A stretch of DNA of 64,000 nt, taken from NCBI GenBank assembly GCA_022574595.1, contig JACZRS010000003.1, forward strand, positions 186,001 to 250,000, written 5' to 3'. Positions within the stretch are counted from its first letter, which is position 1. Each line of letters begins with the position of its first letter. Of the stretch, positions 1 through 64,000 are shown piece after piece. The position numbers and the translations under genes are program-made. The notes beneath the pieces were generated by a model, which was not told where the DNA came from, ran no database searches, and saw only the letters and a program-made list of their open reading frames with translations. The DNA is from Planctomycetota bacterium. Lineage in GTDB: Bacteria > Planctomycetota > Phycisphaerae > Phycisphaerales > SM1A02.

Positions 1-461
1 AAGTGATCCTTATCAATGAATCTTATGATTACCTTGTCCATGTGGCCTTTATCGCGCGATGGCATATTTGTGCCATCCAGATATGTGAACGTGATGGTGT
101 TTTCATCTTTATTTATTGATGTAGCCTGCAAGCGAGGCTGATTTTTCGCTACACAGTAATGTGTAAGCAATAGTCGATCTTCATCCATGTGAATCATGGT
201 TGTCATGGTTTCGCCTGGATGAGCCCCGTGCGAGACTTTCATGATTGCGGATTCCCGTGCGATTACGCTTATTGTTTCGCTATTGGTCCAGCCCTTTGTG
301 CTTTTACCAACCCATTGGCCATTGTGACTTTTAAATCGCTCGTACGCAGCCAAAGCTTCTTTAGCACTTATTGCTGATGTATCTTGCTGCGCTTCTGGCT
401 TATTTGCAGCAATAGCAGAATTAATAATTAGTAAACATAGAAATGTAATTGAGAGCTTCAT
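1..461 (-). CDS. Secreted protein, 3' end cut by window edge
   Basis: Reading the minus strand from an ATG at 461 gives an open frame that runs off the left edge, so at least 153 residues are visible and no stop is seen. A Shine-Dalgarno AGGAG lies 7 bases before the ATG. The protein opens with a clear Sec signal (MKLSITFLCLLIINSAIAA) followed by a linker and then a region with KSHNGQWVGKSTKGW and many alternating polar/hydrophobic stretches. The G-x-W-x-G pattern near the start of the mature part recalls beta-barrel DUF1579/lipocalin-like proteins; this is only a resemblance. The VOC gene at 516-938 is upstream on the same strand with 54 bases between, so the two may be co-transcribed. Function unknown. 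Confidence 0.75.
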   Translation of the reverse strand, partial: MKLSITFLCLLIINSAIAANKPEAQQDTSAISAKEALAAYERFKSHNGQWVGKSTKGWTNSETISVIARESAIMKVSHGAHPGETMTTMIHMDEDRLLLTHYCVAKNQPRLQATSINKDENTITFTYLDGTNMPSRDKGHMDKVIIRFIDKDH

Positions 462-515
462 CGTTTTCTCCTTGATTGCTCTGCTTGATATACAGCACTA
501 AAGAACAGCAGATTT

Positions 516-938
516 TTAGTTAGACATTTCATCTGAAAGAGATTCGCTCAACATATAGTTATTACCATCGGGATCGTAGAAAGTAGCAAGCTTTACCAAG
601 TCGGGAATCTCCTGGGTTGGGCCATCGAACTTTACAGCGCTTTGCTCAAGTTTTTTGCGCGATGCTTCGATGTCGTTCACACCCCAGGTGAGCGTTACGC
701 CTTTGACATTGGGTTTTTCAACCTGTGAAAGACCTAATTGCAAGCGATTCACAGGGCTAGCCATCTCGCACCAGCCTATTTCTTTGACGTGATAGATTAA
801 CTTGAATCCCAGTACATCTTGATACCAGGCAATTGATTTTTCTATATCGCTTACTTGAACCGCACATGTCACGCCGCCGTCAAAGCCGAGAGCACATGCG
901 CGATCAGAAAGTTCCGTTGTACTAGTATCTGTTGTCAT
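516..938 (-). CDS. VOC (glyoxalase/bleomycin-resistance fold) family protein
   Basis: 140 residues with the typical VOC layout. The stretch VQVSDIEKSIAWYQDVLGFK is the first beta-alpha-beta unit, and the second half holds GVNDIEASRKKLEQS and ends with the family hallmark FYDPDGNNYMLSE. One VOC module of two beta-alpha-beta-beta-beta motifs fits this length; such proteins usually dimerise and bind a divalent metal. Family members include lactoylglutathione lyases, extradiol dioxygenases and antibiotic-binding proteins, and the sequence does not allow a choice. It lies upstream of the secreted protein at 1-461 on the same strand. Its own promoter region faces the gene-poor stretch 939-2095. Confidence 0.85.
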   Translation of the reverse strand: MTTDTSTTELSDRACALGFDGGVTCAVQVSDIEKSIAWYQDVLGFKLIYHVKEIGWCEMASPVNRLQLGLSQVEKPNVKGVTLTWGVNDIEASRKKLEQSAVKFDGPTQEIPDLVKLATFYDPDGNNYMLSESLSDEMSN

Positions 939-1252
939 ATTGGGCTGCCTTTTTTGAGTAAGTTGGGTAAGAGTTTTGTTTAGTAGTAGGTCTTATTCTT
1001 AACTTGCATTGCATGCTCAAATTATGAGATCTCAGAATTTCTTTAACTATATGTGTAGATGCACCAAGTCTTCCAACCAGTCACCAACAAGCTACGGCCA
1101 AACTGTTTGCATGACTGCAATTGGCCCTACACATAGTGTTTACATTCGCAGCCACAGTTTAGGCGCAACCTCAAAACGCCTGCCACATAGCACCAGTCAC
1201 CTCTCTCCTCGTGCCTCACACAAGCAACCAGCACCTGTCTCATATTTTGACC

Positions 1253-1281
1253 TTGACAATCCATTGTCCTAATTTTATACT
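1253..1281 (+). promoter_or_regulatory. Sigma70-type promoter, copy 1, with overlapping palindrome
   Basis: TTGACA (1253-1258), 17 bases, TATACT (1276-1281). The -35 overlaps GACAAT-CC-ATTGTC, a perfect 6-bp inverted repeat with a 2-base centre, and a further ATTGTC half-site lies after the -10 (around 1293). This arrangement would suit an operator. The two later promoter copies keep the spacing but not the full palindrome. Confidence 0.65.
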
Positions 1282-1544
1282 ACCTATATAAAATTGTCAA
1301 TGAGGAATATTACAATACCTGAATTATGTAGCCTGATCTGGCGTTTGGCGTTTGGAGGCTGTGAGGGTGGTTTTGCAAGGCTGATTAACTTGCTGGATGT
1401 GCTGGGCAGTCGCGATTTTCTGATGACCAAGCACCGATGACCAAGCAGCAAAACACGTTGAGAGATTCGACCTGAATTTAGAATTACTTATATAGCAAGT
1501 ATTATGACTTAAAAACAACAAACTCCTAAGCCTAAGCCTAAGCC

Positions 1545-1573
1545 TCGTCAAACCAAAGTACTATTTTTATACT
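1545..1573 (+). promoter_or_regulatory. Promoter module, copy 2 (weak -35)
   Basis: TCGTCA (1545-1550), 17 bases, TATACT (1568-1573). The -10 and following TACTATAA match copy 3, but the -35 has drifted from TTGACA, so this copy may be weaker. Confidence 0.5.
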
Positions 1574-1633
1574 TACTATAATAGTTGGACCTTGGGTGGT
1601 TTGTTGCATATTTGTAGTAGACAAGGAGTTCTT

Positions 1634-1648
1634 ATGGGGAGAGAGTAA
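1634..1648 (+). other. Four-codon ORF with SD, unit A
   Basis: AGGAG at 1624-1628 precedes ATG GGG AGA GAG TAA (Met-Gly-Arg-Glu). The same SD, spacing and length recur in unit B. It could be a leader peptide or the decayed start of a duplicated gene. Confidence 0.35.
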
Positions 1649-1861
1649 TCCGCTGGGACGGTACTCGGTGAGGCGGTGAGGTGGGCTGATTAACTTGGGT
1701 GATTTGTTTTCTGTGGCGAATTACTGATGACGAAGCGCAAAAAATTGTTGAGGATTCTCGATCCCAATCCCCACCCCGATCCCGACCTCGATCTCGAGTT
1801 GGAATTACTTATAGAGCAAATAGTATGACTGCAATAAACCACAAAATCCTAAAGTCTAACC

Positions 1862-1890
1862 TTGACAAACCAAAGCCATATTTTTATACT
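1862..1890 (+). promoter_or_regulatory. Sigma70-type promoter, copy 3, upstream of the HxlR-like regulator
   Basis: TTGACA (1862-1867), exactly 17 bases, TATACT (1885-1890). It is followed by ACTATAAAATTGTC, matching copy 1. It is the nearest strong promoter to the gene at 2096, which would have a leader of about 200 bases. Confidence 0.7.
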
Positions 1891-1950
1891 TACTATAAAA
1901 TTGTCGCTTAGGTGGTTTGTAGCAGTATTTGTAGTGGATCAGGAGTTATA

Positions 1951-1965
1951 ATGGGGATGGAATAA
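1951..1965 (+). other. Four-codon ORF with SD, unit B
   Basis: AGGAG at 1941-1945 precedes ATG GGG ATG GAA TAA (Met-Gly-Met-Glu). The -10 to SD distance (about 50 bases) is the same as in unit A. Confidence 0.35.
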
Positions 1966-2095
1966 TCGGTTGGACGGTTGGACGGTTGGTCGCCGAGTCG
2001 GTGTATAGGGGGGTGTCATTATTACGGGGGGACGCCGGAGACAACATTGCTAGTAAGCTCTGTTTCAATTCGATTTACTAGCCAAACAAGCAACC

Positions 2096-2710
2096 ATGAC
2101 TATTAAGAAGTACAAACCAGGTTCCAAAGATAAGCTCTTAAGTCAGGGTAAACGCAATTCCAGCGTTGGCCGAGCTAAGCAAATTATTAGTATTATTAAG
2201 CTTTTTCATCGAAGGTGGGCTGCTCCCGTATTAGCGGAGCTGTATGCAGATAAAGGAGCAAAAGCGGTTACGCTTACTAACAGGTTAGGCGTTAGTCGCG
2301 AATCTTTGCGCTGCGCGCTTGATGAGTTGATTACCAACGGCTGGATTGCGCGCAATCCCGGGTATGGCCATCCTCTGAGGCCTGAGTACTTGCTCACAAA
2401 ACGCGGAGCGAAACTTGCACCAATCTGCTTTTCACTAATGAAAACTCTCAAGCGCCTAGGTGTGCAGCGAAGCGCATTACTCAAGTGGTCAATGCCTATC
2501 GCTCTAGCGCTAGGCAGCGGTATTGATAGATTTGGTGAGCTTAAACGATCTTTGCCGGGTATAACTGCACGAGCGCTAACACTTGGATTAAAGGAAATGC
2601 AAAGTTCGGGATTAGTAGATAGGCGAATACTGGATCAATATCCGCCAACCAGTTCGTATAGCCTGACACCTAAAGGGCGTAGGCTGCTGCCAATTCTTCA
2701 ATCCCTTTAG
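2096..2710 (+). CDS. Double HxlR-type winged-helix transcriptional regulator
   Basis: 204 residues made of two winged-helix domains in tandem. The second (about residues 128-203) is a near-textbook HxlR domain: FGELKRSLPGITARALTLGL, then LKEMQSSGLVDRR and YSLTPKGRRLLPIL. The first (about 36-110) has the same plan but is diverged: LFHRRWAAPVLAEL, VTLTNRLGVSRESLRCALDE, then YLLTKRGAKLAPI. HxlR proteins are usually about 110 residues and dimerise, so this protein looks like a covalent dimer. The N-terminal Cys common in redox-sensing HxlR members is not evident. The first 35 residues are Lys/Arg/Ser-rich. No good SD precedes the ATG. It lies downstream of three promoter modules and upstream of the MoaD-like/propeller pair, which makes local regulation plausible but unproven. 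Confidence 0.8.
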   Translation: MTIKKYKPGSKDKLLSQGKRNSSVGRAKQIISIIKLFHRRWAAPVLAELYADKGAKAVTLTNRLGVSRESLRCALDELITNGWIARNPGYGHPLRPEYLLTKRGAKLAPICFSLMKTLKRLGVQRSALLKWSMPIALALGSGIDRFGELKRSLPGITARALTLGLKEMQSSGLVDRRILDQYPPTSSYSLTPKGRRLLPILQSL

Positions 2711-2729
2711 CGGTTAATACTTGACATTG

Positions 2730-2780
2730 TGTGATTGAAATTGCGAATTACTGCTTGAAATAGTAATATCTACAATCACA
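2730..2780. promoter_or_regulatory. Inverted repeat upstream of the MoaD-like gene
   Basis: TGTGATTG at 2730-2737 and its exact reverse complement CAATCACA at 2773-2780 flank 35 AT-rich bases. A TTGACA (2721-2726) sits just before, without a good -10 at 17 bases. It lies between the regulator and the MoaD-like gene and could be an operator or a loop-forming pair of half-sites. Confidence 0.4.
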
Positions 2781-2841
2781 ACAAGTAATAGATTAAATCA
2801 TTATGCCTTCTGTTTTCTTGATATTTGTAATAGGAAAAGCT

Positions 2842-3111
2842 GTGCCACACGTTAGATTCACAGACAACATTCAGCGGCACGTTAAGTGCCCAGCCGCAGA
2901 AGCGCAAGGGGAAACAGTACGCGAAGTATTAACAGCGTACTTTGCTGAAATTCCATTTGCAAAAAATTATGTGCTTGATGATCAAGGCGCGCTTCGTAAA
3001 CACATGGTGATATTCGTTAACTCGCAGCAAATTGCCGATCGAGTCAAACTTAGTGATTCGGTTCCAAGTGATGGGACTGTAGAAATCATTCAAGCGCTCT
3101 CAGGCGGTTAA
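2842..3111 (+). CDS. MoaD/ThiS-family ubiquitin-like protein
   Basis: I place the start at GTG 2842, which has AGGA 6 bases upstream and gives 89 residues opening with PHVRFTDNIQRHV. An ATG at 2803 would add 13 hydrophobic residues untypical of the family. The body shows the beta-grasp pattern (VREVLTAYFAEIP, then HMVIFVNSQQIAD, then DGTVEIIQALSGG). The C-terminal Gly-Gly is what MoaD/ThiS proteins need for adenylation and thiocarboxylate formation. No E1-like MoeB/ThiF or MoaE is in the window, so a molybdopterin role is not supported. The propeller gene 74 bases downstream suggests a dedicated two-gene unit. Confidence 0.8.
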   Translation: MPHVRFTDNIQRHVKCPAAEAQGETVREVLTAYFAEIPFAKNYVLDDQGALRKHMVIFVNSQQIADRVKLSDSVPSDGTVEIIQALSGG

Positions 3112-3185
3112 CAAACTCCTTTGGGAAATTACGATGGGCTTAGGATTAGCAGTAAAAGAATGTACTTAGTAGTAAAGGTAACACA

Positions 3186-4304
3186 ATGAGTGATCGTATC
3201 CTTGTAGCAACTCGTAAAGGTTTATTTACCATTACGAAGAGTAACACCGGTTGGTCTATTTCCCAAGCAGATTTTCTAGCAGATAATTGCTCAATGGTTA
3301 TGCATGATCCTAGAGATGGGATGTTGCTGGTTGGTCTAGATCATGGACATTTTGGATGTAAAATGCATCGATCGCGCAATGGTGGTAAGAGTTGGGAAGA
3401 ATGTGCATCGCCCGCTTACCCCGAAAAGCCGGATGACTTTGAAGATATTCCCAATCCCATGTCTAATACGGTTATTAAGTGGAATACTGAGCTGCTTTGG
3501 GAATTGCAGCCTGGGGGTAATGATGAGCCTGGTGTTATATGGTGTGGTACTTTGCCCGGGGGATTGTTCCGTTCAAATGATGCAGGAGATAGTTGGGAGC
3601 TGAATCGCACACTTTGGGAAGATCCGCGCAGGCAAGAATGGTTCGGTGGCGGGTTCGATTATCCGGGTATTCATTCGATACACGTTGACCCACGCGATTC
3701 AGCACACATATTGCTCGGCGTATCCTGCGGTGGTGTTTGGCGAACTACTGATGGTGGCAAAACATGGGAATGTGACGGCACAGGTATGAGAGCGGAGTAC
3801 ATGCCTGAAGAAAAGGCATACGATCCGGGTATACAAGATCCGCATATACTTGTGCGATGTCGCGATTCTTTGGATTGCCTTTGGGTGCAGCACCATAACG
3901 GAATCTTTCGCTCAACAGATAACGCACGATCCTGGCAGGAAATCACTGATGTCAAGCCATCAACCTTTGGCTTTGCGGTTGCGGTTCATCCAGCCGATCC
4001 GAATACCGCCTGGTTTGTACCGGCTATTAAGGATGAAAAGCGAATACCTGTTGATGCAAAGGTTGTTGTAACGCGTACAAGAGACGGCGGCGAAACGTTT
4101 GAGCAATTAAGCAAAGGTTTGCCGCAGGAACACGCATACGATTTAACGTTTCGTCACTCACTAGATGTGGATGAAAACGGCGATCGACTTGTATTTGGAA
4201 CTACAACGGGTTCACTTTGGGTTTCAGAAGATCAAGGCGATTCCTGGCAGAATGTTTCTACTCACCTGCCACCGATTTACTGCACAAGATTTGTTAAAGA
4301 GTAA
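3186..4304 (+). CDS. BNR/YVTN-type beta-propeller (exo-alpha-sialidase-like) protein
   Basis: 372 residues without a signal peptide, so probably cytoplasmic. It contains repeated Asp-box (BNR) motifs S-x-D-x-G-x-x-W: RSRNGGKSWEE, RSNDAGDSWEL, RTTDGGKTWEC, RSTDNARSWQE, RTRDGGETFEQ and VSEDQGDSWQN. Each caps a propeller blade. The opening DRILVATRKGLFTI is typical of a cytoplasmic family commonly annotated as WD40/YVTN/BNR-like or exo-alpha-sialidase. As I recall, members of this family often lie next to a MoaD/ThiS-like gene, as here. True sialidase activity would need the Arg triad and RIP motif, which I do not see. The role of the pair is unknown. Confidence 0.8.
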   Translation: MSDRILVATRKGLFTITKSNTGWSISQADFLADNCSMVMHDPRDGMLLVGLDHGHFGCKMHRSRNGGKSWEECASPAYPEKPDDFEDIPNPMSNTVIKWNTELLWELQPGGNDEPGVIWCGTLPGGLFRSNDAGDSWELNRTLWEDPRRQEWFGGGFDYPGIHSIHVDPRDSAHILLGVSCGGVWRTTDGGKTWECDGTGMRAEYMPEEKAYDPGIQDPHILVRCRDSLDCLWVQHHNGIFRSTDNARSWQEITDVKPSTFGFAVAVHPADPNTAWFVPAIKDEKRIPVDAKVVVTRTRDGGETFEQLSKGLPQEHAYDLTFRHSLDVDENGDRLVFGTTTGSLWVSEDQGDSWQNVSTHLPPIYCTRFVKE

Positions 4305-4326
4305 TGCTAGTTTGCAATACATCTAT

Positions 4327-5994
4327 TCATTCGCCGGTGGTTGTGTGGGTGGAGCTTCGTTTTGGTTCGGTATCTTGGAGGATTGCGTAAGCGACATGTG
4401 TAATGCAGCTATTTATACGTTTAAGGTGAGTTAGCAAATCCAGATGGATGGCACTGGTTTCAAATGCTTCGGAGAGGCCAGCATTAAGACGTGCAAAGTG
4501 TTGATCTCTCAGTTCGCGTTCGTATTGATCAATTCGCTGTTTGTGACGGAGCAATTGCTGTGCGAGTTGTTTGTCGCGAATTGGGAAAGCGTTTTCTGCG
4601 ATTTGAAAATTCTCCCAGATTTTATCGTAAAAGTCTTGAATTCCCTTTTGCCCTTCCTTTGAAAACTCTATGCCCAGGCGGATCTTTTTAAGTATCAATT
4701 CACAGATATTTTTATCGATAATGTCGCCGATGGTTTCCAATTCGCTTAGATAGCGGAGTTGCCGCATTTGTTCCGCAGAGTCAAAATGTTCGTTGTCTTC
4801 TCGCGCCAGGGTTGTCAGGAATCGCTTAATTTCCGTATCGAGTAGATCAACATGATCATCGCGCTGCGAGACTTGGCGTACAAGCTTTTCATCGTTAGTT
4901 TTAAGAGCATTCCAAGCATCATGCAACATTGAGCTAACGATTTCAGAAGTATGTGTAATTTCCCTTAGCGATTGACCCATTGCCAGAGCCACACCACCGA
5001 TGGGACCGCCAGTTATGTAGCGTGGCCCGAACGCACTTGGTTTTTTAGATGTTGGTGTAGGTAATAAGTGAGTGAAGAGAGCTGTAAGTAATCTCGCGGC
5101 AGGTAAGCCTATGATTGCAACGACGATATTGAATCCAAAATGTAAAAGAGCAATTGAAAGGGCAAGCGAAGCACTATCAAGTTGCTGGATAGAATCACCT
5201 AGTAAATGTAGAATTAGCAAACCTACTGCTGCGACAATGGTTTTAAGTAATAAATTTGCTGACGCAAGACGTCTAGATTCTATAAGCCTCCAACCGAGAA
5301 TAAGTGTTGTAAGCGCCAGACCCACATTTGCGCCCAGCACAATGGGTGCAGCCATCTGGAAATTTATCGCATCAGTAGAACCAAGGCCTATTACCAAGCC
5401 TATGGTGGCTGTGCTTGATTGGAGCAGTAGTGTTAGCACAGCTGCAAATACAGCGAGCAGCACAGCATATTGTTGCAATTTGTCGAAGTTAATGATTTCA
5501 CCGAATCCAGCATCCGACTCAACCATAATAGATGATGCTTGTTTCATAATTCCCAGGCCGAGAAAGATGAAACCCAGCGCCAGAAGAACTTGTCCGATAC
5601 CTCTACTTCTCGGGCTTTGTGTGAATTGATAAAGAGCAACCCCAAAGAGAATGATAATTGGTGCAGCCTGCTCAAATCCGAATGCGATAAGAAACACCAT
5701 AACCGTCAAGCCAATGTTCGCGCCTAACATGCTTGTGAGCATTTGTCTTGCGTTCATGTGGCCGGCCTTGACGGTTTGCACGGCTAGCAGGGACATAGTT
5801 GTGCTTGATGGGGCAGCAAGCGAAACCAGCAGGCCTCCCAGGAAGGCCCAGCCTTTGCGGTCTGCCAGGCGCTGCATCCAAGTACCTAAGCGTTGGCCGA
5901 AGAGTCGATCGAGACCTTTTCGCAGGTAGCGCACGCCAAAGACCAATAAGGCCACGCCTCCGAAGATACTAAGGATGTTGTAAAAGTCGGCCAT
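4327..5994 (-). CDS. Na+/phosphate cotransporter-like membrane protein with PhoU-like tail
   Basis: 555 residues. The N-terminal two thirds is very hydrophobic, with two inverted Na/Pi-cotransporter (NptA/PF02690) repeats. Each carries a QSSS/PSST-like motif: APSSTTMSLLAVQ near residues 60-75 and LLQSSTATIGLVIGLGS near 190-210. The C-terminal third (about 345-540) is helical and charged, with RQVSQRDDHVDLLDTEIKRF and SELETIGDIIDKN, which matches PhoU-like four-helix regulators fused to this transporter family. The protein would sit in the inner membrane and move phosphate or another anion with sodium. It is convergent with the propeller gene, whose stop is only 22 bases away. Confidence 0.88.
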   Translation of the reverse strand: MADFYNILSIFGGVALLVFGVRYLRKGLDRLFGQRLGTWMQRLADRKGWAFLGGLLVSLAAPSSTTMSLLAVQTVKAGHMNARQMLTSMLGANIGLTVMVFLIAFGFEQAAPIIILFGVALYQFTQSPRSRGIGQVLLALGFIFLGLGIMKQASSIMVESDAGFGEIINFDKLQQYAVLLAVFAAVLTLLLQSSTATIGLVIGLGSTDAINFQMAAPIVLGANVGLALTTLILGWRLIESRRLASANLLLKTIVAAVGLLILHLLGDSIQQLDSASLALSIALLHFGFNIVVAIIGLPAARLLTALFTHLLPTPTSKKPSAFGPRYITGGPIGGVALAMGQSLREITHTSEIVSSMLHDAWNALKTNDEKLVRQVSQRDDHVDLLDTEIKRFLTTLAREDNEHFDSAEQMRQLRYLSELETIGDIIDKNICELILKKIRLGIEFSKEGQKGIQDFYDKIWENFQIAENAFPIRDKQLAQQLLRHKQRIDQYERELRDQHFARLNAGLSEAFETSAIHLDLLTHLKRINSCITHVAYAILQDTEPKRSSTHTTTGE

Positions 5995-6112
5995 AGATAT
6001 TTTCTACGTCGGCCTAGAATGTATTGGGCTATGGATTATTGGGAGTTTTAGCTTCATTAGCGCCCAAATTGCAGGAAAATTCGCTGCATTTGGCATTTTG
6101 CCAAGCTTCAGG

Positions 6113-7267
6113 CTATTTATTTTCAGGCGGCACAACCTTGGCAATAAAGGGAATGTCTTTACTGCCAGTATTGGATTTGAACATCACCATAGCGTAAATT
6201 ACGCCTTGATATTCCTTGCGCGGTGTAATTCGTACACGGCAGGTAATTGTGTCATTATCATTTGTTGTAGATGAAACCAATTGCGCGTGTATGTTTTGTG
6301 AAAGCGATTGCACGCTTTGGAATTTAATTCCAGGTTTATCAAATGGGATTATCACATCTACTTCAACGGGCTTGCCTGCTGCAATTGCGCCTAGTTGCGA
6401 AATGTATTCCTTGAAGTACCATCCTCTACGTTTCCTTGTCATATCCAGCCTTGAGCCGGTACATTCATTTCTAACACGCATAGGCAATATTGGGCAGTCG
6501 GGGTGATCGGTTTCAATTATCCACCACCGCCTCATGCCTGCGCAGTTGCTAATGTCTCTTGAGGGGACATTCCATTTAATGGTATATGAGTTGCGCGGGC
6601 TATTTTTCTTTGGATTAAACCCATCAGCAAAGACCGGCTCCTTGCCGCCTGATGTAATAATATTAAAAGGCTTTCCATCAATAGATTCAATCACAGCCTG
6701 GCCAACTTGTACTCCCTTTAGAGCGTCTACAAACGGTGGTTCGGCGCGCACAGGCATCGTGACTAATCCTTGCAGGTTGATCCTTACATGTCCTTGCGTT
6801 GAGCCTTGATTAAAGACAATTTGTATATAGGCCTCTTTAAGGCCGGGCTTTGTTGGCGCTTTAAACTTTGCATCAAAGGTGATCGATTCGCCTGCAGAGA
6901 TAGTCTCTTTTGTAAGATCCTGAGTTGTAGTACAAGCGCACGAAGGAGAAACCTTAGCGAAGGTAATAGGTTCCGTGCCGGTATTATATAGTACAGCTTT
7001 AACTTCTTGAACTGAGTTTGGTTCTATTATTCCAAAATCAAACCCGCCCGGCTCAACACGTAATGCTCCTTTAACGATTGTCTCGGTAGACAGAGGTGGC
7101 GGTAATATTTTTTTTGGAACACTATTAGTAGCTGCGTTTGAAGTATTGGAAACAGTAGGTGTATTGGCGGATTTATCACAGCCAGTTTGTGCAAGTAATA
7201 GCCCAATTGCCATACAGACAACTGAGCTTATCAAACATCTATTAATCAAAGTATGTTCATGTTTCAT
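6113..7267 (-). CDS. DUF1573-containing lipoprotein
   Basis: 384 residues. The N terminus has a hydrophobic stretch ending in LLLAQTGC, a lipobox, so the mature protein is probably lipid-anchored. Residues about 70-170 form a DUF1573 domain (Ig/ASH-like): FDFGIIEPNSVQEVKAVLYN, then the family signature SPSCACTTT and a GESITFDAKF strand. A second Ig-like segment follows, with a C-terminal region ending in VVPPENK. DUF1573 proteins are abundant in Bacteroidetes and Planctomycetes and act outside the cytoplasm, but their molecular role is unknown. Two more DUF1573 proteins occur at the right end of this window. The gene lies just downstream of the small hypothetical at 7294-7704 on the same strand. 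Confidence 0.8.
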   Translation of the reverse strand: MKHEHTLINRCLISSVVCMAIGLLLAQTGCDKSANTPTVSNTSNAATNSVPKKILPPPLSTETIVKGALRVEPGGFDFGIIEPNSVQEVKAVLYNTGTEPITFAKVSPSCACTTTQDLTKETISAGESITFDAKFKAPTKPGLKEAYIQIVFNQGSTQGHVRINLQGLVTMPVRAEPPFVDALKGVQVGQAVIESIDGKPFNIITSGGKEPVFADGFNPKKNSPRNSYTIKWNVPSRDISNCAGMRRWWIIETDHPDCPILPMRVRNECTGSRLDMTRKRRGWYFKEYISQLGAIAAGKPVEVDVIIPFDKPGIKFQSVQSLSQNIHAQLVSSTTNDNDTITCRVRITPRKEYQGVIYAMVMFKSNTGSKDIPFIAKVVPPENK

Positions 7268-7293
7268 AATATTTTTGTTATGTAAGAATTAAA

Positions 7294-7704
7294 TTAGTTC
7301 AGCGGCTCCGCAGGTATGTTTGCAGCTTGGCCCGCTTGTTTTTTCGTGATGTATTTTTTTATCCAGGTATCGAATGATTTTCCCGCAGCGGTATCTCTGC
7401 CGGTGAATTTGAGAATGTTTATATCGTCGTAGAAAATAGTTACTCTCTCGCCGCCTTTAGTTGGGATGATGCGAATGAAGGAATCCGCAGGGGTTAGGCC
7501 AGAGCTTTTATCGAAGATATAGCCTTGGATAGTCTGCCCGCTTGCGGTTGTAATAGTAACATCGCCTCTGTAATCGAACGCTTCATCAATAGCGCAGCTA
7601 AGGCTTTGAGGGTCAGAAGAATCTGCGGTCTTGCCTTGAAGTGAAGTATCCGCTTCTGTTTTTAGTGGTTTATCTGTCATCGCCCATTGATATTCCTGTT
7701 TCAT
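7294..7704 (-). CDS. Conserved hypothetical protein, 136 aa
   Basis: No signal peptide or membrane segment. The centre (CAIDEAFDYRGDVTITTAS, then GQTIQGYIFDKSSG, then FYDDINILKFTGRDTAAGKS) reads as a small beta-rich domain resembling an SH3/Sm-like barrel that ends in an acidic strand. I believe similar proteins occur across Planctomycetes, but no function is known to me. The start is uncertain: ATG 7704, or ATG 7680 giving MTDKPLK; neither has a strong SD. It lies between the YpsA-like gene and the DUF1573 lipoprotein on the same strand. Confidence 0.65.
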   Translation of the reverse strand: MKQEYQWAMTDKPLKTEADTSLQGKTADSSDPQSLSCAIDEAFDYRGDVTITTASGQTIQGYIFDKSSGLTPADSFIRIIPTKGGERVTIFYDDINILKFTGRDTAAGKSFDTWIKKYITKKQAGQAANIPAEPLN

Positions 7705-7760
7705 TGTGTCGGATTCATTGTAGCTTGGGACAAGCCGCTAGTAGAGTCTGTTTAATCAAG

Positions 7761-8225
7761 TTAATCGTGGCTGCGGATCAATTTTCGCAGGAATAGGCAA
7801 GATAGTTCATAGATTTGCGGATCATTGCTTGCCCGTGGGCCTGCGATATTTAGGACTTTGACTTCATTTTCTTCGAGCCAGGCATTAGCTAAATCCACAG
7901 CAGAGCAATCGTTGGGGTCAGAAACCAAACAAGGTTTATACTTTGCTTTAGCTAAGCGCTGGGTTAATGCAGTTCCACCTGTTAATGGTCCTTGGGCAAT
8001 GATTAGTGTTGCATCTGAATCCCTTACATTTGCTTTAGTGCGCTGCGTAGGATTTTTCGACTTTGTTTCGGTCAATTTGTATTGATCAGGAATAGTCCCA
8101 TCTTCGCTAGTTCGTCCTTTGGGGCACCATCCGCCGATAGGGATACCAAAGTCAATTGCAGTATCGAGAGCTGCGCGATCGGTTCCTGTTTGCCCTCCTG
8201 AGATTATTTTTTGAATGCGCTTCAT
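7761..8225 (-). CDS. YpsA/SLOG-type putative molybdenum-carrier protein
   Basis: 154 residues. The opening KIISGGQTGTDRAALDTAID is the signature of the cpYpsA/putative molybdenum-carrier family (Rossmann-like SLOG superfamily). It is followed by GIPIGGWCPKGRTSEDG and, near residue 75, DATLIIAQGPLTGGT, where a nucleotide or anion could bind. A structural study of a homologue led to the molybdenum-cofactor carrier label; many family members are otherwise unassigned and may bind a nucleotide-derived ligand. The length is normal for a single domain. It is the upstream gene of a run on the minus strand with 7294-7704. Whether it relates to the MoaD-like protein at 2842 is open. Confidence 0.8.
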   Translation of the reverse strand: MKRIQKIISGGQTGTDRAALDTAIDFGIPIGGWCPKGRTSEDGTIPDQYKLTETKSKNPTQRTKANVRDSDATLIIAQGPLTGGTALTQRLAKAKYKPCLVSDPNDCSAVDLANAWLEENEVKVLNIAGPRASNDPQIYELSCLFLRKLIRSHD

Positions 8226-8261
8226 CCGTGAATATGGGGGGCGAAGGGGGATTAAAGAGAA

Positions 8262-8597
8262 TTACTCAGCAGCCGGTGCTTTAAGCTCGCGTCCCGTATT
8301 TGGATCGAGCAATTTCCATTCGAATTGCTTTAGAAGTTTAGTAAGCACCTGCCAACCGATTTCTTCTTCTGTGAGTGTTAATAGCATTTGTGTGATGGGA
8401 TCTTGCCCGGGAGTTAGTTCAAGCCTGAACCCTGGTCCGTAGAGAATATCATCATCTTGACGTTCAGGCCCGGTATTGCAATCAAACAATTCTGCAAGCA
8501 GTTCCTTGCGTGAGGCAATCGGCATCATGCCGTCTTGTGCGCTAGCATCGTGGCTTGAAAGCACCACAAACACTTTGCCTGAACTTGATTGACTCAT
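8262..8597 (-). CDS. Conserved hypothetical protein, 111 aa
   Basis: A soluble protein without signal peptide. It begins MSQSSSGKVFVVLSSHDASA and has acidic, low-complexity-free sequence with TLTEEEIGWQVLTKLLKQF and a final KLLDPNTGRELKAP. The pattern suggests a small alpha/beta domain. I do not recognise a family. It lies 36 bases upstream of the YpsA-like gene on the same strand and 90 bases after the response regulator, so it may belong to this minus-strand run. Confidence 0.6.
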   Translation of the reverse strand: MSQSSSGKVFVVLSSHDASAQDGMMPIASRKELLAELFDCNTGPERQDDDILYGPGFRLELTPGQDPITQMLLTLTEEEIGWQVLTKLLKQFEWKLLDPNTGRELKAPAAE

Positions 8598-8687
8598 TGT
8601 TTATTTTGTCCTTTGCACAACAATCCTGGTTGTGTAGCCAGCAGCAAAATACTATGCCGCTTCATATATCAGATATTAGCTAATACC

Positions 8688-9104
8688 TTACGCTTCGGCT
8701 GCCTGAGTCTTTTGATCAGCATCGTTCTGTTCTAGCAAATCAACCAGCGTATCAACAAGTCGATGAAGCGGCACGGGTTTTACGAGATAAGCATCCACAC
8801 CTAGCGCTTGGGCGTACGCCATATGCCTCTTGCCTTCATTTGCTGTGATCATCACTATAATTGGGGCGTCGACTTCTTCTTTTAGTTTTTCCAGAACGAG
8901 AAATCCCGATCGCTTTGGGAGCATCATGTCCAGGATGATTGCGTCTGGGTTTCCGCTATGTGAAGCAGAAACTGCTGAATTACCATCGGTTACGCCTTGG
9001 GTTATAGCTCCCTCTGCGCGCATGGCCAAGTCGATGGAACTGAGGATATCCTCATCGTCGTCTACGATTAGAATCTTCTTATCTTTTAGTCGTTGATTAC
9101 TCAT
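8688..9104 (-). CDS. CheY-like single-domain response regulator
   Basis: 138 residues from the ATG at 9104, chosen because AAAGG lies 6 bases upstream and the receiver domain begins directly after (KKILIVDDDEDILSS). An ATG at 9188 would add 28 basic residues and overlap the next gene. The receiver has the acidic pair in VDDDED, the phospho-acceptor Asp in AIILDMMLPKRSGF, a Thr in VMITANEGK and the Lys in AYLVKPVPL. There is no output domain, only a short tail LLEQNDADQKTQAAEA, so it probably acts by protein-protein contact. No histidine kinase is nearby. Confidence 0.88.
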   Translation of the reverse strand: MSNQRLKDKKILIVDDDEDILSSIDLAMRAEGAITQGVTDGNSAVSASHSGNPDAIILDMMLPKRSGFLVLEKLKEEVDAPIIVMITANEGKRHMAYAQALGVDAYLVKPVPLHRLVDTLVDLLEQNDADQKTQAAEA

Positions 9105-9174
9105 TTGGCCTTTGGCTTTGTTGCAGTTAGGGACAATCCTAGCACCGTTACGTCTTAATTGCCTTGGTAGTTTG

Positions 9175-10200
9175 TTATTTACTTTCAACTGGGCATGAAC
9201 GATCCACGATTAGGTCCAATTCGCTAGGAGTCATCCAGGGTAAAGATCGCAATTTATCGATCATCCTCTTGGGCATGGGTTTCCCTTGCCTTTCGTACCT
9301 GGGGCGGCTTTTCCAGCGGCGGTGTACCCAGAGGTATTGTTCCGGAGCCTTGAGGATCATCTGTTCCATGGCCCGGTTATAGCGGGTGGTGATGTAAAAA
9401 AGTGGGTCAGGCTGATTTTGCCAATCTTCAGGCGTGATGTAATCGGTGCAAGATAGTTCATATTCAAATCGGCCGTTTATTCTGTGCGCAACTCCTGCCA
9501 CGATTGGGATATTGTATCGCATTGCCAGCAAGCCTATTGATTTGTAGCTGGACGCCATTCTGCCGAAGAATGGTACAAACAGTCCTTGATCTCCCGCGTT
9601 TTGGTCCGCAATGAATCCAATCCACTCGCCATCTTCCAGCATCTTTTGAAGTATAGGAGCAGCTCCCCATTTTGTAATGATGCGCATTCCTCGCTCTTGT
9701 CGTATACCCATGACCCAGCGATTAAGCAGGGGATTATCTAATGGTCGAGCCAGTGCATTAAGCGGATAACCAAACACAGCCAGGCAATAACCAAGCAATT
9801 CCCAATTGCCGCAGTGTCCTGTGATGAATATTGCTGGTTGCTTACGGATCAAGCGTTCTACCGTCCGAGGCATGTCACCAATACGTATATAAGATGGCCA
9901 GGATGACTGGGTAATACATCTAGGTGTAACCAGCGCATCAACTAAAATTAACTGGAACATACTCTGTATGGATCGATGAGCAATATCTTGTACTTGTTGG
10001 TGCGACCAATCAGGGAAACTCAAAGCGATGTTGTTCTCAGCTCTTTCTCTATGTCGCTTGCTGAGTCGATAATAAAGCGAACCCACACTAGCTGCTGTAC
10101 TAAGGTTTTGCTGCACATCAAAGCAGTGCATGAACCCGGACAAAGCGCGCAAGCTGAGGTATTGGCTCCAATTAACGATCGCAGATTGATTCTTAGCCAT
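9175..10200 (-). CDS. LpxL/HtrB-type lysophospholipid (lipid A) acyltransferase
   Basis: 341 residues. The catalytic H-x4-E motif is seen in ITGHCGNWELLGY (about residue 130). Later blocks fit the family: FIADQNAGDQGLFVPFFGR (the DQ-x-G region), VAGVAHRINGRFEYE, and EQYLWVHRRWKSRP near the C terminus. LpxL enzymes add secondary acyl chains to lipid A at the inner membrane. The presence of LpxI at 37250-38086 supports a lipid A-type pathway in this organism. The N terminus shows only a weak membrane segment. A strong hairpin terminator lies 70 bases upstream of its start. Confidence 0.87.
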   Translation of the reverse strand: MAKNQSAIVNWSQYLSLRALSGFMHCFDVQQNLSTAASVGSLYYRLSKRHRERAENNIALSFPDWSHQQVQDIAHRSIQSMFQLILVDALVTPRCITQSSWPSYIRIGDMPRTVERLIRKQPAIFITGHCGNWELLGYCLAVFGYPLNALARPLDNPLLNRWVMGIRQERGMRIITKWGAAPILQKMLEDGEWIGFIADQNAGDQGLFVPFFGRMASSYKSIGLLAMRYNIPIVAGVAHRINGRFEYELSCTDYITPEDWQNQPDPLFYITTRYNRAMEQMILKAPEQYLWVHRRWKSRPRYERQGKPMPKRMIDKLRSLPWMTPSELDLIVDRSCPVESK

Positions 10201-10275
10201 CGAGGCGTGATCCTCATTTTGTTTCTGCGCGATGATAGCGGAGTAAGTGGCACAAAGATCTATTTATGTGAAAAG

Positions 10276-10307
10276 AAAAAGCCTCGCAGATGGCTGCGAG
10301 GGCTTTT
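10276..10307. terminator. Bidirectional hairpin terminator
   Basis: CCTCGCAG (10282-10289) pairs with CTGCGAGG (10294-10301) around a 4-base loop. An A-run precedes and GCTTTT follows, so both strands give a stem followed by T residues. On the minus strand it ends transcription from 10340-11725 before the acyltransferase. Confidence 0.8.
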
Positions 10308-10339
10308 GCATGTATTAAAATAGTTTAGATACGCCTAGC

Positions 10340-11725
10340 TCAGAAGCTTGTATGTCCAGTTAAGATGAAAAAGCGATTGGCGTTTAGCACAGGGATCTGA
10401 GCGTCCATAGCTTGATTCATCAATTCAAGATACTTTTCATAAGCGTTACGTTTTTCGACCCAAATCTCTATCTGTCTCTCAGTAGCATTTGTCGGAAGGC
10501 CTGGTGGTATTGGCGGTTGTACGCCTAGTACGAGAAAGTCAAGATCGCCGGGCAGCTCATCGCCTGTTATGACGGTTCCGCCCCAGTTAGTTACAACCGT
10601 TCCGAGATAATTAGCTTCAGCAGATGAAGGTTTGCCATCACCATTAACATCAAACTTGCCGTGGATAAGGAACTTGAATTTGTAATTCGGATCATAGACC
10701 GCATTGACAATAACATCGTTTCGTACTACGGGTCGTCCGGGAACTGATCGAATTATCTTGCAAGTTGATGTTGTTTCAGCCACGGTTGTTACTTGCAGAC
10801 TGGCCTTGCCACGCGACATCAGACCAGTGCGGCGATCAACCTGAATAGATCGTTCATCTTCATAAACTTCAAATGTCATGCCTAGCACGATGTGATGTTT
10901 CTTGCCGCGATCGATGAATACCTGGTCGGCTCCGCCTGCTTGATCGATGATGCGGCCATCTACCATAAGATCAGGTCGATCAGGATGTACACGATTTCGC
11001 CCGATGATTTCTTGCAATTCACCAACTCTGGATCTAAGCCTGACGTTGTCTTCGTTCAGTCGGTCGCCAGAATTCTGCAAGTCATTGATCTGTCCTGAAT
11101 ATCGATCATCTAAGCGATCTATCGCAGCGTTGTAGTCGCCCTCAGCTATAATCAGGCGATCGCGATGTTCTTCAGCTTCGAGCATATACGCATTAAGTTG
11201 TGCATTAATAGCATCAATTTCGCTGCGTTGATTTTCTTCAAGGGTTCGCATTTGTGCATCGCGTTCAGCTAAATCATCTTGAGCATCAGCAAGACTTGAC
11301 TCTAGACCTTCAATTTCCTGGACTTGGTTTCGTGACGATCGGGAGAAATCCTGCAGGACTCTTTGAACAACTGCATCTTTACCAGCACCGTATTGAGATA
11401 AATCGCTTTGCGCATCATCTAACGATCTATTTTCATTACCCACTAACCATTGAGAGGTCTTGCGTCCTCGCTCAAGCAGAAGTCCAGTGACTGACTTGCC
11501 ACGGCCTGAGCTAGCACTTGCCACAAGAGCCTTATACTCTTCGCGATTGCTCTGTTCAGTCGTAACATATTTTGCTAATAAATTCTCAGCCTCTTCCTGA
11601 CCTTGAAGCGCTTCGGTCTTGCCTGCGTAGAACATAATTGACAATACCAAAAGCGAAATTGCGGTCATCACGAAGACGACAAGAGATACTACTACGCCGA
11701 TACCGGCTCCAGTGCGTGCGGCCAT
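10340..11725 (-). CDS. Single-pass membrane protein with long coiled coil
   Basis: 461 residues. One transmembrane helix near residues 8-32 (GVVVSLVVFVMTAISLLVLS) is followed by a long heptad-rich region to about residue 250 (for example VQEIEGLESSLADAQDDLAE). The C-terminal half is globular. GGADQVFIDRGKKHHIVLGM followed by FEVYED resembles the ligand-handling motif of FlgT-C/CsgG-type domains, and KFDVNGDGKPSSAEANYLG followed by LDFLVLG resembles an EF-hand-like loop plus a BRCT-like strand; both are loose resemblances. The N-in topology would put the coiled coil outside the membrane. I believe similar proteins occur in Phycisphaerae. Function unknown. Confidence 0.72.
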   Translation of the reverse strand: MAARTGAGIGVVVSLVVFVMTAISLLVLSIMFYAGKTEALQGQEEAENLLAKYVTTEQSNREEYKALVASASSGRGKSVTGLLLERGRKTSQWLVGNENRSLDDAQSDLSQYGAGKDAVVQRVLQDFSRSSRNQVQEIEGLESSLADAQDDLAERDAQMRTLEENQRSEIDAINAQLNAYMLEAEEHRDRLIIAEGDYNAAIDRLDDRYSGQINDLQNSGDRLNEDNVRLRSRVGELQEIIGRNRVHPDRPDLMVDGRIIDQAGGADQVFIDRGKKHHIVLGMTFEVYEDERSIQVDRRTGLMSRGKASLQVTTVAETTSTCKIIRSVPGRPVVRNDVIVNAVYDPNYKFKFLIHGKFDVNGDGKPSSAEANYLGTVVTNWGGTVITGDELPGDLDFLVLGVQPPIPPGLPTNATERQIEIWVEKRNAYEKYLELMNQAMDAQIPVLNANRFFILTGHTSF

Positions 11726-11988
11726 GAATGTTTACCTCCCAAGCGGGGTACATAACTTGATTTTCGGACCTTCCCACACCGGGTCCGCCAGACCGATTAA
11801 TGGACATCAGGCCTTGAACCTCTAGTGTCCTCTAGCCTTCATGCTCCGTCAAGAACAATTCGTACTATGGAAAATACGCAAGTCCATATATGACGGTTCC
11901 TTGGCGATAAATGCTGGCTTAAGGATCTACTAAATTGTCCAGGATCAATTGCGATATCTTTGAGCAAATATCTATTTCCTGGCAAAAT

Positions 11989-13683
11989 CTACACCTGAGT
12001 AGCCCTTAAAGCCTCAGTAATGGTGGTTACACCCGATTTAACCTTTTCGAAGCTGGCTTCTCTAAGAGTGTATAAATCGCCAGCTTTCTCGGCTGTTTTA
12101 GCAATTTGGCGAGCGTTGGCCTTTTCCATCACCATCTCACGGGTTTTCTCGCTAATGACCAATAACTCGTAAAGACCAACCCGGCCACGATATCCGGTTT
12201 GCCTACACTCGCGGCAGCCTCGACCTTTATGAAACTTGGCATTCTTATCCATCTTAAAATCTGGTGGGATTTCATTGGGTTCGGGGGTGTAAGGCTCCTT
12301 GCACTGTTGGCAGATTCGCCTCACCAAGCGCTGGGCCATGACCCCTTCAAGAGAGCTGGTTACAAGAAACGGCTCAACACCCATATCAGTCAGGCGAGTC
12401 AATGAACCAGGTGCGTTATTTGTATGAAGTGTGGAAAAAACCAAGTGGCCGGTCAGCGAGGCTTGGATCGCAGCCTCAGCTGTCTCAAGGTCACGGATCT
12501 CGCCAATCATAATAATATCTGGGTCGTGCCTGAGAATTGCGCGAAGACCTGTTGCGAAGGTTAAGCCCACTTGCCTTTTAACGGGAATCTGATTGACACC
12601 TGCAACGTGGTACTCAACCGGATCTTCGACAGTAATCGCTTTTACATTATCATTAACAACGCGTGAAAGTGATGCATAAAGCGTAGTAGATTTTCCGCAA
12701 CCGGTCGGACCTGTTACCAGCAAAATCCCGTGAGGTCTGTTAATTAAAATATCCCAACGCTCAAGCATCTCCGGCTCCATGCCTAGAGAATCTAAATCGA
12801 ACATGGCCGCGGTCTTGTCGAGAATTCGAAGTACTACTCCCTCACCAAAGATCATGGGAATGATGCTCACACGTAAATCGTACTCGTGGCTTTTATGCCG
12901 CAACGTGATTCTGCCATCCTGCGGCTTACGTTTTTCCGCAATGTTCATATTGGCCATGATTTTAATGCGGCTGATGATTGCGTTACGAAAACGATTAATC
13001 GATGCAGGCACGCCTGCCTTATTTAGCACGCCATCTATGCGGTAACGAATTTCCAAATGATCTTCATAGGGCTCGATGTGAACATCAGTTGCCCTCTCAC
13101 GAACTGCTTCGATAAGTAGATCGTTGACGAGTTTGATTACGCTTGCGGTTTGCGCTTGCTCGAGTTCTTGGGTGTCGCTGTCAGTGATTTCGGTATCAGT
13201 TACCACGCTATCAGCTGACAGTTGAGCGATTGTGTCGCCCGCAACTCCGTAGTGGGTACGGATGAATTTGCGAATGTCCTGCTCATCCGCAAGGACAAGC
13301 TCGATCGACATTCCAGTTAACAGGCGAAGCTCATCAAATGCGGTAAGCTCAAAGGGATCACAGGTTGCGATTTGCAAGGTGCCGTTCTGCCTGCTGATGG
13401 GAACGCACTGTTGTTTGAAGACTAATTTGGGTGGTAGCGTCTTAAGAGTTTCTTCGCTTACATCTATTGAATTTAGGTCCACAATTGGCATTGCGAACTG
13501 CTTGCCGATGGCTTCCAAAACATCGACGCTACTGACAAACCCCAGGCGTACCAAAACATGGTCAAGCCTCTCGCCGGTTCGGTTCTGCTCACCGATCGCC
13601 TGCTCCAGCTGCTCTTCACCAATTAGCCCCCGTTCAAGAAGTATGCTTCCAATACCCACTGTATCCTCATTGTACCGCTGCAA
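11989..13683 (-). CDS. Type II secretion/type IV pilus assembly ATPase (GspE/PilB)
   Basis: 564 residues. An N-terminal MshEN/GspE-N domain (about 1-150, IGSILLERGLIGEEQLEQAI) is followed by the ATPase: Walker A GPTGCGKSTTLY (about 322-333), Asp box ITVEDPVEY, Walker B DPDIIMIGEIRD, and His box TGHLVFSTLHTNNA. A tetracysteine zinc site follows (CQQCKEP and CRECRQTGYRGR), as in PilB/GspE but not PilT. The enzyme is a cytoplasmic hexamer that powers pseudopilus or pilus assembly. No other gsp/pil gene lies in the window, so its partner system must be elsewhere. Confidence 0.93.
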   Translation of the reverse strand: MQRYNEDTVGIGSILLERGLIGEEQLEQAIGEQNRTGERLDHVLVRLGFVSSVDVLEAIGKQFAMPIVDLNSIDVSEETLKTLPPKLVFKQQCVPISRQNGTLQIATCDPFELTAFDELRLLTGMSIELVLADEQDIRKFIRTHYGVAGDTIAQLSADSVVTDTEITDSDTQELEQAQTASVIKLVNDLLIEAVRERATDVHIEPYEDHLEIRYRIDGVLNKAGVPASINRFRNAIISRIKIMANMNIAEKRKPQDGRITLRHKSHEYDLRVSIIPMIFGEGVVLRILDKTAAMFDLDSLGMEPEMLERWDILINRPHGILLVTGPTGCGKSTTLYASLSRVVNDNVKAITVEDPVEYHVAGVNQIPVKRQVGLTFATGLRAILRHDPDIIMIGEIRDLETAEAAIQASLTGHLVFSTLHTNNAPGSLTRLTDMGVEPFLVTSSLEGVMAQRLVRRICQQCKEPYTPEPNEIPPDFKMDKNAKFHKGRGCRECRQTGYRGRVGLYELLVISEKTREMVMEKANARQIAKTAEKAGDLYTLREASFEKVKSGVTTITEALRATQV

Positions 13684-13783
13684 GTGGCCTGAGATTCATG
13701 GTTTATCCAATTGACATATCGGCCTGGCGCTGCAAGTAACGGGAAAGATGAACCATGCCCTCTATATAATTAATGCAAGTTGG

Positions 13784-13807
13784 CGCCGCCCGCTTCAGCG
13801 GGCGGCG
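13784..13807. repeat. Perfect GC-rich hairpin between FIST and GspE genes
   Basis: CGCCGCCCGCT (13784-13794) pairs perfectly with AGCGGGCGGCG (13797-13807) around a 2-base loop. No U-tract follows on either strand, so it is either a Rho-assisted stop or another of this genome's intergenic hairpin repeats. It lies in the 180-base gap upstream of the FIST stop. Confidence 0.6.
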
Positions 13808-13865
13808 TCTTGAATCGGGATTAATCGCGAACTCCCTACAATACCTTTGCTGGCTTTACACAGGT

Positions 13866-15080
13866 TCAACCACTGCCACTCCGACCTCGAAGTAGCGCTA
13901 ACACTGCGGTATGCCCATGCAAAAATGATGTGTCGCCGATGGGGCCTATTTCGCCGGCTGCGAAGAAACCTGCTAGTGGTACTTCGCCGAGGCGGTCCTG
14001 GATCACACTTACATCGTGGTGCTGTTGCTTAAATAGCCGAGCGCCTCTGCCGTTACAGGTAAATAACATCGCAGCAAACGGCGAGTGTTTTAGCTCCTGT
14101 GCATCAAGAAGTAATCTTAAATCTTCATCCGCAGTTTCTGCATCGCGCACATGAAACTGCATAGTCTGCCCAATGCGTGGCATTTCACCGAGAGCAATAG
14201 CGCGTTTCTTCTTGTCGTACCCCAACATATTTCGCACAAGAAAATCGCCGCGCCCGAAGCGATCCTTATATTCGTTGATCACCATTCCCGTCAGCAGGCC
14301 GCCTGAGAGTAGTGATCGCTCATCTTCATCAAGGTTTCTTGTCAAATCCTGAACAACATCCAGGGCTTTGCGTCCACCTAGCTCCAGAACAATATTGCCC
14401 TGGCAATTAGTAATAATTAAAGGCTCGCCGATGGGTCTGCAACCTTGGCTTACCACCATGCTGATATCTATATCGCCGGAGATACTTACGCCTATGGCAC
14501 CGTTAGGTGATGTTTGATCGTCAAAGATCATAACATTTTGGCCTGGTTGACTAGCGCCTGAAAGCATGCCTCCCATTATGGGTACTGGTTGCTCATCGCC
14601 GCCACAGGAAGTCATTGCGGGTAATAATCTGGTAATTGGGGTTGAAAATGGATCGCCTAGAAGAATTACGGACCTTAATCGATCATCCAGTGAGATGTGG
14701 CTGCGCATAGCATCGCGCGACTTTAATATGCCTGCGTGATGTTGAGCTTCATATCGAAAAGGGTGAAGCTCCACGCCGGGCAGTTGAAAAGCGATTGCGC
14801 TGAGGCCGGCCAAGCCTTCGAGTTCTTGATCCACACCCAGTACGGATTCAGTTGTGATCCCCAAAGTAACGCGCGGGCCTATGGTGTTTCGCAGCTCCTT
14901 GCCAAGTTCCGCCATTGCTGCTCGATGGTGAAAGCTGGCAAATATCAGCAGCAAATCACAGTTAGGGCCAATATGGTCGTACAGATCGTGGGCGACCTCG
15001 GTGGCAGCTGTGCGCGTATCAAGGTGGCCACTGATGGCTGCGGCTGCGAATGGGCTTGAAGCTGGGGTAGGCAAATTCAT
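13866..15080 (-). CDS. FIST domain sensory protein
   Basis: 404 residues with the FIST-N and FIST-C arrangement. The N-terminal half has LLLIFASFHHRAAMAELGKE, then GPRVTLGITTESVLG, and ends with MSGASQPGQNVMIFDDQ. The C-terminal half has GVSISGDIDISMVVSQGCRP, RNMLGYDKKKRAIALGEMPR and, near the end, CNGRGARLFKQQHHD followed by LAGFFAAGEIGPIG and FLHGHTAVLA. That C-terminal NGRG...GFF..GEIGP...LHG pattern is diagnostic of FIST-C. FIST proteins bind small ligands such as amino acids and are often linked to signalling partners. None is adjacent here. It is divergent from squalene-hopene cyclase. Confidence 0.88.
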   Translation of the reverse strand: MNLPTPASSPFAAAAISGHLDTRTAATEVAHDLYDHIGPNCDLLLIFASFHHRAAMAELGKELRNTIGPRVTLGITTESVLGVDQELEGLAGLSAIAFQLPGVELHPFRYEAQHHAGILKSRDAMRSHISLDDRLRSVILLGDPFSTPITRLLPAMTSCGGDEQPVPIMGGMLSGASQPGQNVMIFDDQTSPNGAIGVSISGDIDISMVVSQGCRPIGEPLIITNCQGNIVLELGGRKALDVVQDLTRNLDEDERSLLSGGLLTGMVINEYKDRFGRGDFLVRNMLGYDKKKRAIALGEMPRIGQTMQFHVRDAETADEDLRLLLDAQELKHSPFAAMLFTCNGRGARLFKQQHHDVSVIQDRLGEVPLAGFFAAGEIGPIGDTSFLHGHTAVLALLRGRSGSG

Positions 15081-15232
15081 CGAGAGGATGGTAGCGGCCA
15101 GTTGCTAAAAGAGAAGGATGGCTAATCCGTATAGTTTTAGACAAATACGCATAAGCGGTATGCAGCTTTACGCCGGGCTGGCATTACAATGAAGCAGGTT
15201 ACGGTGGCCAATTCCGGGGGGCGGAGGCAGAA

Positions 15233-17305
15233 TTGTTGGTTCAGCTTGCCAAAGAAAATAAGGAGCTTTATAGAGATTCGCTTCGACGGGCTGTTGATGC
15301 GCTGCTGTCATTGCAAAATGAAGATGGGCATTTTTGTGGCGAACTCCAGGGCGATTCGATCCTGCAAAGCGAATATTTATTGATGAAATTCATCCTAGGC
15401 CAAGAAGATCTGCCCATGGCCGATGGAAGGCCCGGGCGCGAAACCTTGGAAAAAGTCACAACCTATCTGAGATCCCAACAACGAGCTGATGGCTCGTGGG
15501 GGCAATATCCGGGCGCGGGTGTAGATCTATCCGGCACAGTAAAGGCGTACTTCGCCTTAAAGCTAATGGGGGATGATCCGTTTGATCCACACATGATTAA
15601 AGCCAGACAGATCGTTTTAGAAAACGGCGGGGCCGAGCGCTGCAATAGCTTTTCAAATTTTTATCTAGCGTGTTTAGGACAGATTTCTTTTAACGCTGTG
15701 CCTGCGATTCCGCCTGAGATTATTTTGCTTCCCCACTGGTTTTACTTTGCCATGAACAAAGTTAGTGCATGGACGCGGACAATGATCCTGCCCCTTGCGA
15801 TTGTTACTTCGCTGAGGCCTATACGAAAATTGTCCAAGCATTTGGGGATTGATGAACTTTATTGCAGTCAGCAGGAACGACATAGATTTACCATGGCCTT
15901 GGCGGAAACTGCTCCGCCTGGATGGACTGCGTTTTTTAAGTTTGTTGATCGGGTGCTTAAGCTGGCGCAGCGAGTTGGCGCTACGCCATTTCGTAGATTA
16001 GCCTTAAAACAAGCTGAGCAGTGGATTGTTAAGCGCGCTGGTCAAGATGGGGTTACCGCAACCGCTGGTTTAGGTGCGATTTTTCCTCCTATGGTTTATA
16101 TTCAAGTCGCCTTAAAAGCGCTTGGTTATGAGCGGGATCATCCGGTTATTAAGAGGGCGGAACGTGAGCTTGATGAGTTTTTTATTGAGGATGGTGATGC
16201 GATTCGGATTCAGCCATGCTTCAGCCCGGTTTGGGATACGGGTATCGCGCTTTACGCATTAACCGATTGTGGACTTGATGCAAGTAATCCATCGATTGCA
16301 AACGCAGCAAAATGGCTGTTAGAAAAAGAATGTATTCATCGTGGCGATTGGGCGGACAATGTTGGCTCGTTTGTGAAGCCAGCCGGTTGGTTCTTTGAGT
16401 ATGAAAACGCCTGGTATGCGGATGTTGATGACACGGTAATGGTTGCAATGGGACTAAAAAGGGCAGGAGGATTTGCCAACATCAAAGCAGCCAAGCGTGG
16501 CGTGAAGTGGTCGCTTGCGCTACAAAATGATGATGGTGGTTGGGCAGCATTTGATAAAACTAGAAATCATCAGATATTAGAGTATGTGCCGTTTGCGGAT
16601 CATAACGCAATACAAGATCCATCTTGCCCGGATATCACCGGCAGAGCCCTTGAATGCTTGAGTTGGCATGGTATGACAATTGATGATCCGCCGGTACAAC
16701 GTGCGGTGGAATATATTAAAAAACAGCAGCATCCCGAAGGCTGTTTCTTCGGCAGGTGGGGTGTGAACTATATCTACGGAACATGGCAAGCGGTAATAGG
16801 CCCAATCCGCTGCGGTGAAGATCGAGATCAACCATGGCTAAAGAGAGCGGGTCAATGGATTAAATCAGTACAAAAAGAAGATGGTTCGTTTGGCGAATCT
16901 GCAAACTCATATATTGATCCAACCATGAAAGGACGCGGGCCATCAACCGCATCGCAAACCGCATGGGGCGCAATGATTCTGCTGGAAATCTACGGCGAAA
17001 ATGACCCTGATCTAAAACGCGCAATAGATTGGCTTGTAAAAACACAATTAACCAACGAACAAGCAGCTAACCCCAAACTGAATCCCGATAAAGATCCCGC
17101 AGGTTCGTGGCACGAACCCTGGTTTACCGGCACAGGTTTCCCAAAAGTGTTCTACTTAAGATATCACCTTTATCGTTTATACTTCCCAGTAATGGCGATC
17201 GGCAGATACCTCTCCGCACTCGCAATAACACTAGATGAATCGCATCAGCAACAACACCAAGCACCCGCAATCAAGTTGCTACCAAAAGTGTTAACAATTG
17301 TATAA
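15233..17305 (+). CDS. shc: Squalene-hopene cyclase
   Basis: 690 residues, normal for the family. The start is TTG 15233 with GGAGG 5 bases upstream. The catalytic acid motif DVDDTV is present (about residues 400-410), as are several QW repeats, for example QRADGSWGQYPG, QNDDGGWAAFDK, QQHPEGCFFGRWGVNY and QKEDGSFGES. The enzyme cyclises squalene to hopene/diplopterol at the inner face of the membrane. No hpn or squalene-synthesis genes are adjacent, so the rest of the pathway is elsewhere. The downstream gap is rich in hairpins. Confidence 0.95.
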   Translation: MLVQLAKENKELYRDSLRRAVDALLSLQNEDGHFCGELQGDSILQSEYLLMKFILGQEDLPMADGRPGRETLEKVTTYLRSQQRADGSWGQYPGAGVDLSGTVKAYFALKLMGDDPFDPHMIKARQIVLENGGAERCNSFSNFYLACLGQISFNAVPAIPPEIILLPHWFYFAMNKVSAWTRTMILPLAIVTSLRPIRKLSKHLGIDELYCSQQERHRFTMALAETAPPGWTAFFKFVDRVLKLAQRVGATPFRRLALKQAEQWIVKRAGQDGVTATAGLGAIFPPMVYIQVALKALGYERDHPVIKRAERELDEFFIEDGDAIRIQPCFSPVWDTGIALYALTDCGLDASNPSIANAAKWLLEKECIHRGDWADNVGSFVKPAGWFFEYENAWYADVDDTVMVAMGLKRAGGFANIKAAKRGVKWSLALQNDDGGWAAFDKTRNHQILEYVPFADHNAIQDPSCPDITGRALECLSWHGMTIDDPPVQRAVEYIKKQQHPEGCFFGRWGVNYIYGTWQAVIGPIRCGEDRDQPWLKRAGQWIKSVQKEDGSFGESANSYIDPTMKGRGPSTASQTAWGAMILLEIYGENDPDLKRAIDWLVKTQLTNEQAANPKLNPDKDPAGSWHEPWFTGTGFPKVFYLRYHLYRLYFPVMAIGRYLSALAITLDESHQQQHQAPAIKLLPKVLTIV

Positions 17306-17375
17306 GCAAACCAGTGAGCTCGGTTAGCGCTTGTGCGTGAGACGGTGGTACCAGTGCTTAAAACTTTTAAATAGA

Positions 17376-17484
17376 GTGCCACTGACAGCGAAGCGTAGCG
17401 GAGTCGTCAGTGCGTTTGGAAGTTAGTCGTACAAATTACACGCACGACTAGAAGACTTCCCGATTCCATCGGGATGCGTGGCAC
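17376..17484 (+). repeat. Branched hairpin element
   Basis: GTGCCAC (17376-17382) pairs with GTGGCAC (17478-17484). Inside are three hairpins: ACTGAC/GTCAGT (17381-17411), GGAAGT with TAGTCGT against ACGACTA with ACTTCC (17418-17460), and CCCGAT/ATCGGG (17459-17473). The result could fold like a three-way branched RNA or a small non-coding mobile element. Nothing in it codes for protein. Confidence 0.6.
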
Positions 17485-17508
17485 CCCTTTCAGATTCCAA
17501 CCATTAGC

Positions 17509-17585
17509 CCCGGGTTTCACCCGGGATCGCATGTGTTTAATCGTAGTTACACACAATTTAGCGCCCAAACCCGGCAAAGCCGGGT
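17509..17585. repeat. Two TTAGC-type hairpin repeats
   Basis: CCCGGGT/ACCCGGG (17509-17525) follows ATTAGCC on the plus strand. ACCCGGC/GCCGGGT (17569-17585) is preceded by TTAGC on the minus strand. They belong to the dispersed hairpin family seen again at 28438, 20239, 27544, 30815 and 61525. They lie between convergent shc and the pseudouridine synthase and could terminate both. Confidence 0.65.
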
Positions 17586-17604
17586 GCTAATGCATGAGTT
17601 TTAC

Positions 17605-18234
17605 TCAAAACGGACACGGCGATTCGAATGTCATCGGCTCCGCTGTTCCCGGATGGACTACCCACAACTTTTCTGCGTGTAGTAACAAACGCTCCGCCAT
17701 GGCTTGTGCTTCCGTTGGGGCATAAAGGTCATCGCCAAGAATGGGGTGGCTTATGGTTTTTAGATGCAAGCGAATCTGATGCGATCTGCCTGTGATCGGC
17801 ATTAGTTCCAAACGCGTTCGATCCGCCTCGCGCTCAATTACACGATACTTAGTTACCGCAGAACGACCTTGCGCGTGGTCAATAATTTGTAACGGTTTGC
17901 TGCCTGATTCCATATCTTTGCGCATTGGTAAATCAATCTCGCCTTGATCTGATTCAACCTGGCCATGCACGATTGCGATATAAGTTTTTTGCACTTCTCG
18001 ATCCTGAAATTGTCTGCTCAGTTCGCGGTGCGCCTCTGCATCAAGCGCCATGATGATTACGCCGGATGTATCTCTATCCAGTCGATGTACGATTTTCGCC
18101 TCCGGGATTTGAGCTTTAACCCGCGTGGCCAGGCAATCTTGTTTTTCGGGTCCAATTCCAGGCACCGATAGCAGACCAGCTTGCTTATTAAGCACCACGA
18201 TCCGATCATCTTGGTAAATAATCTCAAAGTTCAT
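17605..18234 (-). CDS. RluA-family RNA pseudouridine synthase
   Basis: 209 residues. The catalytic Asp lies in HRLDRDTSGVIIMALDAEAH (about residues 50-70). Other family blocks are YQDDRIVVLNKQAGLLSVPG, PITGRSHQIRLHLKTISHPI and LGDDLYAP. There is no N-terminal S4 domain, so it is a short RluA-type enzyme. These isomerise uridine in rRNA or tRNA; the exact target cannot be read from the sequence. It is divergent from the TolB-like gene and convergent with shc across the hairpin-rich gap. Confidence 0.92.
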   Translation of the reverse strand: MNFEIIYQDDRIVVLNKQAGLLSVPGIGPEKQDCLATRVKAQIPEAKIVHRLDRDTSGVIIMALDAEAHRELSRQFQDREVQKTYIAIVHGQVESDQGEIDLPMRKDMESGSKPLQIIDHAQGRSAVTKYRVIEREADRTRLELMPITGRSHQIRLHLKTISHPILGDDLYAPTEAQAMAERLLLHAEKLWVVHPGTAEPMTFESPCPF

Positions 18235-18350
18235 TAGTTAGCTACATTAGGCGCTAGTATTGTGCAAACAGCAATAAAAGTTTGTAGTTTGTGAGTATGA
18301 TTGCCGGATCGGACAGCTTTGGATTACCCCCAAATAAGGGAACACACTCG

Positions 18351-19514
18351 ATGAAAAGCCATTACTTTAGCGTATCTCTTTTCGCTCTAAGTTTCGCAAC
18401 TTTCGCTCAAGCACAATCCACTCAGCCAAGTGAGAAATTAACCGTAGATTGGCGTGAAGCTGAAGCGCAATCGCTAACAAATCATGTGCAGCTTACGCAT
18501 GCGGATCGATTCTATAAAGCAGGCGAATCTTATTTTTCGCCGGATGATTCAAAGATTATTTTCCAGGCAGTTGAAGTTCCAAACGCGGGGCAAGAGCCTG
18601 ATCCTTTTTATGCGATGTTCATTGCCGATGTTGTGCGCAGCCGCTCTGGCAAAATCATGGGCTTAGAAAATTATAAACGCCTAAGCCCTCCCGGCTCAGC
18701 TAACACTTGCGGCTGGTTTCATCCAACCGATCCCAACGTAGTGATATTTGGGTCAACAATTATAGAGCCGGTGGAGAGTGAAGCTCCAGGTTTTGCGCGC
18801 GATACCAAGCGTTACCGTTGGATGTTCCCGCCGGAGATGAGAGTTGTGCGATGCGAGCTTGATAAAGCTGATGGTACAGTAGACTCCCTTGAAATAATCT
18901 ATGGCGATGCTGCATCTTACCAAGCTGAATGTTCGCTAACAAAGGATGCGCGGCATCTGCTTGTTTGTGATCTAAGCTCAGGAAGTGGTGATCTGTTTGT
19001 TAAAGATATGACCACAGGCGAAGTCAACGGTTTGGTTCAAGCGGCGGGCTACGATGGCGGACCGTTCTTTTCCCCCGACCAAAAGCGCATCTGTTTCCGC
19101 TCAGATAGGCGTAATGATCACTATTTGCAGATTTTTATTGGTGACATAAGTTACGATGACAACGGCCAAATCATTGGTTTGGAGCGTGAATATCAAATTA
19201 CCGACAATGGCCATGTAAATTGGGCTCCATTTTGGCATCCAAACAGCCGATTTCTCGTATACGCAACCAGCGAGATCGGCCATAGCAATTACGAGGTCTT
19301 CATAATGGATGCGGATCCGGGAAATCTCGATGGAGATAATGGGCCTGTTAAATACGGCACGCGCAGGCGTAGAATTACTCACGCAGCAAGAACAGATGTA
19401 TTGCCCGCTTTTAATTCCGATGGAAGCGTAATGATCTGGACGAGTCAGCGCGGTGAAGATGGCATGAGCCAAGTATGGGCAGCAGATTTCGTGCTCAACC
19501 TAACAGAGGACTGA
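18351..19514 (+). CDS. Secreted TolB-like beta-propeller (PD40 repeats)
   Basis: 387 residues from the ATG at 18351, chosen because a Sec signal begins there (MKSHYFSVSLFALSFATFAQA) and AAGGGA lies upstream. An ATG at 18291 would put 20 residues before the signal. The mature part has PD40 repeats of the type F-S-P-D-x-x-x-I-x-F: YFSPDDSKIIFQA, FFSPDQKRICFRSDR, FWHPNSRFLVYATSE and AFNSDGSVMIWTSQR. These form a propeller like that of TolB, and probably act in the periplasm. The lipoprotein gene starts 7 bases after its stop, so the two form an operon. Confidence 0.85.
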   Translation: MKSHYFSVSLFALSFATFAQAQSTQPSEKLTVDWREAEAQSLTNHVQLTHADRFYKAGESYFSPDDSKIIFQAVEVPNAGQEPDPFYAMFIADVVRSRSGKIMGLENYKRLSPPGSANTCGWFHPTDPNVVIFGSTIIEPVESEAPGFARDTKRYRWMFPPEMRVVRCELDKADGTVDSLEIIYGDAASYQAECSLTKDARHLLVCDLSSGSGDLFVKDMTTGEVNGLVQAAGYDGGPFFSPDQKRICFRSDRRNDHYLQIFIGDISYDDNGQIIGLEREYQITDNGHVNWAPFWHPNSRFLVYATSEIGHSNYEVFIMDADPGNLDGDNGPVKYGTRRRRITHAARTDVLPAFNSDGSVMIWTSQRGEDGMSQVWAADFVLNLTED

Positions 19515-19521
19515 GAAGCTT

Positions 19522-20166
19522 ATGAAACCACAAAGCGCACAAAAGAAAAACATCTGGGTGTTAGCTCTTTTAAGTGTGTTTGTGCTAGGCATGGTTTTTG
19601 TTGGCTGCAAAGAATACCGTATTGAATATCACAAGCGGCCGAGCTTTTATAGTAAAGCATCAACCACGAAGCTTCCTGATCGTATTGTCTTAGAAGATGG
19701 CACTGTAATCGTTTACGTCGATGCTGCGGGGTATAGCAAACTAAAGAAGAAAACGCAAAATAAAGCCAAGCCGTTTCTTATTCGTGAAGAGATGGAAAAC
19801 GGTGGCATAATTCTTCGCGCAGTTTTGCCTGAGCACGTACTTGCTAATACGCTGACCTGTTTGCGCAATGAAGAATATGAATTGCTATGGGATCAAATGC
19901 TTTCTAGGCGCACAAAATTTGCTTATGAATTCGAGGGTATGGGTGTTGAGGAGTTTGCGGAGTTTCTAGCCAAGCGACGCATAGAACTCGCTAAAGGTGT
20001 AAATCGGATGCTGTTGGGTTTACCTCGCAATGATGTAGTTACTGAGAATCTTGGTGATGGCGTAACGCGCATGCGTTTTCATCCAAATTTAGCCAAGCTA
20101 TTTCGCTTTAAGACAGTAGATATAGTAAGCGAAGGGCCGGGCCTAAAGTTGCTGATGATTAAATAA
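19522..20166 (+). CDS. Putative lipoprotein, 214 aa
   Basis: The N terminus has a basic start, a hydrophobic stretch and a lipobox-like FVGC around residue 29 (VLGMVFVGCKEYRIEYHKRP), so it is probably lipid-anchored. The mature part holds LPDRIVLEDGTVIVYVD and, further on, LVCLRNEEYELLWDQM-like sequence (TCLRNEEYELLWDQMLSRRT). I do not recognise a domain. It follows the TolB-like gene by 7 bases and likely shares its mRNA, which suggests a shared periplasmic or envelope role. Confidence 0.72.
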   Translation: MKPQSAQKKNIWVLALLSVFVLGMVFVGCKEYRIEYHKRPSFYSKASTTKLPDRIVLEDGTVIVYVDAAGYSKLKKKTQNKAKPFLIREEMENGGIILRAVLPEHVLANTLTCLRNEEYELLWDQMLSRRTKFAYEFEGMGVEEFAEFLAKRRIELAKGVNRMLLGLPRNDVVTENLGDGVTRMRFHPNLAKLFRFKTVDIVSEGPGLKLLMIK

Positions 20167-20176
20167 CATAGCGACG

Positions 20177-20198
20177 CCTATGGATAGCAATCCATAGG
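20177..20198. repeat. Hairpin repeat, GGATTGCTATCC type (copy 1)
   Basis: CCTATGGAT (20177-20185) pairs with ATCCATAGG (20190-20198), 4-base loop. Read on the minus strand it matches the element at 29311, including a following GGCGTCG. It follows the lipoprotein gene and may end its transcript. Confidence 0.65.
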
Positions 20199-20238
20199 GT
20201 TCTTACTAAGCAGGCATCAAGGCATTGAGAACATACCC

Positions 20239-20265
20239 GTTTAGCCGTAGGGCTTGACCCTACGT
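20239..20265 (+). repeat. Hairpin repeat, GTTTAGCC type (copy 1)
   Basis: GTTTAGC, then CGTAGGG (20246-20252), loop CTTGA, CCCTACG (20258-20264). A GGCATCAAGGCAT tract precedes it at 20213-20225, as it does at the copies at 27544 and 30815. Confidence 0.7.
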
Positions 20266-20299
20266 TTGTTAGCAGTGAGATTCAGGTGAATGGCTTTTC

Positions 20300-20599
20300 T
20301 TACATCAATTGCCCGACGGGCAAGCCATTGGATAGCAAGCGCAACCCCTGAGCTACACTGTGATGATTGCTTGATTCCGCCCAGTGAATGGTTGGCTGAA
20401 CGAAGGTAATTGTCTGCACCATCTTGCCCGCTTCAACTGCAACTGGATGGCCGGTGTTGATCAGGGTTCCACCACCACCAACCAGCAGAATGTAGGCAAG
20501 GACGAAATTAAGCAACAAGGCAATAGGCCTAAATCGCTTGCGTGGTTTTTCAGCAGGTTGTTGATTTGGTTCACCGCAGCAATGGCAACAATCAGACAT
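20300..20599 (-). CDS. Small Cys-rich membrane protein
   Basis: 99 residues from the ATG at 20599, which has GGAG 7 bases upstream. An ATG at 20617 would add 6 residues. The N terminus is MSDCCHCCGEPNQQP, a metal-binding-like Cys/His cluster. It is followed by a basic stretch and one transmembrane helix (IALLLNFVLAYILLVGGGG) and a soluble tail. The tail includes VVQTITF-like sequence (KMVQTITFVQPTIHWAESS). No family is recognised. The cluster would sit in the cytoplasm if the basic residues follow the positive-inside rule. It lies downstream of clpC on the same strand but behind a terminator. Confidence 0.6.
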   Translation of the reverse strand: MSDCCHCCGEPNQQPAEKPRKRFRPIALLLNFVLAYILLVGGGGTLINTGHPVAVEAGKMVQTITFVQPTIHWAESSNHHSVAQGLRLLSNGLPVGQLM

Positions 20600-20690
20600 G
20601 ATCAGGCTCCAGTTCAATAATGGGCTCGCAACCTTCTTGGGAATGTTGGCTATGTGGTTTCAGCTTGATTGCTGTGGTGGAAGGGCAAAC

Positions 20691-20716
20691 AAAAAAGCGG
20701 GCCTATGTGGCCCGCC
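20691..20716 (-). terminator. Rho-independent terminator of clpC
   Basis: GCGGGCC (20697-20703) pairs with GGCCCGC (20709-20715), 5-base loop. On the minus strand it is followed by TTTTTT (20691-20696). It lies 40 bases after the clpC stop. Confidence 0.85.
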
Positions 20717-20754
20717 TGGGTGTTTTTGTAGGTTTTGGATGAGTCCGACCGTTC

Positions 20755-23337
20755 TTAAGCAGTGGCTGCTTTTGCCGGTTTAGGGCTTTTATCCGGACTT
20801 TTATCTGGTGAATCTCCACCATCATCATCGCCTTTATCATCAGGCCCTTCATCCTTGGGAATAGGCTCAGATGTGAAGAATAGATTTTCCGCATCCTTCT
20901 TATGCGTAATTATGATCTTATCTCCGGAGCGATATTCACCACTAAGTAGAGATTCAGCTAGTTGATCTTCAATGTGTGTACCGATGGCTCTACGCAGCGG
21001 GCGTGCACCATAATCGGGATTGAAACCCTTTTCGATAAGGAAATTTTTGGCATCCATGTCGAGTTCGAGAGCCATACCTTTGGCTTCGAGTCGTTCTCGA
21101 ACCTTGGCAAGTTCGATTTCAATAATGGAGTAAAGGTCTTCCTTATCAAGCGGCCTAAAGACGATGATCTCATCGAGTCGGTTGATGAATTCGGGGCGGA
21201 AATACTTCTCAGCCTCGTTCATCAAAGTTGACTTCATCTTTTCATAGTCCTGAACTGTGTCGCGCTTGCCGAAGCCGAAATTCTGACCGCCCTTGATCAG
21301 TTCTGCGCCGATATTGGAGGTCATGATGAGGATCACGTTCTTAAAGTCAACGTGTCGGCCGAAGGAATCGGTGAGGCGGCCTTCTTCCATAATCTGCAGC
21401 AGCATGTTAAACACATCAGGATGGGCTTTTTCAACTTCATCAAGCAGTACCACAGCGTATGGCCGACGCCTGATGCGCTCGGTTAGTTGTCCGCCTTCTT
21501 CGTACCCCACATATCCGGGAGGTGCGCCGATTAGTCTGGAGACATTGTGTTTCTCCATGAATTCACTCATATCAAGGTAGACAAGCGAATCATTGTCGCC
21601 GAACATGAACTCCGCAAGCGCCTTTGCCAGAAGTGTCTTGCCTACTCCTGAAGGTCCAACGAAGATAAATGACCCCATGGGACGCTGTGGATCCTTAAGA
21701 CCCGATCGTGCTTTGCGTATGGCACGTGCAACAGCTCTAACAGCTTCATTTTGGCTGATGACGGTCTTATGCAACTCTTCTTCGAGGTTAAGCAGCCGTT
21801 CGGACTCGTCTTTTTCCAGTCGTGTCAGTGGTACGCCTGTCATCTTTGAGACGACTTCTGCAATGACGTCTTCATCGACTACGCCATCGATTTCGTTCAT
21901 GCGTTTACGCCAGTCCTGCTGAATAGTATCCTTTTCCTTTCGGAGTTTTTCAGCACGATCGCGCAGCTCAGCTGCTTTTTCGTAGTCAGCACCTTTGACC
22001 GCATCTTCTTTTTCAATAGAGAGCAATTCAATCTGCTCCTCGAGATCCGCAAGGTCCGGCGGCTTAGTCATTGATTTGAGGCGCACTCGCGCGCCTGATT
22101 CATCCATTACATCAATGGACTTGTCAGGCTGAACTCTGCCGGTGATATATCGATCAGACAATTCCACAGCCATTTCCAAAGCTTCATCAGTGATGCGCAC
22201 GCGATGGTGAGAAGCGTAGCGCTCGCGCAGTCCGCGAAGAATTTCAACAGTCTCCTTGGCGCTTGGTGGATCTACGGTAATAGATTGGAATCGCCTCTCT
22301 AAGGCTGCGTCTTTTTCAATGTACTTTCGGTATTCATCAAAGGTAGTAGCGCCAATGCACTGAATCTCACCGCGAGATAGGGCTGGCTTTAGAACGTTAG
22401 ATGCGTCAATTGCACCTTCAGCTCCGCCTGCTCCAACTAGCGTGTGAAGTTCATCAATAAAGAGGATGACGTTCTTGGCGCGGCGAACTTCATTCATCAC
22501 AGCTTTGATGCGCTCTTCAAATTGGCCTCGGTACTTGGTACCGGCAACCATCAATGCCAGGTCAAGAACCACGAGCCTGCGGTCATATAGCAAGTCCGGA
22601 ACTTCCTGACTGATTATCTGCTGTGCTAATCCTTCAACGATTGCGGTCTTGCCCACACCCGCTTCACCTAAAAGGACGGGGTTATTCTTGGTGCGTCGGC
22701 AAAGAACCTGGATTAAACGTTCGATTTCATCTTGACGACCAATAACCGGATCAAGCTCATCGTTCTTGGCAAGCTCGGTCAGATCTCTTCCAAATGAATC
22801 CAGAGCAGGAGTTTTACTCTTGCCGCGCCTTGGTGATGCGCCGGGTTCACTACCGCCGCCGGCAGGCTCCATTGGCTCGCCAATTTCATCAGTCTCAACG
22901 CCAGCTCCGAGTAGATTTAGCACTTCCTCACGCACTTCTTCGAGTTTAAGCGCTAGGTTCATAAGCACCTGAGCTGCTACACCATCATGCTCGCGCAGCA
23001 ATCCCAGCAACAGATGCTCGGTTCCTACGTAATTATGGTTGAGATTGCGAGCTTCTTCGATTGCGTACTCAATGACCTTTTTCGCCCGTGGGGTTTGTGG
23101 GAGCTTGCCCATGGTGACCATATCCGGGCCAGATTTGACTAGCTTTTCTACCTCGAGGCGAACCTTGCGTAGATCTATATCTAAATTCTTCAATACGTTG
23201 GCGCCTACGCCTGAACCTTCTTTGACCAGGCCTAGCAAAATATGTTCGGTACCAATGTATTCATGGTTGAAGCGCTGGGCTTCCTGGTTAGCCAAGGCCA
23301 TTACTTTTCTAGCTCTATCTGTTAGGCGTTCAAACAT
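20755..23337 (-). CDS. clpC: ClpC-type AAA+ chaperone/protease ATPase
   Basis: 860 residues from the ATG at 23337 ([20 protein letters not shown]), which has GGAG 8 bases upstream and is the usual ClpC start. An ATG at 23412 would add 25 residues. Two Clp-N repeats (about 1-150) are followed by AAA-1 (Walker [14 protein letters not shown], Walker [10 protein letters not shown]), a middle domain with a UVR-like [17 protein letters not shown], and AAA-2 ([30 protein letters not shown]). The NFGFGKRD loop is in the place of the ClpP-docking loop. The C-terminal tail is Asp/Lys/Pro-rich. It unfolds proteins for ClpP; no clpP or mcsAB is nearby. Confidence 0.95.
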
Positions 23338-23542
23338 TTGTTGGCTCCGAAACATCGGCAATTTTTGCCGGATAGTGGAATATGCCACTATCTGGATAGA
23401 TATAGACCTCATACACGGAGATCAATTCCATCCTTAGATGTAACAATCCTAGTACCATTCTATTCGGCGACCAAAGGGTCTTGGATGATATTTTCGAGGC
23501 TATTGAGGCAGTTTCATTCTAGGTAAGGGTGCCGTTTTTATC

Positions 23543-24844
23543 ATGAAAGTAACAAAAGGTGCCATTTTGGCGGTGTTGCTAGCTATGGGGGAAATAGCTA
23601 ACTGCGGTCCTCTTCCAGAACCCATCAAAGTTAGATTCAAACTGACAGATGGTATGAGGGTCGTTGGCTTAATGCGGGAATGGGACAAAAATGGGATAAA
23701 TGGCTCATTCGGTCGCCGAGAGTGGACTGAGCTTGATGTTGATGATGTCTGGAAGCTCTACCAAAAAGTGATGGACAAAAAAATCGCGATGCAATGGGTA
23801 GATCTTGGCTCTGTATTACTACTCACGGCTAAGGGGGATTCCAAAGCTGAAAAAGCCTTCGATCATGCAATTCGAATCGACCCTGCCTCCACTGATGCGA
23901 TTCAAACTGCCAGAGATCATGCTGGGGAAGTTAAAAGGAAGCTTCTCCAAGAATTGGAAGATATCAAAGCTCAGCAGCTTAATACCAAATCCCCCGAAGC
24001 CGGGCCATGGTCAGCTGATCCCTGGCCAGAACTAACTTTAGAGCAGCGCATAAATGCGCTTAATGAAATAAAAAATGAAGCAAAGCAAATTGCCCAGCAA
24101 TCAGCATTGCAACTGAAGCCCATCGAGACTGCGCATTTCTTGATCTATTCAGATATACCCAGGTTGTCCGCAGCAAAGTGGGCGCGAATGTTAGAGCGAA
24201 CCTATGATGAGGTGGCAAATCTTGTTGGGCCGTTTGATAGCGATAATATATTTTGGGGGAAAGCGCTGGTTTATATATTTAAGGATCAGGATCGGTTTCG
24301 CTTGGTTGAAGCGGAAACGTTCAAGCAACTTGTTCCGCTGAAGGTTAAGGGGTTATGTCATACAGTTGGGCCTAAGGTTTATATTAGTTGTTACGAATCA
24401 TCTGATAAATCGCAGCTAGCAAGAACATTGGTGCGTGAAAGTGTTCATGGGATTATGCATCGCTTTCGATCTGCTAAGCGTTTGCCTGCTTGGGCAAATC
24501 AGGGGTATGCGGAATATGTAGTATCGAAAGTTATCGAAGATCCTTCGCTTGATGACAGATTGCGCAGGCCCGCTCTTGAATTTATTCGCTCAGGTGGGAA
24601 TGTCGCAACTGTTGTTAGTTTGCAATATGAAGATGAGAGCTTCCCCGGGCCATATGATATTGGTAACGCAATTGGCTATTTACTCGTTGATTTGATGATT
24701 CACGAGAATCCCAATGGTTTTAGAGCTTGGGTTCACGCGCTAAAAAAGGGTAGTGAGTGGCCTGAGGCGTTAAGAGATGAGTTTGGCTCATCGCTAAGAA
24801 CTCTGGTTGAAACCTTTGTGCAATATTACAAAGTGAATGATTAG
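23543..24844 (+). CDS. Secreted peptidase-MA-like protein with altered HExxH
   Basis: 433 residues with a Sec signal (MKVTKGAILAVLLAMGEIANC). After a helical region with a TPR-like segment (AEKAFDHAIRIDPASTDA), the C-terminal half matches the gluzincin peptidase MA layout. FLIYSDIP starts the domain, then ARTLVRESVHGIMH (residues about 294-306), LPAWANQGYAEYV and a helical end. In active members the site is HExxH with a downstream E-G-x-A-E. Here the first His is Arg298 (RESVH) while Glu299, His302 and the NQGYAE block remain. It may be inactive or non-classical. It is convergent with the ABC ATPase gene. Confidence 0.75.
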   Translation: MKVTKGAILAVLLAMGEIANCGPLPEPIKVRFKLTDGMRVVGLMREWDKNGINGSFGRREWTELDVDDVWKLYQKVMDKKIAMQWVDLGSVLLLTAKGDSKAEKAFDHAIRIDPASTDAIQTARDHAGEVKRKLLQELEDIKAQQLNTKSPEAGPWSADPWPELTLEQRINALNEIKNEAKQIAQQSALQLKPIETAHFLIYSDIPRLSAAKWARMLERTYDEVANLVGPFDSDNIFWGKALVYIFKDQDRFRLVEAETFKQLVPLKVKGLCHTVGPKVYISCYESSDKSQLARTLVRESVHGIMHRFRSAKRLPAWANQGYAEYVVSKVIEDPSLDDRLRRPALEFIRSGGNVATVVSLQYEDESFPGPYDIGNAIGYLLVDLMIHENPNGFRAWVHALKKGSEWPEALRDEFGSSLRTLVETFVQYYKVND

Positions 24845-24862
24845 TATGGCAGTGCCTTTGCC

Positions 24863-25849
24863 CTACTTTTCGACGATTCGCCCATCATGCAGATGAACTA
24901 CACGGTCTGCGCGTATTGCTATTGCGGGATCGTGTGTGACCATAACGATCGTCAGTCCATTACTATGCTGCTTTGCGATTAGATCGAGAATCTCAGCGCC
25001 GGTTTTTTCATCAAGGTTGCCGGTCGGTTCATCTGCGAGCAGAACTTTGGGATTATTCACCAGCGCTCTGGCGATGGCAACGCGCTGACGTTCACCGCCA
25101 GATAGTTCGGAAGGTTTGTGCTTGAGTCGATGCCCAAGCCCAAACGATTCAAGCAATTGGACCGCGTGTTTGTGCATCTCTTTATAGCTGGCACTTTTTC
25201 GGAACAGCAATGATTGCACTTCTAGGCACAAGAAAGTCCCGAGGCCCGCAGCAATAACTCCACTACCCAGCGCCACCAACAGGAGGATGACTATAACAAA
25301 GAGTCTTTCTTTCCACCATAGAAGTTGGCTAATGTCAAGGCTTGCCCATATTGGGGCAGACAGCAAACTTACATATAGAGTTGATGCAGTAAGTCCCACC
25401 AGGATTGCCCCAACCCACCTTGCCAGGCGAAACCATGATGGGTTCATGGAAGCTTTGACGAAGCTTGGCAGCAATCCATTATCGATAACATTCAATTCAG
25501 GCAACAGGTGATAAAACTGAAACACAAACCCGATCGACTGATTGCGGTATTGATCGCGTTCTTTGCGCGACATTTCAGCTAGAGATTGACCATTAAAAGA
25601 AACCTTGCCGCCCTTTGCATCAGCAGTATCAAGATCGCCCAGCAGGTGAAGCAGCGTACTTTTGCCCGAGCCCGAAGAGCCAAGCACCGCTATCCACTCG
25701 CCTTCTTTTACTTCTAGCGAAGCTCCTTTTAGAACCGGTACATCCACTCGTCCGAGGCGATAGGTTTTGCTAATATTATCAGCAACAAGTATTGTGCTCG
25801 TCTTTACAGACTTTATGGGAAATTCAAATTCACTGGTCTTTGTAGCCAC
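24863..25849 (-). CDS. LolD-like ABC ATPase with a membrane insertion
   Basis: 328 residues, against about 230 for LolD. Walker A GSSGSGKST (58-66), Q-loop Gln111 (VFQFYHLLPELNV), signature LSGGERQ (249-255), Walker B KVLLADEP (268-275), D-loop NLDEKT and H-loop His306 are all present, so it should hydrolyse ATP. Residues about 132-222, in the helical subdomain between Q-loop and signature, are an insertion with two strongly hydrophobic stretches (AILVGLTASTLYVSLLSAPI and LFVIVILLLVALGSGVIAAG). After it the LolD pattern resumes (LLESFGLGHRLKHKPSELSG). It ends 7 bases before the permease start, in one operon. The pair probably moves lipoproteins or similar envelope cargo. Confidence 0.85.
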   Translation of the reverse strand: MATKTSEFEFPIKSVKTSTILVADNISKTYRLGRVDVPVLKGASLEVKEGEWIAVLGSSGSGKSTLLHLLGDLDTADAKGGKVSFNGQSLAEMSRKERDQYRNQSIGFVFQFYHLLPELNVIDNGLLPSFVKASMNPSWFRLARWVGAILVGLTASTLYVSLLSAPIWASLDISQLLWWKERLFVIVILLLVALGSGVIAAGLGTFLCLEVQSLLFRKSASYKEMHKHAVQLLESFGLGHRLKHKPSELSGGERQRVAIARALVNNPKVLLADEPTGNLDEKTGAEILDLIAKQHSNGLTIVMVTHDPAIAIRADRVVHLHDGRIVEK

Positions 25850-25856
25850 GCTTTAA

Positions 25857-27509
25857 TTACTCATATCTAAGTGCACGAACAGGATCTATATCTGCTGCCT
25901 TAGCCGCGGGCAGAAACGCACCAATCAGTGAAAACACTACTGCGCCAACCATTGTGATGATCGCAGTTACTTTATCCATTTGGTTTGGAATGTACGTAAA
26001 GTAGTAAACCGTTGGATCCCAAATTACCACGCCACCACTCTCTTTTAGAACTATGATTCCAACGCCTGCCCCGATTAGTGTTATAGCAATGAGTGCGCCC
26101 AGCGCGATGGGCAGCAAGTCTCCTTTGCGCCCATGATATGCACTTATAGCAATTACAATTGCTCCTATTACAAGAAAAATGATTGCCAGCCAAACAGGTG
26201 GATCGCCTAAGGCACCATGTATTATGTTTATGTTGTGTACCACAAGGTAGGCAATACCAACCCCAACAACTGCGCCTGCGATACCTATTATTAATCCGTA
26301 GCGCAGGAATATCCAGGAGATACCCATGCGTGAAGCACCGATTGACCTCAATATGCCTATGTCGCGGGTTTTTTCATATACGATGGCCCAGAAGATTGCC
26401 AGCACGAGTCCTGCGCATACTAAATACACCAAAGAAAAGAGTGTGCGCATTAGTTCGCGTTCTTTTTCAATTGGGCCAATAAACGCTGCTTGCTGCTCCT
26501 CCCAGGTACTAATGGATATGCTCAGTTCGTGTGGTGGCATTTTTATAATGGCAGTATCATCTGCATTAATCTCTTGTTCAAAAGCCTCATAAACTTCTTG
26601 CACTCTACTTTTAAGCGTCTTGGGATCGATCCCGTCTGTAGCGCGCACCAGAATCATCGTCGCACGTCCAGGGTTTATACCAACAACCTTTGGAATACCA
26701 AATTCATCAAAATCGTTGGGATCCACTTCTTCAGCTTCATGCAGTTGCAAACGTTTTTGCGCAACCTCAAAGGGAATTATTACACGAGTGTCATCAATCA
26801 AAAACACCCCTGAGGAAAACTCATTAACTATACGAAACTTGACATTTTCTGGTTCTGGTATGACCGTCCCGCCACCTGTGGGCATGATTGTCAATGTGAC
26901 CTCAAATTGTGGCATCCACCAATAGCCATTGAGCGCTGGGAGAATCGAGCCATCTTTTTGGCGCTCATTACCCTGGGAAATGTGAAGCCCCAAGACAATT
27001 CCAGCTTTGTTCCCATTAAACTGTAAATTCAAACCGTTTTGCAACACTTCTTCCAGAATATCTGGCGTAATCTCGTGGCGAAAATCTGCTTCAGACATAT
27101 CCTCAGTTACTGGCTTCCAATAAAGACTCTCCGCGTAACCGGTAACTTTGGCGAAACTCTTAGCTTCAATCCCCCAGAACTGGACCGTTTCGGTATCTTT
27201 GCGCTCACCATCTGGATAAGGCATACGAAGCAGCCCCCAGCCATCAACAACCGGCGTGGCAGCTTCTGTTTCGGGTAGAGCTTTTATCCGCTCGATCAGT
27301 CTTTCATAGTGAGGTATGCCGTTGACTGGGTAGGCAACGATTACATCACCCATAAGCGATTTGCCTGATGAACGCACCATGTCCAGGAAGCCGGTCATAA
27401 TTGAAACGACAATGATGACTAATGCAACGCATAGTGCCACTGCACCGACCGCAACGATGGGTATTACGCGCGAGGTCAGGTAGCGATTAGTGAGCAGTGA
27501 GTGGTACAT
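25857..27509 (-). CDS. LolC/LolE-like ABC permease (FtsX family) with extra helices
   Basis: 550 residues. TM1 lies near 18-40 (IVAVGAVALCVALVIIVVSI) and is followed by a periplasmic MacB-PCD domain of about 320 residues. The FtsX core follows with EKTRDIGILRSIGASRMGIS, a LolC hallmark, and ends in AADIDPVRALRYE. Between TM3 and TM4 (about residues 434-497) there are two extra hydrophobic segments (WLAIIFLVIGAIVIAISAYH and LPIALGALIAITLIGAGVG) before VYYFTYIP. Ordinary LolC has only a short loop there. The ATPase partner lies 7 bases downstream and also carries extra helices. Only one permease gene is present, so a homodimer is likely. Confidence 0.87.
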   Translation of the reverse strand: MYHSLLTNRYLTSRVIPIVAVGAVALCVALVIIVVSIMTGFLDMVRSSGKSLMGDVIVAYPVNGIPHYERLIERIKALPETEAATPVVDGWGLLRMPYPDGERKDTETVQFWGIEAKSFAKVTGYAESLYWKPVTEDMSEADFRHEITPDILEEVLQNGLNLQFNGNKAGIVLGLHISQGNERQKDGSILPALNGYWWMPQFEVTLTIMPTGGGTVIPEPENVKFRIVNEFSSGVFLIDDTRVIIPFEVAQKRLQLHEAEEVDPNDFDEFGIPKVVGINPGRATMILVRATDGIDPKTLKSRVQEVYEAFEQEINADDTAIIKMPPHELSISISTWEEQQAAFIGPIEKERELMRTLFSLVYLVCAGLVLAIFWAIVYEKTRDIGILRSIGASRMGISWIFLRYGLIIGIAGAVVGVGIAYLVVHNINIIHGALGDPPVWLAIIFLVIGAIVIAISAYHGRKGDLLPIALGALIAITLIGAGVGIIVLKESGGVVIWDPTVYYFTYIPNQMDKVTAIITMVGAVVFSLIGAFLPAAKAADIDPVRALRYE

Positions 27510-27520
27510 GGGTTAGGAAG

Positions 27521-27651
27521 GCATCAAGGCATCAAGGCATCAAGTTTAGCCGTAGGGCTTGACCCTACGTGGTATGGAAGAAGGCACTAGGCACTAGTTA
27601 AGAAAAAAAAGACCGTTTAGCCGCGACCCGACAGGGGAGCGTTTGAATAAG
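27521..27651 (+). repeat. Cluster of dispersed repeats
   Basis: GGCATCAA is repeated three times (27521-27543), then a GTTTAGCC-type hairpin (27544-27570, CGTAGGG/CCCTACG), GGCACTAGGCACTAG (27582-27598), and GTTTAGCCGCGACCCG followed by GGGGAGCG (27615-27642). The first hairpin set recurs at 20239 and 30815, and the last element recurs at 61468. The cluster fills the gap upstream of the permease gene; I see no gene in it. Confidence 0.75.
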
Positions 27652-27712
27652 GTAATTGCAGCACATAAACCAACAGATTAGCAGCGATTGGTTGTTGATA
27701 CAAATGTACGTT

Positions 27713-28393
27713 TTATTCAATCAAGCGACCAAATCGTTTAATTAGTTCGATCGGCGCTCCAATACTCGCTACAACAACCTTGCCCAGATAATCCTCTGCG
27801 CCTTGCGCTATCATCCCAGGTTTGCGAGCGACAAAAGTCACGGTGCACTCCGCTTTGACCGCAAGACCGAGAGGTTTACCCGTATCACAATCCAGGCCCG
27901 ATGGTAAATCAACCGCTAGAACCGGCGTTTTCTGCTTATTGATCCAATTAATAACATCGCTGGCCAGACCAGCCACCGGGCGATCCAATCCCGTGCCAAA
28001 GATTGCATCAACGATCAAATCATTGCTTGTGTGAGAATCAATATCCTCAAAGGTGATTTCGGGTATTTTCATATTTAGGCAGATATTGCGATTAGTCGCA
28101 GCATCAGTATTTTCGCGCACCTGGCCAAGTTGTACGAATGTAACTTTTACACCCGCGTTATGTAGATGTCTGCCTAGTGCGTAGCCATCTCCGCCGTTAT
28201 TTCCCGAACCGCAAATGATCAACACCTTAGCGGGCGAAGCTTGGGCATCTTCGAGCATGAGTAGTGCCTGATCCGCCAAGCCGCGCGCAGCGTTTTCCAT
28301 AAGCACTATGGCTGGGATCTTGTACTCATTAATCGCAGCCGCATCCACAGCCCGCACAGATTGACGATCAAGGATGTATTGTGGTGGAGGCAT
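27713..28393 (-). CDS. nnrE: NAD(P)H-hydrate epimerase
   Basis: 226 residues, matching the YjeF-N domain alone. Key blocks are IPAIVLMENAARGLADQALL, then LIICGSGNNGGDGYALGRHL (the diagnostic GxGNNGGDG), VDAIFGTGLDRPVAG, VLAVDLPSGLDCDTGKPLG, and a C-terminal VTFVARKPG. The enzyme epimerises damaged R-NAD(P)H hydrate so that the S-form dehydratase can repair it. The C-terminal dehydratase domain of the fused NnrE-NnrD type is absent, so nnrD must be encoded elsewhere. It is divergent from surE. Confidence 0.92.
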   Translation of the reverse strand: MPPPQYILDRQSVRAVDAAAINEYKIPAIVLMENAARGLADQALLMLEDAQASPAKVLIICGSGNNGGDGYALGRHLHNAGVKVTFVQLGQVRENTDAATNRNICLNMKIPEITFEDIDSHTSNDLIVDAIFGTGLDRPVAGLASDVINWINKQKTPVLAVDLPSGLDCDTGKPLGLAVKAECTVTFVARKPGMIAQGAEDYLGKVVVASIGAPIELIKRFGRLIE

Positions 28394-28437
28394 TTGAAAT
28401 AGTTTAATGGAGATTGATGCTTTTGGTTGTACGAAGA

Positions 28438-28463
28438 AGCCCCGGGTGTGTTCACCCGGGGCT
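28438..28463 (-). repeat. TTAGC-type hairpin repeat upstream of surE
   Basis: AGCCCCGGGTG pairs with CACCCGGGGCT around TGTT, a perfect 11-bp stem. Read on the minus strand it opens TTAGCCCCGGG, as at 17505. It ends about 30 bases before the surE start, so it would lie in the 5' leader. Confidence 0.7.
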
Positions 28464-28492
28464 AAATGGACGGAATCGAGTACACTTGTTCT

Positions 28493-29284
28493 ATGCAGAT
28501 TTTGCTTACTAATGATGATGGGATCTATTCGCAGGGGATATGTTCGCTATTCGATGCACTTGAAGGGCTTGGTGAGATTCATCCGGTAGCGCCACTTACG
28601 GTGCAGTCCGCTACAAGTCATGGCATTACGTTTGGAGAACCATTGATGACCGAAGATGTGATCGTGAATGATCGCATGAAAGGAGTAGCAGTAGATGGCC
28701 GACCTGCGGATTGTGTAAAACTAGCGCTTCGATCAATTTGGCCTGAGCGTTTTGGAGCAGGCAAAATGCCGGATCTAACCATTAGCGGAATGAATGTTGG
28801 TGCTAATGTCGGGATCAACATTCTTTATTCCGGGACGGTCGGGGCGGCGATGGAGTCAGCTTTCCTAGGCGTACCAGCAATTGCGGTTTCACTTCATATT
28901 GGTGATCGCTCCAAGACACATTTTAAGAGAGCAGCTGAGATTGCACGGCAAGTAATTGACCGCGTTCTCGAACACGAATTAGAACCGCATGGTGTAATTA
29001 ACATAAATATCCCGTACACATATAGTGCCGATGCACCTATGCCTCCGATACGTGTCGTGGAAATGAACTCAGCGCCGGGTACTGAGAAGTATGAACGAAG
29101 ATTAAGTCCCGCCGGGCAGGAGTATTATTGGGTTACAACCGATGGCATGGCGTTTACGCATACTGCTCCGGATACTGATGTAGAAGCTTTGCTGGAGCGT
29201 TGTGTGACGGTTACGCCTCTTAGTTATGTTTTAACGGATCACGCAAGGTTGCAGACATGGACAGAGCGGTTGGGTGGGGATTAG
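28493..29284 (+). CDS. surE: 5'-nucleotidase SurE
   Basis: 263 residues from the ATG at 28493. This start puts the SurE hallmark MQILLTNDDGIYSQG at the N terminus, where family proteins begin; the in-frame ATG at 28466 would add 9 residues directly behind a hairpin. The metal-binding Asp pair is in TNDDG. Other blocks are VDGRPADCVKLAL, LTISGMNVGANVGINILYSG and GTVGAAMESAFLGVPAIAVS. SurE dephosphorylates nucleoside monophosphates and short polyphosphates in the cytoplasm with a divalent metal. It stands alone here, divergent from nnrE. Confidence 0.94.
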   Translation: MQILLTNDDGIYSQGICSLFDALEGLGEIHPVAPLTVQSATSHGITFGEPLMTEDVIVNDRMKGVAVDGRPADCVKLALRSIWPERFGAGKMPDLTISGMNVGANVGINILYSGTVGAAMESAFLGVPAIAVSLHIGDRSKTHFKRAAEIARQVIDRVLEHELEPHGVININIPYTYSADAPMPPIRVVEMNSAPGTEKYERRLSPAGQEYYWVTTDGMAFTHTAPDTDVEALLERCVTVTPLSYVLTDHARLQTWTERLGGD

Positions 29285-29310
29285 GGGTGAGAGTTTTCGT
29301 ACTTCTAACC

Positions 29311-29330
29311 CCACGGATTGCTATCCGTGG
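29311..29330. repeat. Hairpin repeat, GGATTGCTATCC type (copy 2)
   Basis: CCACGGAT (29311-29318) pairs with ATCCGTGG (29323-29330), 4-base loop. Compared with 20177, the stem bases differ on both sides so that pairing is kept. It lies between convergent surE and the TonB-like gene. Confidence 0.65.
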
Positions 29331-29339
29331 GCGTCGGTG

Positions 29340-30350
29340 TTACTTCTTATCACTGACTAGCAATATGCGTATTTGAATTGTTACGGTTTCGTTATCGCCA
29401 AGCGCTTCGAGGCGTTTACCCTTGGCGCGCCATGCGTAGAGACTATTTAAAATTGCATTATCTATGTTCTTATTGCCGGTTCGCTCGATAAGTTGGGCGC
29501 TCTTTGGTATACCATTACTTGGGAAACTGATTTCAATCAAGGGATTGCGTGGCCGAGCGCTCATTAACTCAAGCAAAGTAAATTCAGGGCGGCGCGGTTT
29601 CAACTCTAACCCATGACTTGATATGGGCTTGCCTAGTTTTATCTTATCAAACGGCACATCAATAGTCGAAGTTGCATCAGATTCCATATCCGATGGATCA
29701 CCTTCATCGGGAGGATTCTCCGTAGGTTTGCCCGGCCGGCCCGTTTCTACTGCCTTGGCCTCAACAGCTTGCACAGCTGTTTCGTCAGGTTCAGTTGTAG
29801 GCTTTGACTTTGCGGTTTCTGCTACGTTTTCAAGCCACTCCCTTATCTTCTCGATAGCGCTTCGCAGTCCCAGCTCGGTTACTTGGGGGACATCAGGATT
29901 CATGCCTGGCTTTGCCTTGGGAGGAGTAGGCATAATTTCAAAGCGTTCAAGCAGAGCGGCCAATTCATTTTTTATGATTTCGAATTGTTCAGTGGTTATT
30001 GCCTTAATCAGCTTAGCCGATTCAGCAGAAGGAGTTTGCGTTGTGCCCGATTGGTCAATTGCTTTAGCTGCTTGCTCTACTTCAGATAATGCTGCAAGGT
30101 GCTCTTCATATTCTTTGTAGCCGATCCAGGTGAATGATGATGGTCTGTCTTGATCAATACCCAATTGAAGTTTTTGCTCTTCCTCGATCAGCTGAAAGTC
30201 ATCGGCTGTGATTATAGTTTTAAGCTCCGCCGGCTTAGCAGCATTAGTTGTCATGATCGACACCAGCAAAGGCAAAATCACTGCAAGGTGTGCGAATATG
30301 GAAGCGCACAAGCCGGCAAGCAGCGGCAATATTGAGCGGCGATTACTCAC
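29340..30350 (-). CDS. TonB-like energy-transducer protein
   Basis: 336 residues. One N-terminal transmembrane segment (LLAGLCASIFAHLAVILPLL) is followed by a long Glu/Lys/Pro-rich periplasmic linker. The C-terminal segment fits the TonB-C pattern: ISFPSNGIPKSAQLIERTG, then NIDNAILNSLYAWRAKG. TonB proteins carry proton-motive-force energy from an ExbB/ExbD motor to the outer membrane. The ExbD-like gene lies 23 bases upstream on the same strand, which supports the call. The His in the membrane helix (FAHLAV) matches the Ser-x3-His type residue seen in TonB. ExbB is not in the window. Confidence 0.72.
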   Translation of the reverse strand: MSNRRSILPLLAGLCASIFAHLAVILPLLVSIMTTNAAKPAELKTIITADDFQLIEEEQKLQLGIDQDRPSSFTWIGYKEYEEHLAALSEVEQAAKAIDQSGTTQTPSAESAKLIKAITTEQFEIIKNELAALLERFEIMPTPPKAKPGMNPDVPQVTELGLRSAIEKIREWLENVAETAKSKPTTEPDETAVQAVEAKAVETGRPGKPTENPPDEGDPSDMESDATSTIDVPFDKIKLGKPISSHGLELKPRRPEFTLLELMSARPRNPLIEISFPSNGIPKSAQLIERTGNKNIDNAILNSLYAWRAKGKRLEALGDNETVTIQIRILLVSDKK

Positions 30351-30373
30351 ATAAGCATTGTAGGCTCATTCAG

Positions 30374-30787
30374 CTAGGGCGAGGGTTTACCAACTAGCTT
30401 TATATCCAGCCCCGCCAGCGAAAGCTTGTCATAAAGCTCTAAGAACGTAGGCAAACGATCGGTTGTGCCGTATTCCTCCGCTGCGAGGTAGATTACTGTC
30501 GAGGGATCATCCTTTTTAAATTCCATTAAACGCAGGATAATCTGATCCATCTCGACTGATTCGCGATTGATAAAGAGGCTGCCACTATGGTCGATGCTGA
30601 CGGTTACGGCTGGGGGAATTTTAGCAGGCGAACCAGATTCAAATTCTTTAAGCTGCATGGGAACTATTTCAGCGCGAACCATTAACACCATGGCATATAT
30701 AAAGAATGTCAGCAGCAAAAAAACTACATCAATAAGGGGCATGATCTCGATGCGCGATTCATGTTGTGGTCGGCGAAGAGTTAGCAT
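30374..30787 (-). CDS. ExbD/TolR-type biopolymer transport protein
   Basis: 137 residues. The single transmembrane helix follows ESRIEIMPLIDVVFLLLTFF, with the proton-path Asp of ExbD/TolR in the LIDVVF motif. The rest is a periplasmic domain (AVTVSIDHSGSLFINRESVE, then VIYLAAEEYGT), typical of ExbD-C. It forms an operon with the TonB-like gene. An ExbB/TolQ partner is not encoded within the window on either side. Confidence 0.87.
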   Translation of the reverse strand: MLTLRRPQHESRIEIMPLIDVVFLLLTFFIYAMVLMVRAEIVPMQLKEFESGSPAKIPPAVTVSIDHSGSLFINRESVEMDQIILRLMEFKKDDPSTVIYLAAEEYGTTDRLPTFLELYDKLSLAGLDIKLVGKPSP

Positions 30788-30797
30788 GAGTAGAGGA

Positions 30798-30880
30798 AGG
30801 CATCAAGGCATTAGGTTTAGCCGTAGGGCTTGACCCTACGTGGTTGTGGAGAATGTACTTAGCACTAGGCACTAGGGGGA
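30798..30880 (+). repeat. Cluster of dispersed repeats (copy of 27521 type)
   Basis: GGCATCAAGGCATTAG leads into a GTTTAGCC-type hairpin (30815-30841, CGTAGGG/CCCTACG) and then, at about 30864-30875, CACTAGGCACTAG. The order is the same as at 27521-27598. It lies upstream of the exbD-like gene and behind the STAS gene. Confidence 0.7.
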
Positions 30881-30913
30881 AAGAGGTCAGGGAAATAGGG
30901 GATTAAGGGGGAT

Positions 30914-31255
30914 TCATGCATTTATTTGTAATGAGGCAAGGGAAGTACTTACATCGTCTGTGAAATTAAAGAGTTTATCTAAACCAGTTACAAGGAATAC
31001 AGACCAAACACTATCGTTTACACTACAAAGGCGCATACGGTGTTTGCTTGCAGCAAGCATTTTTCGCAATCTAAGCAATTGCGCGATATTCGATGAGTTT
31101 AGATACGTAACTGATTTAAGGTCGATGACGACATCTTTAATTGCATCTTCAGAATCTTCAAAGCGTTTTAGCAAACCATCAAATTCTTCTGAAAACAGAG
31201 GTTCATCGCTAAGTTCCGCAATGAGAATTGTGTCCGACCATTCCTGAATTGCCAT
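30914..31255 (-). CDS. STAS-domain anti-sigma factor antagonist-like protein
   Basis: 113 residues, one STAS domain. DVVIDLKSVTYLNSSNIAQL holds the region where SpoIIAA-type proteins have the phosphorylated Ser in a D-S-S-G-like turn; here it reads NSSN. It continues with LLRLRKMLAASKHRMRLCSV and LVTGLDKLFNFTDD, both typical. Such proteins bind kinase/anti-sigma partners in partner-switching. No such partner is adjacent. It lies 20 bases downstream of gyrA on the same strand. Confidence 0.85.
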   Translation of the reverse strand: MAIQEWSDTILIAELSDEPLFSEEFDGLLKRFEDSEDAIKDVVIDLKSVTYLNSSNIAQLLRLRKMLAASKHRMRLCSVNDSVWSVFLVTGLDKLFNFTDDVSTSLASLQINA

Positions 31256-31275
31256 GGTATTGCCTCTTGCTGCGC

Positions 31276-33897
31276 TTAGTTATTCGATTGCTCTGCTTGA
31301 GAGTCGATATCTTCTTCGGTTTCAGCAACACGAGCTGCAGCGATTAAGCGATCACCCGCTTTTAGGTTTACAAGTTTAACGCCTTTAGTGTTTCTACCGA
31401 TGCGCGATATGGAAGATACCGGCACTCTAACTATCATTCCATTTTTGGAGATGAACATTATGCTGTCGTTATCATTGACGCAAAGAATGGTTACAACTTT
31501 GCCGTTGCGCTGTGTTGTACGAATATCAATTCGTCCCCTGCCGCCTCGACTTTGCGCTTTAGTGGTTCCATCATCCGCTTGCTTTAGATATTCTTTTAGT
31601 GCAGTTCTTTTGCCAAAACCATTTTGTGTGACCGTAAGTAAATCTTCGCCATCGGTTGCCAGCACAACCCCAACTACTTCATCATCACCTTTAAGATTAA
31701 TGCCTCTAACACCCGCAGCATTTCGTCCCATTACACGGATGTCGTTTTCATCAAAACGAATAGCCATGCCGTTAGCAGTACCAAGCAGTATGTGGCTTTC
31801 ACCTGTTGTGTGTATTACCCCTACTAAATGATCGCCTTCATTTAGATTAATTGCGATGATTCCAGCCTTATGTACATTGCGATAATCTTTTAGTGCTGTT
31901 CGCTTAGCTCTTCCCTGAGCGGTACAAAACAGCAGGAAATCTTCGCCGCGTTCAAAATCTTCGATCGTTAAGAACGCCACGGCCCGCTCATCCGGCCTAA
32001 GCGATAACAGGTTAACGATGGCACGCCCTTTAGCGGTACGCGACATCTCCGGCATCTGAAAGACCTTCATTCTGAAAACGCGACCAGCATCTGTAAAGCA
32101 CAATAAATCATCATGCGATGAGGCAACGAAAAGATGCTCTATGAAATCGCCTTCGCGCGCTGCGGTGCCTTTTACTCCACGCCCTCCACGATGTTGCTGG
32201 CGATAGGTATCAAGCGGCAATCGCTTGGTGTAGCCGTTATGGGAAATTGTGATAACCACTTCATGCTCGGGGATAAGTTCTGCAAGCTCAAAATCTTCCG
32301 CTTCGGATCGTTCGATTTTGGTTTTTCGCGGATCGCCATACTTCTCACGAATTTCAATGGTGTCTTGTTGGATAATTTCGGTAATGAGTTTTTCATCCGC
32401 AAGTATGCGTTCGTACCCGCCGATTTCCTCCAGCAATTTTTTGTATTCGCCTGTGAGCTTTTCTATTTCCAAGCCAACCAGTTGTATCAAGCGTAACGCC
32501 CCGATTGCATCTGCCTGAACTCGCGTTAGCTGCACGCCATCGCCTTGGTTGGAAAGTTCTATAAGCGATTTAGGAACTTGCGGTGCGTAAACGTGGTCGG
32601 TTGGGATCTTAAAATGCCTGGCCATCAACTGTTCGATCGCATCTTCCCTGGTCTTGCTAGCTCGAATTAGTGCAATGACCTGGTCAATATCACAAACCGC
32701 ATAAATAAGGCCTTCGAGGCGATGTGCGTGTTTTTGAGCTTCACGCAGAAGGTAATCGGTACGCCTGCGGATAACTTCACGACGATGCACAATGAAGCAA
32801 TCCAGCAATTGCTTAATACCCATTGTGCGTGGTTGGCGATTGGTGAGCGCGATATTGATAATCGACACCACCGATTGCAGTGGTGTGAATTGATATAGCT
32901 GCCTTTCGACAACGCCTGGATCAGCACCTTTTTTCAGATAAACCACAATACGAGTGCGAAAGTTCTTGCCTGAATAGTTCTTTACATCTGAAATATCGGG
33001 GATGCGGCCGTTCTTGGCTGAATCAACAATACGTTCGATTAAGTTATTTTGTACAACCTGGTAGGGGATTTCATCAATAACCAGAGTGGTTCGCGAGCCG
33101 ATTTTCTCTTCATGCACTACTCCGCGCACTGTTATTTTGCCTCGGCCAGTTGCGTAAGCTGTGATGATTCCCGCCCGGCCCTGGATTATTCCTCCGGTTG
33201 GAAAGTCGGGGCCTGGAATAATTTCCATTAAGTTTTCCAGCAGAATATCAGGGTCTTCAAGTGTTGCTAGAATTCCGTTGCAAATTTCAATTAGATTGTG
33301 TGGCGGCATCGAGCAAGCCATGCCCACGGCAATGCCGTTGGAGCCGTTGACTAGAAGGTTGGGAAACTTGCCAGGCAGAACCGTGGGTTCGTTTCGCGTT
33401 TCATCGTAGTTTGGCTTGTAATCAACGGTGTCGAGATTCAGATCCGCAAGCATTTCTACCGCAACCGCGGTCATGCGCGCTTCGGTATAACGCATGGCAG
33501 CAGGTGGGTCGCCATCAATCGAGCCGAAATTGCCCTGCTTATCAATAAGCATGTGGCGCATCTTCCAGTCTTGGCCCATATTGACCAAGGTTGGATAAAT
33601 CACCGATTCGCCGTGCGGGTGGTAGTTGCCTGATGTGTCGCCTGCGATTTTGGCGCATTTTCTATGCTTGGCGCGCGGTGCCAGATTCAGATCGTTCATG
33701 GCTACTAAGATTCGTCTTTGCGAGGGCTTTAAGCCGTCTCGCACATCAGGCAGCGCCCGGTCCATTATTGTGGATAATGCGTATGTTAAATAGCTATCGT
33801 GCAGCTCGCGTTCGATCGGTTGATCTACGATTGTTCCTGCTGCAGCCGCTGCGGATGAATTATTTTCGGGCGAGTCTGTGTTTGGGTCGTCTGCCAT
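31276..33897 (-). CDS. gyrA: DNA gyrase subunit A
   Basis: 873 residues. The catalytic Tyr is in [10 protein letters not shown], and the N-terminal winged-helix region shows [19 protein letters not shown] and [13 protein letters not shown]. The C-terminal domain has repeated six-blade elements (for example [20 protein letters not shown]). It includes a GyrA-box-like [11 protein letters not shown], which favours gyrase over topoisomerase IV. The subunit breaks and rejoins DNA and introduces negative supercoils with GyrB. gyrB is not adjacent. The N-terminal tail is Asp/Ser/Ala-rich. It starts the minus-strand run with the STAS gene. Confidence 0.95.
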
Positions 33898-33994
33898 AAT
33901 CTGGTGTTTTACTCTAAAGGCTTTTTACAAGAAAAGAATTGATGATTATAGCCGATTTTTGCTACTCTTGCAGGATGCTTAAAGACAATTAGAG

Positions 33995-34822
33995 CTAGTG
34001 ATTTTGGGTAATTGGGCGGGCCAGAACGAGGTATTCGACGTTGCCGTGGCCTTTTTTCTTGCGGGAGCTTTTGCCACCTTTAATGGGTGAGATTGTGCAG
34101 CCTAGAACCTCAGCTCCGTAGGATGGGAATTCGCTTAGAACTCTATTAAGAACTTGCTCAGCCCGTTCACTTGGCAAAGCCCCATCAACCAGCCAGTCAG
34201 CCTTTTCCTGTTTATTGGTTTCATAATGTGGTTTGATAAGGCTGATGATCCGCCCCGGTTTTGACGCATCACTTTTAAGCCATTCTAGCGCAGCAGGGAT
34301 CGCATGTTGCTGTCGAGTCCAACCAAGATCAATAGTAACAAGATCAACGCCTCTTATCTCTTCTCCTTTTATTCCCTCTCCCCTTGGGAGAGGGTTAGGG
34401 TGAGGGTCTTCTCTGACTCCCCTCTCCCCTTGGGAGAGGGGTTGGGGTCTCCGAAGGCGACTCGCCTGGGCGAGGTGAGGGTCTTTTCTTATCCCCTCTC
34501 CCTTTGGGAGAGGGCTAGGGTGAGGGTCTTCTCTTTTTTCTCTTTTATTTTTATCCCAAGGCAACACCACAAACAGCGCGTTCGTCCGCTCCATAACCAC
34601 CACACGATCATCACTTCGCAATTTATAATCAATCACGTTGTAGCCTGTATCTATCGCATAAACCTTCTCCGCTCCGTTCTGCAGCAGGCAATCAGTAAAC
34701 CCACCTGTGCTGCACCCGAAGTCCGCACAGACAAGACCGGCCACATCAACCTCAAACTCCTTAAGAGCATGAGCAAGTTTAAGCCCCCCGCGCGAAACAA
34801 ACTGTTGAGATTCTTTGGTCAC
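33995..34822 (-). CDS. TlyA-like FtsJ rRNA methyltransferase, no S4 domain, repeat-bearing insert
   Basis: 275 residues. It begins directly with the FtsJ part: FVSRGGLKLAHALKEFEVDV, then VCADFGCSTGGFTDCLLQNG (SAM-binding motif I), YAIDTGYNVIDYKLRSDDRV and VVVMERTNA. TlyA proteins normally carry an S4 RNA-binding domain of about 60 residues first; it is missing here and I see none upstream. Residues about 89-156 are an insert with three copies of a DPHPxPLPxGEG-type peptide, encoded by the DNA repeat at 34374-34530. The core resumes with VDLVTIDLGWTRQQHAIPAA and LIKPHYET. The enzyme would methylate ribose of rRNA. Confidence 0.8.
   Translation of the reverse strand: MTKESQQFVSRGGLKLAHALKEFEVDVAGLVCADFGCSTGGFTDCLLQNGAEKVYAIDTGYNVIDYKLRSDDRVVVMERTNALFVVLPWDKNKREKREDPHPSPLPKGEGIRKDPHLAQASRLRRPQPLSQGERGVREDPHPNPLPRGEGIKGEEIRGVDLVTIDLGWTRQQHAIPAALEWLKSDASKPGRIISLIKPHYETNKQEKADWLVDGALPSERAEQVLNRVLSEFPSYGAEVLGCTISPIKGGKSSRKKKGHGNVEYLVLARPITQNH
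34374..34530 (+). repeat. Three tandem CCCTCTCC(n)GGGAGAGGG repeats inside a gene
   Basis: Copies at about 34374-34410, 34419-34482 and 34493-34530, each with CCCTCTCCC, a CTTT/CTTGGGAGAGGG arm and a following GGGTGAGGGTCTT. The middle copy also holds a small CTCGCC/GGCGAG hairpin. Such repeats are usually intergenic. Here they are in frame within the TlyA-like gene on the opposite strand. Confidence 0.85.
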
Positions 34823-34880
34823 GCTGTATGTTATCCATTAAGACTAAAGGCTCAATCAGCGACACATTCGTGAAGCTCGC

Positions 34881-35687
34881 TCACGACGATGTCGGCTTAG
34901 CCTGACAAAGGCCAGTGCCTGTTTTATGGATAATCTTAACCTTCCGCAGCAGGTCAGAGCATTTATACGAATGATCCTGGTTCCGATCAAGAAGGGCATC
35001 CAATAGGTCATAGAGCGTTACATGCCATTTGTACTCTGGCTGGTTTAAGAAGTGCTGGATGTGCAGTACTGTTACAAGCTGCGAATTACTCAAAAGTACA
35101 TCTGCATCCTCATCCTTAATCTCGCTCTCTCGATTCATGAGGTGAAGGTAATCATCCAATCCATCCGTTGATATGGGATGGACGAATGATGATGCATGGG
35201 CATAGCCAGCGTCGTAGAGGAATTTGAGGTCCAGATGTCTTGCAACTTCTTCTGCGTTGGGCCGCCTCCATTGCTTGACCAGACGGTCCTGCGATATGCG
35301 TTCGTATCTTTGTTTATCTTTCGGTGAGAAGCGGCGTTTTTTGACCTCGGGTTTGTTCTTGAGGTCAGAGGAGCTCTTGATGCGATTCTCGATTTCGTAT
35401 TGCTTCTTGAAGCACCAGTCATCGAATACACTAAATTTGTTGGTATCAGCCAAATTTACGAAAAGGAAATAGCGCTCGACCAACGATCGGTAGAGACTCC
35501 AGGAGTCAGAGATGAGGCTCTTTTGAACCAATAAATCGATTGCCTGTAGCTGGCGGATGCTCCTTGCTAGGAAATTCAACGACGCACAACCTTTTGGATT
35601 GTTCTTGCCGTATCCAATCTGGTTGCCAAATTCTCTCAAAACGAGCCCCGCAGTAGCTACGATTTGACTTGTCAGCTCTTGATTCAT
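34881..35687 (-). CDS. DUF5677-like protein
   Basis: 268 residues, without signal or membrane helix, mostly helical. The pattern FLARSIRQLQAIDLLVQKSL, then DSWSLYRSLVERYFLFVNLA, resembles DUF5677-type proteins, in which a conserved R-x-x-x-E helix lies near the centre. Later comes YAHASSFVHPIS with two His residues. The function of this family is unknown; members often occur in accessory and defence-rich regions. It is divergent from the AlbA_2-like gene, with about 120 bases between. Composition and content differ from the housekeeping genes around, which suggests an acquired pair. Confidence 0.65.
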   Translation of the reverse strand: MNQELTSQIVATAGLVLREFGNQIGYGKNNPKGCASLNFLARSIRQLQAIDLLVQKSLISDSWSLYRSLVERYFLFVNLADTNKFSVFDDWCFKKQYEIENRIKSSSDLKNKPEVKKRRFSPKDKQRYERISQDRLVKQWRRPNAEEVARHLDLKFLYDAGYAHASSFVHPISTDGLDDYLHLMNRESEIKDEDADVLLSNSQLVTVLHIQHFLNQPEYKWHVTLYDLLDALLDRNQDHSYKCSDLLRKVKIIHKTGTGLCQAKPTSS

Positions 35688-35804
35688 TAGCCGGCCCTAT
35701 TGCTTCCGCTATGTTTTTAATTTCGTAGTAGGTCAGGTTATACACAAGCGGCTGATTGTGGGGACTAGAATATAATTACTTAGTACAAATATGAGGAAAA
35801 AACT

Positions 35805-37166
35805 GTGACAACTCAGCCGCTTAGTGATGTTGAAGCAAAATTGACGTTTCAGCGTACTTTAATTAGTGAATTGACTGCAGAAGATATCTCTAATCTTGTA
35901 AGTTGTGCGGCTCAAGAAGATCAAAATCTTGAGTTTAAGCGAAATGTTCTTGAAGACTCTACCAATCCAGCGAAGACTGAGTTGCGCAAGGATATTTCTG
36001 GTTTGGCGAACGGTGGCGGTGGAACTCTTATCATTGGAGTAGACGAAGATAAAGATAGTAGAGCATGCTTTATTTATGGTATTGTAGATGCTGTGGAAAG
36101 GATGAAGAGGATAGAAGCAGTCCTTATGGACTGCATAGATCCACCACTAAAGGGTTTGGTTGTAAGATGTATGAGTGTTGACGACAAAGACGTAATTATC
36201 ATTCGTGTTGAATCCCCTGACTTACCACCGCATTGTATTCAAACTGGGCAGTGGAAACGTAGGTTTCCTATTCGTCAAGGGCGAAGCATCCGGCCATTGA
36301 CGATGCTGGAAATTAGGCAGTCGATGTTGGGTGATAGACTTGCACACGAAGTACATCTGCTCAATGATAAATTAAACGAATTCATCGAATGCCAGATTCA
36401 GCCAGCAGATCTTACTTCCCTAGGTGAGCGTGAACTCCTGGATTTGACCAATCCATTACATTTTTCCAAAGAAGTCACATCACGGATTTCAGAAAAGTAC
36501 AATGGACGTCCTTGTATGTGTGTTCTATCAGTACCGAATCCTCTACATAGTGGGCAGGTCCTCCGTCAACACCAAGATAAACTTAGGGATATCTTGCTTC
36601 ATCCCCCTGATGTTCGAAAGCATGCTTGGTTTATAAGACATGGAGAGCAGCCTAGACGAGTTCCACTTGGTCTTGGTGTCCACGATGAACGCTCAGAAAT
36701 GAGCGTGATTATTTGTTGGAATGGTTCGACGGTTTTTCATTGCGCGCTTGATACAGAAGGTGCACAATGGGCCTATCAAGAGTTATCAAAAAAAGGCAGC
36801 CCTGTCCTCAATCCTTTTGCCTACATAGAACCAATAGTTTGTACGATTGCTTTGGCCAAGAAGGTTGCAGAGACAGCATCGATTGAGGAAGTTGATCTTT
36901 ACGTTTCTATGATTAACGCTGCCAATGTCAGATTGACTAGATATGCAAAGAACTCTGTCGCTGTTAGGGTTGGTAGGTTAGATGCAATCAGACCAATTTC
37001 AGAAGATAATGTCCTAGCCACTTTGCCAGGATCTACGGTTACAGATTTGAGCGACACTACTGCACGCGAATTGATTTTGGAGGTTTACGCCGAGATTGGA
37101 TTTGATACTACTGATCAGGATGTATTATATTTCGATAACGAAGGCAACTTTCAGCCTGGCGAGTGA
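35805..37166 (+). CDS. AlbA_2/Schlafen-like DNA- or RNA-binding protein
   Basis: 453 residues. Residues about 30-170 match the AlbA_2 (formerly AAA_4, Schlafen-type) fold: EDQNLEFKRNVLEDS (the E-x-K motif), ELRKDISGLANGGGGTLIIG (glycine-rich turn after the core helix), VDEDKDS, and CMSVDDKDVIIIRVESP, then FPIRQGRSIRPLT. The remaining 280 residues have no domain I recognise. AlbA_2 proteins occur in regulators and in several anti-phage or mobile-element contexts, and some Schlafen relatives cut tRNA. It is divergent from the DUF5677-like gene. The downstream hairpin at 37187-37216 probably ends its transcript. Confidence 0.75.
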   Translation: MTTQPLSDVEAKLTFQRTLISELTAEDISNLVSCAAQEDQNLEFKRNVLEDSTNPAKTELRKDISGLANGGGGTLIIGVDEDKDSRACFIYGIVDAVERMKRIEAVLMDCIDPPLKGLVVRCMSVDDKDVIIIRVESPDLPPHCIQTGQWKRRFPIRQGRSIRPLTMLEIRQSMLGDRLAHEVHLLNDKLNEFIECQIQPADLTSLGERELLDLTNPLHFSKEVTSRISEKYNGRPCMCVLSVPNPLHSGQVLRQHQDKLRDILLHPPDVRKHAWFIRHGEQPRRVPLGLGVHDERSEMSVIICWNGSTVFHCALDTEGAQWAYQELSKKGSPVLNPFAYIEPIVCTIALAKKVAETASIEEVDLYVSMINAANVRLTRYAKNSVAVRVGRLDAIRPISEDNVLATLPGSTVTDLSDTTARELILEVYAEIGFDTTDQDVLYFDNEGNFQPGE

Positions 37167-37186
37167 TAGCAGTGATTCTAAAGAAT

Positions 37187-37216
37187 AGCAGTAGAATCGT
37201 GCAGATTTCTACTGCT
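37187..37216 (+). terminator. Hairpin after the AlbA_2-like gene
   Basis: AGCAGTAGAA (37187-37196) pairs perfectly with TTCTACTGCT (37207-37216), 10-base loop. It is followed by TGATGTT, with no long T-run. It also sits before the convergent lpxI stop, so it may serve both. Confidence 0.6.
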
Positions 37217-37249
37217 TGATGTTAGAGCATCGATTGTGATTTTCTTACC

Positions 37250-38086
37250 CTAAACTCCCACAACCGCGATCTTGGCTTTATTGGCTGCTTCCAGCACTTT
37301 GGGCTTGTCGATTAGAATCACACGGCCGGCACCTAGGGCTATACAGCCTGCGCCTGCGTTTGCTAGTTGCTCAATCGTTTCTACACCGATGGTTGGCACA
37401 TCTGCACGCATGTCGTGAGTAGCGGAAGCAGTTTTAAGAAGCGTCCAACCTTTAGCTTTGCACAATTCGCCGGCACGTTTAATCAGTGCGCTGGTTCCTT
37501 CAACTGCTTCGACCGCTATAACATCGCGATCGCGCACAGCCATTGATTGGCCAATATCGAGTTCGACGATTCGTTCAAGCAGCGGCCAGGCGAAATCTAT
37601 ATCCCCTTTTTGTTGTTCGTTGGGCTTATTTGCCGTCATTACACCAGGGCTGGCCATGTGCTGGGGTATGTATGTTGTGGAGTCGATAAGATTGATCCCA
37701 TTAATAGCTAGTTCATCCGCAAGTGCAGTTAAAAGGGCAGCGGTTCTGTGGTCGTGTCTCAGATGACGATACCAAAGCTTTACAGCGCGCCAATCCGGCA
37801 ATTGGCGAAACAGCTTTAACGGATCGTGCATCTGTGTTTTCGCAACGCGGCCAACCATTATCGCTTGATTTATATCCCAGCGCTGCAGCAATTTGATCCA
37901 TTTACCAAGCTGAACAATTCCTGCTTGATGAAACTCATCACACAACCCAGGCAGCTTTGAATCGAATTGATCGCGCAGCCCAACGCAGCAGACCCTACCC
38001 CCGGAAGCTTTGATACCTGCAGCGACGAGTAGTGGAAGCTCCCCCTGACCAGCGATGAGGCCTAGATTGGGTTTGTTATAAGACAC
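37250..38086 (-). CDS. lpxI: UDP-2,3-diacylglucosamine pyrophosphatase LpxI
   Basis: 278 residues, matching the LpxI (DUF1009) family length. N-terminal block NLGLIAGQGELPLLVAAGIK, then VGLRDQFDSKL, VQLGKWIKLLQRWDINQAIM and VGRVAKTQM; C-terminal block IAVEAVEGTSALIKRAGELC, TLLKTASATHDMRADVPTIG and IALGAGRVILIDK. LpxI hydrolyses UDP-diacyl-GlcN to lipid X in lipid A synthesis and replaces LpxH in many non-gammaproteobacteria. With the LpxL-like enzyme at 9175-10200 this supports a lipid A-type outer membrane. It is divergent from the WecA-like gene. Confidence 0.92.
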   Translation of the reverse strand: MSYNKPNLGLIAGQGELPLLVAAGIKASGGRVCCVGLRDQFDSKLPGLCDEFHQAGIVQLGKWIKLLQRWDINQAIMVGRVAKTQMHDPLKLFRQLPDWRAVKLWYRHLRHDHRTAALLTALADELAINGINLIDSTTYIPQHMASPGVMTANKPNEQQKGDIDFAWPLLERIVELDIGQSMAVRDRDVIAVEAVEGTSALIKRAGELCKAKGWTLLKTASATHDMRADVPTIGVETIEQLANAGAGCIALGAGRVILIDKPKVLEAANKAKIAVVGV

Positions 38087-38183
38087 TAATTTGAAACCTA
38101 TGTATATAACGATACATCTTCAACGATCATAATCGAGCAACACATCGTATCCATATCACAGCTCTTTTCCGGCATTGGTTACT

Positions 38184-39350
38184 ATGAATGACATGAATTG
38201 GCCCATGGTGTGGATGGTTTTAGCCCTGGTGGCGCTTGGCGCAGCGATCAGCTTGCCTGTAACAGCTATTTTGTGCAAGCTGGGAAAGCGGCTGGGCACG
38301 CTTGATTCGAGCGGTGCAATTGGGCATAGCAAGACGCTGCGAGGCTTACCAAATGTCGGTGGTGTGGGGATATTTCTCGCAATAGCGCTGCCCATGGGTG
38401 GAGGTTTGCTGGGGCTTTTATTACTCGATCAAACAACATTAAGTGAGTGGATTCCGGGGATTGCTGAACATCTACCTCGTCTAACACAGGGCAGCGAAAC
38501 AACCATGGCATCCATCAAGACTGCATGGGCGATGCTCGGCGGAATGTTGGTTTTGCATTTAATGGGTTTAGTTGATGATCGAAAAAGCATTAACCCATTG
38601 GTAAAGCTATTCGTGCAAATCGCAGTCGCAGCAACTTTAACCATCTGGTTCGATGTGCGCTTACTTTCTGTTCTAGGCACAACCCTAAGCATCATCGTGA
38701 CTGTCCTTTGGATTGTCACAATCATCAACGCAATTAACTTCATGGACAATATGGACGGTTTAGCAGCCGGCGTTAGCGCAATAGCAGCCTCGCTTTTTAT
38801 AGCAGCTTGTCTGGTTAATCACCAGTGGTTTATTGCAGCTACATTAGCGCTACTACTGGGAGGGCTTATCGGGTTTTTAGTATTTAACTTCCCACCCGCC
38901 AAGATTTTTATGGGGGATGGCGGATCGCTGGTTATTGGTTTTGTGCTGGCAGTTCTCACCGCGCGAACAACCTTTTATGATCCATCGCAGGATGATTACC
39001 CATTAGGCGGAGGGTGGTATGGCGTATTCATGCCTGTCATCGTTCTTGCGATTCCGCTTTACGATCTAGTTACTGTAACACTTTTAAGATTACGCCAGGG
39101 ACGAAACCCGTTAGTTGGCGATCAACAACATTTCTCCCACAGATTAGTGCAGAGAGGTTTATCAAAACGTGGTGCAGTCATCGTAATCTGGTCCGCAGCT
39201 GCGGTTACGGGAATCGGTGGCGTAGCGCTGGGAAGATTAGATGCGTGGCAGGCAGCGCTGGTCGGCGGGCAAACACTTTTAGTTTTACTAATGATCGCAC
39301 TATTAGAACACGCAAGCAGAAAAATTACTGTGAAAGATAATCAAGTGTAA
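38184..39350 (+). CDS. WecA/MraY-type undecaprenyl-phosphate sugar-1-phosphate transferase
   Basis: 388 residues from the ATG at 38184; a TTG at 38175 and an ATG at 38193 are alternatives. It has about ten transmembrane helices. Diagnostic blocks are VGLVDDRKSINPL-type (GLVDDRKSINPLVKLFVQ), the DNMDGLAAG motif (NFMDNMDGLAAGVSAIAASL) and FMGDGGSLVIGF. These hold the Asp residues that bind Mg and the nucleotide sugar. The type is closer to WecA/TagO than to MraY by neighbours. It would start a lipid-linked glycan, which the polymerase/ligase-like protein next door could use. The stop and the next start overlap (TAATG). Confidence 0.88.
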   Translation: MNDMNWPMVWMVLALVALGAAISLPVTAILCKLGKRLGTLDSSGAIGHSKTLRGLPNVGGVGIFLAIALPMGGGLLGLLLLDQTTLSEWIPGIAEHLPRLTQGSETTMASIKTAWAMLGGMLVLHLMGLVDDRKSINPLVKLFVQIAVAATLTIWFDVRLLSVLGTTLSIIVTVLWIVTIINAINFMDNMDGLAAGVSAIAASLFIAACLVNHQWFIAATLALLLGGLIGFLVFNFPPAKIFMGDGGSLVIGFVLAVLTARTTFYDPSQDDYPLGGGWYGVFMPVIVLAIPLYDLVTVTLLRLRQGRNPLVGDQQHFSHRLVQRGLSKRGAVIVIWSAAAVTGIGGVALGRLDAWQAALVGGQTLLVLLMIALLEHASRKITVKDNQV

Positions 39351-41425
39351 TGGTTGATGAGGTTCATACACAGCGACTTTCGCTCGCGCTTCGATGGATA
39401 GGTGGGATTGGTATTGTTGTGTTTGCCTTTGTGCGCTGCGTTCAAACGATTGTGCCTCACGTTGTCTTTGACATAAATCCTGTGCTTAGCCCAGATCCTT
39501 TGCCGGGCATTGGACCTGTGGGCAGTCTTATTTTTGATTCGTTGGTGCTGGTTGCTTGCGCACTTGGAATGCTGGGAATTGTGCTGGGGAAAAAGAGCAT
39601 AAATTGGTGGTTGGTTTTGCTTGCGATGGTGCCGATCCCTGTAATAATATATCACGGGCTGGATGATATTGGCAACATGTGGCGAGGAACAACATGGGCG
39701 GCAAGCGCAATTTCCTGTGTTGTATTAGCTCATCTTGCGCGCGATCGAACTTTGCGTATTGCGTTGTTTGCAGTTTTATTTGCAGTATTCCTGCCGCTTG
39801 TTGTCCGCGGAGCTATGCAATCAAAGGTAACTATCTTTGGCGCAACAATTGAAGGTTCGCTTTATGCACAGCAAATTGAGGAAGTAGAAACATATATAGA
39901 TGAGTTCATTGAGGATCTTGGCTGGGAGAAAGGTTCTGCTTCTGCGCTGATATTTGAACGAAGAGCAAGACAAGCAAATCCAAGGGGTTGGTTTCCCACA
40001 ACTAACATCTTTGCTTCGCTCATAGCCTGCGGATTAATCATATCCGTTGGCCTGGGTATAGGAGCAGTTCGCAGCAAACAAACTAGTGGATGGATCGGAT
40101 TTTGCGCCATTCTCGCAGCAATCATGGTGCTGGCATTACTCTTATCCGGCTCAAAGGGAGCGATATTTGCATCATTAGCCGGCCTTGCGCTATTAGTTGT
40201 ACCTCGTATTGCCCTACTCAAGAAGATATTTACACCTAAGCGCGCTGGTGCACTCATTATTGCTATGATCGGCCTGGCGCTACTTGCAGTAGTAGTGCGC
40301 GGCACTGTTTTAAATGAGGGATTCCTAGGCGAAAAGAGTTTGCTGTTTCGTTGGCATTATATGGCTGGTGCAAGCAAAACCATCAGCGAAAACCCTGTCT
40401 TGGGTGTTGGACCTGATGAGTTTAAGACCGCTTACACACTGAATCGATTGGCGCGGAGTCCGGAAGAAGTTACCTCTGTCCATAGTGCGTTCGTGGATTG
40501 GATCTCCATGTTGGGTATGAGCGGAATCGCATGGGTGCTACTTGTACTTTTACTGTTGTATAGAGCAGGATCGCAGATTGATAATTGTGATGATGATTGG
40601 CTTAGCGCATCGTTGCCTTGGTCATTGACCGCAGCAGCCTCAGCACTTTTTATACACGCGCAAATAGAAATGACACTCTTTGACCCCGGTTCATCAATGT
40701 GGATTTTCTGTATTTTAGGAATAGCTTCGCCATCCCCGCCTCTTGCGGCTTCGCGTGATCGCCAAAACACCAAATATGGTATCGCAATCGCAGTAACTCT
40801 AATTACCGCAACAATAATTCTAACAATATCAACCACTACTCCCGCTTTGCGCGCCCAGAAAATCATGCTGGAAGCTGCACAGATCTTCAAGGATCCCGCA
40901 CAAGCGCGATCACAGCAATCAGCGCAGCGCCAGCAAGCAGCTGATTTGTTAAGCAGCGCTTATATTGATCATCTGGACAGCGACTATTTCCTAATGGAGC
41001 AAGCTGCAAAGCAGTATGTGATTGCATGGAGTCTCGCAACAGGCGATAGAAAAGAACAATTGTTTAATTCAGCAGTAAAATCCATCGACCGTGTTGTTAA
41101 AGATCACCAAAAGCTTTCATCCATTGCTTATGCGACTAATTTATACCTCCTTAAAGCCAGAGGCAGCAAAGAGCAAGACGATTGGCAAGCTGCGATTGAC
41201 ATGGGCAGATGGCTAACTGAGCTTGATCCAAAGGGGATAATTGCATTTAAGCGTTTAGGCGATTGTTTATGGGAAAGTGGCGATAAAGCACAGGCAGTTA
41301 TAGCTTACAGGCAGGCGATAAAAGCTCATTATAACTTTGAATTAGATGCGCTTAAGCAATTGCCAGTTGCGGATTTTAATGAATTAATTGATCGTATTAA
41401 GCTAGTAGAAAACTCTAAGCCTTAA
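39350..41425 (+). CDS. O-antigen ligase/Wzy-like membrane protein with TPR tail
   Basis: 691 residues with about twelve transmembrane segments in the first 470. The Wzy_C/WaaL hallmark is seen in LLLSGSKGAIFASLAGLALL and in ENPVLGVGPDEFKTAYTLNR followed by VHSAFVDWISMLGMSGIAWV. The C-terminal 220 residues hold helical TPR-like repeats (ELDPKGIIAFKRLGDCLWES, then AQAVIAYRQAIKAH). This two-part build is known in bacterial glycan polymerases. It overlaps the WecA-like gene by one base, so a coupled operon is likely. The acceptor glycan is not known. Confidence 0.82.
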   Translation: MVDEVHTQRLSLALRWIGGIGIVVFAFVRCVQTIVPHVVFDINPVLSPDPLPGIGPVGSLIFDSLVLVACALGMLGIVLGKKSINWWLVLLAMVPIPVIIYHGLDDIGNMWRGTTWAASAISCVVLAHLARDRTLRIALFAVLFAVFLPLVVRGAMQSKVTIFGATIEGSLYAQQIEEVETYIDEFIEDLGWEKGSASALIFERRARQANPRGWFPTTNIFASLIACGLIISVGLGIGAVRSKQTSGWIGFCAILAAIMVLALLLSGSKGAIFASLAGLALLVVPRIALLKKIFTPKRAGALIIAMIGLALLAVVVRGTVLNEGFLGEKSLLFRWHYMAGASKTISENPVLGVGPDEFKTAYTLNRLARSPEEVTSVHSAFVDWISMLGMSGIAWVLLVLLLLYRAGSQIDNCDDDWLSASLPWSLTAAASALFIHAQIEMTLFDPGSSMWIFCILGIASPSPPLAASRDRQNTKYGIAIAVTLITATIILTISTTTPALRAQKIMLEAAQIFKDPAQARSQQSAQRQQAADLLSSAYIDHLDSDYFLMEQAAKQYVIAWSLATGDRKEQLFNSAVKSIDRVVKDHQKLSSIAYATNLYLLKARGSKEQDDWQAAIDMGRWLTELDPKGIIAFKRLGDCLWESGDKAQAVIAYRQAIKAHYNFELDALKQLPVADFNELIDRIKLVENSKP

Positions 41426-41431
41426 TTGCGA

Positions 41432-42178
41432 TTACTGACGAAGTCTTTTCATAACAGCATAACCAATAGCAACACCGATAAGGCCACCTATAATCCATCC
41501 AGTGATTCTTCCAAGTCTGTAAGCACTTGTGTTTTCAACAAGCGCAGGGCCACGATCTAAATTATCCCAAACGTGTTCAGGGAAATCCGCAAAGATTGCA
41601 GCATCATCTGCCGGTGCGATGGGAGCCTTACCTTCTGATACGACGTTAAGGGAAACGCTAAAGGATTGACCTCGTACAGGTCCAACACATAGTTTGTCAT
41701 CACAAGCCTGGTAAGTAAGGCTTAACGAAATATGTGCTGGTCCTGGCTCGGCGTCATTGCGAATAGTCACCGGCAGGTAGGCGATTGATCTTGCACTGAA
41801 TACTAAATATTCAACAGGTTCGCTGAGAAAAGAAACCATTGTTGCGTGAGGTTTGGGCCACTTTATTAGCTCCGGATGCGCAATTAGGGCCTCATCAGTG
41901 ATTGATCCAACAGTTATTTGTGTTTTTATGTAATCATCTGGACTTCCAAGTTCAGGCGGGACGATGGGGTTATTAGTGTGAATATGCCACTTTGGCTGAA
42001 GATCAAAGATGATGGCTATGCGCAGATTATCGCCGGGCTCGACCACGCTTTTGTCCGGGTACACTGTGATGCGCACATAATCACGTGAATCCCCAAAGTT
42101 AGAGAATTGGTCTTGCGCTGCTTTGGCGTCAGCTATTGTGCAGAGGAAAATGATTACGGAGAGTTGAATTAATCGCAT
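41432..42178 (-). CDS. Membrane-anchored DsbD N-terminal-domain protein
   Basis: 248 residues with a Sec signal (LIQLSVIIFLCTIADAKA) and one C-terminal helix (TGWIIGGLIGVAIGYAVMKR). The mature part resembles the N-terminal domain of DsbD: SVVEPGDNLRIAIIFDLQPK, WHIHTNNPIVPPE and SLTYQACDDKLCVGPVRGQS. The Cys pair in CDDKLC is where DsbD-N has its C-x4/5-C active site. So it may take electrons in the periplasm. It lies 60 bases downstream of full-length dsbD on the same strand and shares sequence with it, probably an internal duplication. Confidence 0.83.
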   Translation of the reverse strand: MRLIQLSVIIFLCTIADAKAAQDQFSNFGDSRDYVRITVYPDKSVVEPGDNLRIAIIFDLQPKWHIHTNNPIVPPELGSPDDYIKTQITVGSITDEALIAHPELIKWPKPHATMVSFLSEPVEYLVFSARSIAYLPVTIRNDAEPGPAHISLSLTYQACDDKLCVGPVRGQSFSVSLNVVSEGKAPIAPADDAAIFADFPEHVWDNLDRGPALVENTSAYRLGRITGWIIGGLIGVAIGYAVMKRLRQ

Positions 42179-42238
42179 AGCCCTTAAGCCCCTAATAGTT
42201 GGAATAAGTTTGCGATTATTCTATACGAATTAAGACAA

Positions 42239-44086
42239 TCAGGGATCTTCAATGGCTGCTTGTGTGCTTAATGCAGCTTCAATGCCACTAATAACATCAT
42301 TTGCAGTATACCAGTCGGCCTCGAAGGCTACTGAGCCATCCGGCCGTAGGATAACGAGATATGGAATACTTCTCCAGTATTTTGCAAGCAATTTAGTTCC
42401 TGGTGCTTTCTTATTTGAGATATCCACTTTCATAGGGGTTACATCATCTCGCAAAAGCAATTCTATTAACGCATCTGTTCTAAAAACTGTTTTTTCCAGG
42501 AGGAGACAATTAACACACCATCCAGCTGTGAATTTTAGAACCACAACCTTTCCATCTTCAAGCTCATCTTGAAGACGCTCATCTGCGGTGTAGTACTTCC
42601 AGGGGATCGGTCCCTTATCTGTAAGGATGCGTGCACCAGCAAACGCAACGACAATAATCAAAAGACCAACTCCACCGAAGACAGATCGCTGAAGTGATGA
42701 TTTGGAAATTGCAAATGTTTTCAAGCCTAGCCATCCGCCAGCGGCTATTAACATTGCAGCTACTGCCCACCAATACACAAGGCTAGCTGGTTTGCCAAGC
42801 TCCGCTACTGAACTGCTAATCCCTACTCCAATGAAATAAGCAGCAGCCGCAAGCATTAAAAGGCCCATCACTTGTTTGATGAGTACGCTTGCTGGGCCTG
42901 TTCGAGGCATCTTGGCAATTAGTTGTGGCCAGGCTGCGAGCACAAAGTAAGGAAGCGACATTCCCATTCCGACACTTCCAAAGACTAGCAGGACGGTTGT
43001 GAGGCTTTGTCCTACTGATCCTGCAATTGCTGCTCCCATAAATGGAGCGGTGCAGGGAGTCGATAGCACAGCCGTCATTATGCCGAACGCAAATGAGCCA
43101 TGATAACTGTCATGCCCAGGGTTGATTTTATATACCCATTGTGGGAGTTGCATGGTAAACAGGCCACACATTCCAATTGCCATTAGTGCAATTACTACGC
43201 CAACAGTAATCGGAAACGCGGGGTATTGGAATAATTCATTGGTAGTAAATTCACTGATCGATCCAACTGCAACACCAAGACCCAGCCAAAAGGAGGTTAC
43301 GCCAGCACACATTGCGATACCCAGCGCAAGTGTTTTGCTTCGATTACCTTGGGCTTGCTGGGCAAGGCTCATGATCTTTAGTGGGATAACTGGTAAGACG
43401 CAGGGTGTTAAATTGAGCAAGAAGCCTCCTAGTGCAGCTAGTAGCAGGACTGCAATTTCTCCCCACCATCCTGTCTTGATAGAAGGTGTAGTCGATTTGA
43501 CAACGCCTAATGTCGCTGCAAAAAGTGCTGCGATATCTGATTCCGCCTCCGATGCAGCATCGTCTCGCTCAGCCACAACCACAGCTTTGCCCTCAATCTC
43601 AAATTCCAAAGGCATCTCACAGCTTTTGTCATCACAGGCTTGATATACAACACTGACCAACACCTCGTATTCGCCGGGCTGAGCATCACTGGGCACATCA
43701 ATCGGCACCGCTGCAAGCACCTCACCCTCATATCCAGCAAGTGTCTCCATAAACTCGCCTTCACCGATCGTGAAAATGTGAGCGGTTGGCCAGATGATTT
43801 TGCCAGTTTCCCAACCATCTGCAACAGTTACTTTGATTGAAGTTGGTATATATGGAGGTAGATCATCGCCGGAACCTTTGCCGGCTTGAATATGCCATAG
43901 CGGCTGAATGTCGAAAATAACACCGAGCATCGCCTGTTGGCCCGGCAGAAGTTGCTGGTTTTGCCAGGCAAGCTTCACCTCAGCCCGGCCATCCTGCATA
44001 GCCATATCCGGCTCAGGATCGGCAAATGCTGGCACAAGAGCAGCTAATGAGAAAATCAGAGCAATAATCAATAACAGCATTTTCAT
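42239..44086 (-). CDS. dsbD: Thiol:disulfide interchange protein DsbD
   Basis: 615 residues from the ATG at 44086 (AGGA 8 bases upstream); an ATG at 44110 would add 8 residues before the signal sequence. Layout: signal MKMLLLIIALIFSLAALVPA, N domain with SVVYQACDDKSCEMPLEFEI, eight-helix CcdA-like core with the redox Cys in LNLTPCVLPVIPLKI and LSTPCTAPFMGAAIAG, and a C-terminal thioredoxin fold with FTAGWCVNCLLLEKTV. It carries electrons from cytoplasmic thioredoxin to periplasmic thiol proteins. The orphan N-domain gene at 41432 lies downstream. Confidence 0.93.
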   Translation of the reverse strand: MKMLLLIIALIFSLAALVPAFADPEPDMAMQDGRAEVKLAWQNQQLLPGQQAMLGVIFDIQPLWHIQAGKGSGDDLPPYIPTSIKVTVADGWETGKIIWPTAHIFTIGEGEFMETLAGYEGEVLAAVPIDVPSDAQPGEYEVLVSVVYQACDDKSCEMPLEFEIEGKAVVVAERDDAASEAESDIAALFAATLGVVKSTTPSIKTGWWGEIAVLLLAALGGFLLNLTPCVLPVIPLKIMSLAQQAQGNRSKTLALGIAMCAGVTSFWLGLGVAVGSISEFTTNELFQYPAFPITVGVVIALMAIGMCGLFTMQLPQWVYKINPGHDSYHGSFAFGIMTAVLSTPCTAPFMGAAIAGSVGQSLTTVLLVFGSVGMGMSLPYFVLAAWPQLIAKMPRTGPASVLIKQVMGLLMLAAAAYFIGVGISSSVAELGKPASLVYWWAVAAMLIAAGGWLGLKTFAISKSSLQRSVFGGVGLLIIVVAFAGARILTDKGPIPWKYYTADERLQDELEDGKVVVLKFTAGWCVNCLLLEKTVFRTDALIELLLRDDVTPMKVDISNKKAPGTKLLAKYWRSIPYLVILRPDGSVAFEADWYTANDVISGIEAALSTQAAIEDP

Positions 44087-44291
44087 TAATAGGTCCTTGG
44101 AAAAGCACACAAACCCAAGCCAAGCTCTCTTAAGCCCTTCAAGTGGCCTTGGCTGTCGCTCCGATAAAGTCTACAACGCCCTCAAACAGTAGTTCGCCTC
44201 AGCCATGAGGCAAGTGCGCTCTACTGGGGCTTTCGGTTACCTTCTAACTCTCAACAGACCATAGTCATTCCCACCTTTTAGGCTCTCTGCC

Positions 44292-45311
44292 ATGACAGAT
44301 GTTCTTGACCAATCTGAAATTGATGCACTAATGAGTGCAGTTACCGAGGGGGAGGTGGATGAGCCAACCGAGCAGGCACAGATTTTCTCGCGTAACCGCA
44401 GGGATCTCGAAGATGTTGAGATCAAGGATTACGACTTTAAGAGGCCTGAGAGGATCTCAAAGGATCAAATGAGGGCTCTCCAGACCCTCCATGAAACTTT
44501 TGCTCGAAACTTTGGTGCTTCGCTATCTGGATTCCTACGGACAATCGTAGAGATCCGAGTTGCAACTGCGGAGCAAATGACCTACTCGGAGTTTACCAGC
44601 AGCCTGCCAAACCCTACTAGTTTCAACCTTATAGAAGCTCCCATACTTGAAGGGCAAATTTGTCTGGAAATCAGCCCTCTGATCATCTATCCGATAATCG
44701 ATCGTTTGCTAGGGGGGTCAAATGAAAACATTTTCATTCCCCAAAGGCCTTTAACAATCATCGAAACCAGGCTGATCAAGAAAATCCTGGATCGTGCTGT
44801 AACTGCTCTTATCGAAGCATGGGAGGTGGTGAAGGAGATCGATTTCAGGCTTGGAGCTTTGGAATCCAATCCGCAGATTGTCCAAATCGTCCCACCAAAT
44901 GAAGTTGTAGTTGTCCTGGGATTCGAGCTGAAGCTGGGCAACCGAGCAGGAACCATGAGCCTGTGCATCCCCTTCACTGTCATTGAGCCACTGATGGAAG
45001 ATATTGCTGCTCAAAGCTGGTTCCAGACAGGTAAACATAGTTCTGATGATCACTGGGCAAAATTGGTCGGAGATCGCATTGCCCATGCTCCTCTTGAAAT
45101 TGCTGTTATCCTGGCAGAAACGAGTATTACTGTCGCAGAACTTCGTAATTTAGAGATTGGAGATCTTCTAACCACGGACAAGCTAGCAGAAGCAGATGTC
45201 ACAATATGTGTCGAGGGCGTGCCTAAGTACTCTGCCAGGCTGGGCCAATACCGTGGAAACCGAGCTGTCAGGGTCAAGAATACCGTGACAATGATGGAAA
45301 AATCAGCCTAG
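44292..45311 (+). CDS. fliM: Flagellar motor switch protein FliM
   Basis: 339 residues. The CheY-binding N-terminal motif is VLDQSEIDALMSAV, followed by a linker, the middle domain (PERISKDQMRALQTLHETFA, then RNFGASLSGFLRTIVEI), and the FliN-like C domain (AEASITVAEL-type, AETSITVAELRNLEIGDLLT, then YRGNRAVRV). It forms the C-ring with FliN and FliG. No other flagellar gene is in the window, so the flagellar set is dispersed. It is divergent from dsbD, and the following 550 bases have no gene. Confidence 0.93.
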   Translation: MTDVLDQSEIDALMSAVTEGEVDEPTEQAQIFSRNRRDLEDVEIKDYDFKRPERISKDQMRALQTLHETFARNFGASLSGFLRTIVEIRVATAEQMTYSEFTSSLPNPTSFNLIEAPILEGQICLEISPLIIYPIIDRLLGGSNENIFIPQRPLTIIETRLIKKILDRAVTALIEAWEVVKEIDFRLGALESNPQIVQIVPPNEVVVVLGFELKLGNRAGTMSLCIPFTVIEPLMEDIAAQSWFQTGKHSSDDHWAKLVGDRIAHAPLEIAVILAETSITVAELRNLEIGDLLTTDKLAEADVTICVEGVPKYSARLGQYRGNRAVRVKNTVTMMEKSA

Positions 45312-45860
45312 CTGTAGCTTAGCTGGCCTAATTATGCCAGCTGAATTGTGACTGAATGGGGGCATCATGTTGACTTATATGCAAAGTAGGAGATATCCTT
45401 ATCCGTTCGCTAGGTTCCGCTTAACTAGGAAGTTGCTTGTGATAATGATCGCCCACCAACTGGTTGTTCGCTGTGGCTGCTAATCGCAACCATCTTAGTG
45501 CATATTACCAAGCCTCTGTGGCAGGCGGTATGTATTACGGTTGCGGCAATGCCTGCTGGAGGATGATACCTTGATCTGACGCAACGCGACAGATCGAAGG
45601 TTCGGCATCCGGTAATGCCCAAATTTGGTAATACCACATGGGTAATACCAATCGGTAGCCGAATGCCCCTGCGGGTCACGGGACGTTTCTAGCAAACGCT
45701 CGTGGCTTTGTCGTTTTGGCGGAGCTGATTGTTAAGAAAATTGCAGCTAAATACATGCTGCCTGACTGGATAAGTTCAAGACATATATAGCTTTTTACAT
45801 TTTATATTCGGATAACTAAACAACCAAACAACTCAACAACCTGATTAAGTAAGACTAGTT
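45312..45860 (+). other. Gene-free, structure-rich stretch between fliM and nusA
   Basis: 549 bases with no plausible gene. Just after fliM, AGCTGGC (45321-45327) pairs with GCCAGCT (45336-45342). A bipartite stem follows: CCTC (45513) and GCAGGC (45521-45526) against GCCTGC (45551-45556) and GAGG (45559-45562). Three GGTAATRCC copies lie at 45611, 45627 and 45641, the latter two spaced by 14. The last 130 bases are AT-rich and probably hold the nusA promoter. It could be a long mRNA leader or a small RNA gene. Confidence 0.45.
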
Positions 45861-47360
45861 ATGAATCCTGAAACACTGCGAATCCTCGACTCCATTGCCC
45901 GTGATCGAAACATAGATCGAGAAATTCTCATCGAAGACCTCGAGCAGGCGATGATAAGCGCTGCGCGCAAGCACTTTAACTCGCTGGATACAGAAGCATT
46001 TGGATGTGAAATAGATCGCCTAAATGGTGCGATTACGATTTGGCGAAATAACGATGATGATACACGCGATGTGATCCCGCTAGAAACGCTTGGCCGAATC
46101 CCTGCGCAAACCGCCAAGCAGGTCATGATTCAAAAGTTTCGTGAGGATGAACGCCAAAGTCTGCTTGAGGAGTTCTCCAAACGACAAGGCGAAATTGTCA
46201 CCGGAGCTGCGCATAGATATGAAGGTGGCGCGCTGGTTGTGCAGGTTGATCGTGCCGAAGGCTTCATGCCTCGCTCTGAACAGATCCCCGGAGAGCAATT
46301 CCATCCCGGCGATCGTGTTCGCTGCTTGATCCTTGATGTTCGCGATGTAGGCAATCAAGTCAAGATCGTACTTTCTCGCGCACACCCCGACTTTATTAGG
46401 CGACTATTTGAAGCTGAAGTACCCGAAGTGGCTGAGCGCGTGATCGAAGTTAAAGCCATGGCTAGAGAAGCTGGATTCCGAACTAAAATCGCAGTCTCGT
46501 CAATCGATTCCAAGGTTGATGCGGTCGGGGCTTGCGTGGGAGTTAGAGGTAGCCGCATCCGCAACATCGTTGATGAACTTGGTGGTGAGAAAATTGATAT
46601 TGTCAGGTGGAATGAATCAAGTCAGGTTCTTATTGCTAACGCATTAAAGCCCGCAGAGGTTGAAGAAGTCAGCTTGTGCTTTGAACTAGGCCGCGCAACC
46701 ATAATCGTACGTGAAGATCAACTATCACTGGCAATCGGCAGACGGGGACAAAATGTTCGTTTGGCGGCCCGATTAACTGGCTGGGATGTAGATATTCTAA
46801 CCCCGGCAGAGTTCGCTAAGAGTCTTGAAACACTCGAGCAAACCGTCAAACCGATTGAGGGTGTTACCGAGACAATGCTTGATCGCATGGGCGCTTTGGG
46901 AATGATCAGTGTCTTTGATATCGAAGAAGTTGGTACTGGGGTATTGCAAAGCGAACTTGAAATGTCAGAAGAGCTTGCAGAAACTGTTGTCGAAATATGT
47001 TCATCTCAAGCGAAAGTTGTTGCTGAACAACAACAAATCGAAAAAGAAGAAGCCCAGCGAGTTAAAGCTGAAGAAGAAGCTACTGCATCAGCAGTTCTCG
47101 ATGATATAGATTCACCAACGATGGATATCGTCGCTGATGCTCAAGCTGAATCAGCAGCTGATGCAATTTTAGGTGAAATGCCTGGGCCTGTATCTAGTGC
47201 AGATACAGTTGATGATTTGCCTGATGATGATTCTGTAGACGATTCCCCTAAACAGATTGATGAGGATCAGCAAGACGAGGATCACCAGGAATCGCAAGAT
47301 AACGATTCACCCGCTGACGAAACAACATCTCAGCAGCCGGCAGGAGGGGCGGGAGAATAA
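45861..47360 (+). CDS. nusA: Transcription termination/antitermination factor NusA
   Basis: 499 residues. The N domain (about 1-130, EDLEQAMISAARKH), S1 domain (VTGAAHRYEGGALVVQVDRA and GFMPRSEQIPGE), and KH1/KH2 (VDAVGACVGVRGSRIRNIVD, ELGGEKIDIVRW and AIGRRGQNVRLAARLTGWDV) are all seen. The C-terminal 80 residues are Asp/Glu-rich, an acidic tail. NusA binds RNA polymerase and RNA during pausing, termination and antitermination. It is followed 2 bases later by infB. The usual upstream rimP is absent; fliM and a 550-bp gap lie there. Confidence 0.95.
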   Translation: MNPETLRILDSIARDRNIDREILIEDLEQAMISAARKHFNSLDTEAFGCEIDRLNGAITIWRNNDDDTRDVIPLETLGRIPAQTAKQVMIQKFREDERQSLLEEFSKRQGEIVTGAAHRYEGGALVVQVDRAEGFMPRSEQIPGEQFHPGDRVRCLILDVRDVGNQVKIVLSRAHPDFIRRLFEAEVPEVAERVIEVKAMAREAGFRTKIAVSSIDSKVDAVGACVGVRGSRIRNIVDELGGEKIDIVRWNESSQVLIANALKPAEVEEVSLCFELGRATIIVREDQLSLAIGRRGQNVRLAARLTGWDVDILTPAEFAKSLETLEQTVKPIEGVTETMLDRMGALGMISVFDIEEVGTGVLQSELEMSEELAETVVEICSSQAKVVAEQQQIEKEEAQRVKAEEEATASAVLDDIDSPTMDIVADAQAESAADAILGEMPGPVSSADTVDDLPDDDSVDDSPKQIDEDQQDEDHQESQDNDSPADETTSQQPAGGAGE

Positions 47361-47362
47361 GC

Positions 47363-50215
47363 GTGGCAAAGAAAGCAACCACAACTCGAGTTTTTCAGTT
47401 GGCCAAAAGCCTTGGCGTTACTTCCAAGGACGTCATCTCCAAGTGTCAGGCTGAAGGTATCGAAGGCATTACTAACCATATGTCAGCGATATCCCTTGGC
47501 CTGTCGGCTACGGTGTGCGAATGGTTCGGCGAAGGGCAGTCATCAACAGTAACTGCTGTTGAAACAGCAGCACCCGTTGATGTTGCTAAAGTTCGATCCA
47601 AGGCCAAGAAAAAGACTACGAAAAAAACAGCGGCAAAATCTACTTTAGCTAAAGATAAGAAAGATTTAGAAGCAACTGCAACAAAAGCTAAGACTAAAAC
47701 AATAGCCAAGACCAAAGAACCCGTCGAAGTGGTTGCGCCACATGCACCGGCCGTGGGTGATACACCGATTGTAGTGCCCCCAGGACTGGCTAAAGATTCA
47801 CCAACAATTACCGAGCTTCCTGACGGTGGTGTTGGTGACCAGCCAGCGCTTGAAAAAACTGATCCTGCTCTTGCGCCCGCGGCTACAGTTGCGGCCAAAG
47901 GTCCCATGTCTCCGCAAATGAATGTGCCGGATCGGCCTGATACCATCAGCCCGGCCGGCCCTATGCTTGCAGAACCTACGGAAACAACACTGGCTGGGCC
48001 AAAGGTAATTCGCGTAGAAACCCCGGATGTAATTCAAAGACGGGCACCTTCACAAAAACCTGATTCTACTATTAGACGTGGAGGTCCAAGGGCAGGTCGT
48101 GGCGTTGGGACTATGTATCCCGATGCACAAGTTCCAGGAACTAAGCCCGGTGAGCAGCAAAGGACAGGCCGGGGCGGAACATCAAAACGAAATAAACGCA
48201 GATCCTCAGGTTCACGTGAAGAAGGTACTAGAGTCGCACGTGTATATTCAACGGATCCCAATCAAAAATCGGATTGGACGAAACAGGATCTACTTGAAAG
48301 AGATCGTCGCCTCACTCGCGCTGGTGGTTTCTTCAAAGCTCATCGACGAGATAATCTCAAGCGGGCTGCGGGTGGTGGACATAGAGCGCAAACAGCCGCT
48401 CAAGCTGGTGGAAAACTCACAGTACAAGAGCCACTTTCCATCAAAAGTCTTTCCTCAGAATGTGGTATCAAAGTCACGGAAATGATGAAGAAACTTTTCC
48501 TTGCAGGAAAAGATCTGACCGTCAACTCCATGATCGATAGTGAATCCGCTTGTGAGCTTATGCTGGAATTTGGTATTGAGCTTGAAGTTATCGAACTAAA
48601 AACTGCGGAGCAGATAATTGTCGAAACTTTCAAGAAACGAGAAGTTAAGGATGAACGAACGCGAAATCCAATAATTACCATCCTTGGACATGTCGATCAC
48701 GGCAAAACATCGCTGCTGGATCGAATAAGAAATACCAATGTCGCTGAGGGTGAAGCCGGTGGTATCACACAGGCAACGAGCGCATTTCAAGTACCCGTTA
48801 AAGCGGGGGATAAGCAACACCTTATTACCTTTATTGATACGCCTGGACATGAAGCCTTCACGGAAATGCGTGCTCGAGGCGCTAATGTGACTGATATTGT
48901 CGTATTAGTAGTCGCAGCTGACGACGGCGTGATGCCACAAACTCTTGAGTCAATCAATCACGCAAAAGCTGCACAAGTGCCAATCGTTATTGCACTTAAC
49001 AAGATCGATAAAGCAGAAGCGACCGATGCAAACCTGCAACGAATTTACGGGCAACTTGCGGAACATGACTTGGCGCCGCCAGATTGGGGTGGGAGTACGG
49101 AAATCGTAAAAACCAGTGCGCTTAAAAACCAAGGTATTCAAGATCTCCTTGATGTACTTGATTATCAATCTGAACTACTTGATCTTAAAGGCGATTTCGG
49201 CGGATACGCTGAAGGTTCTGTTCTTGAAGCTAAAATCGAAGCCGGCCGAGGCCCGGTTGCTAACGTCCTTGTGCAACAAGGCAAACTCAAGCCAGGAGAC
49301 TTTATTGTAATAGGACGAGCCTTCGGAAAAGTGCGCGATATTGTCAATGACCATGGCAAACGTATTGAAGAAGCAGATCCATCTACCCCGGTAACTATTT
49401 CCGGTATTAACCAAGTACCTGATCCCGGCGATCAGTTCTATGTGGTTAAAAGCCTAAAGGAAGCGGAAGCCGCTGCCCAAGAACGCAGAGATGCTGATCG
49501 CGAACGATCTTTATTCAGAGAAAAGGTCACCCTCGACAACATCTTTGAAAAGATGTCCAGCCAGGATGCCAAAGAGTTGCCCTTAATTCTTAAAGGCGAT
49601 GTCCAAGGTTCTGTGGATACTCTTAAGGCAACATTGGTGAAGATATCCACCGATGATATCACCATTGCCATTAAACATACAGCCGTTGGGGGTATTAACG
49701 ATTCGGATATCCTGCTGGCAGAAGCCACTGGCGCAATTCTGGTTGGGTTTAACGTTACAGCATCAAGTAAGGCTAGAAAACATGCGGACTCAAAGAATAT
49801 TGACATACGCCTTTATGATGTAATTTACGACGTCATAGATGATGTGACCAAGGCTGCAGAAGGCCTGCTCGATCCGGAACACAAGCTCGAAGTGCTAGGC
49901 CATGCTGAAGTGCGCGATGTGTTTAAGATTTCCAAAGTGGGCGCAATCGCAGGTTGCTACGTTACAGATGGCGTTATCGAAAGAAACGCTCTGATCCGTA
50001 TAACCAGAGCGGATATTGTGGTAGAAAAAGACCGAAAACTCGACCAACTCAAACGCTTCAAGGACGATGCCAAGGAAGTGCGCAGCGGCCAGGAGTGTGG
50101 AATGAAAATCGAAGGCTACGACGATATCAAAGTTGGAGATGTGCTGGAGTGTTACAAACGCCTGGAAGTTAAAAGAACCTTGGCGGCGTCAGCAGCAGCA
50201 TCAGCAGCATCGTAA
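47363..50215 (+). CDS. infB: Translation initiation factor IF-2
   Basis: 950 residues from a GTG start. A short helix-turn N domain ([20 protein letters not shown]) is followed by a long Lys/Ala/Pro linker to about 420, then the G domain: [40 protein letters not shown]. Domains II-IV follow with [20 protein letters not shown] and [12 protein letters not shown]. Switch I reads [12 protein letters not shown] where most bacterial IF-2 have GGITQHIGAY; the catalytic His of DTPGHE is kept. It places initiator tRNA on the 30S subunit. It lies within the nusA operon. Confidence 0.95.
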
Positions 50216-50277
50216 AACTGCTTATTTGTTCAATTGATAACTCGTAGCATCAATTGGGAGAAAGATAGAAAAGCTAT

Positions 50278-50664
50278 ATGACTAAACGTACTGACCAAAT
50301 CAATTCCACCATTCATCGAGCGGTGCAAACTACGCTAAGTCGTGGCTTAAATGATCCACGAGTGAAGGGGTTGATTTCAATTACAAAAGTCAATGTTTCG
50401 CCTGATTTGTCCCAAGCGGTGGTTGAGGTTTCGGTATTGCCCGCAGAAAAAGCTGATCTAACATTAAAAGGCTTAACCAGCGCCGCACCATATATTCAAA
50501 GGGAACTAGCAAAAACGATTCGCTCCCGTCGCCAACCACGATTAATTTTCAAGCTGGATAAGACTTTGCGTCAGGAAATAGAAATCTACACAGCTATTGC
50601 CAAGGTCAATCAGGAAGATTCATCTGTAACACTCGAATCTCAAACCGAGGGGGCGGCGTCGTGA
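50278..50664 (+). CDS. rbfA: Ribosome-binding factor A
   Basis: 128 residues. The KH-type RbfA fold is supported by INSTIHRAVQTTLSRGLNDP, then RVKGLISITKVNVSPDLSQA, VVEVSVLPAE, and TIRSRRQPRLIFKLDKTLRQ. RbfA helps mature the 16S rRNA 5' end on the 30S subunit. It follows infB by 62 bases and its stop overlaps the next start (GTGA). The order nusA-infB-rbfA is conserved in bacteria. Confidence 0.92.
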   Translation: MTKRTDQINSTIHRAVQTTLSRGLNDPRVKGLISITKVNVSPDLSQAVVEVSVLPAEKADLTLKGLTSAAPYIQRELAKTIRSRRQPRLIFKLDKTLRQEIEIYTAIAKVNQEDSSVTLESQTEGAAS

Positions 50665-51344
50665 AGCAAGTCGTTGATCCTGCAAAGAATCTCAGTGCTT
50701 TGCTTGAGAAGCTCGATAAACCCGAGCAACCTGTGGAGACACTTGATCCGCTGGATACTCTTATAGAGTCGTTCTTGATGTGGGATTCGACAAGGGTAAA
50801 AGCCAAAGCTGCATACGAATTATTAATGCAAAGTGTTGTAGATTACAACGACCTTCGAGTTTCGGTACCGGGCGAGATTGCTGCGTATATGGGGGAAAAC
50901 TATCCGCAAGCTGAAGAACGCGCACAAAGTATAAAATTAGTTCTTCGCGATATTTATCTTAGAGAACATGAAGTTACTCTCAAGAGCTTGACGGATAAGG
51001 GAAAACGTGAAATCAAGAAGTATCTGCGCTCCCTCGATGGCATGGTTGGATATGTAGCAGACCGTGTGATGCTGCTTTGCTATAGTATACATTGTATTCC
51101 CGCAGATGATTTCCTGCGCCGTGCTCTTGCTGATATTAATGCTTGTGATGGTTCGCAGGAGTTGCCAGAACTCGCATCCTGGCTTACTCGACATATAAAA
51201 GCATCCCAAGCTGTGACTACTCACTTTGCTCTTCAGAAATGGGTGGACGAAAAACCGGGTGAAGAAACCAGCACTACTCGAAAAAAGACTACAAACAAGA
51301 AATCGCCCAGGCAGACTGCCTCCTCCTCACGCAAAAGCACCTAA
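50661..51344 (+). CDS. Endonuclease III-like all-helical protein, probably non-catalytic
   Basis: 227 residues from GTG 50661, overlapping the rbfA stop by four bases, so translation is likely coupled. The centre resembles the helical HhH-GPD/endonuclease III fold: TRVKAKAAYELLMQSVVDYN, then IAAYMGENYPQAEERAQSIK, then REIKKYLRSLDGMVGYVADR and IHCIPADDFLRRALADIN. In that fold the last block would hold the catalytic Asp region. The iron-sulfur Cys set and the Lys of glycosylases are not evident. The tail is Lys/Thr/Ser-rich (TTRKKTTNKKSPRQ), which would suit nucleic-acid binding. Its position after rbfA hints at a ribosome or RNA role. The assignment is tentative. Confidence 0.6.
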   Translation: MKQVVDPAKNLSALLEKLDKPEQPVETLDPLDTLIESFLMWDSTRVKAKAAYELLMQSVVDYNDLRVSVPGEIAAYMGENYPQAEERAQSIKLVLRDIYLREHEVTLKSLTDKGKREIKKYLRSLDGMVGYVADRVMLLCYSIHCIPADDFLRRALADINACDGSQELPELASWLTRHIKASQAVTTHFALQKWVDEKPGEETSTTRKKTTNKKSPRQTASSSRKST

Positions 51345-51357
51345 GGATCAGACCGCA

Positions 51358-54300
51358 GTGCCTCAACTGCTGATTCACATGCGCTCAATCAATTACTTCT
51401 CAAGCATGCTGCAGCTTGCAGGAACCCTATGGCTAAGCATAAGAATTGTCGCACTCACATCCTTGTGCGCTCTTTTATCTTGTTCGTCGAAAACCGATAC
51501 GTATCGAGATAGAGCCCTGGGGATAAAAGTTGATCAACAGCTAACAGATGCACAAAATCTTGAGCGCTTTGCCAATGCGGAGGAAAATTCTACTAAGCTT
51601 AAGCCGCTATTAGTCCCGCCACCACCTGGTGTTGATCCACACATCCTTGCAATCAAATCGCCAATTGATCCGAAGGCAATGCTATCTCTAGATCAAGCGC
51701 TTAAAGAAATATCAAGTCACAACACTGATGAATCTATAGCGCTATTTGATATCCCTGAAATTGATTCTCAAGCTCAAGAAAACGCTTTACGCCATTATCT
51801 AAAAGGGCGTGATGCAGCATTAAGCAGCAGGCACTCATTGGCGCGGACTGAATTTGAGAACTCTCTCAGGTTAGATCCTTACAACCCAGCTGTACTTCGT
51901 GCATCAGCTAAGAGTTTACTTGCCTTGCGTATGAGACGGCAGGCAACCGTTCGCTATCAGCGTCTTCTTGAAATAGAACCTAATGATTCAGAAGCAATCT
52001 TTGAAGTTGGCTTGTCCGCTACGATGAAGCTGCAACACATCCAGGCAGTATTAAAGCTTGGTCGACCGCATCTTACTGGAGAGAAATTTGATCATGATCC
52101 GGGAGCAGAATATATAGCAAATTATACTTTACAGGTTTCACTGAAAGAACTCGGTTACGATTCTGCTTCAATACAAATCGCTCGCATGGTTGTTGATAAG
52201 CCTTTTAGAATTACACGACAAACCGTGCATTTGAAACGGATTGAAAATATTCACATCCGTAAGCCTGAAATTTGGCGACAAATCGGGGATACACACTGCC
52301 GCTTAGGTGAATACGCAAAAGCGCTCAAAGCATATAAAGTTTCAGCATCATTACCCATAAGCGATCCGACCCCTTTATCTTATAGAATTATTTACGCCAA
52401 CCTTAAACTGGGCAGGATTTATAGCGCGCAATTAAAACTCCTTGAAGGCATGCAATCTCAGCAAGTAGCGATCAGCGAAAGCGTTGTACTTCTTTGTCGA
52501 TATCTTGCAAAGCATGTAACAGAAACAAAACTGCTGGCAAACTCTGTTGCAAATTTATACAAAGAAAGTCCAGATGATCCACTAATCGCGCGCGCAGCTG
52601 CATCCTTAATGCCGCCCCAAGATGCGGTTTTGTTATTGCGTCAATTTCTCGAGAGGCGTCCTGAAGATCTGTACGTTCTTTCGCAGCTGCTAGAATGGCT
52701 ATTAATAGACGATCCCTGCATTGCTGTTGAACTTGTCGCCAAGATGTGCGCGGATCGGCCACACTATGCAAGGAACTATTGCAAACGACTGGCTGTAGCT
52801 TCACCTCGCATATCGGATCTTTTTAACACTATAAAGCAACTGCCTCTTTCTGCCTCTGTGTCTCTTGTTAATGCGCAGCTACTTTTTTATGTCGATGGAA
52901 TTGGTGAAGCTTGGGGTGTTAGCGTTAATGCACTGGCAGACTGGCCTAATGATCTGGGTCTGCGCCTATTGCAACTGGATATAGCAGCCTACATTAAAGA
53001 TACACAACTATTTGATAAAGTAAGCAAGTCTCTAGATCAATTCAATGATGTACCAACATGGATAGCTCGCGCACGCGCTAACAGAGCGATCGGCGACACC
53101 GAAGCTGCGCTAAGCGCATCAGAAAAAGCTCTACTTCTTGATAATCAAAGCATCGAAGCATTAACTGAACGCGCGCGATGCTTTACTCTGCACGCACTGG
53201 TGCAGGCCAGTACATTGCAACAAAGTGATGTTGCGCACCAGGCAATCACAGCAGCAGATCGAGCAATCAAGCGCAACGCCAAATACGAAGATGCCTACGC
53301 AGCACTGTTTGAAATCTACGGTCAAGCTGGACCATTCCCAAGTGCGGATTTGTATGAAGAAACTGCTATCCGCTTACGCAGTTCCTTACCCGATAGCGCC
53401 CTGCTAAAGCGAATTAAGGCGCAGCAACAAGGAAGACAAGGCCGCTTCGAACAAGCAGTTGAACAATTCCTAAGTATATACGAGAACGATCCCAATGATA
53501 CGATTAGTATGGAACTGGCAGTTACATCTTGGCTACGTCAAGGCAATACTCTGGCAGCGCAACAGTGGATTGATCAGCGTTTGGCCCAAAAACCTGATGA
53601 CCCAAATCTGCTGGAACAATGGGCGCGATTGCGATTAAATCACAGACGCACGGATGAAGTTATCCAAAAAATGAAAGGAGTCATTGCTAAGCAGTCCATA
53701 AACTACGTTGCTAAGGATATATTAGCTTTAACATACCGGATAATTGGGCAGACCGAAAAATATGTAGATATCGCCCTCGAGCGCCTGCTCACGAGACCAA
53801 AAGGTTTTAGCAGAGAGATCGAATTGGCGGTACTTCAAATACAAGCTAAACGCTTTGATGATGCAAAGAAGCGCCTGCAATGGGTTTATGATTCCAGAGA
53901 TAACGCAACGCATGGCCAATTGCTAAGTGCAGTAACAATTGCGGGGGAACTTCCGGACGCTAATAAGCTAGTCTTAGATTACTCTGATTACATATTTGAT
54001 CGGTTCTCTTCTACGCCGATGATTGTCTATGGATTAGCTTTAAGGGCCTTAGCCAGATCGGGACAAATAGAAGAGCGTTTCGATGTCTGGGCGGATCGCG
54101 CAGCTTCTAATGCGCGCAGCTTCGAATATAATTCAGCAATCTACATTCGCCGCTGGCAGCAACTTTTGCAGCTTTTAATAGATGCCAAGCAGCCACAAGC
54201 TGCATCGCGCGCCATACGAGCCCCATTTAGACTTGAAAAACCATTAACGCCATTGGAAACAGAGCGTTTATTGACCTTGGCTGTGGTTGCGGACGCAGCC

Positions 54301-55077
54301 GCGAATCAAAGTGCTGCAACCATCGAGATCATTAGAGATTTGGCAATAGACGGTATATTACCTCTTGATCCAAGAAATCCCGCAGCCTCAGATTTAGATC
54401 TTCTTACGGTTACATTTTTCGACGCAGCTCAAAGATATTCTGTGCTTGGCAAGGAAGAAGGAGCAGTACAAATCTTGCAGCAAGCAGTCATAGTAAATCC
54501 TCAGTACGCACTAGCGCATAACAATCTTGGGTATGCTCGTCTGGAATTAGGTGCCACAGATAGGCAGATGATTGACTCTATTGAAAAAGCCTATGAACTT
54601 CAGCCAGATGATCCAAACATAATTGATACGATTGGTTGGCTGAGATATAAGCAAGGCCGCTTTGAAGATGTTGGCGAAGAATTTGGTGCCGTAACGCTTT
54701 TAGAGCTTGCCATGAGCCTTGATACGGTTAATTCAGAAGTAGTCTTGGAGCATGTGGGTGATGCACGCTGGCGAGCTGGAGATACTCCCGGAGCATTACA
54801 GGTCTGGCAGAATGCGCTTCGGCTTCTAAATAATCCTGCCCATCGCCGACACTGGACTGGGGTATATACTCAACTTCAAACCGATCCCGAGATAGGGTGG
54901 GGATTATTGGTCACTGATCCAAAGAAGCTATATCACAATAATTTTGGTATTGTGCTGGAGCGAATATCAGCTAAGCTAGAAGCAGTAAAGCAAGGCAAGC
55001 AGCCAAAGACTGCGGCAATATTTGCTGAATATATTTCAGACACAGATTCAGGAGATACACAAGATGGCAGGCCATAG
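51358..55077 (+). CDS. Large TPR-repeat lipoprotein
   Basis: 1239 residues from GTG 51358, which has AAGGA 10 bases upstream. An ATG at 51226 overlaps the previous gene and precedes the signal; ATG 51379 and 51406 are alternatives. A hydrophobic segment ends in the lipobox-like LLSC (SIRIVALTSLCALLSCSS), so it is probably lipid-anchored. The rest is a chain of TPR-like helical repeats, for example FENSLRLDPYNPAVLRASAK-type sequence, AALSASEKALLLDNQSIEAL and LQQAVIVNPQYALAHNNLGY. TPR arrays bind protein partners. Its end overlaps the yebC start by 14 bases, so the two are coupled. Confidence 0.8.
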   Translation: MPQLLIHMRSINYFSSMLQLAGTLWLSIRIVALTSLCALLSCSSKTDTYRDRALGIKVDQQLTDAQNLERFANAEENSTKLKPLLVPPPPGVDPHILAIKSPIDPKAMLSLDQALKEISSHNTDESIALFDIPEIDSQAQENALRHYLKGRDAALSSRHSLARTEFENSLRLDPYNPAVLRASAKSLLALRMRRQATVRYQRLLEIEPNDSEAIFEVGLSATMKLQHIQAVLKLGRPHLTGEKFDHDPGAEYIANYTLQVSLKELGYDSASIQIARMVVDKPFRITRQTVHLKRIENIHIRKPEIWRQIGDTHCRLGEYAKALKAYKVSASLPISDPTPLSYRIIYANLKLGRIYSAQLKLLEGMQSQQVAISESVVLLCRYLAKHVTETKLLANSVANLYKESPDDPLIARAAASLMPPQDAVLLLRQFLERRPEDLYVLSQLLEWLLIDDPCIAVELVAKMCADRPHYARNYCKRLAVASPRISDLFNTIKQLPLSASVSLVNAQLLFYVDGIGEAWGVSVNALADWPNDLGLRLLQLDIAAYIKDTQLFDKVSKSLDQFNDVPTWIARARANRAIGDTEAALSASEKALLLDNQSIEALTERARCFTLHALVQASTLQQSDVAHQAITAADRAIKRNAKYEDAYAALFEIYGQAGPFPSADLYEETAIRLRSSLPDSALLKRIKAQQQGRQGRFEQAVEQFLSIYENDPNDTISMELAVTSWLRQGNTLAAQQWIDQRLAQKPDDPNLLEQWARLRLNHRRTDEVIQKMKGVIAKQSINYVAKDILALTYRIIGQTEKYVDIALERLLTRPKGFSREIELAVLQIQAKRFDDAKKRLQWVYDSRDNATHGQLLSAVTIAGELPDANKLVLDYSDYIFDRFSSTPMIVYGLALRALARSGQIEERFDVWADRAASNARSFEYNSAIYIRRWQQLLQLLIDAKQPQAASRAIRAPFRLEKPLTPLETERLLTLAVVADAAANQSAATIEIIRDLAIDGILPLDPRNPAASDLDLLTVTFFDAAQRYSVLGKEEGAVQILQQAVIVNPQYALAHNNLGYARLELGATDRQMIDSIEKAYELQPDDPNIIDTIGWLRYKQGRFEDVGEEFGAVTLLELAMSLDTVNSEVVLEHVGDARWRAGDTPGALQVWQNALRLLNNPAHRRHWTGVYTQLQTDPEIGWGLLVTDPKKLYHNNFGIVLERISAKLEAVKQGKQPKTAAIFAEYISDTDSGDTQDGRP

Positions 55078-55807
55078 CAAATGGGCCAACATCAAACATC
55101 GCAAAGCTCGCCAAGATGCTGTCCGAGGTAAAGCTTGGTCAAAGTGTAGCCGCGCCATAATAGTTGCAGCGAAAGATGGTGGCGGTGATCCGGATATGAA
55201 CCTGTCTCTGCGTTACGCTATCGATGAAGCCAAAGCTGCAAATATGCCTAAGGATACCATCGAAAAAGCTATCAAAAAAGGCTCGGGTGAACTTGGCGAT
55301 GGCGCTAACTATGAAGAGATACGCTATGAAGGTTATGGCCCGGGCGGTGTTGCAATAATCATTGATTGTCTAACTGACAACGTAAATCGTACCGCACCGG
55401 AAATGAGATTGTTATTTGAAAAAGCAGGTGGAAACCTCGCCAAGCCGGGGGCAGTGTCTTATGGTTTTTCCTCCAAAGGCTTGTTCCTGATAGAAGCAAG
55501 CAAAGTCACCGAAGAAAAACTCATGGAGATAGCCATAGAAGCCGGAGCCGAGGATGTGGTTGAAGCAGATGGCGCATGGGAAGTCACAACCGAGCCTGCG
55601 GATTTTCTAACCGTAAAATCAGCACTAGAAAAAGCAGGCATAGAACCAGACTCAGCTCAACTAACCATGATCCCTGCCAACATCGTTGTTTGTAACGCCA
55701 AGATTGGCGAAAGGGTGCTAAGACTACTTGATGCGATCGAAGAAAATGATGATGTGCAAAAAGTATACTCCAACGCAGACATCCCAGACGAAGTAATGGC
55801 AGGCTAA
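55064..55807 (+). CDS. YebC/PmpR family protein
   Basis: 247 residues from the ATG at 55064, with AGGAGA 8 bases upstream; it begins with the family signature [20 protein letters not shown]. Later blocks are [20 protein letters not shown], then [20 protein letters not shown] and [20 protein letters not shown]. YebC proteins were named as transcriptional regulators; some are now known to help ribosomes through proline stretches. The C terminus ends in [11 protein letters not shown]. The gene overlaps the TPR gene by 14 bases. A palindrome follows 17 bases after its stop. Confidence 0.93.
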   Translation: [247 protein letters not shown]

Positions 55808-55824
55808 GGTACGCTCAAACAAGG

Positions 55825-55846
55825 CGTGGTCACTTCAGTGACCACG
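55825..55846. repeat. GTCAC/GTGAC palindrome, copy 1
   Basis: CGTGGTCACT (55825-55834) pairs with AGTGACCACG (55837-55846), loop TC. CAAGG precedes it. It lies between yebC and the SRPBCC gene. Confidence 0.8.
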
Positions 55847-55882
55847 GGATCTTAACTAAGCGAATCAAAAGGAAAAACAACT

Positions 55883-56344
55883 ATGCTGGCAACCGCAACC
55901 AAACACTTTAAGGCGCCCCCGGAAATAGTCTGGGAAGTCATGTCCGATCTGGAAAACGCTGCAGATCGAATCGACGCCATTGTGAAGTTGGAAATTCTCA
56001 CCGAAGGCCCAGTCGGCCAGGGCACACGCTTCAAAGAAACACGCATCATGTTTAAGAAAGAAGCGACGGAGACGATGGAAATAACTTCATGGAATCCCCC
56101 GAACTCCTACACCACTGAAGCTGATGGTTGCGGTTGCCACTATACATCTGTAATAACCTGCGAGAAAGATGGCGATGGTACATTGGTAACAATGTCATTT
56201 GAAGCAGAGGCGATGTCAGCGTTTGGCAAGATAATGAGCGCACTAACCGGTTGGATGATGAAAAGCGTATGCGCCAAAGCCTTCGACAAGGATCTGGAAA
56301 ATCTAAAAAACTTCGTAGAGTCCCAAGCCCCCCAACCCGCATAA
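55883..56344 (+). CDS. SRPBCC (START/Bet v1-like) family protein
   Basis: 153 residues. ATG 55883 has AGGA upstream. The pattern ATKHFKAPPEIVWEVMSDLE, then DRIDAIVKLEILTEGPVGQG, TRFKETRIM, and a C-terminal helix (VCAKAFDKDLENLKNFVESQ) is typical of SRPBCC/polyketide-cyclase-like proteins with a hydrophobic ligand pocket. The ligand cannot be read from the sequence. The gene is flanked on both sides by copies of the same palindrome. Confidence 0.85.
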   Translation: MLATATKHFKAPPEIVWEVMSDLENAADRIDAIVKLEILTEGPVGQGTRFKETRIMFKKEATETMEITSWNPPNSYTTEADGCGCHYTSVITCEKDGDGTLVTMSFEAEAMSAFGKIMSALTGWMMKSVCAKAFDKDLENLKNFVESQAPQPA

Positions 56345-56357
56345 CCTTCCTACAAGG

Positions 56358-56379
56358 CGTGGTCACTTAAGTGACCACG
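56358..56379. repeat. GTCAC/GTGAC palindrome, copy 2 (perfect)
   Basis: CGTGGTCACTTAAGTGACCACG reads identically on both strands (22 bases, no loop needed). CAAGG precedes it. It lies 13 bases after the SRPBCC stop, before the acylphosphatase gene. Confidence 0.85.
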
Positions 56380-56408
56380 CAAACAGCGTATTTATCAGTA
56401 TTTTCTAA

Positions 56409-56684
56409 ATGCCCTCCGCCCGTTACGAAATAATCTTCACCGGCCGCGTCCAAGGCGTGTTCTTTCGCGCTACTGCCCAGGAAATCGCTAACCAATTCAC
56501 TATCACAGGTTGGGTGCGTAATGAGCCTGATGGATCCGTCCGATGCCTGGCTGAGGGCGAACCAACCGTTCTTGATCAATTCGTTATAGCGATCCAAAAG
56601 GCCAAGCAATCCAATATAAAGGACACCAAAATCATAAAACTCGAGGCTACGGATGAATTCAACGGATTCACCGTTCGCTCCTAA
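56409..56684 (+). CDS. acyP: Acylphosphatase
   Basis: 91 residues, the usual length. The substrate-binding loop is FTGRVQGVFFRATAQEIANQ with the catalytic Arg in VFFR, and the catalytic Asn is in GWVRNEPDGSVRCLAEGE. The enzyme hydrolyses acyl phosphates such as acetyl or 1,3-bisphosphoglycerate carboxyl-phosphates in the cytoplasm. It lies between two palindromes and upstream of the lipoprotein gene. Confidence 0.93.
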   Translation: MPSARYEIIFTGRVQGVFFRATAQEIANQFTITGWVRNEPDGSVRCLAEGEPTVLDQFVIAIQKAKQSNIKDTKIIKLEATDEFNGFTVRS

Positions 56685-56694
56685 TCCACCAAGG

Positions 56695-56716
56695 CCTGGT
56701 CACTTCAGTGACCAGG
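56695..56716. repeat. GTCAC/GTGAC palindrome, copy 3 with compensatory change
   Basis: CCTGGTCACT (56695-56704) pairs with AGTGACCAGG (56707-56716), loop TC. Relative to copies 1 and 2 the second base pair is C-G instead of G-C, so pairing is kept. Confidence 0.8.
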
Positions 56717-56777
56717 TCCCCCGATGGATAAGTACCCCTGCCTTGACAATCCGCTCAGCATGACGACCCTATTGCTT

Positions 56778-57233
56778 ATGAACAAGATCATCGCACACAT
56801 AGTTGTTGCAGCTCTGGCCACAATCGCCCTTACCGGCTGCACCACCGTTAACCACAATTTCGGCTCACAACCAGCCGACCAGGTATGGACCGCAATGGTC
56901 GCAGTTGCCCATAGCCCTGTATATAAGGATTGGCAGGTATCGCGCAATGATGTGTGGGTTGATGAGGATGCCAAGCGTATAGAGATCTATCGCAGGCTTC
57001 GCCGAGTTTTATCGCAGCCAGCATCTAAAACTAGGCGAGAAAAACGCGAATGGCGCTTTCAGATAATGCTCGAATCTACAAATCCGCCTAAGGCAGTTTT
57101 TACCAGCCGAGGTCTGGGTGTGCCCGGCCATGCTCAACGTGAAGGCGATCGATATTTCGCAGATGTGCTAGATCTACTAAGCGGCGTAGCGGATGAACCA
57201 ATAGAACCAGCCGCTAACGCGCCAGACAAATAG
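56778..57233 (+). CDS. Small putative lipoprotein
   Basis: 151 residues from the ATG at 56778, chosen because MNKIIAHIVVAALATIALTG followed by Cys is a compact lipoprotein signal with the lipobox LTGC. Starts at 56760 and 56724 would lengthen the signal. The mature part has NFGSQPADQVWTAMVAVAHS, then VYKDWQVSRNDVWVDEDAKR and a repeated-strand region. No domain is recognised; the layout (strand-rich with a final helix) recalls small planctomycete lipoproteins that I cannot name. The third palindrome lies between acyP and this gene. Confidence 0.65.
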   Translation: MNKIIAHIVVAALATIALTGCTTVNHNFGSQPADQVWTAMVAVAHSPVYKDWQVSRNDVWVDEDAKRIEIYRRLRRVLSQPASKTRREKREWRFQIMLESTNPPKAVFTSRGLGVPGHAQREGDRYFADVLDLLSGVADEPIEPAANAPDK

Positions 57234-57342
57234 ATGAAGTGGAAGACTTAAAACGCACTAGTGCCTTTACAACTCTGGCCGCTATACTGCTTGGCCCTTT
57301 GAATAAACACTAATAATTACCTCCAACGGAGATTCCCGCGCG

Positions 57343-58731
57343 ATGGCTGATCCAATCACAATGTCCCCTCAGGGACTGAACGTACCCTCAAACCCTATCA
57401 TCCCATTCATCGAAGGCGATGGCACAGGCCCAGATATCTGGTCCGCAGCCGTTCGTGTTTTCGATGCAGCTGTCGAAAAAGCCTACACAGGCCAGCGATC
57501 ACTCCAATGGATGGAAGTTCTCGCAGGCGAAAAAGCCTTCAACCAAACTGGCAGTTGGCTGCCCGATGAAACCGTAGAAGCATTCAGAACTTACCTGATC
57601 GGAATCAAAGGCCCGTTAACAACACCAATCGGCGGGGGCATCCGCTCACTAAATGTAGCGCTTCGGCAAATGCTCGATCTTTACGTTTGCCTTCGGCCAA
57701 TACGTTATTTCAAGGGTGTTCCTTCACCCGTTAAAAAACCCCAGGATGTCGATATAATCATCTTCCGCGAAAATACCGAAGATATCTATGCCGGAGTCGA
57801 ATGGGAAGCAGGCTCCGATGATGTGAAAAAAGTAATCAAGTTTCTGCAGGATGAAATGGGTGTTAAAAATATACGATTCCCCCAAACCAGCGGCATAGGT
57901 ATCAAGCCCATCTCAAGCGAAGGGACCGAACGCCTAATTCGTGCAGCAATCAAATATGCCTTAAAGAACAATCGCAAGAGCATAACACTGGTTCACAAAG
58001 GCAACATCATGAAATACACCGAAGGTGCATTCCGTGATTGGGGATACGCACTCGCTGCAAACGAGTTTAGAAACGAAACTGTTTCCGAACGAGAAAGCTG
58101 GATCCTCGGCAATAAAGAAGCAAACGATAGCATAACCTCAGAGCAAAATGCCCAACAAATCGACCCCGGCTTCAGCATGATGACCCCCGATCAGCAGAAA
58201 ACTATCTGCGATGAAGTCGATGAAGCCATCAAGCTCTGGCCAACCCATGGCGATGGCCAGTGGAAGCAAAAACTCCTGATCCGAGATACAATTGCTGATA
58301 TCACCCTTCAGCAAGTTATGACACGCGCTAAATCCTTCGATGTCGTCGCAACCATGAACTTAAACGGCGATTACCTGTCAGATGCACTAGCAGCACAAGT
58401 AGGCGGCATCGGTATCGCGCCCGGTGCAAATATCAACTACGATACAGGCCACGCTATATTCGAAGCAACCCACGGCACAGCACCGAAATACGCAGGGTTA
58501 GATAAAGTAAACCCCGGCTCGGTAATTCTTTCAGGCGAAATGATGCTGCGTTACATGGGCTGGGAAGAAGCAGCCGACCTTATTATCCAGGGTATTGATG
58601 GCGCAATAGGCGCAAAAACCGTAACCTACGATTTCGAACGCCTAATGGAAGATTCAACACTCGTAAAGTGCAGCGGATTCGCAGACGCAATAATAGAGCA
58701 CATGGGAGCAAGCGTAGCTGTAGGAGCTTAA
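57343..58731 (+). CDS. icd: Isocitrate dehydrogenase (NADP-type)
   Basis: 462 residues. N-terminal [20 protein letters not shown]; substrate loop with [40 protein letters not shown]; Lys in [20 protein letters not shown]; and metal-binding Asp region [20 protein letters not shown]. The C-terminal stretch [20 protein letters not shown] is the cofactor region. It makes 2-oxoglutarate and NADPH in the TCA cycle. It is somewhat longer than the E. coli enzyme, with an insert near residues 245-290. GGAG precedes the ATG. A terminator follows. Confidence 0.94.
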
Positions 58732-58766
58732 TAATTCTCCACCAACAATAACTTACCTATCCAATA

Positions 58767-58793
58767 CCCAGGGATTCCAATCCCTGGGTTTTT
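58767..58793 (+). terminator. Rho-independent terminator after icd
   Basis: CCCAGGGATT (58767-58776) pairs with AATCCCTGGG (58779-58788), followed by TTTTT. The core is also a dispersed-repeat type, seen in weaker form near 61398 and 61986. Confidence 0.85.
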
Positions 58794-58827
58794 CTTAACT
58801 CATCCCTGCGTACTTAATTACAATTCT

Positions 58828-60345
58828 CTACTCAGTTGTCGTAATTACGGACATGGACCCCCAATTGGCGAAAAGAATAAGCAAATCACTGGTTCCTACT
58901 GCGCCACTTCCATCGAAGTCCGCTGGCCCATCTGTGGCCCACTGGGCAAATAACTCCAAAAGATCTGCGGTACCAACGCTTCCATCACCATCTAGATCTT
59001 GCGAGCATGGAAAAAACTCTCCTGCGATGACATAAACGCGGCCAACATCTGTTCCGCCATCATCATTTCCGACGCTTGAAATCATAAAATCTATCGCACC
59101 GTCATTGTTCACGTCGCCAATACCGACAGTAGACCAACCTTGTCGATCACTTTCGATGGTTCCGGTTATAGTCCTTAAGATGGAACCGTCTCTGCCTGAG
59201 AACACAAATGTCTTGCCGGCAGCTTCAGCAATAAGGCCACTGCGGAATGAGGAGACGACGATATCCGCATAGCCATCAAAATTCACATCACCAGCACCTC
59301 GCCTAACACCCATACCTTCAAGTGCCGCTTCTCCTGTCCATACATGAATGAGCGAACCATCCAATCCTGAATACACATAAGAGCGGCCGGTGGCTACTCC
59401 AAAGGCAGTGTTGGAAATATCTGCAACAAAGATATCGAAAGTACCATCGCCATTAACATCTCCAGGGCCTGAAGAAAATAAGTGGCCGAAATTCAGGCCT
59501 GTTGAGTCGGCATCCAAAGGTGAAAACGACATTGGGTGTCCAGTTGCGCCGTCGTACACGTATGCTCTGCCATGGTCTAGCGGACCACCGTTCGAAGCGC
59601 CAACAATAAATTCACCAAGACCATCACCGTTAAGGTCGCCAAGTCCGCCTACTGAAAAACCAAATCTATCATTGAACGCTTCACCATTAATAACATAAAT
59701 GAGTTCGTCGTAATTTGCTCCTGAATAAACATATACCCTACCGGCGTTGGCCGCAGCAGTATCATTTAGCGGAGCTGCTATCAGAATATCCGGCACACCA
59801 TCGCCATTGATATCGCCCGATAAATTCTCAATGACGTTACCTGCTCCTGCACAAAGTAAGCCGAATCCATCTGCAAATACTTGGCCAGTCCATGTATGCA
59901 GCAGTTCACCAGTCGCACCCGAATGGAGATACGCATGTCCGGGGCCAAAGAAAGCTCCTAGATTGAAGGTTTGAGGCGCTCCGATTACATAATCATCGAA
60001 CCCATCACGGTTGACATCTCCAACGCCACTCATTTCCCAGCCAAGAAAATCGTTGATGTTGCCTGTATGCTCGCGAATCAGAATACCGGTTCGTCCTGAA
60101 TAAATGAAGACTTTCCCCGAGCCAACGCCACCCTCGGAATTTTCGGGTACGCCGATACCAGCATCGAGAACTCCATCACCATCAACATCACCCATAACAC
60201 GGTTAATGAATCCAAAACGAGCAAAAGGAACTTCACCAGTCCAAACATGGACTGTTTCTATAGGTTCCACAAATTGACCTAGCGAAGCCGAGTTCAGAAC
60301 AACTAAGCCGGTCAAAAACGCGCTAATTCGATATGCTGTTGTCAT
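58828..60345 (-). CDS. Secreted FG-GAP/integrin-alpha-like protein with dockerin-like end
   Basis: 505 residues from the ATG at 60345, where a Sec signal begins (MTTAYRISAFLTGLVVLNSA); an upstream ATG at 60642 would place it at residue 100. The body has about seven FG-GAP repeats with Asp-rich calcium loops, for example DVDGDGVLDAGIGVPE, DVNRDGFDDYVIGAP and DLNGDGLGEFIVGAS. They form a propeller outside the cell. The C terminus has two EF-hand-like motifs (DLDGDGSVGTADLLELFAQW and DFDGSGAVGTSDLLILFANW), the dockerin-like module common in planctomycete secreted proteins. No PEP-CTERM anchor follows. The divergent AraC gene may control it. Confidence 0.87.
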   Translation of the reverse strand: MTTAYRISAFLTGLVVLNSASLGQFVEPIETVHVWTGEVPFARFGFINRVMGDVDGDGVLDAGIGVPENSEGGVGSGKVFIYSGRTGILIREHTGNINDFLGWEMSGVGDVNRDGFDDYVIGAPQTFNLGAFFGPGHAYLHSGATGELLHTWTGQVFADGFGLLCAGAGNVIENLSGDINGDGVPDILIAAPLNDTAAANAGRVYVYSGANYDELIYVINGEAFNDRFGFSVGGLGDLNGDGLGEFIVGASNGGPLDHGRAYVYDGATGHPMSFSPLDADSTGLNFGHLFSSGPGDVNGDGTFDIFVADISNTAFGVATGRSYVYSGLDGSLIHVWTGEAALEGMGVRRGAGDVNFDGYADIVVSSFRSGLIAEAAGKTFVFSGRDGSILRTITGTIESDRQGWSTVGIGDVNNDGAIDFMISSVGNDDGGTDVGRVYVIAGEFFPCSQDLDGDGSVGTADLLELFAQWATDGPADFDGSGAVGTSDLLILFANWGSMSVITTTE

Positions 60346-60493
60346 GCTAATTTGCCTTTGTAAATAGATACCATTGGCTTTCAAGCGCTTCACTTTCAGC
60401 CAATCAATAAATGTAAGCATTTTCTCCAGCCTGTCTTGAACGCTATGTGCGCGGATAAGGGCTTTTTTCCCTAAATTATGGCAGAAATGGCAG

Positions 60494-61375
60494 TTGCGTT
60501 CGGATAAACCTAGAGCACTAGAGCAGTTATCCGGAGATTTACTTTTGCGCAATGTCTCAAATCGAACCAGCCAGCCTTTAGTGCCTTCATTCATCATTGG
60601 ATGTGAAGATTCCGGCAAGCGTGTAGGACAATTGCAGCTCACAGAACGCAGCTATAAAGCCAGCATGCGCACATCCGCCCATGAACACGATTACGCCTGC
60701 CTTGATCTGGTTATTAACGGAATCGCTAGTGACTCATATCGTGGGTTATCGCGATTCGCTCCGGCCGGTACTGTTCTGTACTACGCGCCCGGCGAATCAC
60801 ACACCTGGTCTTGCGGAGATCAAGGTGCAAAACTTCTGCATCTTATAATTCCATCGGGAATGCTTATAAAACCCCGTGGCAATGCGCTTGAAGATGGCTG
60901 TGATCTCTCAGCAACGCGAGCAGCAGGGATCGCTTTTCAAATCCTCCTTGAATATAGATGTGCTGACAAAGCATCAAACCTTGCGATTGAGTCTTTAAGT
61001 TTGGAATTACTAAGCGAAATCTTTGGGGTGCATAACTGCGAATCAAAGCCGCCGCAATGGATGAATATAGTAATAAATCTGCTGCACTATGCGCCCGAAG
61101 GTGGAATTAATCTTCAATTCATTGCATCAGAAGTTGGCGTACATCCCGGACACCTTGCTCGGTCATTTAGGGCCTGGAATCGTTGCACACCAGGTCAATA
61201 CCTTCGACATTTGCGTTTAAGTAGCGCCGCAGTACAGCTGGCTAATTCTCAGCACTCGCTTGTTGAAATTGCATTAGATGCAGAATTTGCAGATCAACCG
61301 CATTTTTGCCGCATCTTCAAACAGCACTTCGGCGTATCGCCCTTCCAATACCGCTTAATAATGAGCAGCGCTTAA
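60494..61375 (+). CDS. AraC-family transcriptional regulator
   Basis: 293 residues from TTG 60494; the true start is unsure, as no clear SD is seen and ATGs at 60596 or 60665 could serve. The N-terminal 180 residues look like a cupin-type ligand domain: RTSAHEHDYACLDLVINGIA, then FAPAGTVLYYAPGESHTWSC and LLHLIIPSGM. The C-terminal HTH pair is INLQFIASEVGVHPGHLARS and SLVEIALDAEFADQPHFCRI, followed by FKQHFGVSPFQYR, a good AraC hallmark. The ligand is unknown. It is divergent from the FG-GAP protein across about 150 bases. Confidence 0.87.
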   Translation: MRSDKPRALEQLSGDLLLRNVSNRTSQPLVPSFIIGCEDSGKRVGQLQLTERSYKASMRTSAHEHDYACLDLVINGIASDSYRGLSRFAPAGTVLYYAPGESHTWSCGDQGAKLLHLIIPSGMLIKPRGNALEDGCDLSATRAAGIAFQILLEYRCADKASNLAIESLSLELLSEIFGVHNCESKPPQWMNIVINLLHYAPEGGINLQFIASEVGVHPGHLARSFRAWNRCTPGQYLRHLRLSSAAVQLANSQHSLVEIALDAEFADQPHFCRIFKQHFGVSPFQYRLIMSSA

Positions 61376-61397
61376 CTCTAATGAACTCCATCTAAAG

Positions 61398-61550
61398 CCC
61401 CGGGATTTCCAACTCCCGGCGAGCCGCGGCGTCCCCGCCCGCGGCCAGCGTGAGTAAGGGCTCTTAAGTTTAGCCGCGCCCCGCCAGGGAAGCGTTTGAA
61501 TAAGCCACTAAGTAAAAAAACCAAGTTTAGCCAGCGGGCTTGACCCGCTG
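61398..61550 (+). repeat. Cluster of dispersed hairpin repeats
   Basis: CCGGGATTTCCAACTCCCGG (61400-61419) forms a hairpin; GTTTAGCCGCGCCCCGCCAG followed by AGCGTTTGAATAAG (61468-61504) matches 27615; and GTTTAGC with CAGCGGG/CCCGCTG (61525-61550) is a compensated variant of the 20239 type. The cluster fills the gap between the AraC gene and the zinc-ribbon gene; no gene is seen. Confidence 0.7.
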
Positions 61551-61586
61551 TTCCCACGCAGCCTCTCGCAACGCTACAATAACTTC

Positions 61587-61970
61587 GTGAACAACGAGCC
61601 CCCACCAATTAACCCCGCGGGATTCAGCTGTATAGAGTGCGGTTACGATGTCAGTGGAACTCCAGTAGGCGGCACATGCCCTGAGTGCGGCAAATCAGTT
61701 GAAGATTCACTACGAGCTGTTCAATATGCGGATAAGTCCTGCTCCTACGCTACAGCTTCAATGATCTTTGGAATACTTTCTTTAGTTGCTTGCGTAGTGC
61801 TAGGACCGGTCGCAATATTCAGCTATTACACGGCGAAAAAAGAGATGGCAGTTGGAGGTTACAGCAAATCTTCACACACTATGGCGAAGGCGGGCCTAAT
61901 AATGGGAATTATCTCATCAGCCTTTATCGCGATATTGGTAATCTTTACGATTCTCAGTAATTTTATGTAA
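61587..61970 (+). CDS. Zinc-ribbon membrane protein (DUF4190-like)
   Basis: 127 residues from GTG 61587. The N-terminal zinc ribbon is FSCIECGYDVSGTPVGGTCP followed by ECGK, with CxxC pairs. Two transmembrane helices follow: MIFGILSLVACVVLGPVAIF and AGLIMGIISSAFIAILVIFT, the layout of DUF4190-type proteins. The ribbon would be cytoplasmic and may bind nucleic acid or protein. It stands between a repeat cluster and a GNAT gene, with no clear operon partner. Confidence 0.75.
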   Translation: MNNEPPPINPAGFSCIECGYDVSGTPVGGTCPECGKSVEDSLRAVQYADKSCSYATASMIFGILSLVACVVLGPVAIFSYYTAKKEMAVGGYSKSSHTMAKAGLIMGIISSAFIAILVIFTILSNFM

Positions 61971-61985
61971 ATTCCGAACGCAAAG

Positions 61986-62006
61986 CCCAGAGATTCCAAT
62001 CCCAGG
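61986..62006. repeat. Weak copy of the GGGATTCCAATCCC-type hairpin
   Basis: CCCAGAGATTCCAATCCCAG matches the icd terminator core but its stem is broken near the middle (GAGATT against AATCCC). It lies between the zinc-ribbon and GNAT genes. Confidence 0.5.
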
Positions 62007-62034
62007 AAGCCAACATTTTTCAGGATCTACAACC

Positions 62035-62499
62035 GTGAACATTGCTCAGATGACCAAACAAGATTTTCTCCAGATTGTAGATGATCACAGTAAGTACTGG
62101 GATAGCGATCTTACTTATCAACTGCATCATCCGATCTTTATTAACGAGTTTGCCGATACAGCGTACACTCTAAAAGATGGCGAAAAGATCGCAGCCTATT
62201 TGATGGGCCTTATTTCCCAAACCGAGCCGACCGGATACGTGCACCTCGTCGCAGTTCATCCGGATTACCGAAGGCAAGGCTTGGCTAAACGAATGTATGA
62301 ACATTTTATTAAAGAAGCACGCAAGCGCGGCTGTACCAAATTAAAAACGACAGGCCATCCTCAAAACATTCAAACAATAAAATTTCATCTGGCGCTGGGG
62401 ATGGAAATGCAAGGTGAGCCCAACGGCGAAGGTGTCAATGTAGTTAAGGACTACCTTCGCCGTGGCTCGGATCGTGTGGTGTTTCTAATGGATATCTAA
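62035..62499 (+). CDS. GNAT-family N-acetyltransferase
   Basis: 154 residues from GTG 62035, with AGGA 9 bases upstream. The acetyl-CoA motif A is VHLVAVHPDYRRQGLAKRMY with the R-x-x-G-x-A loop, and motif B continues with HFIKEARKRGCTKLKTTGHP and IKFHLALGMEM. The substrate is not evident; many such single-domain members acetylate amines, peptides or protein N termini. It stands alone on the plus strand, convergent with the DUF1573 gene at 62516. Confidence 0.9.
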   Translation: MNIAQMTKQDFLQIVDDHSKYWDSDLTYQLHHPIFINEFADTAYTLKDGEKIAAYLMGLISQTEPTGYVHLVAVHPDYRRQGLAKRMYEHFIKEARKRGCTKLKTTGHPQNIQTIKFHLALGMEMQGEPNGEGVNVVKDYLRRGSDRVVFLMDI

Positions 62500-62515
62500 T
62501 GATGTGATATTTCGT

Positions 62516-63448
62516 TCAACTAGCTTCGCGAAGGTTTACCTCCGGCAAACCCGTTGCTTTGCGCCACTCTATTAAGAGTTCACGCCAACGCATTGCATTT
62601 TCCATGCTGGGAATGATGTTGCCTTCATCGGTTTGCAATTTAGCAATAGCTCCAGGATGGTTAACATCCACCCAAGCTTTAAACTCTTCATACTTATTAG
62701 ATTTCTCTTTCGTTTCAGGCATTTTCGATACTAACATGCCTTCGATCTTTTCATTCTCATCAAACCAATAAGTTAGAAGATACGGCTTAGCTTCTCGATC
62801 CAGCAATCTAAAATAGTCATTGGTTTCAGTCACAACGGTTACAAGTTTGTTATCAATTACTTCATATTCAAGTGTTTCGCCTGTGGATTTCATTTCCTTA
62901 TCCCAACCCGCCCAAGGCCCTTCACCTGATGGTTTGCGAAGTGTGCCCGGCCCGGTTTTTTCATCAAACCAGATCCGCGAATCTTTAGAAAGAAACTTTG
63001 CGATTAGCTCAGCATCATGTGTTTTCTTAGCAGCTCTATACCCAAGCAACTTTGCGTAAAGCGGATGAATGGACTCCATTCGCACGTTAGAAGTCAACGA
63101 AGAACCGTCCGCAAGCATGATGGTGACTTTCTTAGTTACTTTCAGATCCTGATGCTTGGCCGAAGCTCTCATTACGACGTGAATTTCTTTAGCTTGACTG
63201 GGTTCAAGCGTTTGCGAGACAAAATCGGTGATGGTGGTGCAGCTGCAGTTGCCCTTGGCACTGGCAACTGTGATCGGCGTTTTGGTAGTGTTGATGATCC
63301 ACACACTTCCACTTGCCGATTGGTTAGATGCGCACTTACCAAGATCAAGTACTTGTGGCACGATGGTAGCTTGCGGGGATGCACTAGCGGATGCTGTTTG
63401 AAATGCAATTGCCAGCAAGATAAGAAGTTTATTCGTGAAGTTTGTCAT
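62516..63448 (-). CDS. Secreted DUF1573 protein with a second domain
   Basis: 310 residues with a Sec signal (LLILLAIAFQTASASA). Residues about 28-125 form a DUF1573 Ig-like domain: VPQVLDLGKCASNQSASGSV, then the signature AKGNCSCTTITDFVSQTLEP and EIHVVMRASA. The C-terminal half resembles an NTF2-like domain: KKTHDAELIAKFLSKDSRIW, then GKGPWAG-like loop (SGEGPWAGWDKEMKSTGETL) and RLLDREAKPYLLTYWFDEN. The split into an Ig-like domain and an NTF2-like domain is inferred from pattern only. It lies downstream of another DUF1573 gene at 63540 on the same strand, so the two may be one operon. Confidence 0.75.
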   Translation of the reverse strand: MTNFTNKLLILLAIAFQTASASASPQATIVPQVLDLGKCASNQSASGSVWIINTTKTPITVASAKGNCSCTTITDFVSQTLEPSQAKEIHVVMRASAKHQDLKVTKKVTIMLADGSSLTSNVRMESIHPLYAKLLGYRAAKKTHDAELIAKFLSKDSRIWFDEKTGPGTLRKPSGEGPWAGWDKEMKSTGETLEYEVIDNKLVTVVTETNDYFRLLDREAKPYLLTYWFDENEKIEGMLVSKMPETKEKSNKYEEFKAWVDVNHPGAIAKLQTDEGNIIPSMENAMRWRELLIEWRKATGLPEVNLREAS

Positions 63449-63539
63449 TGTTTGATTTCCTTTGTTATTGACGCAGTGATATTGGTTACACTACAGCGTT
63501 GTGTAAGAATTGAGTTAAGTTGTGTGAGCTAACTAGTTG

Positions 63540-64000
63540 TCAAGAGTCAAGAAGACTAGCTTTAAGATGAATAGGAACATTAAGTGGAGGTTGTCCATCG
63601 ACAAAGAATGTAACAGTTTTGGTTTTTTGTTCACCGGGTTTAACCGGTGCAGTCATGGTTAGATCAACTTGCATAGTTTCACCGGGCTCTATTAGGCCGG
63701 TCGTGAATTTAGTTAATGTTGTGCAGCCGCAGGCAACTTTTGCGCGCTCAATGTTCATTGCTTTTGTGCCTGTATTTATTAGCCAAAGTGTGCCGGGCTT
63801 AGGTTTGCCGGGTTCGCCCACACCTAGATCAAGCTCAGCCGGTACTACGCGAACGATAAACAGCGAATCGTCGTTAATCACTTCAATGGAAGGTGCAGTT
63901 GATGGCAACGTAGAGTCATTGATATTTGTAACTTGCTTATATCTATGCGCCAATGCTGCTGTGGTTGATAAGGTGAGCGTAGTGATTGAAAGCAGTAATA
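63540..64000 (-). CDS. DUF1573 protein, N-terminal end cut by window edge
   Basis: The open frame on the minus strand continues to the right edge. A TTG at 63953 lies inside a signal peptide whose hydrophobic core (LLLSITTLTLSTTAALA) extends upstream to position 63999, so the true start lies beyond the window. At least 153 residues are visible. The domain has VVPAELDLGVGEPGKPKPGT, then the signature AKVACGCTTLTKFTTGLIEP and a final VPIHLKASLLDS. It is probably the first gene of a two-gene run with 62516. A single Ig-like DUF1573 domain fits the length. Confidence 0.8.
   Translation of the reverse strand, partial: LLLSITTLTLSTTAALAHRYKQVTNINDSTLPSTAPSIEVINDDSLFIVRVVPAELDLGVGEPGKPKPGTLWLINTGTKAMNIERAKVACGCTTLTKFTTGLIEPGETMQVDLTMTAPVKPGEQKTKTVTFFVDGQPPLNVPIHLKASLLDS

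Follow-up and report, generated by a model that had tools for sequence, protein, structure and literature searches.

What does a membrane hairpin do in an ABC ATPase of a kind that normally works as a peripheral subunit? LolD is normally peripheral and has no transmembrane (TM) segments, and in type VII transporters the cytoplasmic ATPases push the permease from beneath, chiefly through coupling helices. The LolD-like ATPase encoded in the window (the whole stretch of 64,000 nucleotides that was analysed) departs from LolD by two predicted TM helices, in which an earlier note had suspected a new coupling design. We think it likely that this protein is the ATPase of a LolF-LolD-like type VII transporter, and that a TM hairpin at its alpha3-alpha4 turn makes it an integral subunit, anchored beside the permease. 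The gene was found at the coordinates given in the earlier note, on the minus strand, and its features are the following:

24863 to 25849, minus strand: LolD-like ABC ATPase gene, 328 aa, GTG start
25655 to 25681, minus strand: Walker A (GSSGSGKST)
25517 to 25519, minus strand: Q-loop glutamine, model residue 110
25184 to 25456, minus strand: insert in the helical subdomain, after alpha3 and before alpha4; about 91 residues with respect to E. coli LolD
25361 to 25441, minus strand: insert helix 1, model residues 136-162, predicted to run into the membrane from the cytoplasmic side as a TM helix
25196 to 25327, minus strand: insert helix 2, model residues 174-217, predicted to cross the membrane and to extend into the cytoplasm
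25091 to 25105, minus strand: ABC signature LSGGE
25025 to 25042, minus strand: Walker B region (LLADEP)
24932 to 24934, minus strand: H-loop histidine, model residue 305

Residue numbers of the model and the alignments omit the first codon of the ATPase. The catalytic motifs of a LolD-type ATPase, described earlier as all intact, are indeed present (Walker A, Q-loop, LSGGE, Walker B within ADEPTGNLD, and H-loop). As expected for the ATPase of an ABC transporter, the protein scored 112 bits against Pfam ABC_tran PF00005 (cut-off 25), with a match of 711 nt, and the 22 other places of its own genome above this cut-off gave matches of at most 519 nt. The top NCBIfam model was that of LolD (TIGR02211), with 249.4 bits, which is under the curated cut-off of 307.75. 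This cut-off was also missed by a relative with the hairpin (L006, 229.9 bits) and by three relatives without it (L018, L030 and L052, with 248.9, 232.4 and 236.4 bits, respectively). Since hairpin-less relatives fall short too, the low score looks linked to the lineage and not to the insert, and its closeness to that of insert-less L018 suggests that the ABC core is unharmed by the insert. The window's ATPase is a member of the LolD/MacB/FtsE group and belongs to a divergent lineage.

The alignment with E. coli LolD stops at query residue 130 and restarts at 222, and in LolD the corresponding gap, from position 114 to 120, is filled by 5 residues only. With 91 residues against 5, the insert amounts to about 91 aa, in good agreement with the roughly 90 residues reported earlier between Q-loop and signature, and it begins about 21 residues past the Q-loop glutamine. 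The two hydrophobic stretches that had been noticed were recovered as well: the two most hydrophobic separate 19-mers of the protein both fall inside the insert, with Kyte-Doolittle peaks of 2.94 and 1.78. When the protein was shuffled 10,000 times, both peaks were reached jointly in 9 cases, the stronger one alone in 19 and the weaker one alone in 1,302, so that the weaker stretch is unremarkable taken singly. Between Q-loop and signature, the best 19-mer ranged from 0.04 to 1.64 in 69 insert-less LolD-like loci, and from 1.81 to 2.94 in 51 hairpin rows, among which the same genomes are repeated. The charges flanking the stretches (K/R versus D/E), summed over 23 sequences, were 41/0 for the N-flank, 27/52 for the loop and 55/24 for the C-flank; these sums count near-identical sequences and exclude the short variant L042 from the 24 proteins supplied. 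This is a positive-inside pattern, as it would be expected of a hairpin with both termini in the cytoplasm.

AlphaFold2, run on the ATPase with an alignment of 47 sequences from the window and genome contigs, returned an ordinary, complete ABC domain to which a hairpin of two helices is added, with a mean pLDDT of 90.3. The model places helices 136-162 and 174-217 between alpha3 (residues 120-133) and alpha4 (219-234), with block pLDDT values of 78-88 on the insert helices and of 62-69 near the turn (residues 161-180), and it matched E. coli LolD (9rlc_D) with Z 31.6 and an rmsd of 1.5 Å over 224 residues. The earlier note had allowed for the stretches being buried soluble helices. Two long predicted helices on an intact ABC fold, together with the positive-inside flanks, point the other way, and their resemblance to a membrane hairpin is well supported by prediction.

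In MacB, ATPase and permease are linked along the protein's own chain and not via an insert in the helical subdomain, and the ABC ATPase MlaF is bound at its helical subdomain by a separate regulator, MlaB. MacB and FtsE share the ABC fold with the window's ATPase (5lj9, Z 32.1; 6z63, Z 29.6), but their chains align only to its core, over 223 and 219 residues, respectively. The MlaF-MlaB pair (PMC7367683) is similar in that an extra element acts on an ABC ATPase away from the contacts that are usual with a permease; MlaB is a STAS protein of its own, whereas in the window the element belongs to the ATPase chain itself and is predicted to cross the membrane. A Pfam scan of the window's insert with E up to 1 gave no known domain, and the inserts of three other members gave only matches below the cut-off, for instance to a glycine zipper (E 0.0015). 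In the PDB, the best 60 of 85 distinct sequences (E <= 1e-30) have their best-aligning stretch entirely to one side of query residues 131-211, a comparison that leaves room for an insert-bearing structure elsewhere. Among the papers listed in our literature searches, titles and the beginnings of abstracts yielded no TM insert in the helical subdomain of an ABC ATPase or in LolD, and such a report may exist.

The GTG start of the ATPase lies 7 bp beyond the stop of the upstream gene, which encodes the permease:

25857 to 27509, minus strand: LolF/LolC/E-like permease, upstream neighbour, 550 aa, six predicted TM helices
26343 to 26369, minus strand: permease coupling helix, residues 381-389, retained
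26040 to 26195, minus strand: two extra predicted helices of the permease, spanning residues 439-461 and 465-490 of its TM3-TM4 'shoulder'

With helix names assigned by analogy with LolC/E, the order in the permease is N-terminal helix, TM1, periplasmic domain, TM2, coupling helix, TM3, the two extra helices and TM4. In E. coli LolC/E, each subunit has four TM helices and the TM3-TM4 segment is termed the 'shoulder', according to PMC8333309. The fold of the window's permease matched 9xro_E (Z 26.1, rmsd 5.2, 374 residues aligned) and 9rlc_E (Z 23.9, rmsd 4.3, 404 aligned). Its score against TIGR02212 was 136.7 bits, under the cut-off of 362.45, and its six predicted TM helices exceed the four of LolF, LolC and LolE. 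In a relative, L066, the shoulder of the LolF-like permease (1569-3617) is about 163 residues long, and six hydrophobic stretches follow the coupling motif.

A permease gene of LolC/E fold immediately upstream of the ATPase gene is the arrangement of a LolF-LolD operon. In comparison with LolD of E. coli LolCDE (PDB 9rlc, 7arh and others), the window's ATPase has the same ABC fold and motifs, with 47% identity over 224 residues, and its partner permease has the LolC/LolE fold, but the ATPase is longer by about 91 residues with two predicted TM helices, the single adjoining permease gene encodes two extra helices, and no LolA was found. LolF-LolD, with its homodimeric permease, likewise has one permease gene directly upstream in an operon-like layout, as given in the review PMC11784454, and the ATPase hairpin and the six-TM permease of the window set the present pair apart from it. 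The review calls lolA typical; here, a search with PF03548 (LolA) gave a match in one of 41 genomes and none in the other 40, the window's own genome included, a count to be read with the caveat that a divergent LolA may escape this model, which also matches two archaeal controls. LolF-LolD-like pairs were common in the group despite this scarcity of LolA. LolCDE proteins have been reported in another planctomycete, Tuwongella immobilis (PMC8567305). With LolA not found in the genome, it is uncertain whether the pair has a true Lol function, and a lipoprotein as substrate is speculative. Because of the LolA results and the permease score under the LolCE cut-off, we refer to the pair as LolF-LolD-like and not as LolD.

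The hairpin is not confined to the window. With a contiguous match to the full 139-column profile, it was found in 24 of the 181 genomes of the window's family, belonging to 10 of 45 genera; three further genomes (2 genera) match only to column 51-52, 13 had no match at 1e-8, and 141 matched too weakly for this hairpin, with columns 1-37 only among the matches listed. One of the carriers (G009) is a genome in a single contig of 3.8 Mb. The whole insert was aligned in 17 of 151 genomes (the window's own and 150 relatives). An even sample of the class gave contiguous alignments of carrier strength in 6 of 21 family members and in none of 277 members outside the family, where the profiles used would miss unrelated hairpins at the same ATPase site. 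Among public species genomes, whose scan is the one that reached beyond the class, the hairpin was present in 11 of 80 loci kept from at least 486 confirmed relatives (L031-L040 and L043, named as Phycisphaera, Phycisphaerales or other planctomycete bacteria), the remainder being one short form (L042), 55 insert-less loci and 13 that could not be scored by motif. The insert is therefore present in other genera, and the concern in the earlier note that no relative might share it does not hold. A second unusual insert occurs in the same ATPase type: a zinc-ribbon-like CPKC...CxxC element, seen in L027, L029, L030, L063, L068 and L164 and also in L042 and L160, about 44-45 residues past Walker A where measured and partly in the lineage with the short form.

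In LolCDE, the ATPase contacts the coupling helix, the C-terminus and the elbow helix, and ATP-driven closure shifts TM2 (PMC8333309). Across 40 permeases of the present type, little or no variation was seen in the elbow-like residues at the N-terminus or in the coupling segment E-K-T-R-D-x-G. As the coupling elements are retained and relatives operate the same type of permease hairpin-free, the hairpin would supplement and not replace the ordinary coupling. Thus, the membrane-anchor part of the new coupling design was supported by the hairpin prediction, while its new-coupling part was not, since the coupling elements are kept and hairpin-less relatives share the permease type; the design is a fair hypothesis, and a new coupling route is possible. 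As for the site, region R4 of pneumococcal FtsE (residues 101-115, i.e. Q88+13 to +27) shapes the modelled coupling-helix cavity for FtsX, according to PMC7468199, and the elbow helix of E. coli FtsEX touches R94 of FtsE, 8 residues past Q86, according to PMC11491553. These contacts at matching stretches place the insert position near the permease in homologues.

We propose that the hairpin, with cytoplasmic ends and a short extracytoplasmic loop, would turn a peripheral ATPase into an integral membrane subunit. Starting at the insert position, it could reach the bilayer alongside the permease, so that the anchored ATPase would sit next to a partner bearing its own extra TM hairpin in the shoulder. 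The ATP-driven closing of the two ATPases would still work via the conserved coupling helix, the C-terminus and the elbow helix. Most likely, the hairpin would tie the ATPase to membrane and permease, and it may also track the rotation of the helical subdomain within the bilayer. The calculations show an intact ATPase, the topology of a hairpin, its recurrence, selection on the insert in relatives and its occurrence with enlarged permeases. From these we infer that the hairpin really enters the membrane, touches the permease and serves as an anchor; anchoring is the likeliest role, a mechanical one through the extra hairpin of the permease is possible, and the transmission of force by the hairpin is speculative.

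In the relatives, the insert dN/dS was 0.03-0.31 in all but one of 12 pairs, the exception having 0.62, that of the core was 0.02-0.08 in the same pairs, and the insert exceeded the core in 11 of the 12; the pairs overlap, come from one carrier group, have in part saturated dS and exclude the window. In this carrier group, the insert is a maintained coding region which mostly evolves faster than the core, and this is easier to reconcile with an anchor under loose constraint than with a part that must couple precisely. In a tree of the ATPase core (insert removed) plus permease, with 64 rows of which 16 have the hairpin, at least six changes of the hairpin label were counted; it was built without identical cores, two partial loci, six rows that duplicate or nearly copy others, and rows whose permease was unreadable or had under three stretches in its C-terminal part. 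The window groups there with hairpin-less rows (support 94/99), and its nearest row is hairpin-less L158, with 72% identity over 743 columns. A single hairpin clade was rejected on this tree (AU p 7.6e-5). The tree of the ATPase core only (60 rows) showed five hairpin changes, of which well-supported branches force just one, and, unlike the former, pairs the window with hairpin row L002 (98/92). As the root is unsure (midpoint, with one very long row), gains and losses are indistinguishable, and L146, the earliest branch in the family, has the hairpin, so that an ancient hairpin with several losses is possible. Comparison of the two main hairpin groups by hhalign gave a probability of 7.5% (E 0.0047), and shared ancestry was not demonstrated. 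Most family members, among them close relatives whose permease is of the same type, lack the hairpin, which indicates that it is evolutionarily dispensable.

These data bear on the strongest of the alternatives, namely that the hairpin is a plain membrane anchor, targeting signal or assembly aid which has no role in the power stroke and does not touch the permease in any specific way. The faster evolution of the insert, the several gains or losses on the core-plus-permease tree and the intact coupling elements all agree with it, and so does the fact that length and layout of the hairpin are alike among carriers despite strong sequence divergence. However, the insertion site is close to the permease contacts of homologues, and carriers were found with enlarged permeases only, in 22 of 22 readable cases, an association that kinship alone could explain. 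We give this alternative somewhat less than an even chance.

The association was read from 104 rows, 17 of 121 having been dropped as their ATPase motifs could not be matched, and some genomes were doubled from two collections; hydrophobic stretches are those after the coupling motif. Permeases were readable in 22 of the 24 hairpin rows, with four stretches in 21 and three plus a long shoulder in one. All four short-form rows also have an enlarged permease (four stretches in two, three in two). The 76 hairpin-less rows comprised 49 with at least four stretches, two with three, 16 with two and nine unreadable. Among the rows read, the ATPase hairpin is confined to enlarged permeases, and relatedness alone could account for this. 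It is also such rows that make one think of an intramembrane coupling element, in which the hairpin packs on the shoulder hairpin as a fourth contact between ATPase and permease that moves in each ATP cycle. Both partners have an extra TM hairpin, the insert lies in the subdomain that, by the papers cited above, adjoins the groove for the coupling helix, and among the 10 carriers of one group helix 1 has a glycine at every fourth place (G19 and G27 invariant, G23 in at least 90%), a pattern which suits helix packing. Nevertheless, an enlarged permease is also present in 49 of the 67 hairpin-less rows with a readable permease, so the enlargement is wider than the ATPase hairpin, and we regard a coupling element as rather unlikely. 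The fuller picture, with the hairpin packed on the shoulder hairpin in an intramembrane contact, 16 TM helices in a 2+2 assembly, several gains or losses and short forms as intermediates, seems to us equally doubtful.

Less probable still is a hydrophobic hairpin that does not span the membrane, and instead makes cytosolic contacts with the other ATPase or a partner, or dips only into the inner leaflet. The two best 19-mers of the inserted stretch were 1.46-2.58 and 1.81-2.94 in 23 sequences; the first stretch reaches no more than moderate hydrophobicity in several members (1.46-1.8; 1.78 in the window, 1.46 in L005), so that a shallow or re-entrant hairpin is possible. In L023, L028 and L042 (L139-L141 are the same genomes or near copies), a short hydrophobic stub replaces the hairpin. 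The stub consists of one hydrophobic stretch, for which three sequences gave the consensus GRxxWxWYLLLAAGIxPGLIxEE. Its length does not suffice for two membrane crossings, and it may represent a remnant or an intermediate stage; by hhalign, the hairpins matched the stubs with probabilities of 2.4% and 1.0% only. Against a hairpin outside the membrane stand the peaks of the second stretch, the positive-inside pattern and the predicted helix lengths of 27 and 44 residues. Finally, the window comes from a draft genome in 31 contigs, but an assembly chimera, frameshift or contaminating sequence was ruled out for practical purposes by the same kind of insert in 24 of 181 family genomes, one of them in a single contig, and in named assemblies, with the relatives' inserts in frame and under purifying selection.

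An integral ATPase anchored beside its permease is therefore the reading that we favour. With the hairpin present in 10 genera, and shortened or absent in relatives whose permease is of the same type, nature offers an experiment on the contacts that ATPase and permease need. If the hairpin packs on the permease, there would be a second coupling route, within the membrane; if it is an anchor only, it would show that the ABC core readily tolerates the conversion of a peripheral into an integral subunit.
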